A stretch of DNA of 20,202 nt from a virus. Shown here piece after piece: positions 1-20,202 of the stretch (its first letter is position 1; every line of letters begins with the position of its first letter). The notes below the pieces were generated by a model. The model had not been told where the DNA came from and did no database searches. It worked only from the letters and a program-made list of their open reading frames with translations. The stretch lies in IMG/VR virus record IMGVR_UViG_3300047564_001160, positions 1 through 20,202 of that record; one strand, given 5' to 3'. The position numbers and the translations under genes were made by a program.

Positions 1-1320
1 GACATCGGGATCAAGACCCTGCTGTGCGTCATTGACACCAGTACGACGAGCCTGAATCTCATCCATGTACTGCAACATCGGTTGAGCCTGACCAAAGGTA
101 GACTGAACCTGAAGCGGAACCAGAGCGTTAGGGCTCTTCATCCGGACAATACCACCGGGCGTAGCGTTCAGCAGGTCATCCAGATTCACCTGACCATCAA
201 CAGCGCCAACACGGTTATTGTTCGTCAGATAGAGATTATCGAGAGACTGACGGGTAATAGTGGACTTGATAAGCTGGATGTCCATAGTCCGATCTGCCAG
301 CGACTGTCCGAAAAACTTATGCGGAATAGGTATAGGGCAGATACTATGGAACGGGATATAGTCACATTCTTCATCTTCTAGTATTTCCGATCCGCAATAA
401 ACAATCCTACGCAACTCAGCGAGGCCATCTCCGTCCTCGTCAATGCGGATATAGCACTCGTATACCTCAACCGTCTGCATGGCAGGATCAAGGCTTTGCT
501 GCTCGTCTGGCTGTTCCCCTTGGTCAAATCGAGCTACGCGCTCAGGGCTGAACGTCAGATCATCATAAGAAGGTAGCTCATCTACGATGTCTTTGTCGTA
601 GCCCATTGCAATCAATTCTGACCGCTGCATGAGCTTACGATGAGCTACAAAAGGAGCATTCTCAATCTCACGTGCTGCCTTGGAAATAAGAAACTCCTCA
701 GGAGGAACGTTCTCAATCTTTACGCAACCGTACTTCTTTACCCGCTTGACAGTCACCGAATAGGACGGAGCCTCAATAGGCATACCCATCATATCCATGC
801 CAGCAGGAACCATCTCTACGCTCTGCTTGACCACCTCTAGCGACTCATCCGACAGGAGCAAGGCTAGCTCATCCTCTGTCAGATTCTCGTATTTCTCTTT
901 GGTAACGTCTTCCTTGGCATCCCAGTAAGACTTAACAACACCAACCTTTTGCAGCAGGGCATCCTTGAACCAGTTGTGCAGGATCAGCAGACCCTCGTTC
1001 TCACGGTAGAACACCCAGTTACAGTAATCTGTGGCCTGTTTAGCCGATTCCTCGTCATTGGCTGACGTAGGTTCAAAATAGACAATATCCTCAGTAGTCG
1101 TAAAGACTCGGATAAGTTGCGGCAACGCACCATCGATAGCCTCGGCAACCTCACCAGTAACGATCTGGCTGCGGCCTTCTACCTCATTGCCATAAGGATT
1201 ACGCAGGTAGTAATCCAAAGCTCTACGGCGGTCTTCTGTAGTCTCTGTCTCAATGTAGCCGATTGAGTTATCTATTTCGGCTTCAAGTATGCCCTTGATC
1301 TGGCCTTCATCCATCTTCAT
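1..1320 (-). CDS. Portal protein, P22-like (partial, C-terminus beyond window)
   Basis: Forms the dodecameric ring at the packaging vertex through which DNA enters and leaves the capsid. Reading the minus strand from ATG at 1320, 440 codons are open with no stop, and the gene continues past position 1. Typical portal text is visible: an N-terminal acidic helix region (DRRRALDYYL), the segment KKYGCVKIENVPPEEFLISK, the stretch SLADRTMDIQLIKST, and NNNRVGAVDGQVNLDDLLNA followed by TGVNDAQQG near the window edge. These match the P22-type portal family of podovirus-like phages. AAGGG lies 6 nt before the ATG. It follows the large terminase by 27 nt, the classic TerS-TerL-portal order. A second in-frame ATG two codons in is possible. 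Confidence 0.9.
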   Translation of the reverse strand, partial: MKMDEGQIKGILEAEIDNSIGYIETETTEDRRRALDYYLRNPYGNEVEGRSQIVTGEVAEAIDGALPQLIRVFTTTEDIVYFEPTSANDEESAKQATDYCNWVFYRENEGLLILHNWFKDALLQKVGVVKSYWDAKEDVTKEKYENLTEDELALLLSDESLEVVKQSVEMVPAGMDMMGMPIEAPSYSVTVKRVKKYGCVKIENVPPEEFLISKAAREIENAPFVAHRKLMQRSELIAMGYDKDIVDELPSYDDLTFSPERVARFDQGEQPDEQQSLDPAMQTVEVYECYIRIDEDGDGLAELRRIVYCGSEILEDEECDYIPFHSICPIPIPHKFFGQSLADRTMDIQLIKSTITRQSLDNLYLTNNNRVGAVDGQVNLDDLLNATPGGIVRMKSPNALVPLQVQSTFGQAQPMLQYMDEIQARRTGVNDAQQGLDPDV

Positions 1321-1347
1321 AGCAAGCCCTTACAGGAATTTTGCTTA

Positions 1348-2622
1348 TTATACAACCCATTTAGCATTGATAGGCAAATCCGTTGACCATGAATCGTCGC
1401 TCTCGTCAAGCCCAATTGCCAAGTATCTGAAGGCATCTGAATAATGGCTAGACCAATCGTGCAGTGGCTTATCGTAGAACACCTGTTGCTTCTCGTTATA
1501 TTCCCTACGATAGTTGCGGATAGCGTCCAGTCCCGGCTTAGTCTTGTGGTCAAACCAGCAACGAGGCAACAAGCGTCTGACAGCCTGAATACCGTCAGCC
1601 ACAGACAATCGAGGCGCTACCGTGATGTCTAGCCCTGCCTCCTCTAAGACCTCCTTACGGCTGCGACCAGTGCCTAGCTCTCTTACTTCCACATCGTGCG
1701 GGAGTATCTGTGCAAAGCCTTCGTAGTGGTTTTCCCTGAGCCATGATACATACCAGTCCAGACCGACTCCGTGATTTTCGATGCAGTCGATAAGCCGCAC
1801 TTCCTTGCCAGCCAACTGAGCAACCCATAGACAAGTAGAGTCACCCATACCAAGATCCCAAGCAACAAAAGACTTGCAAAGGTCATCCCGGTCAATAGTC
1901 GTGATCCTAGACTTGGCTTCGAGATCGTTAATAATCTGACCATAATAACTACCCTCAACCGCTGCGTTAAAGGAACACTCAAACTCTTGAGCGTACTTGT
2001 CTTCGCCCATTTCCTTACGAGCGCCCCAGAGTTCTTTCTCGTTGAGGATACCTGTCTCACTGGCTCTGAACTCCAGCAGCTTCCAGCCTTCCGCTGTCTG
2101 CGCTCTATCCCTAAAGTCAGCAAAGTGGTTCTTGCCTTTGGGCGTACCAATGAACAGACACCATGTAGGAGCCTCGTCTGTGTTCCTATCTGCTAACGCT
2201 GGTCTGATGACCTCGTTCCAGATCTTAGGGTTTTGATCTCCGATCTCATCCAAGACCACACCGTCAAAGTACTGACCACGGAGAGAGTCAGCGTTATCAG
2301 AGCCATAAAGACTAATCCGTCTTCCCCAGAAGTCAACCCGTAGCTCAGAGATGTTTGCAGTAGCTCCCAGAGGACGAGTGAACTCCAGCAGATAGTCCCA
2401 AGCGACACGCTTAGACTGAGCGTATGTAGGGGCAATGTACGCAAAACGAGGATTAGGCTTCTTGCACTCAATTGCAGCCTTTATCAGATGATTGATAGCA
2501 CTTACAGTCTTGCCCATACGACGATGAGCTACTACGACAGTAAACCTGTGGGTATCTACGGCCTCATGGATAGCTAGCTGCTGCTCCCTTGGCTTGTAGG
2601 CAATCTCGATTACTTCTGCCAT
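1348..2622 (-). CDS. terL: Terminase large subunit (packaging ATPase/nuclease)
   Basis: Motor of DNA packaging: an N-terminal ATPase translocates DNA into the prohead and a C-terminal RNase H-like nuclease cuts concatemers. The 424-aa length is normal to slightly short. Visible motifs: variant Walker A AHRRMGKT (about 32-39), Walker B VVLDE (122-126), coupling motif GTPKGKN (159-165), nuclease start AWDLGMGDST (254-263, Asp256), and a late HDWSSHYSDAFRY segment that should supply another metal-binding Asp. The start overlaps the small terminase by 13 nt. No strong Shine-Dalgarno is seen, so translation is probably coupled to the gene before it. Confidence 0.96.
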   Translation of the reverse strand: MAEVIEIAYKPREQQLAIHEAVDTHRFTVVVAHRRMGKTVSAINHLIKAAIECKKPNPRFAYIAPTYAQSKRVAWDYLLEFTRPLGATANISELRVDFWGRRISLYGSDNADSLRGQYFDGVVLDEIGDQNPKIWNEVIRPALADRNTDEAPTWCLFIGTPKGKNHFADFRDRAQTAEGWKLLEFRASETGILNEKELWGARKEMGEDKYAQEFECSFNAAVEGSYYGQIINDLEAKSRITTIDRDDLCKSFVAWDLGMGDSTCLWVAQLAGKEVRLIDCIENHGVGLDWYVSWLRENHYEGFAQILPHDVEVRELGTGRSRKEVLEEAGLDITVAPRLSVADGIQAVRRLLPRCWFDHKTKPGLDAIRNYRREYNEKQQVFYDKPLHDWSSHYSDAFRYLAIGLDESDDSWSTDLPINAKWVV

Positions 2623-2921
2623 GTAACAACGTGCTGTTGAGGCGCACCATCAAGGCCTGTAACCTCTGTCCTAGCCAGCTTAGGAATATGGTACTCAGAG
2701 AGCTTCTGGATAATGTCCAATGCCTTATGAGGATCTTTGTCAGCTACCTCATTGAGCCATCTATCCATGTTAGGAGCATTGCGCTCTAGTAGATTAGCAA
2801 TAGCCTCTCGGACAATAGCCGTTGACTTGTTCGGCACTCCTTTTGGCCTACCCTTACCCATGTTAGTAAGGTTAGCTACTCCTCCACTTGCCTCTACTTT
2901 ACTGGTTTCGTTTGTTTCCAT
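2610..2921 (-). CDS. terS: Putative terminase small subunit
   Basis: The small terminase recognises the packaging site and hands DNA to the large subunit. This 103-aa protein lies directly upstream of terL and overlaps it by 13 nt. It contains the GRPKGVPNKST motif (about 24-34) seen at the N-terminus of many phage small-terminase-like and GRPKG-type DNA-binding proteins, followed by a helical segment with an IQKLSEY helix. The assignment rests mainly on position plus this motif; sequence alone is not decisive. AAGGA lies about 10 nt before the ATG. Confidence 0.7.
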   Translation of the reverse strand: METNETSKVEASGGVANLTNMGKGRPKGVPNKSTAIVREAIANLLERNAPNMDRWLNEVADKDPHKALDIIQKLSEYHIPKLARTEVTGLDGAPQQHVVTWQK

Positions 2922-2957
2922 TTTTGCATTATCCTTTGGATGTCATGCTTACTTACT

Positions 2958-3674
2958 TTAGTTTCCTAAAAGCATTTTTAATAGCTCATCAGAACTCATT
3001 TTATCTGGCACTGGTTTACGTCCTGCGTGTGCTGGATCATATGACTTTACGTCAATAACGTGCATTGGCAGTTCAGTTTTGCCTTTTTGCAATGCTAAGT
3101 CAGTTCTATGATTTCCGTCATAAATAACATATTCGCCAGTCTCCAGCCGCAAAGCTAATGGCTTATCTCCATAACCAGCAACCAAATCACCCGGGCCTTT
3201 CCCAGCATTAAATTTTTCCCAATTCCTTGCACTTTGAAAACTTACGGCTTTAGATAATGGGACAGTTTCAACTCTGCCATATTGTTTCATTTGTTCAACT
3301 GTTGGAACAGATGGCATAGTTAAACTTTGTGGGCTTGGAATCCCTGTTTTACCAACATCTTTAATATTCATGTCTACCGGCAAACCTTTGGCTGCTTTAG
3401 CCATTCCAAGCAAACCAATTGTTTTTGCGGCTCCAGCAGGGTTCAATGCGCTAGACACAAGCTCAGTTGTTTCCCCCAATAAACCTTTTTGAGGAGGCGG
3501 CAACAAACCTTTAAACGTAAGGTAATCAGTAGACCCAAATACTTGTTCCGGCCTTAGCATTCCAGTGGCAGTAAATGGCAATGCAGCTAGATCAACAAAA
3601 CCAGTAGCTAACTGCGGAACACCCCTAGCAGTTGCTAAACCTAGCTTCCTTAGCGTTTCTTCAAGAGTTGCCAT
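2958..3674 (-). CDS. Virion-associated-like protein with ParB/sulfiredoxin-like C-terminus
   Basis: A 238-aa protein of unknown role. The first ~110 residues are hydrophobic, Gly/Pro-rich and low in charge (GVPQLATGFVDLAALPFTAT), resembling N-termini of phage ejection or large polyvalent proteins. The C-terminal half carries an ETGEYVIYDGNHRTDLALQ motif followed by a strand (PMHVIDV), which resembles the ParB/sulfiredoxin-type nucleotide-binding fold, where a GxHR-like box is central. The start at 3674 has GAGGTG 4 nt upstream and overlaps the glycosyltransferase gene by 14 nt. The gene is richer in A+T than terL. Function is inferred only. Confidence 0.6.
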   Translation of the reverse strand: MATLEETLRKLGLATARGVPQLATGFVDLAALPFTATGMLRPEQVFGSTDYLTFKGLLPPPQKGLLGETTELVSSALNPAGAAKTIGLLGMAKAAKGLPVDMNIKDVGKTGIPSPQSLTMPSVPTVEQMKQYGRVETVPLSKAVSFQSARNWEKFNAGKGPGDLVAGYGDKPLALRLETGEYVIYDGNHRTDLALQKGKTELPMHVIDVKSYDPAHAGRKPVPDKMSSDELLKMLLGN

Positions 3675-4374
3675 AAAACACCTCGTACATATCCGGCCTG
3701 TTAGCCTTTATCCACTCTCGCGGTTCCTCATGGCATTTCTTGTAGTCATATCCTACTGTCTGGCTTCCTGCGTGATGCACATAAGCCCTTGATACGAAAT
3801 GCTCAAAACCCGCTTTTTGCAGGTCATGGCATATTATATTATCGGAATACCAATTGGTGCTTGGAAACTTAGCCGTATCCCATGCCTTTTTGTTAATCAC
3901 CGCAAATATCGGGGCGATTACACCTGTCGGCTTTATGTATTCCTCACTAGCCCACTTTAGCCCGGCCCGTTCGTCTTCTTCTACAGGGAACCTAATGTTT
4001 TGGTCATGCAGAACATAGTCTGACCTTGCACCTATGAATCCGTAATTTACGTCATTTAATTCCAGAATTTGCGTGTCTTGTGTTAGCTTCTTAATGGTGT
4101 CAGGATTCAATACCACATCGTCATTGCTGAGGATTACTGAGTCATACTTCCCATGCTCGAAAGCGTAGTCTGTAGCTACATTGTAGGCATCACCGAAGTT
4201 ATCAGCCTGATTCGGCCTCCAAACCAAGTTAGGCAAGATACTCTTAGCTCTATGCCAAAGCTCTAAACTATTCCCATATAGGTATACAGGCATCGTAGGC
4301 GCATAGACCCTGATGCTCTCCAGCAATACAGTGACACCGGGATTGTTGACCGTACAGATAACTATTGCTTGCAC
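3661..4374 (-). CDS. Glycosyltransferase family 2-like (GT-A fold)
   Basis: Likely transfers a sugar from a nucleotide-sugar donor; the acceptor is unknown. The 237-aa protein begins with the short-strand/loop pattern of GT-A enzymes (AIVICTVNNPG), has ILSNDDVVLNP (about 81-91) as a DxD-type metal site after a strand, and an ICHDLQKAGF...YVHHAGSQT segment near the C-terminus, common in GT2 proteins. The start is GTG at 4374, overlapping the methyltransferase gene by 13 nt, so the two are probably translated together. Placement next to the packaging genes suggests modification of virion, DNA or host surface. Confidence 0.75.
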   Translation of the reverse strand: MQAIVICTVNNPGVTVLLESIRVYAPTMPVYLYGNSLELWHRAKSILPNLVWRPNQADNFGDAYNVATDYAFEHGKYDSVILSNDDVVLNPDTIKKLTQDTQILELNDVNYGFIGARSDYVLHDQNIRFPVEEDERAGLKWASEEYIKPTGVIAPIFAVINKKAWDTAKFPSTNWYSDNIICHDLQKAGFEHFVSRAYVHHAGSQTVGYDYKKCHEEPREWIKANRPDMYEVFYGNS

Positions 4375-4883
4375 AATGTTACTTTCATGGAATCTACTGC
4401 TCTTGGCGTTCTAAGAATTTCCTGATCGGGAATGCCAGCTTCTGACATTTCTGTCCCTAGCACTGATAAGTTAAAACGCAGCTCTGTTAAGTTAAACCCT
4501 GAGTCCCACCCCAAATACCAGTGCCAGTCAGTGTAGTACAGCCAGCTATTCTCATTAAAAGCTCGTACATGAGTAGGATCCTGCCATGCGCCCAGACTTA
4601 ATTCATACGGGACAGAAATAATAAATTTCCCGTTCGGGATTAGCAGGTCTCGACAATTCCTCATGGCGCTAACCAAGTCTGGAATATGCTCCAATACATC
4701 GTTAGCTAGGATAGTGTCGAATATCTCTGGCCTTATCTTGATCTGTCCGAATCGAGTCTCAACAATCTGACCCCATTGAACCTTTGAAATGTCGCAACAC
4801 CAGTCAGGTTTTACCCTTTCCTGAATGTCGGAATTGAGACAGTCTTCTCTCCAGTCTTTGCCGGAACCTAGATTTAGTATCAC
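4362..4883 (-). CDS. SAM-dependent methyltransferase (class I, Methyltransf_11-like)
   Basis: The 173-aa protein carries class I methyltransferase signatures: motif I LNLGSGKDW (about 3-11) with an acidic end to the next strand (NSDIQ), the motif IV-like FDTILANDVLEHIPD (about 55-69), and PNGKFIISVP as the following strand. The substrate is not recognisable. The GTG start at 4883 forms a GTGA overlap with the stop of the preceding gene. It is directly coupled to the glycosyltransferase gene, so both may act on the same sugar-bearing target. Slightly short for the family but the Rossmann core appears complete. Confidence 0.75.
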   Translation of the reverse strand: MILNLGSGKDWREDCLNSDIQERVKPDWCCDISKVQWGQIVETRFGQIKIRPEIFDTILANDVLEHIPDLVSAMRNCRDLLIPNGKFIISVPYELSLGAWQDPTHVRAFNENSWLYYTDWHWYLGWDSGFNLTELRFNLSVLGTEMSEAGIPDQEILRTPRAVDSMKVTLCKQ

Positions 4884-5179
4884 TTTTTCTTGTTTCTAGC
4901 GGAAATTGCTGCGGCTTTCTTCTTAGCATCGGCCTTACTACTGGCTCCCCATGCTCGTAAAGACAGTAACAAACGAGTAGGCTCACCATTAGGCTTCTTC
5001 TCCGGGCCGGGCATATTCCCCATTCTTGCAAGGAAACTAGCCCTTCTAGGATTGTCTCCAGACTTAACAGGAGCCTTCAGGTTTGAGCCGGGATTCTCAG
5101 CCTCGTAAGACTTCCTACCCTTTTCGTTCAGACCACCCTTAGGGTTCTTGCCAGACTTTTTAGTCCAAGCGGCTGTCAT
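4880..5179 (-). CDS. Small basic phage protein, DUF6321-like
   Basis: A 99-aa, strongly basic protein with the segments KKSGKNPKGGLNEKGRKSY, NPGSNLKAPV, ARMGNMPGPEKKPNGEPTR and a Lys-rich tail. This layout recurs in aquatic podovirus genomes as DUF6321; the biochemical role is unknown. The high charge suggests nucleic-acid or virion association. The ATG at 5179 overlaps the stop of the upstream 58-codon gene as ATGA. Confidence 0.75.
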   Translation of the reverse strand: MTAAWTKKSGKNPKGGLNEKGRKSYEAENPGSNLKAPVKSGDNPRRASFLARMGNMPGPEKKPNGEPTRLLLSLRAWGASSKADAKKKAAAISARNKKK

Positions 5180-5352
5180 TTCTTCTTCTTTGCTTTGCTC
5201 TTGGCAGTACGGGAACCGCGCATAGGCAGAGATATTTCAATCTCAATCTTGCCGTTTTTACCGTTCTTGCCTTCTTTTTCTTCGTGCATACAATTCTTAC
5301 CGCCCTTGCACTCGCCGCCCTTGCACTTAGGGCATGATTTCATACCTTTCAT
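5176..5352 (-). CDS. Small Cys-rich, lysine-tailed protein (58 aa)
   Basis: A short gene of 58 codons plus stop. The N-terminal half has four cysteines in the pattern C-x2-C-x5-C-x5-C (CPKCKGGECKGGKNC), a likely metal-binding knuckle, followed by an acidic strand (KIEIEIS) and a Lys-rich C-terminus. The stop overlaps the next ATG (ATGA) and the start overlaps the end of the upstream gene by 4 nt, so it sits in the same coupled series of small basic proteins. No function is recognised. Confidence 0.65.
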   Translation of the reverse strand: MKGMKSCPKCKGGECKGGKNCMHEEKEGKNGKNGKIEIEISLPMRGSRTAKSKAKKKK

Positions 5353-5510
5353 TTTTTAGCCTTTTTAGGTGGTTTTGCAGTCTTAGCCGCTTGCTTGAAG
5401 TCGGCCTTAGTCGGAGCGCCCTTGGTTCCGGGCTTCTTCATCCTCTCGCCAGAACCCTCAGCTATGCGCTTACGCTTGGCATGAATATTACTGTAGAGAC
5501 CGGGTTTCAT
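5349..5510 (-). CDS. Small basic phage protein (KPGLY/NIHAKRKRI family)
   Basis: A 53-aa basic protein starting MKPGLYSNIHAKRKRI and containing MKKPGTKGAP and a KPPKKAKK tail. This short family is widespread next to structural genes in aquatic phages; function unknown. A longer in-frame start at 5543 exists, but GAGGA sits 5 nt before the ATG at 5510 and family members begin with this Met, so 5510 is chosen. The first 23 nt overlap the end of the homing-endonuclease gene in another frame. Confidence 0.75.
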   Translation of the reverse strand: MKPGLYSNIHAKRKRIAEGSGERMKKPGTKGAPTKADFKQAAKTAKPPKKAKK

Positions 5511-5949
5511 TTGTATCCTCGTTAATAGATTCAAGAACAACATCTAAAGGATTTTTTTCGTTGTTAATGCCTTTTTTATTCAACCAATGAACATAAGACA
5601 CTAAAAAATCAAACGAATCCTTATCTGCTTTACCACCCCTTCCGGGGCGAATTTCATCCCAAGCAAATACAGCATGGGCTTGACGGTTTTTTATTTTTAA
5701 ATATGGCTCAATATCCGACAAAAAATTAACAGCTTTTGCCCAAGAAATTCTCCAATAATAACCTTGTTTCCAGTTCTCTTTTATTAATGAAAGCGGTTTT
5801 ATATCACCACCCCATTTTTCTTTAAATTCATTAAGAATTTCTAAATTTGTATTTGTTACAAGTACTCTAGGAAATATTGATGTCCGTGTTTTTGCGAATC
5901 CTATACATCCTTCGCCATCAACAAATCCAGCAGCATATTGTATGTTCAT
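5488..5949 (-). CDS. LAGLIDADG homing endonuclease (free-standing)
   Basis: A 153-aa protein with one LAGLIDADG-type motif near the N-terminus (AAGFVDGEGCIGF, residues about 5-17), then the PRVLVTNTN and QGYYWRISWAKAVNFLSDI segments typical of this family. A single motif implies it acts as a homodimer. Family role: cuts an allele lacking the element so that the gene spreads by recombination. The DNA is clearly more A+T-rich than its neighbours, consistent with recent arrival. The start forms ATGA with the upstream stop, and the 3' end overlaps the next gene by 23 nt. No intron or intein is evident here. Confidence 0.85.
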   Translation of the reverse strand: MNIQYAAGFVDGEGCIGFAKTRTSIFPRVLVTNTNLEILNEFKEKWGGDIKPLSLIKENWKQGYYWRISWAKAVNFLSDIEPYLKIKNRQAHAVFAWDEIRPGRGGKADKDSFDFLVSYVHWLNKKGINNEKNPLDVVLESINEDTNETRSLQ

Positions 5950-6101
5950 TTTTTAGGTTGTTTTTTTGCAACACTATAAGCAATTGCCAGAGCTTGTTTC
6001 TGAGACTTGACCACTGGGCCACCTTTGCCAGAATGCAGCGTACCTTTGCCGAATTCGCCCATAACTTTAGCTACTTTCTTGGCTGCTTTCGTCTTCTTCA
6101 T
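5946..6101 (-). CDS. Small basic phage protein, DUF6496-like (51 aa)
   Basis: A 51-aa protein with the pattern KVMGEFGKGTLHSGKGG, then KQALAIAYSVAKK and a Lys tail. This closely matches the small DUF6496 type (KVM-EF--G-LHSGSG...KQAIAIALS) common in phages; function unknown. AGGAG lies 7 nt before the ATG. The first 35 nt overlap the end of the Ref nuclease gene in a different frame, and the stop overlaps the homing-endonuclease ATG as ATGA. Confidence 0.75.
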   Translation of the reverse strand: MKKTKAAKKVAKVMGEFGKGTLHSGKGGPVVKSQKQALAIAYSVAKKQPKK

Positions 6102-6378
6102 TTAGAATCTCCTGTACCTGCTGTGCTAGTTGCAATTCGGTAACCTCGTACCGACGCTCAAAGGCTTTCCTTCCCATGCCGTGATAGCCAGTATTCCCCC
6201 TGTGATGCTCGGGACAAAGTGGGATAGTTGCATAATTAGAATTCCTGACACCCATCCCCAAACCGATACCTCGGATATGGTGAATCTCTGCTGGAGTCCC
6301 AATATAGCCAAGCCTATAACAAATTATACAGCCTATATCAGCTACTTTTGACAGATATTGAGCCTCTTTTTTACGCAT
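6067..6378 (-). CDS. Ref-type HNH nuclease (RecA-dependent nuclease family)
   Basis: A 103-aa HNH protein. Visible: CIIC (17-20), IHHIRG (32-37), PLCPEHHRG (53-61) and GYHGMGRKAFERRY (64-77), the arrangement of phage P1 Ref-like nucleases, in which Cys residues bind zinc and the His residues are catalytic. P1 Ref cuts DNA in a RecA-dependent way and stimulates recombination; here that role is inferred. A longer frame starts at 6414, but AAGGAG lies just ahead of the ATG at 6378 and this leaves only an 8-nt overlap with the upstream gene, so 6378 is chosen. Confidence 0.8.
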   Translation of the reverse strand: MRKKEAQYLSKVADIGCIICYRLGYIGTPAEIHHIRGIGLGMGVRNSNYATIPLCPEHHRGNTGYHGMGRKAFERRYEVTELQLAQQVQEILNEEDESSQESS

Positions 6379-6847
6379 TCTTCTCCTTGAGTTTGGCTTC
6401 GATGGCTCGGGCAAAGTCTTGCGAACTGATGTATCTATCGCCGTTGCGCTTCAAAGCAGTGATCTCCTCATCCGTCAGCCCGTGCCATTCGCGCTGTGGT
6501 GGGGCGTTGACGGTCAAGATGCCATCCTGCTTTGCCCCGCACTTTGTGCATTCAACTTCCATCAGGTACTTGTCAGCCACCGGCTCCGGTTCAGACTGTG
6601 CTTCGTAATTAGCTTTGACCAGCACTACGCTTGCTGCATGGTCTGGCAGAAATTCAATACGCCACAAATCGCCAGCAATGACCACATCCCGATAGTCCGG
6701 TTCAGGCTGCGCGAGTTGGGCGCGGAGTAGTTCGATTGCATCGGTAATCCATTCAGGTGTAGAGCAATCATTTTCCGAATAGAACGGGATTTCTCCTTCC
6801 AAGTCTTTCAGCACTTGCTGCGCTTCCTCGCGGGTTAGTGTAATCAT
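6371..6847 (-). CDS. Modular early protein: MITLTREEA head and GLTDEE...KLKEKN tail
   Basis: Function unknown; about 158 aa. The head MITLTREEAQQVLKDLE is shared at DNA level with the gene at 7331-7480, the middle contains a C-x2-C pair (VECTKCGAKQDG), and the tail WHGLTDEEI...FARAIEAKLKEKN is shared with two other genes in this operon. It therefore looks like a mosaic of exchangeable pieces. The track of open codons extends to 6898, but the ATG at 6847 overlaps the upstream stop as ATGA and gives the conserved head, so 6847 is chosen. Confidence 0.7.
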   Translation of the reverse strand: MITLTREEAQQVLKDLEGEIPFYSENDCSTPEWITDAIELLRAQLAQPEPDYRDVVIAGDLWRIEFLPDHAASVVLVKANYEAQSEPEPVADKYLMEVECTKCGAKQDGILTVNAPPQREWHGLTDEEITALKRNGDRYISSQDFARAIEAKLKEKNA

Positions 6848-7095
6848 AGTTTTATGCACTCCATTCCTTCCCACTTGCACACAGGTTTTTCCTTGCATTG
6901 GATAACAAAGCCTTCAATGTCACCATCACCACCACAAGATTGCACCTCGTAGCCGTAATCACCGACCTGAACGATCATCGGCTTGTCGGGATCAATCATG
7001 TCGCCCTTGTCTTTCCATTTGCTGTTACGCCAATGGTCTTCAACGTCCATCATGCTTAACATGACAAAGCGCATTGACTGTGATTTCGGGGTCAT
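6844..7095 (-). CDS. Small early protein, unknown (83 aa)
   Basis: An 83-aa protein, acidic to neutral, with KPMIVQVGDYGYEVQSCGG and a C-terminal Cys-containing stretch (VIQCKEKPVCKWEGMECIK) that could form a small metal- or disulfide-stabilised fold. Not recognised. AGGAG lies 9 nt before the ATG at 7095, and both ends show ATGA overlaps with neighbours, which supports it as a real coupled gene. Confidence 0.6.
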   Translation of the reverse strand: MTPKSQSMRFVMLSMMDVEDHWRNSKWKDKGDMIDPDKPMIVQVGDYGYEVQSCGGDGDIEGFVIQCKEKPVCKWEGMECIKL

Positions 7096-7334
7096 GTGTT
7101 TTTGCTCCTGAGTTTGTCGTCGATTTGTTTTACAAAATCCATCAAGATGGCTGTTGTGTGGTTGATAGGCTTGCCATATCGGTGATTGATAAATTCTTCT
7201 TCCTCAAGCACCTCTTCTTCGGTAAGCCCAACCCACCCACGCGGTGTGACTGGTGGCTGCGCATCGCCAAAAGCCTCTTGCTCCTGTTTTTGTCTAAGTG
7301 ACCACCGTTCGTATTCATCCATAGTCATGCTCAT
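7092..7334 (-). CDS. Small early protein with WVGLTEEE...KLRSKN module
   Basis: An 80-aa protein of unknown function. It begins with a Gln/Glu-rich helix (DEYERWSLRQKQEQEAF), then GWVGLTEEEVLEEEEF and ends FVKQIDDKLRSKNT. The second part is the same module seen at the end of the gene at 6371-6847 and in the gene at 7745-7924. The ATG at 7334 overlaps the stop of the 49-codon gene before it (ATGA), and its own stop overlaps the following ATG. Confidence 0.65.
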   Translation of the reverse strand: MSMTMDEYERWSLRQKQEQEAFGDAQPPVTPRGWVGLTEEEVLEEEEFINHRYGKPINHTTAILMDFVKQIDDKLRSKNT

Positions 7335-7480
7335 TGCGGCTTCTCCTCATCTCCAAAGTCCATATCAATAGGGTGCGGCACATCGTCATGCACAATCACG
7401 CCATCTTCTTCAGGCAGGAACCTGCCGCACACTACGCAGTAATAGCCGTCAGCTTCCTCGCGGGTTAGTGTGATGGTCAT
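7331..7480 (-). CDS. Small early protein with MTITLTREEA head and CxxC (49 aa)
   Basis: A 49-aa gene. The product starts MTITLTREEADGYYCVVCGR, so the conserved head is joined to a C-x2-C pair, and ends with an acidic tail (PHPIDMDFGDEE). GGGGGA lies just before the ATG at 7480, the start overlaps the upstream stop (ATGA) and the stop overlaps the next start (ATGA). A 20-nt stretch encoding TLTREEA is identical to that at 6822-6841. Function unknown. Confidence 0.65.
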   Translation of the reverse strand: MTITLTREEADGYYCVVCGRFLPEEDGVIVHDDVPHPIDMDFGDEEKPQ

Positions 7481-7704
7481 TGCTCCCCCTTCGCTCTCAG
7501 GTTTTTATCTATGGTCGCGTCAATACAAGTGCCCTCTAGCTGCGTAAGCTCACCTTCACTCATCTCAGCCCTGTCACGCATCTTCTGCTTTTGATGCCGC
7601 ACTTCCTCCCTGCATTCTTCTTCGCTGATATAGAAGCCGCGTTGCTGCATGAACTCACAATGAGCGTTAATGCAAACCCATAAAACCGGGATGAAGATTG
7701 TCAT
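7477..7704 (-). CDS. Four-cysteine hydrophobic-head small protein (paralog 1)
   Basis: A 75-aa protein with a hydrophobic N-terminus (MTIFIPVLWVCINA), cysteines at 11, 16, 31 and 60, and a helical charged middle (VRHQKQKMRD). It aligns without gaps to the product of 12290-12520 over the first 64 residues, with about two-thirds identity and all four Cys conserved. The hydrophobic head could be a short signal or membrane anchor, in which case the cysteines may form disulfides outside the cytoplasm. Function unknown. AGGGAC precedes the ATG. Confidence 0.65.
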   Translation of the reverse strand: MTIFIPVLWVCINAHCEFMQQRGFYISEEECREEVRHQKQKMRDRAEMSEGELTQLEGTCIDATIDKNLRAKGEQ

Positions 7705-7744
7705 TGTTGTCCCTATATAGTTTTCTTGCTGGTTAATATTTCAG

Positions 7745-7924
7745 TCATTTATTCTTTCCTTGGAGTTTCTTCTGAACATCCAGAACCAGAGCTTTAATCT
7801 GGTCTGGATAGTAATAGTAGATATTCCCGAAATGCTTGAGACCTAATGCCTCAATTTCCTGATCCGTTAACTTTCGCAAGGTTAGCGGCAATTCGCTGCT
7901 GTCGAGCAAGGTTCGTTGGATCAT
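7745..7924 (-). CDS. Small early protein with LTDQE...KLQGKN module (59 aa)
   Basis: Begins with ATG at 7924 (MIQRTLLDSSELPLTL) and contains KLTDQEIEALG followed by a Tyr-rich strand and ends LDVQKKLQGKNK. The C-terminal part is the third copy of the LT-D/E-E module of this operon. The start overlaps the upstream gene by 74 nt in another frame with only a weak ribosome site, so initiation might be at an internal TTG instead; the module itself is convincing. Confidence 0.55.
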   Translation of the reverse strand: MIQRTLLDSSELPLTLRKLTDQEIEALGLKHFGNIYYYYPDQIKALVLDVQKKLQGKNK

Positions 7925-8084
7925 AGTCGGCGAATCCGTCTACGTCACCGCACTCTGGGCATTCTGTAAGCGAATCCCCCGATGCCCAACAGTGTCCTTT
8001 AGGTATCTCATCCCAATCGTCCACAAATCCGCAGAAGCAACATTGTGCCAAATTGCTATCATCAACTACGTTATCGTTAATCAT
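7851..8084 (-). CDS. Zinc-ribbon-like small protein (77 aa)
   Basis: A 77-aa protein with two CxxC pairs, CCFCG (about 15-19) and CPECG (about 42-46), spaced as in a zinc ribbon, in an otherwise acidic protein. The C-terminus is Ala/Asn/Arg-rich. Role unknown; nucleic-acid or protein binding is a reasonable guess for zinc ribbons. AGAGGA precedes the ATG at 8084. The last 74 nt are shared with the next gene in another frame. Confidence 0.65.
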   Translation of the reverse strand: MINDNVVDDSNLAQCCFCGFVDDWDEIPKGHCWASGDSLTECPECGDVDGFADYDPTNLARQQRIAANLAKVNGSGN

Positions 8085-8093
8085 ATTATCCTC

Positions 8094-8423
8094 TTATTGG
8101 GTTGCTCTATCCATACCTCTGTTAGAGGCTTCCTGTGAACGCCAGACATCGATTCTTGCCTGTGCTGCTATTAGTTTCCACCTAAGTGATTCAGCCTTTT
8201 CTACGGCTTTTTTTAGATCATCAAGCACTTCTAAATATTCTGGATGGCTATAGGCTTGGTTTTCCCTATCAGCAATAGTATTGCCTATTGCAGCAGAGAA
8301 CAACATTGCCTTTTTGCTTTTGCGGAATTCTTCTAAGTACGTAACATCAGCTTTCGCTTGAGCATAATGAGTAGAGTGTACGTACAGATAATCAATTGCT
8401 TCGTGAGGATCTATTGAGTTCAT
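8094..8423 (-). CDS. Conserved phage-type helical protein (109 aa)
   Basis: Mostly alpha-helical by composition: an N-terminal helix, AQAKADVTYLEEFRKSKKAM, then a coiled-coil-like VLDDLKKAVEKAESLRWKL segment. Proteins of this shape, often about 100 aa, recur in early operons of phages near replication and recombination genes; I do not know a function. AGGA sits before the ATG, and it is the first gene after the internal promoter at 8459-8486. Confidence 0.6.
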   Translation of the reverse strand: MNSIDPHEAIDYLYVHSTHYAQAKADVTYLEEFRKSKKAMLFSAAIGNTIADRENQAYSHPEYLEVLDDLKKAVEKAESLRWKLIAAQARIDVWRSQEASNRGMDRATQ

Positions 8424-8458
8424 ATTTATTTCCTGTAATATTGTTTTGACGCAAAAGA

Positions 8459-8486
8459 ACTATAGCAGATTATTTTCATCGTGCAA
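8459..8486 (-). promoter_or_regulatory. Sigma70-like internal promoter
   Basis: On the minus strand TTGCAC (8486-8481) and TATAGT (8464-8459) are separated by 16 nt, in the 66-nt gap before the 109-aa gene at 8094-8423. It would give the block of small genes from 8.4 kb downward its own transcription start. Confidence 0.5.
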
Positions 8487-8489
8487 CAA

Positions 8490-8915
8490 TTATTTAGCAG
8501 CGTGTTGCCAGACATAATCAATAGCCTGAGCAAATTGCTTTCTTGTCAACGATAGCTGTAAGTTATCAGTAAGCACCAGCCCATCGCCTACCTGCTTTAG
8601 ATCGCTACCAGACAAACCCCACTTACCGGACTTCTTGTGCCTTTCATCTACCTTTAGCATGGCATCTAGCCCTATCCGTATCTCTTTGGCCTGATCTTCC
8701 TTGCCAGCAGCGTTAGCAGCCACTAACCCAATATTGAGCCTAGCGACTATCGTGTTCCAGCTACCCTCGTCCCCATAGCCCTCTCTCAGCTTCATGAGTT
8801 CAGCATGAGGCGCTAACTGCAATGCTGTTTCTGCTTCCTCTCCATGCCTAATCGTTAGTGGTAGTGTCTTTGGTATGTACTTTCTTGGCTTTCTTGGTTT
8901 TTTATTTGCAGGCAT
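8490..8915 (-). CDS. Unknown early protein (141 aa)
   Basis: Starts MPANKKPRKPRKYIPKT, a very basic N-terminus, followed by a helical protein with HAELMKLREGYGDEGSWN, IVARLNIGLVAANAAG and a C-terminal helix (KQFAQAIDYVWQHAAK). Similar basic-then-helical proteins are frequent between nuclease and helicase genes in phages, without known role. An in-frame ATG lies 10 codons earlier (8945), but 8915 leaves only a 14-nt overlap with the nuclease gene; neither has a strong ribosome site. Confidence 0.6.
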   Translation of the reverse strand: MPANKKPRKPRKYIPKTLPLTIRHGEEAETALQLAPHAELMKLREGYGDEGSWNTIVARLNIGLVAANAAGKEDQAKEIRIGLDAMLKVDERHKKSGKWGLSGSDLKQVGDGLVLTDNLQLSLTRKQFAQAIDYVWQHAAK

Positions 8916-9186
8916 TTTTAACCGCTTCAATTGCGTCTTTTGCATTATTTACAACAGCTACTTGACCTCGCCATCCAGCGTGCCAGATCACCTGCTGAGG
9001 CGTTAGCTTCCCGTCTCCGTCCTTGAGTTCTAGCAGGACGTTATAGCGTTTCCCATTAACGCTATGACCTATCAGTAAGTCTGGACAACCTTCCCCTACC
9101 TTATGCAAGTGCTGAACTACAAAACCCTCGGCTCTTAATGCAGCCACAATAGCTTTCTGGTTCCCGTCTACCCTGTAAGCTCTCAA
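8902..9186 (-). CDS. VRR-NUC-like PD-(D/E)xK nuclease
   Basis: A 94-aa minimal nuclease. Visible motifs: GCPDLLIG (about 33-40) supplying the catalytic Asp, LLELKDG (51-57) with the E-x-K pair, then LTPQQVIWHAGWRGQVAVV, which matches small phage VRR-NUC proteins. Likely acts on branched DNA during replication or recombination, by family analogy. The start is TTG at 9186: AAGGAG is 7 nt upstream and TTGA overlaps the preceding stop; the earlier TTG at 9192 would be only 1 nt from the ribosome site. Confidence 0.78.
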   Translation of the reverse strand: MRAYRVDGNQKAIVAALRAEGFVVQHLHKVGEGCPDLLIGHSVNGKRYNVLLELKDGDGKLTPQQVIWHAGWRGQVAVVNNAKDAIEAVKNACK

Positions 9187-9428
9187 CGCCAATCTCCTTT
9201 AATGCCTCTATTACCTTTAGCCCACTGTTCTTTGCAGTCGCGTTCTAACTTTGTAGCTACAACGTCACCACGTTTTTGTCGTACTAATTGCAGATAACTC
9301 ACTGCCTTGTCGCGATTTTCTGCTCTCCACCTAAGTACCTGCCTAACCTCACACTGGTGTCTGTATTCCTCAGATGAATGAAAATTCATTGAAAATTCAT
9401 GCAGCTTTGAATCTTCCTCTGTTGTCAT
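9183..9428 (-). CDS. Small conserved phage protein (81 aa)
   Basis: A charged protein with MNFHSSEEYRHQCEVRQVLR followed by SYLQLVRQKRGD and a KEQWAKGNR tail. This EYRH-C-EVR arrangement is known from small phage proteins next to DnaB-like helicases, without function. Three starts are possible: 9515, 9428 and 9389. The ATG at 9428 is used here (32-nt overlap with the helicase gene); 9389 would give the product beginning MNFHSSEEY and no overlap. Neither has a good ribosome site. Confidence 0.6.
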   Translation of the reverse strand: MTTEEDSKLHEFSMNFHSSEEYRHQCEVRQVLRWRAENRDKAVSYLQLVRQKRGDVVATKLERDCKEQWAKGNRGIKGDWR

Positions 9429-10347
9429 AGTCACTCGGCTGACCCTCAAATCTCTCAATGAACTGGCTAGAATCCCTGTGGAACCAGAATGGATACCAGT
9501 CCGTACTTTCCCCATTACGCTGCTTCTCGTTCATCAAAATCATATCTGGACTCTGAGGATCAATCTCCTGACCCTTCTGAATATCGTTCTCTTTCTTTTT
9601 GTTGCGCCACACAATAAACACGTTGTCTACCTGATCCGTAATTGAAGACGAGCCTCGCAGGTCATTCTTGTTCGGCATCAGCTCATCCGACTGAAGCTTG
9701 CGAATATGGTGAATCAGGTGGATATGGCAGTCGTGATCCCTAGCCAAAGCAGTCATCTCGTCTACAAACTTCTTCTGTCCGTTGTAGTCATCCTCCCCGG
9801 CAACTACCTTCATCAAGCTGTCCACAAAGAAGTGCTGCACCCCTAGTTCTACGGCGCAATATCTTGCCACTGAGATAATCTGTTCCGCAGACGTAGTTCC
9901 TTGCTGGTCATAGAACCAAAGATTACCCTGAGCAAAAACCTTAAAACGGGCGTATAAGGCGCGTTTGTAGGGTTCCCCTTGTCTGGATGCCTCCCAGTCG
10001 ATATTTTCGCCTGCAAACTGCCTTAAAAGCCGTTTAATCGATACTCTAGGTTTCATCTCAAAGCTGGCAATACAGCATTTCTGCTCAGACTTGATTAAAC
10101 CCAGGGCAACCTGACCTGTCAGCAGTGACTTACCGCCACCATTGGAACCAGCCCAAACCGTTACCTCACCCGGCCTGAATGCAAACGACTTTGTGGCCTC
10201 CCAGACCATAGGCACAGACCGATCCACTAGCGGGTTATCAATCTGGTCTTCAAGCTCGTCAATCCAGACTGAAGCGTCTTTGACTAAGTACTGGTGGTCT
10301 GTAGCGTGTAGGTATGCAGAGAAGTCAATATTGTCAGCAATAAACAT
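9397..10347 (-). CDS. Replicative DNA helicase, DnaB/RecA-fold
   Basis: A 316-aa hexameric-helicase core that would unwind DNA 5' to 3' at the phage fork. Motifs: Walker A GSNGGGKS (67-74), FEM with the catalytic Glu (about 96-98), Walker B HFFVDS (172-177), IHLIHHIRK (209-217) and DLRGSSSITDQVDNV (229-243) with the arginine-finger region. There is no primase or DnaB N-terminal domain, so it is helicase-only. The ATG at 10347 is chosen over 10383 because it forms a TAATG overlap with the preceding gene. With the initiator upstream it forms the replication module. Confidence 0.88.
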   Translation of the reverse strand: MFIADNIDFSAYLHATDHQYLVKDASVWIDELEDQIDNPLVDRSVPMVWEATKSFAFRPGEVTVWAGSNGGGKSLLTGQVALGLIKSEQKCCIASFEMKPRVSIKRLLRQFAGENIDWEASRQGEPYKRALYARFKVFAQGNLWFYDQQGTTSAEQIISVARYCAVELGVQHFFVDSLMKVVAGEDDYNGQKKFVDEMTALARDHDCHIHLIHHIRKLQSDELMPNKNDLRGSSSITDQVDNVFIVWRNKKKENDIQKGQEIDPQSPDMILMNEKQRNGESTDWYPFWFHRDSSQFIERFEGQPSDYDNRGRFKAA

Positions 10348-10568
10348 TATTGTTCTCTCGCTTTCATCATGGCATCTGCCCACCCATAAGCAGATTTTTC
10401 AATCCAACCACCAAATGCCCCACCCTCTTTGAGAATTTGGTTTGATAGTTTCGGGTTTGCAAGCAATCCCTGAATTGCCTTAGCTGCAAAGTAATCGCGC
10501 AAGTCCATACCATGTTCATAATGGCTTGATGATATTGGAAATGCTTTTTCATTCTGGGACATAGTCAT
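10347..10568 (-). CDS. Small conserved phage protein (GMDLRDYFAAKAI family)
   Basis: About 73 aa, with HYEHGMDLRDYFAAKAIQGL and a C-terminal AYGWADAMMKARE. This is a well-known short family in early regions of many phages; no function is established. The start region has ATG ATG ACT ATG; AGAGGA lies 5 nt before the second ATG (10568), which is used here, though 10571 or 10562 cannot be excluded. It overlaps the end of the upstream gene by about 20 nt. Confidence 0.65.
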   Translation of the reverse strand: MTMSQNEKAFPISSSHYEHGMDLRDYFAAKAIQGLLANPKLSNQILKEGGAFGGWIEKSAYGWADAMMKAREQ

Positions 10569-10890
10569 CATATTCCTCTTGGTTATTTATTAATATTTGT
10601 ACACACACTGTGTGTACACGTAACGCCTTAGCTGCCAGAAATGCGTTATGCAGTGCCTTGACCTTCTGGTACGGCTCACGGGTTGTTATGTGTACTGGTA
10701 AGCCTACAGCAAACCTGAGATCCAGAGCATTGATATTTTCTATCGGCAATATTTCCACATCAGCAAACTCTATCGTATGACGATGCCAGCTAGCCCATGA
10801 TTTAGTTTTATCTTCACCGTAGTGGACAAAGATAGCTTTAGGAGCAACCCTATCAAGACGCATCTTGATAATCTCTTGGTGGCCTTTCAT
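10549..10890 (-). CDS. Unknown early protein (113 aa)
   Basis: Contains VAPKAIFVHYGE, then IEFADVEILPIENINALDLRF (alternating beta-like) and VGLPVHITTREPYQKVKAL. Not recognised; the fold may be alpha/beta. The ATG at 10890 overlaps the initiator stop (ATGA), placing it in the replication operon between initiator and helicase. A loader or accessory role is possible from position only. Confidence 0.55.
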   Translation of the reverse strand: MKGHQEIIKMRLDRVAPKAIFVHYGEDKTKSWASWHRHTIEFADVEILPIENINALDLRFAVGLPVHITTREPYQKVKALHNAFLAAKALRVHTVCVQILINNQEEYDDYVPE

Positions 10891-11504
10891 TTGATTCTAA
10901 GTTTCCACTCAGGAATATTGTTCTCAGGTTTTGCTTTAACCCAATCAGCCTCAAAGCCTTGCCAGTTCCTAACGCACATTAGTTCCATCGCAGACTCTAA
11001 ACTGATACCAGCCTTTGATGATTCGTTCCTAATACGTTTTATTACTGTTTCGGTAATAAGTGCTTTTTTAGCTTTCCTATGCTTAACCCAGTCTGACCAA
11101 ACAGTTTCAGTAACGTCATCAGGTTTTTTGATAGCAAGTTTTAAAGTCTTCTCTGTCTCTCTCTCTCCCTCTCTCTCTGTCTCTGGGATAGCAGCCTGCA
11201 AGCAAGGTGCTAGCATAGTGCTAGCGTCAACAAAAAAGCCTTTATCAATCAAAGGCTTAAGTCCTGCTTCAATATCTTTGCTAGCAATATGCAAGCGAAA
11301 TGCTAGCTCATCGATAGCAGCATCAAAACTACCATCTTTAGACTCACTTGCTAGCAACCAAAGTAGTGGTGCTAGCGCCTTGCTAGCTATTGGTAAATTA
11401 GCAAAAACTCTGTCATTCAGAATATCTCGATGCAATTTAATCCAAGGTGGACAACGATCCTTGTAGTGTTGGAACTTATCCCAGTTTTTAGGCTTCAGAA
11501 TCAT
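10887..11504 (-). CDS. Replication initiation protein, lambda O/DnaT-like
   Basis: About 205 aa. The N-terminal ~100 residues (PPWIKLHRDIL...FANLPIASKALAPLLWLLAS) look like the winged-helix origin-binding part of phage initiators. A Glu/Arg-rich linker (ETEREGERETEK) joins it to a C-terminal helical part (VWSDWVKHRKAKKA...MCVRNWQGFEADW) of the kind that contacts the helicase or its loader. The coding DNA of the N-domain holds seven GCTAGC copies, as lambda O carries its own origin repeats. GGAGG is 6 nt before the ATG at 11504; ATG at 11507 is the alternative. Confidence 0.75.
   Translation of the reverse strand: MILKPKNWDKFQHYKDRCPPWIKLHRDILNDRVFANLPIASKALAPLLWLLASESKDGSFDAAIDELAFRLHIASKDIEAGLKPLIDKGFFVDASTMLAPCLQAAIPETEREGERETEKTLKLAIKKPDDVTETVWSDWVKHRKAKKALITETVIKRIRNESSKAGISLESAMELMCVRNWQGFEADWVKAKPENNIPEWKLRIK
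11147..11184. repeat. CT/GA microsatellite-like tract
   Basis: A 38-nt polypyrimidine run on the plus strand, interrupted by only two G residues (11155 and 11179), mostly TC dinucleotides. It encodes the Glu/Arg-rich linker of the initiator on the minus strand and abuts the GCTAGC cluster. Confidence 0.85.
11209..11387. other. Candidate replication origin: cluster of seven GCTAGC palindromes
   Basis: GCTAGC occurs at 11209, 11220, 11280, 11302, 11350, 11371 and 11382, seven times in 179 nt, against only about four elsewhere in the window. Intervals are 11, 60, 22, 48, 21 and 11 nt, so close neighbours are about one or two helical turns apart. Near-copies (for example GCAAGC at 11291) add to the pattern. 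It lies in the initiator gene, followed by A+T-rich DNA and a polypyrimidine tract, matching the layout of the lambda origin. Functional origin status is inferred. Confidence 0.6.
11236..11258. repeat. Perfect 8-bp inverted repeat inside the GCTAGC cluster
   Basis: AAGCCTTT (11236-11243) and AAAGGCTT (11251-11258) flank a 7-nt loop. On the minus strand the second arm runs into a six-T tract, giving a weak terminator-like shape within the initiator coding region. Confidence 0.6.
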
Positions 11505-11727
11505 CATCAGCCTCCACCTCTATACCGTCATTCCATGCGTTAGCGATGTCAAGATAATGCTTATCAACCCACCTTCCAATTATGCGGAACTGCTCAAGCG
11601 TTAAATACACAAAAATTGGCTCACCAATAATTTCATCGTACTGCTCAATACAAATCTTTCCAGAATCGGTCACATCAACATTAACTGATGCCACACCTTT
11701 TATGACTAAATTCATAGCTTTTTCCAT
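11488..11727 (-). CDS. Unknown small protein ahead of the replication initiator (79 aa)
   Basis: The product contains MNLVIKGVASVNVDVT, then CIEQYDEIIGEPIFVYLTLEQF and an acidic tail (EVEADDDSEA). Not recognised; beta-rich first half. The frame extends to 11757, but the ATG at 11727 directly follows the T tract of a terminator hairpin and has AGGG 8 nt upstream inside that hairpin; ATG 11715 is an alternative. The last 17 nt overlap the initiator gene. Expression is probably controlled by the structured leader RNA upstream. Confidence 0.55.
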   Translation of the reverse strand: MEKAMNLVIKGVASVNVDVTDSGKICIEQYDEIIGEPIFVYLTLEQFRIIGRWVDKHYLDIANAWNDGIEVEADDDSEA

Positions 11728-11751
11728 AAAAAAAGCCCTAGGAGAGACTCT
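11728..11751 (-). terminator. Terminator 3' half: stem arm plus seven-T tract
   Basis: The arm 11751-11733 pairs with 11808-11790 over 19 positions (one A-C mismatch, one G-U pair) and is followed by seven T residues (11734-11728) on the minus strand. The hairpin also buries the AGGG that serves the downstream ATG at 11727. Confidence 0.7.
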
Positions 11752-11832
11752 CACCAATTAAGGTGTTGGCAGACTGGCGGGTAACCAGCAGAGTCCCTTC
11801 TAGGGCTTACCCATAAACGCGCTGCCAAGCAC
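11728..11832 (-). ncRNA. Structured small RNA or attenuator leader (about 105 nt)
   Basis: Lies between a promoter (11839-11867) and the gene at 11488-11727. Fold one: a 19-position outer stem (11808-11790 with 11751-11733) closes two hairpins, CTGG/CCAG (11788-11774) and CACC/GGTG (11765-11752), and ends in seven Us. Fold two, excluding the first: TTGGCAG (11828-11822) pairs with CTGCCAA (11772-11766), and GGGTAA (11812-11807) with TTACCC (11784-11779). Two exclusive folds around a terminator are the mark of attenuators or riboswitch-like leaders; a free small RNA is equally possible. No family is recognised. Confidence 0.6.
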
Positions 11833-11838
11833 GTGATA

Positions 11839-11867
11839 ACTATACTTTAACTCCCCTAAGCTGACAA
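11839..11867 (-). promoter_or_regulatory. Strong sigma70-like promoter for the structured RNA
   Basis: On the minus strand TTGTCA (11867-11862), a 17-nt spacer and TATAGT (11844-11839) match the consensus at 5/6 and 5/6. Transcription would start near 11832, immediately ahead of the folded RNA. It overlaps the end of the zinc-ribbon frame at 11840-12001. Confidence 0.65.
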
Positions 11868-12001
11868 GTCCTGCAAACATTAGCATTTTTAAACTGAATA
11901 CTACTTCTAGAGCGTCTGCAACCGGGACATACTTTCAACCCGTAAAAATTAGTACTTTTCGGCAAGTCTGCTTGTACAGGTGTAGAAGGATCTGGTTTCA
12001 A
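11840..12001 (-). CDS. Possible zinc-ribbon protein, non-ATG start or frameshift product (53 aa)
   Basis: An open frame with VCPGCRRSRSS...NVCRTCQLRG, i.e. C-x2-C-x15-C-x2-C, a convincing small zinc ribbon, ending at TAG 11840. There is no ATG; a TTG at 12001 (product beginning MKPDPSTPVQADLPK) is used here, without a clear ribosome site. The frame stays open upstream to about 12085, in +1 relation to the overlapping gene 11949-12293, so it could instead be reached by a frameshift from that gene, or an assembly indel may separate them. Translation start is uncertain; the Cys pattern is the main support. Confidence 0.45.
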   Translation of the reverse strand: MKPDPSTPVQADLPKSTNFYGLKVCPGCRRSRSSIQFKNANVCRTCQLRGVKV

Positions 12002-12293
12002 TTGTTTGATTTCTAGGCGATAACTTAGGTAAAAACGTTGATAACGGCTTAAATTTTGGTTGGTACTTAGGAGGAACTACCTGCATTACCGTAGCCTCTT
12101 TAGCTGGCTGTCCAACAGGGAAGTATACATTACCTATAAGCCGAAGTTTCTGGTAATTAACTAAATCCTGCAATGCTGCTCTTAATTCGTAATCTCGCTC
12201 GTACTTAAACATTCCGAAGTTCATTAGTAGAGCATCAGCAGTCATCCCGCCATGTTTATGGAACACTTCTAGGATTTTCTCTCTACGAGTCAT
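11949..12293 (-). CDS. Winged-helix-like small protein (114 aa)
   Basis: The first 60 residues (MTRREKILEVFHKHGGMTAD...YERDYELRAALQDLVNYQKLRLIGNVYF) have the helix-turn-helix plus wing pattern of small phage DNA-binding proteins. The rest is a Pro/Lys-rich extension (VVPPKYQPKFKPLSTF) ending RSFYTCTSRLAEKY. A regulatory role is inferred. The ATG overlaps the preceding stop (ATGA). The last ~50 codons overlap an alternative frame that encodes a zinc ribbon. Confidence 0.6.
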   Translation of the reverse strand: MTRREKILEVFHKHGGMTADALLMNFGMFKYERDYELRAALQDLVNYQKLRLIGNVYFPVGQPAKEATVMQVVPPKYQPKFKPLSTFLPKLSPRNQTIETRSFYTCTSRLAEKY

Positions 12294-12520
12294 TGTTTTT
12301 CTCCTGTATTTTGTGGCATTCGTTTAACAGTTGCGTCTATGCAAGTCCCTTCCAGTACCGTAATTTCTGTTTTAGCTTCACCAGCCATATCACGCATCTT
12401 TTGTTTCTGCTGACGTACAGCGTCCGTACACTCAGCCTCTACAATGAAATATTTGCTTTGCTGCATGAACTCACAGTTAGCGTTAATACAAATCCACAGC
12501 ACTGGAATAAAAATTGTCAT
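12290..12520 (-). CDS. Four-cysteine hydrophobic-head small protein (paralog 2)
   Basis: A 76-aa paralog of the product of 7477-7704: same hydrophobic head (MTIFIPVLWICINA), cysteines at 11, 16, 31 and 60, and QQKQKMRD and LEGTCIDAT conserved, aligned without gaps over 64 residues. Function unknown; the head may be a signal or anchor. Coupled by ATGA overlaps to the membrane protein before it and the winged-helix protein after it. Confidence 0.65.
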   Translation of the reverse strand: MTIFIPVLWICINANCEFMQQSKYFIVEAECTDAVRQQKQKMRDMAGEAKTEITVLEGTCIDATVKRMPQNTGEKQ

Positions 12521-12702
12521 AACTTATGTCCCCTAATCAGCCTACATTTCTCACGATCCTGCTGACTAAAGTCTGGGCTAATCTCAGCAAAAGCACAATG
12601 AGACTGCTTAAATCCACGTTCATGAGCCTTCAGACTCCAGTAGATAGCAAATGCGCCACAAGTAAATACAAATGTCAAAATTGCAATTTCAGCAACTTTC
12701 AT
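12517..12702 (-). CDS. Small single-pass membrane protein (61 aa)
   Basis: Starts MKVAEIAILTFVFTCGAFAIYW, one transmembrane segment, followed by a basic then Cys-containing soluble tail (SHCAFAEI...REKCRLIRG). First gene of the left operon. An in-frame TTG lies 4 codons earlier, but GGAGG is 5 nt before the ATG at 12702. Unknown function; early phage membrane peptides often target host processes, which is only a guess here. Confidence 0.65.
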   Translation of the reverse strand: MKVAEIAILTFVFTCGAFAIYWSLKAHERGFKQSHCAFAEISPDFSQQDREKCRLIRGHKL

Positions 12703-12715
12703 AGTTTCCTCCAAT

Positions 12716-12760
12716 TTTCCGAAAACTCATGGCCTAAAACAGGTATCGAGTTTGCGGAAA
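12716..12760. repeat. 13-bp inverted repeat, operator or leader hairpin
   Basis: TTTCCGAAAACTC (12716-12728) faces GAGTTTGCGGAAA (12748-12760), 12 of 13 positions complementary, 19-nt loop. It touches the -10 element of the leftward promoter and covers the start of that transcript, so it could be an operator for a dimeric repressor or an RNA hairpin in the leader. Confidence 0.65.
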
Positions 12761-12788
12761 TAGTGCTGCTTTGACGCAATTCTGTCAA
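12760..12788 (-). promoter_or_regulatory. Leftward early promoter candidate
   Basis: TTGACA (12788-12783) and CACTAT (12765-12760) on the minus strand with 17-nt spacing; perfect -35, weak -10. Would drive the operon from 12702 leftward and faces away from the rightward promoter. Confidence 0.5.
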
Positions 12789-12832
12789 TAGAATTTCCAA
12801 ATAGGAATATTGCATACGATTAGAATTATTCA

Positions 12833-12861
12833 TTGACACAATTATTGCATTGGTGCATTAT
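12833..12861 (+). promoter_or_regulatory. Rightward early promoter
   Basis: TTGACA (12833-12838), 17-nt spacer, CATTAT (12856-12861). Perfect -35 and 4-5 of 6 at -10. The transcript would start near 12868, directly at the CCGCA-AC-TGCGG dyad. Confidence 0.7.
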
Positions 12862-12868
12862 CTCTCTA

Positions 12869-12880
12869 CCGCAACTGCGG
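12869..12880. promoter_or_regulatory. CCGCA/TGCGG dyad at the rightward start site
   Basis: A perfect 5-bp palindrome with a 2-nt centre at the expected transcription start, 18 nt before the first ATG. Position and symmetry fit an operator for a small dimeric repressor; the Cro-like protein at 14904 is a candidate binder. Confidence 0.45.
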
Positions 12881-12897
12881 ATTACTAGGAGCCTAAT

Positions 12898-13173
12898 ATG
12901 AACAAATATGAATTGCAGTATTACTACCTTAACGAAATACAAACAGGCCACCCTGATGATTTCTTGTGTGACTTAGACGCTGAAGTCATACACGAAGAAT
13001 TCAGCAATATTTTGTTTGTCTGGTCTAAGTACAGACTTAACCCAGAGAAGCTGCGTCAGGCTATGAGCAACGAGATTGCAGCAATGATCTGTCGTGCTAC
13101 TAAATCAGCACCAGACGTTGTACTGACCCAAGAAGACCACAGAGATTATGCTGAAGAACTGCGAGGCAAATAA
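12898..13173 (+). CDS. Unknown early protein, first gene of rightward operon (91 aa)
   Basis: An acidic, Tyr-rich N-terminus (NKYELQYYYLNEI), then a helical region (YRLNPEKLRQAMSNEIAAMI) and an acidic tail (QEDHRDYAEELRG). Not recognised. AGGAG lies 6 nt before the ATG, which follows the rightward promoter by 36 nt, so it is expected to be made early. The stop overlaps the next ATG as TAATG. Confidence 0.65.
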   Translation: MNKYELQYYYLNEIQTGHPDDFLCDLDAEVIHEEFSNILFVWSKYRLNPEKLRQAMSNEIAAMICRATKSAPDVVLTQEDHRDYAEELRGK

Positions 13174-13367
13174 TGGAAAACACAATCATTTCAGACGTTC
13201 GCACACAAGCCTATAAAGATGGCATTGCAGAAGGCTTTGAGATAGCTCGTCAGATGCTTTGCAAGTCGTTAGGCGAAGATCTAGATAGCTTTGGTAAGGC
13301 TTGCGCTCATGTTGATAAATTGATCTGGGAGAAAGAACGTTATGAAAAAGCTACTATCGACGAATGA
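13173..13367 (+). CDS. Unknown early helical protein (64 aa)
   Basis: A small, mostly helical protein (YKDGIAEGFEIARQMLCKSL, then FGKACAHVDKLIWEKERYE). Not recognised. Coupled to the gene before it by TAATG. Its 3' end overlaps a short membrane-peptide frame by 26 nt. Confidence 0.6.
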   Translation: MENTIISDVRTQAYKDGIAEGFEIARQMLCKSLGEDLDSFGKACAHVDKLIWEKERYEKATIDE

Positions 13368-13440
13368 CTGGTTTGCTAGACATCCTGTCTGCACTGGTGC
13401 AATAATATTTATTCTATATATTTTGGCTAATTCTTTATGA
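13342..13440 (+). CDS. Membrane micro-protein (32 aa)
   Basis: ATG at 13342 opens a 32-codon frame: a short basic/polar head (MKKLLSTNDWFARHP) and one hydrophobic helix (CTGAIIFILYILANSL). GGGAGA lies about 10 nt upstream. The start overlaps the previous gene and the stop overlaps the next start (ATGA), the usual junction style here. No known homolog recalled. Confidence 0.45.
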   Translation: MKKLLSTNDWFARHPVCTGAIIFILYILANSL

Positions 13441-13610
13441 GTAAATCCATCCTAGATCCATCGTTTAAATATGTTTCAGCTTCTAATACAAACATCAGCA
13501 AGACGTTTGCAAAGATTCGTAAGGAAATGCAAGCTAAGACTAAGCCGCTACCGCCTGTTCAGGAAAAGCAACCATTCAATATTATGCAGTATAAAAAATT
13601 CAAGGGATAA
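13437..13610 (+). CDS. Unknown small basic protein (57 aa)
   Basis: A 57-codon gene: MSKSILDPSFKYVSASNTN, then TFAKIRKEMQAKTK and a C-terminal NIMQYKKFKG. The form resembles small phage proteins placed just before ERF genes. The start is coupled (ATGA) and the stop is 3 nt before the recombinase ATG. Function unknown. Confidence 0.55.
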   Translation: MSKSILDPSFKYVSASNTNISKTFAKIRKEMQAKTKPLPPVQEKQPFNIMQYKKFKG

Positions 13611-13613
13611 ATA

Positions 13614-14237
13614 ATGTCTGAATATCAAGTCTACGCAAAGCTGCAAAAAGCTAGGATCAAACTACAGCAGTCATCAATAAAGAAGTCAGGACACAATAAG
13701 TTTGCAGGTTATCAATATTTCGAGCTTGGGGATTTCCTTCCTACCATTAACGAGATATTCAATGAACTTGGACTCTGCTCAGTCATCAGCTTTGATAAAG
13801 AGTTGGCTACTCTACGCATTATCGATACTGATAACGGTGGCGCTATTACATTTACTAGCCCGATGGCTGATGCCAATCTGAAAGGCTGTCATCCTATACA
13901 AAATATGGGCGCTACCCAGACCTATTCTCGTCGCTACCTATACGTAAGTGCGTTAGAGATTGTCGAGCATGATGCGCTAGACGCTACAACAGGCCAAGAG
14001 TCTCCTAAGTCTGCAAAGCCTATCAGCAAGGACGTATTTGATAGCATGGCTATAGAGGATCAGGAGGCTATCCGTAGTATCGGAGTCCATGTTATCTCTA
14101 TGCTGGCTATGGACGATGTAGAAGGCGCTGTCCAGTATATTGAACAGTGTGAGTTAGATGCAGACTCCAAAACCGCCCTATGGAGTTTGTTGGATAGTAA
14201 ACAACGGGCAGCAATTAAGAAATTCACCACAAGGTAG
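13614..14237 (+). CDS. erf: ERF-family single-strand annealing recombinase
   Basis: Anneals complementary single strands during phage recombination and end repair. The 207-aa protein has the ERF core: KSGHNKFAGYQYFELGDFLP (about 24-43), the GLCSVISF strand, ANLKGCHPIQNMGATQTYSR and RYLYVSALEIVEHDALD, the diagnostic region. The C-terminal third is a divergent helical tail. It is directly followed by an SSB-like gene, a standard recombination pair. GGGATA lies shortly before the ATG. Confidence 0.88.
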   Translation: MSEYQVYAKLQKARIKLQQSSIKKSGHNKFAGYQYFELGDFLPTINEIFNELGLCSVISFDKELATLRIIDTDNGGAITFTSPMADANLKGCHPIQNMGATQTYSRRYLYVSALEIVEHDALDATTGQESPKSAKPISKDVFDSMAIEDQEAIRSIGVHVISMLAMDDVEGAVQYIEQCELDADSKTALWSLLDSKQRAAIKKFTTR

Positions 14238-14243
14238 AAAAAT

Positions 14244-14492
14244 ATGAGCTTTGATAATAGAAATAGGGGCATATTGTCCAAAAATTTGAACAAAACGGCA
14301 GACAATCATCCAGAATATTCTGGCTCTCTAAACGTAGATGGCACTGATTATTGGCTATCTGCATGGATTAAAGAGTCCAGTAAAGACGGTAAGAAGTTCT
14401 TTAGTTTGTCGGTAAAGCCTAAGGATTCGGTTAAGCAGAAGCCCAAAGCAAAGCAGGAAGATGAGATGCCAGAGGATCAAATCCCGTTCTGA
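14244..14492 (+). CDS. Small ssDNA-binding-like protein with acidic tip
   Basis: An 82-aa protein: GILSKNLNK, HPEYSGSLNVDGTDYWLSAW, KDGKKFFSLSVKPK, then a Lys/Glu linker ending EDQIPF. The beta-rich core and the acidic-hydrophobic tip closely resemble small phage single-stranded DNA-binding proteins, where the tip contacts partners. AAGGTAG is 6 nt before the ATG. It follows the ERF gene by 6 nt, fitting a partner in annealing. Confidence 0.75.
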   Translation: MSFDNRNRGILSKNLNKTADNHPEYSGSLNVDGTDYWLSAWIKESSKDGKKFFSLSVKPKDSVKQKPKAKQEDEMPEDQIPF

Positions 14493-14903
14493 TCTACGGC
14501 CTGAAAGCGGATGCTGCTTATTTGATTAACGTAGGGGTTCATCAACGCAGTGCAGCGAGTAGGGCCACCCAATACGCCAAGCCGGTAGTGGCGCGTAACA
14601 CCGGCAGCAGGGGCTAGAACCTCCTTCGAGATACTCCAAGTCTAGTGACCCTGCACAATTTATAAGGTAAATGCCATATACAGGCTTATAAATTTGTATA
14701 ACCAAGACGCATGACCATTGCTGGATGCTATGCGCGATAGCAAACTAACCCAGAAGCGAGAGTCCGTAAGTCCTAGGCAACTTGGCGGTAGCAAGAAGGG
14801 GAAAAAGCAGTGGTCAGTCGTGTTGGTGTTGTTTGGTATTAACTTAGCCATCGGACTATAGACCCCGAGAGAAGCAGCACCAACAACTTTACATAGGAGA
14901 CTT
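14493..14903 (+). other. 411-nt intergenic stretch with several RNA-like hairpins
   Basis: No long gene on either strand. Visible pairings: GCTGC/GCAGC (14513-14517 with 14552-14556) enclosing TTGAT/ATCAA (14522-14526 with 14541-14545); GCCGGT/ACCGGC (14581-14586, 14600-14605); GCAGGG and CTAGA (14607-14618) with TCTAG and CCCTGC (14641-14654); TATACA/TGTATA (14677-14682, 14695-14700); AGTCCG/CGGACT (14761-14766, 14852-14857); TGTTGGTG/CACCAACA (14821-14828, 14878-14885). A 36-codon ATG-less frame runs across the first part to TAG at 14614-14616, and a 43-aa frame occupies 14730-14861. Candidate long leader or non-coding RNA before the Cro-like gene. Confidence 0.55.
14730..14861 (+). CDS. 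Possible membrane micro-protein (43 aa)
   Basis: ATG at 14730 gives a basic head (MRDSKLTQKRESVSPRQLG, then GSKKGKKQ) and a C-terminal hydrophobic segment (WSVVLVLFGINLAIGL), a composition typical of small single-pass membrane peptides. The ribosome site is weak (CTGGATGCT before the ATG) and the DNA also shows RNA-like pairing, so it may not be translated. Confidence 0.35.
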   Translation: MRDSKLTQKRESVSPRQLGGSKKGKKQWSVVLVLFGINLAIGL

Positions 14904-15098
14904 ATGAAACTGTTAGACGAACTACAAAGCCGCTTTGAGATTCCTAACGATAGGCAACTGGCTGCAAAACTTGATGTCTCAACTCCAGTCATTAGCCGTA
15001 TTCGTAACGGTAAATGCGCTGTGTCAGCCGACATTATGATCCGTATCCATGAAGTTCTAGGTCTGCCAATTGCTGAGATCAAGGAGCTTTGCCAGTGA
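14904..15098 (+). CDS. Cro/CI-type HTH regulator (64 aa)
   Basis: A 64-aa XRE-like helix-turn-helix protein: RQLAAKLDVSTPVISRIRNG (about 22-41) forms the two helices and the recognition turn, followed by a helical end (MIRIHEVLGLPIAEIKEL). There is no C-terminal dimer or cleavage domain, so it is Cro-like rather than a full CI repressor. AGGAG lies 4 nt before the ATG. It probably binds an operator in 12716-12880 or nearby; that is inference. The next gene's GTG overlaps its stop. Confidence 0.8.
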   Translation: MKLLDELQSRFEIPNDRQLAAKLDVSTPVISRIRNGKCAVSADIMIRIHEVLGLPIAEIKELCQ

Positions 15099-15403
15099 GC
15101 TGGAATATCGCAGAACTAGACGTAATCCGATGGGCTGAAGCTAGAGGAATTGTCGCTAATTCAGACTCTAAGACGCAGTTACTCAAAGCAGTATCTGAAA
15201 TGGGAGAACTAGCAGATGCCATTATTAAACGGGATCGACCTGCTATTATTGATGGCATTGGCGATGTGCTTGTGTGCCTTATTGTGGTGGGGGCTTTAGA
15301 GGATATAAACCTAACCCATTGCTTACAATCAGCCTATAACGAGATTAAAGATCGTAAAGGCTACCTCAATAAGAACGGAGTATTCGTCAAAGATGGTAGT
15401 TAA
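15095..15403 (+). CDS. MazG-like nucleotide pyrophosphohydrolase
   Basis: About 102 aa with a MazG-type helical core: LLKAVSEMGELADAI (E-x2-E-like metal ligands) and IIDGIGDVLVCLIVVGAL (second helix with the D residues). Family members hydrolyse NTPs to NMP and pyrophosphate; phage versions may lower (p)ppGpp or clean the nucleotide pool. The start is GTG at 15095: AAGGAG is 8 nt upstream and GTGA overlaps the Cro-like stop. An earlier TTG at 15089 would be only 2 nt from the ribosome site. Confidence 0.78.
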   Translation: MSWNIAELDVIRWAEARGIVANSDSKTQLLKAVSEMGELADAIIKRDRPAIIDGIGDVLVCLIVVGALEDINLTHCLQSAYNEIKDRKGYLNKNGVFVKDGS

Positions 15404-15719
15404 ACCAACTGTAGAACTTTACGCAGAATCTATTAAATATTTGCTAAATAATGACACCACGATACATCAATTTGCTGAAGCTACTGGTTTCCACGTAGTA
15501 ACGTCAGGCAGGATACTTAGGGTATTCCATAAATATAAATTGGTTCATATCTGTGACTGGGAGCAGGATAGACGAGGCAGAGACTCCATAAGAATCTATA
15601 AATGGGGCAAAGGTAAAGACGCTAAACGGTTCAAATTAACAGCAGCCCAACGTCAGCAAAGACGCAGGGATCTGCTAAAGAAGATAACTCACCCTGTTAG
15701 CTTACTTAGACCTTTATAA
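15393..15719 (+). CDS. Winged-helix DNA-binding-like phage protein (108 aa)
   Basis: An N-terminal HTH region (TIHQFAEATGFHVVTSGRIL), a wing-like strand pair (YKLVHICDWEQDRRG...IRIYKWGKGKDAKR), then a very basic tail (AAQRQQRRRDLLKK). This arrangement is common in small phage regulators of unknown target. The start overlaps the MazG-like gene by 11 nt; the stop overlaps the convergent gene by 14 nt. Last gene of the plus operon. Confidence 0.65.
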   Translation: MVVKPTVELYAESIKYLLNNDTTIHQFAEATGFHVVTSGRILRVFHKYKLVHICDWEQDRRGRDSIRIYKWGKGKDAKRFKLTAAQRQQRRRDLLKKITHPVSLLRPL

Positions 15720-16662
15720 GTTGGCCTCTAAAGACTACATGGTCATCATCCCAAACCTGACATAGCTCTGGAGGCAACAATCTACCACCCACAAAGGTTA
15801 AGACTGCAAAGCCTGATCTATGGTTCTTAGGGTTGTCTTCAGAGTATTCAAATTGATCCCCACTAACGTCACATAATGTACCTGTATCCACACCATACCT
15901 GTCACCTCGGTAATCTGACCAAGGCGTAACCTTCAGGGAATGCAGGTGGCCTGTGACTACGCTAATACCAGCCTTCATCGTATTATTGTAAACAGCATGG
16001 ATGCCATTATGATAACGATGTTTAATCATCGTAGAGTCGTTGACCATAATGCTGGTGGAGAACTTCCATCTAGGGAAATGGTCAGTCAGGTTCATGCCTT
16101 CTACGCCTCGCCAAGTATCCCCTACCTGAGCCGCTAAACGGGCGTTAAAGCGCATATCGTGATTACCCCATGTCCAGTGTAGGGCAGAGCCTCTAGCGGC
16201 CTTCTCGACCTCTTTTAGACGATCCTGACAGGCTTCTAGCTCTTGTTTTACTGTAGGCGTAGTACCCCATCCTGAAACTGGGTGTCTGGAGATAGACGCA
16301 CCATCAAATACATCCCCATTCATAACGACCATCCTTGGCTTTATTTCTTTGATGATCTTTACGAATGCACGATGAGCAGTGCTGATAATACCGGGCCAGT
16401 AATGACAGTCAGACCCAACGACGATAACACCATTTTTCAATGTAACATTTACTCTGATATTATTCTCAGGATATGTTACTTTGAAGTCTGGGCTGTTCCT
16501 AGCGACTCCAGCAAGAACAATCCCGTGCCTTTCCTCAATCTTCCTACGTCTTGAGTTTATATTTCTAGGAGATATTTCTAGTATTTTTGATAACTCTACT
16601 ACCGAACCGTGTTTATTCCACAGACCTATAAACTCTTGGTCTGTGCAAGATCGTTTTCGCAT
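15706..16662 (-). CDS. HTH plus calcineurin-like metallophosphoesterase
   Basis: A 318-aa fusion. Residues about 1-45 form an HTH (LWNKHGSVVELSKILEISPR). The rest carries the metallophosphoesterase motifs in order: SDCH (84-87), GDVFD (116-120), GNHD (166-169), GHLH (238-241), binding a di-metal centre. Likely a phosphodiesterase or phosphatase on nucleic acid or nucleotides; the HTH suggests DNA association. AGAGGGGATC sits right before the ATG. It converges on the plus operon, overlapping it by 14 nt, with no clear terminator between. Confidence 0.82.
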   Translation of the reverse strand: MRKRSCTDQEFIGLWNKHGSVVELSKILEISPRNINSRRRKIEERHGIVLAGVARNSPDFKVTYPENNIRVNVTLKNGVIVVGSDCHYWPGIISTAHRAFVKIIKEIKPRMVVMNGDVFDGASISRHPVSGWGTTPTVKQELEACQDRLKEVEKAARGSALHWTWGNHDMRFNARLAAQVGDTWRGVEGMNLTDHFPRWKFSTSIMVNDSTMIKHRYHNGIHAVYNNTMKAGISVVTGHLHSLKVTPWSDYRGDRYGVDTGTLCDVSGDQFEYSEDNPKNHRSGFAVLTFVGGRLLPPELCQVWDDDHVVFRGQLIKV

Positions 16663-16670
16663 GATCCCCT

Positions 16671-16868
16671 CTAATTAGAAAATCGATGAAATTCCCCACA
16701 CCAGTCATCCCTGCCAACTATAGGGAAAGTGCTTTCATAATCATCGTCACCCGTGCTAATTAAGGTTGGCGGATAACGTCTGCAATAGCCTAGATTTTCT
16801 TTCGGCTCACATTCAAAGAATGAGCAGGACTGGCAAGCTGGCATCCAATCTTCTTTTTTTTTAGGCAT
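16671..16868 (-). CDS. Cys-rich small protein (65 aa)
   Basis: Five cysteines in a pattern C-x2-C-x4-C-x8-C...C (CQSCSFFECEP, GYCRRYPPT, DDWCGEF). The CRRYPP and DWCGEF boxes recur in small phage and bacterial proteins presumed to bind zinc or an iron-sulfur cluster; function unknown. The start overlaps the preceding stop as TAATG. Confidence 0.65.
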   Translation of the reverse strand: MPKKKEDWMPACQSCSFFECEPKENLGYCRRYPPTLISTGDDDYESTFPIVGRDDWCGEFHRFSN

Positions 16869-17167
16869 TACAATTTATTACCTTTATATTCTGGCTCAAC
16901 ATCAAGAAGATGGAACGAATCAACGTGCCATGTCTTATTTTCACCAGTCTCAAAGACTACAAGAATAGCGTTACTTCTTCGTGTCCAACAAAACCTAAGG
17001 TAAGACTCAGTACCAAAGGCATAGCCATCATTCATGCCCCTAGCACCACAATACTGGTCTCTCGTCGTAATGACCGTCCAACCACCAGCATTATTCTGGA
17101 AACCTGCTGCTTCTTGCGCGAAACTATAACAACTAATTAACGATAAGACAACAGCAAGTTTCTTCAT
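16868..17167 (-). CDS. Exported protein with Sec signal peptide (99 aa)
   Basis: A clear signal peptide: MKK then AVVLSLISCYSFA with probable cleavage after SFA (about residue 17). The mature part is short, with two cysteines (QYCGARGMND, RFCWTRRSN) that could form a disulfide in the periplasm, and beta-like strands. Directly after the endolysin gene with GGAGG 5 nt before the ATG. It might help lysis or block superinfection, but neither is shown. Confidence 0.65.
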   Translation of the reverse strand: MKKLAVVLSLISCYSFAQEAAGFQNNAGGWTVITTRDQYCGARGMNDGYAFGTESYLRFCWTRRSNAILVVFETGENKTWHVDSFHLLDVEPEYKGNKL

Positions 17168-17168
17168 G

Positions 17169-17645
17169 CTAGCCTCCTAAATAAAGGGCTTTCTCGTCGT
17201 TTCGCCTCTTTACAAGGCCCGGTAAAACTTTACCTCCACCCTTTGTGTACTTTAGGAATTCGTTAGCAGCACCCTCATAATCACCTCGATTATGTTTTTG
17301 TCTCAAGGTACTCCTCTGTAAGGCTCCTAAACCTACATTAAAGGCAAAGCTGACCAGCGCATCCAACTGCCCTTGACTAGCAATAACAGGACAATAACGG
17401 GATACGCCTCGTATAAAACGAGCAAGATCGGCTTTAAGAATTTCATCAACTTCCTCTTTAGAGAATATGCGGAAATCTTCAATCTTTAGGGGATATTTCA
17501 TACGGTCAGCCATATTCAGCCTACCCTGCTCAGGATAGAGAACATGACCGACACCAATCGTCCATAAGGCAGCAGGACAGCGGTAAGGTTTATTCCTTAC
17601 CCCTTCGTGCTTCTTCAGCATTAAAAAGGCTTTTTCGCTAATCAT
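17169..17645 (-). CDS. Endolysin, GH24 lysozyme
   Basis: A 158-aa muramidase that cuts peptidoglycan between MurNAc and GlcNAc. Core: KKHEGVRNKPYRCPAALW then TIGVGH. Catalytic Glu14, Cys23 in the place of the T4 Asp20, and Thr29 keep the E-x8-D/C-x5-T spacing seen in many phage lysozymes. Later family text: ASQGQLDALVSFAFNVGLGA and KVLPGLVKRRNDEKALY. There is no signal or SAR helix, so it should depend on a holin. The ATG overlaps the holin-like stop as ATGA. Confidence 0.9.
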   Translation of the reverse strand: MISEKAFLMLKKHEGVRNKPYRCPAALWTIGVGHVLYPEQGRLNMADRMKYPLKIEDFRIFSKEEVDEILKADLARFIRGVSRYCPVIASQGQLDALVSFAFNVGLGALQRSTLRQKHNRGDYEGAANEFLKYTKGGGKVLPGLVKRRNDEKALYLGG

Positions 17646-18157
17646 TTGCCAAATGCCCGACCACCGAAATGGAACGCTATGATGGATGCAAACAGCGCCT
17701 GAGTCTCGTCATCCCAAAGCTGGTCTGCCATCTCGTTAAAGGAAACACCAGACTCAAAGCCCTTGTAAGCCAGAACCGCATCCAAGGCACACAGAAGCCC
17801 AAAGAAGCCATAAGTAATGACAGGACGTACAGAAGCCCTCAGATTCTTCATCCACTGACTAGTGCCTTCACTCAACTTCATATCGTGAGCATAGATAGAC
17901 TGCATCTCAGCCTGTTGAGCCGTAATCAGGGCTACTCGCTCGTCAGAAGCAGACTGAACCTTGATCTCGTCTAGTTTGACTTCCTCAATACGCTGTTGGG
18001 CAGCAAAACCCTCTTTAGCCAAAGCCAACTCGCGTTCTGTCTGCATACGAGCAAGCTCTAGTTCATGCTTCTTGTCTGACTTATCTTGAAAGAAATCTAG
18101 GATCTTGGGCAAACCACCCATTAAGAACGATGTGAAAGTAGATAGTAAAGTAAGCAT
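17642..18157 (-). CDS. Holin-like membrane protein with coiled coil
   Basis: A 171-aa protein: hydrophobic N-terminus (MLTLLSTFTSFLMGGLPKIL), a long charged coiled coil (KKHELELARMQTERELALA onward to about 90), a second membrane segment (PVITYGFFGLLCALDAVLAY) and a third near the end (LFASIIAFHFGGRAF). This resembles the 3-TM holin type of gene-transfer-agent-like lysis modules, and it lies just before the endolysin. The ATG at 18157 is chosen over 18181 because of TAATG overlap and GGGGGG just upstream. Confidence 0.65.
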   Translation of the reverse strand: MLTLLSTFTSFLMGGLPKILDFFQDKSDKKHELELARMQTERELALAKEGFAAQQRIEEVKLDEIKVQSASDERVALITAQQAEMQSIYAHDMKLSEGTSQWMKNLRASVRPVITYGFFGLLCALDAVLAYKGFESGVSFNEMADQLWDDETQALFASIIAFHFGGRAFGK

Positions 18158-18714
18158 TAGCCCCCCAAAGTAAACATCCAAACAATACAGACGATTATCG
18201 ATATAGAAACTATTGCACCTAGTGCTATAGCTGCCATATCCTGAATAAACTGAAGTTTCTTGGCTTTCTCACGCCTAGCAGCCATTTCCAGAGCCTTGAG
18301 ATGTAGCCTATGGTCTACTTCCCTTTGTCTGCGGTCTGCCCTAAGTTTTTCTAGCCGCCCCATAAACTCGTCATACAAACCGGGTTCTTGGAACTGGTAG
18401 ATAAACATCTCTTTCAAGTCTTTGTAGAACTGCTTTAACTGCCTCTCAGCAACCATCATCTCAATGACGATCTCGTAGTCACTGCGGCTGTCTTCTTGAC
18501 CTTCAGGCGGGTTTTCTTGAAGTTCTTTAGCGTGAGCTATGCCTTCTTCAGCCTTGCCAGCAGATGAAAAAAAACTGGTAAGCGCCCCTAATGATTCGTG
18601 AGCAGACTTACCAGCCTCAGCGCATTCCCTAATCTCGTCAAAAGCCTCTTTAGCGACATCAAAAGCAGCCTTAGCCCCTTTGATTACCATCAGGGCTGTA
18701 GCGACTTCAATCAT
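18157..18714 (-). CDS. Coiled-coil protein with C-terminal membrane anchor (185 aa)
   Basis: The N-terminal part is helical and Ala-rich (VIKGAKAAFDVAKEAFDEIRE), the middle is a long charged coiled coil (MGRLEKLRADRRQREVDHRL), and the C-terminus is one transmembrane segment (ALGAIVSISIIVCIVWMFTLGG). Such proteins often precede holin genes in aquatic podoviruses; role unknown, possibly lysis timing. Coupled at both ends (ATGA and TAATG). Confidence 0.6.
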   Translation of the reverse strand: MIEVATALMVIKGAKAAFDVAKEAFDEIRECAEAGKSAHESLGALTSFFSSAGKAEEGIAHAKELQENPPEGQEDSRSDYEIVIEMMVAERQLKQFYKDLKEMFIYQFQEPGLYDEFMGRLEKLRADRRQREVDHRLHLKALEMAARREKAKKLQFIQDMAAIALGAIVSISIIVCIVWMFTLGG

Positions 18715-18902
18715 TTAGGCAGCGTCCCGTTACCAGCCATCCAGAACATAAGACCTAATGCTCCAGCGCCTACAATCCAGAATATCTTTTTAACGACAGA
18801 ACGACCTACTTCCTCGTAGATCTTCTTAAATGCGACTTCAGCGGCTCTTTCTGCTATGGCCTCAATCTGCTCGTCGGTAAGTGGGAGTTCTTTGGTAGCC
18901 AT
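18711..18902 (-). CDS. Small single-pass membrane protein (63 aa)
   Basis: An amphipathic N-terminus (LTDEQIEAIAERAAEVAFKK) followed by one membrane helix (IFWIVGAGALGLMFWMAG). It may be a second lysis-module membrane protein, or a pinholin-like candidate, but nothing specific proves that. AGGTGA precedes the ATG; the stop overlaps the next start (ATGA). Confidence 0.6.
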   Translation of the reverse strand: MATKELPLTDEQIEAIAERAAEVAFKKIYEEVGRSVVKKIFWIVGAGALGLMFWMAGNGTLPK

Positions 18903-18914
18903 AAATCACCTAAT

Positions 18915-19607
18915 TTAATAAAGATCGTAACCAAAAATAGCAAAAGAGTTAATCTGATTTCCAGCTAACGACACTGTTTGTGTCGGGCCAGTGGTTACAT
19001 TACTAGCAGCAATTCTTCCTTGGTTTGATGGTGCTGTATACGTAAGCCCTGTACTGTTCGGAGTAGGGAACGCCGGGGTAGCAAAGTTTGAAACTGATCC
19101 ACCAAAAAAACAGCCATTAGCCGAAGATGTTTTCGCGCCTGTAATTGAGCTACCACTACTCCCCGACGATAAAACTGTGCTGGTCGTCATCTCATAAATG
19201 CCGGTTACTCGGTAAATAGCAACATAATTAAAAACAGTGCCACTTTGGGCTACCGTAAAAGTTCCAGTGCCAGTAGGTATTTTTATCGTGTATACCCCAC
19301 TAATGCCACCATCATCCTGACCCGAGCCTGACCCACGGGTAATTAACGTCATAGATGTGCCGTTAATGGTTGGTGTTGTTGGTTGACTTAACGGATCTCC
19401 TGAAAAACGAACGCCAACAACAACAAAATGTCGGTTAACATCTTCTGCGCCGGGATCAAAAGTGCCATCCTCCGCGCCTGTGTACACCATTGTGACGTTG
19501 CCATTTTCAGCACGATATACTTCTGTGTCATTAACATTAACAACACTCATCCGTGTGTCATTTGCGTACACAAGGCTCATTTCAGTATCATTAACTCTTA
19601 ATGTCAT
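18915..19607 (-). CDS. Tail-associated protein with N-terminal NDT repeats (230 aa)
   Basis: The N-terminus contains three near-repeats of about 10 residues: VNDTEMSLVYA, NDTRMSVVNV, NDTEVYRAEN. The rest is Gly/Ser/Thr-rich and beta-strand prone (GVYTIKIPTGTGTFTVAQ, SSGSSGSSITG), as in phage fibre or virion surface proteins. It follows a fibre-like gene by 2 nt, so a structural role is likely. No receptor-binding domain is recognised. Confidence 0.6.
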   Translation of the reverse strand: MTLRVNDTEMSLVYANDTRMSVVNVNDTEVYRAENGNVTMVYTGAEDGTFDPGAEDVNRHFVVVGVRFSGDPLSQPTTPTINGTSMTLITRGSGSGQDDGGISGVYTIKIPTGTGTFTVAQSGTVFNYVAIYRVTGIYEMTTSTVLSSGSSGSSITGAKTSSANGCFFGGSVSNFATPAFPTPNSTGLTYTAPSNQGRIAASNVTTGPTQTVSLAGNQINSFAIFGYDLY

Positions 19608-19609
19608 AA

Positions 19610-20107
19610 TTAGCTCGTATAGATATTAAGAGTAGTACCAGAAACAGAAACACGAACACCACCAATAGTCGATGATGTTGCATAAGATTGAGCAATAGTC
19701 GGGTTTCCAGAAACACCAGTACCATTAGTAACAGAAATACCGTTACCAGCAGTAATTGTCCTAGCTGTAAGAGTATTCAAAGCAGTACGTACCACAACAC
19801 CATTTGCACCGGGATCATCTGGTTTGGAAGCAATCGCAGTAGTAACAAACGCAGTCGTTGCAAATTTAGTTGTATTGTCACCAGCAGTAGGCGTAGATCC
19901 AGTAGCAGTACCAGTTACAACTAAGTTACCACCAACAGTAAAGTTGTCGCCATCAGTACCTGATTGCTGGTCTTTAAGCTGCGCCATCAACTCACGGATA
20001 GCGTTATTGATACCTGATGGAGCGCAACCCTCAGCAATGTTAATACCAGCTATATCGGTATTATTTGCAGGTGTCGAGCTAAACTCGCTAATCTTGTTCT
20101 TTGGCAT
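19610..20107 (-). CDS. Tail-fibre-like protein (165 aa)
   Basis: The N-terminal text KISEFSSTPANNTDIAGINI, EGCAPSGINNAIRELMAQLKDQ, and GDNFTVGGNLVVTGTATGS is the pattern seen at the start of many phage tail-fibre or fibre-assembly proteins, with a trimeric beta-rich remainder (RTITAGNGISVTNGTGV). It is shorter than a typical complete fibre, so it may be a base or adaptor segment. The start at 20107 has AGGG 9 nt upstream. Confidence 0.72.
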   Translation of the reverse strand: MPKNKISEFSSTPANNTDIAGINIAEGCAPSGINNAIRELMAQLKDQQSGTDGDNFTVGGNLVVTGTATGSTPTAGDNTTKFATTAFVTTAIASKPDDPGANGVVVRTALNTLTARTITAGNGISVTNGTGVSGNPTIAQSYATSSTIGGVRVSVSGTTLNIYTS

Positions 20108-20110
20108 GAT

Positions 20111-20202
20111 TTAATCCCTAGTTTCAAACATTCCGTAATCAGACAATAACTGACCTAATCCAGCCCAATACCTAGCAGACGTTGGAGACATCTGACGGAG
20201 TT
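20111..20202 (-). CDS. C-terminal fragment of an unidentified gene
   Basis: The last 30 codons of a minus-strand gene that begins beyond the right edge: visible residues include QMSPTSARYWAGLGQLLSDY and a C-terminal GMFETRD before TAA at 20111-20113. Too little to identify; its location before fibre-like genes suggests a structural or tail gene. Confidence 0.6.
   Translation of the reverse strand, partial: LRQMSPTSARYWAGLGQLLSDYGMFETRD

Follow-up and report, generated by a model that had tools for sequence, protein, structure and literature searches.

The 20,202-nucleotide stretch of viral DNA analysed here (the window; positions 1 to 20,202 of IMG/VR record IMGVR_UViG_3300047564_001160) carries, ahead of its replication genes, a structured RNA of about 105 nt (RNA-1; minus strand, 11728-11834) that, judged from its sequence and homologs, is a real and uncatalogued structured RNA family in phages. 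Its identification rests on a covariance-model match and on homologs in 63 other IMG/VR contigs. The family combines a terminator with two covarying pseudoknots placed around it; Rfam does not list it, and none of the cultured phage genomes searched contains it. At the sequence level, RNA-1 appears to be a 5' leader that ends in an intrinsic terminator ahead of a gene, as attenuators and riboswitches do. We give slightly better than even chances to the reading that it is a cis-acting transcription attenuator of the replication operon, in which pre-formed pseudoknots oppose the terminator.

Family status and distribution

The preliminary description of this DNA had recognized no known family, and a search of the window against Rfam 15 agreed, with zero matches at the gathering cut-off; a permissive search of the region returned only mir-541 (E 2.3) and Histone3 (E 0.7), far under the cut-off. 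The int-alpA RNA model (RF02996) did not match RNA-1, its matches being to an alternative leader in related loci. Blastn against 50,697 phage records (INPHARED) gave zero matches to RNA-1, and a GTDB pattern scan gave one chance match, in a Kapaibacterium MAG, where the structure is absent. The pattern match L008 was rejected as a member, as due to chance. The 63 contigs were found by pattern scans of IMG/VR, which gave RNA-1 in 47 of them, and by a recruitment independent of the RNA, in which loci were collected through their DnaB-like helicase and then searched with the covariance model. RNA-1 was complete in 35 of the 80 loci so recruited and truncated in one, and this route added 16 contigs with divergent stems. 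The model match in the window spans 11729-11835 with E 3e-26, the window sequence itself being among those used to build the models; where the model also matches the opposite strand at this place, it is reading the mirror image of the long stem. RNA-1 is missing from the cultured phages whose terminases come closest (Methylophilales phage Venkman, 65%; ctXG6705, 65%; HTVC010P; HTVC106P). Since the terminase shares 65% identity with its counterpart in Venkman, a freshwater betaproteobacterium is a plausible, if unproven, host of the window phage.

Conserved structure and covariation

The folded RNA of about 105 nt that had been proposed is indeed unusually stable (minimum free energy -46.2 kcal/mol, z = -4.45; 0 of 200 shuffles as stable), and aligning related phages for compensating changes, the check suggested at the time, showed that the terminator stem and both alternative pairings covary. 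The alignment (A2) holds 28 distinct sequences and a six-helix structure of 43 pairs, with covariation support for the hairpins P1, P4 and P5, the terminator stem P3 and the pseudoknots PK1 and PK2. Double (compensatory) changes were found in 20 of the 43 pairs and 98.8% of cells are paired; none of 500 shuffles reached this paired fraction or double-change count, and slid controls pair at 37-48%. Among the hairpins, all on the minus strand, P1 (11817-11834; loop TTGGCA at 11828-11823) shows compensatory change in four of six pairs, P4 (CTGG...CCAG, 11774-11788) double changes in two of four, and P5 (CACC...GGTG, 11752-11765), the length of which varies, in three of four.

The two additional pairings of the preliminary description, a 7-bp TTGGCAG/CTGCCAA helix (PK1) and a 6-bp GGGTAA/TTACCC helix (PK2), are both present and kept by compensatory changes. 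PK1 joins the minus-strand segments 11822-11828 and 11772-11766, with double changes in three of six counted pairs. The PK2 5' strand (TGGGTA, minus strand, 11808-11813; 11813-11809 in the counted structure) pairs with ACCCG in the P4 loop (minus strand, 11778-11782) and shows double changes in four of five pairs. In A2, 100% of PK1 cells and 95.7% of PK2 cells are paired, with double changes in seven of the 11 pairs taken together. Over 45 distinct sequences, the complementarity of each exceeded all 1000 partner permutations, so that both 3' strands are supported by covariation and by permutation test.

The terminator had been described with a 19-position stem and seven T, and both details were recovered: on the minus strand, 11808-11790 (AAGCCCTAGAAGGGACTCT) pairs with 11751-11733 (AGAGTCTCTCCTAGGGCTT), with one A.C mismatch (bases 11799 and 11742) and one G.U, and seven T follow at 11734-11728, where all complete homologs have at least five. 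The mismatch is itself conserved, P3 position 38.102 being unpaired in every member (A.C, once C.C). The remaining 18 pairs are paired in 100% of A2 cells, with double changes in four. A first alignment (A1) was recruited mostly through exact matches to the P3 strands, and its P3 invariance is therefore partly by construction; that P3 itself covaries was seen in divergent members recruited by protein. A small hairpin in P3a (CCC-UAGAA-GGG) was discarded as a conserved element because it is lost in variants.

Promoter and downstream genes

A sigma70-type promoter (TTGTCA-17-TATAGT) lies on the minus strand at 11867-11839, as first described, and ties for the top score among 11 promoter-like sites found over 8 kb; 15.5 such sites were expected, and the sequence scan alone is thus not above chance. 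Conservation is more telling: the promoter-like pair is kept in all 54 distinct homologous upstream regions, with the -10 box near P1 (usually 4-5 nt away), and in 50 of the 54 at least nine of 12 promoter positions are matched, compared with 0.85% of control positions. The -35 box occupies 11862-11867 and the -10 box 11839-11844, the latter overlapping the stop codon (TAG) of an upstream zinc-ribbon ORF. From the position of the -10 box, we infer that transcription likely starts at or just inside P1.

The translation signals had been misplaced. The ATG at 11727, taken before as the start codon directly following the T tract, does touch the tract and is not conserved, many homologs carrying TTTTTTTATTGG in its place; the conserved start codon is ATG 11715, after GGAAAAAGCT. 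Likewise, the ribosome site is not inside the terminator stem: a Shine-Dalgarno-like GGAAAA (minus strand, 11725-11720) sits between T tract and start codon, where GGAAAAAGCTATG or GGAGAAAGCTATG is conserved. Of 55 distinct contexts, 54 place the ATG 12-16 nt past the end of six T, the exception being an alternative ATG call. The first downstream gene (75 aa, MNLVIKGVASVNV..., minus strand, 11715-11488) begins at this conserved start and had zero Pfam or PHROG matches. Profile matches confirmed the location ahead of replication genes, namely an O-like replication initiation protein (minus strand, 11507-10887; phrog_26426 1.9e-32, phrog_678 5e-18) and a DnaB-like helicase (minus strand, 10347-9397; PF03796 4.8e-16).

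Across homologs, the genes following RNA-1 belong to unrelated families, which include DUF1376-like MHYYQFHIGDY proteins, 65-76 aa proteins, O-like initiators and HNH-like proteins (names given from sequence resemblance and tested for some only). RNA-1 ends right at the module boundary, exactly where the downstream gene family changes, and the constancy of the 12-16 nt spacing in spite of this exchange favours the attenuator. The gap from terminator to gene is too short to hold another promoter, and transcription of the operon must therefore pass through the RNA-1 terminator. The product of the first gene is unlikely to be an autoregulator, given that several unrelated families occupy that position.

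Expected competition between folds and a proposed attenuator model

The proposal that the second pairings break the terminator stem stands in part: both sets of pairings covary, and their strict exclusivity is an expectation from geometry. The overlap of PK1 and PK2 with the terminator stem amounts to two bases at most (AA, 11808-11807); exclusivity would therefore come from geometry and topology rather than from shared sequence. Both cross P3, and their geometry should set them in competition with its lower half. No linker separates the end of PK2 from the start of P3, and the PK2 partner lies in the P4 loop, at the opposite end of the 19-position stem; PK2 and the lower half of P3 should therefore be incompatible. 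The P3 5' strand runs inside a ring closed by PK1, and a helix of more than one turn between this ring and a strand held by the polymerase should require the ring to open. The conserved mismatch is placed nine pairs from the P3 apex, just short of one turn. In nested-fold predictions on growing transcripts, the PK1 pairing is optimal at 76-90 nt and the terminator wins from about 94 nt. With computed helix energies of -29 kcal/mol for P3, -9 for PK1 and -8 for PK2, P3 outweighs either pseudoknot, and unaided RNA, without help or kinetics, should thus end mostly terminated.

As an attenuator, RNA-1 would work through the order in which its helices are made. P1, PK1, P4, PK2 and P5 could all form before the 3' half of P3 is transcribed. 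If the pseudoknots held, only the upper half of P3 would form, a helix of 9 bp that stops at the conserved mismatch and falls short of a full turn, and the polymerase would read through into the replication genes; if they opened, the lower half (AAGCCCTAG/CTAGGGCTT) would zip and the transcript would end. The balance could be shifted by a candidate signal such as a metabolite, a host or phage protein, or elongation speed.

This plan has relatives among known leaders. In the fluoride riboswitch, a cotranscriptional pseudoknot is broken by the terminator unless stabilized (PMC11077080). RNA-1 resembles the fluoride/crcB and ZTP riboswitches in that a pseudoknot can precede a terminator that would break it and in that the leader adjoins a gene, and differs from them in its fold, in lacking an Rfam match, in having the 5' strand of the terminator between the pseudoknot strands, and in being found only in phages, before replication genes. 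The lambda pR'-tR' leader (6S RNA) likewise consists of a strong promoter, a short RNA and a terminator followed by an operon, and its control needs protein Q bound to DNA. RNA-1 shares this promoter-short RNA-terminator-operon plan and precedes replication genes; the lambda leader is not known to have covarying pseudoknots.

Another leader in the same slot

Thirteen of the loci recruited through DnaB have, in place of RNA-1, a second conserved RNA that is int-alpA-like (L063 at 2788-2880, L082, L085, L086, L090, L094, L107, L109, L110, L111, L116, L117 and L124), and these loci share the upstream ORF, the promoter position and the downstream genes with RNA-1 loci. The one leader tested permissively, that of L063, matched int-alpA with 27.7 bits (E 4e-4), under the cut-off of 35.8. 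In seven more loci (L060, L061, L064, L068, L069, L070 and L074, near 2911-3040), a P1-like hairpin with a TTGGCG loop (CTTGGCGG) is fused ahead of an int-alpA element; four of these seven chimeric leaders were scanned, and all exceeded the int-alpA cut-off (43.7-43.9 bits).

The int-alpA RNA (RF02996) is thus comparable with RNA-1 in slot, promoter position and downstream genes in related phages, and is also pseudoknotted, whereas its sequence and fold are unrelated and it is without a T tract in these phages. Two copies downstream are each able to pair with its loop, and the second abuts or overlaps the Shine-Dalgarno sequence; both complementarities exceeded 2000 permutations, although for one cultured-phage sequence the first copy escaped the automatic split. 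The second partner beside the Shine-Dalgarno sequence suggests that this leader is a translational switch. Matches were also found in five cultured phages, in four of them roughly 75-100 nt before an annotated start codon (L135, L137, L138 and L139, near 2501-2600, from Edwardsiella, Vibrio, Acinetobacter and Salmonella phages), and in Ab105-2phi the int-alpA-like RNA lies ahead of a Rha-family regulator. In these phages, int-alpA looks cis-acting. The exchange of RNA-1 and the int-alpA-like leader at one slot suggests the same job for both, done by RNA-1 through termination, and offers a functional clue for int-alpA, which Rfam lists as an sRNA.

A sister family after the replication genes

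Two weak model matches (L115, E 4e-5; L119, E 0.04) served as search seeds for a sister family, RNA-1b, of which 41 stretches were found (L115:6245-6348, the same as L005; L119:5005-5105; L140-L175). Its layout comprises a promoter, P1, a long stem with a mismatch at the RNA-1 place after TAG, and a T tract. The PK1 of RNA-1b is a covarying long-range helix: almost every one of 19 distinct sequences has it at 10 bp, and its sequence takes 14 different forms (mean complementarity 9.8, against 4.6 when permuted). By inspection it is without PK2, which is therefore not essential to the plan. RNA-1b sits after the replication genes and before later genes, and the two RNAs occur together in one phage, under separate promoters, for example in L005/L115, L029, L035, L036, L026 and L104; the window carries RNA-1, not RNA-1b.

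A wider proposal, which we regard as doubtful, is that RNA-1 and RNA-1b represent a leader class in which an early pseudoknot would topologically block the terminator, because the 3' strand of the terminator, still tethered to the polymerase, would have no way of wrapping around a closed loop of RNA. Two such switches would control the replication operon and the later region without an N- or Q-type protein; if this were true, phage replication would be under a protein-free switch.

RNA-1b is followed usually by a non-coding stretch or, directly, by an HNH/NUMOD-like gene. In two of ten sources scanned, the non-coding stretch matched the Rfam family Betaproteobacteria-1, right behind RNA-1b (L162:2242-2357; L142:1785-1901, minus strand). 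Elsewhere (L161, L144 and L147 are examples) it is another stretch of about 250 nt without convincing genes and unmatched in Rfam. The HNH/NUMOD-like genes begin at the RNA-1b T tract (TTTTTTTATGG) in L026, L082, L104, L119, L148 and L160, as if inserted exactly behind the terminator.

Alternative explanations

The preliminary description had offered an attenuator or a phage small RNA. The former is favoured by position, fixed start-codon spacing and leader replacement; the latter, less favoured and in our estimate possible yet unlikely, would make RNA-1 a free RNA acting in trans, with the terminator as its 3' end and the pseudoknots stabilizing it or binding. An own promoter, discrete size, strong terminator and near-invariant stem sequence would suit such an RNA, as would the position of RNA-1b, which usually precedes a non-coding stretch rather than a gene, and the same covariation could come from a stable small RNA. 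However, RNA-1 always lies directly before the replication operon at fixed spacing, another leader replaces it at the same site, and an operon behind an unregulated strong terminator would be cut off; within the window, 10-mer complementarity to the remaining sequence (3 versus 3.8 expected) points to no target either.

RNA-1 might also be a put-like antiterminator, whose nascent RNA would bind RNA polymerase so that its own and later terminators are ignored, RNA-1 serving the early operon and RNA-1b the later one. The two related RNAs per phage, each with its own promoter, recall putL and putR of HK022 (PMC9378689), likewise promoter-proximal phage leaders that can occur as two related copies, and a paired mismatch in the stem is conserved. 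Put RNA, however, is about 70 nt, consists of two stem-loops, binds the zinc-binding domain of the RNAP beta' subunit and is without a terminator (PMC9378689), whereas RNA-1 is built from six helices, of which two form pseudoknots, and includes its own terminator, and the window holds RNA-1 alone; we consider this reading improbable. Of the likeness to put-type or riboswitch leaders noted earlier, the riboswitch-type plan of leader plus terminator was upheld at the sequence level, whereas put size, the two stem-loops and the missing terminator were not recovered. It is very improbable that the invariant sequence is a DNA element (a binding site of the replication initiator or a recombination site at the module boundary) with an incidental RNA fold, as P3, an inverted repeat beside replication genes at whose end downstream gene families switch, might suggest, given compensatory changes in six helices including two pseudoknots that have no DNA-level explanation, the strand fixed by promoter and T tract, and no iterons (tandem repeats within 2.5 kb amount to a simple TC run and one two-copy 11-mer).

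Upstream open reading frames

The zinc-ribbon ORF (CPGC...CRTC; minus strand, 11840-12001; start codon uncertain) ends inside the -10 box and was found upstream of RNA-1 in at least 33 of 55 contexts, a lower bound because the regular expression used missed some contexts with two stop codons following. A 114-aa ORF (window 11949-12293) overlaps it in a different frame, as in L063, and the pair may be either overlapping genes or a frameshift product.
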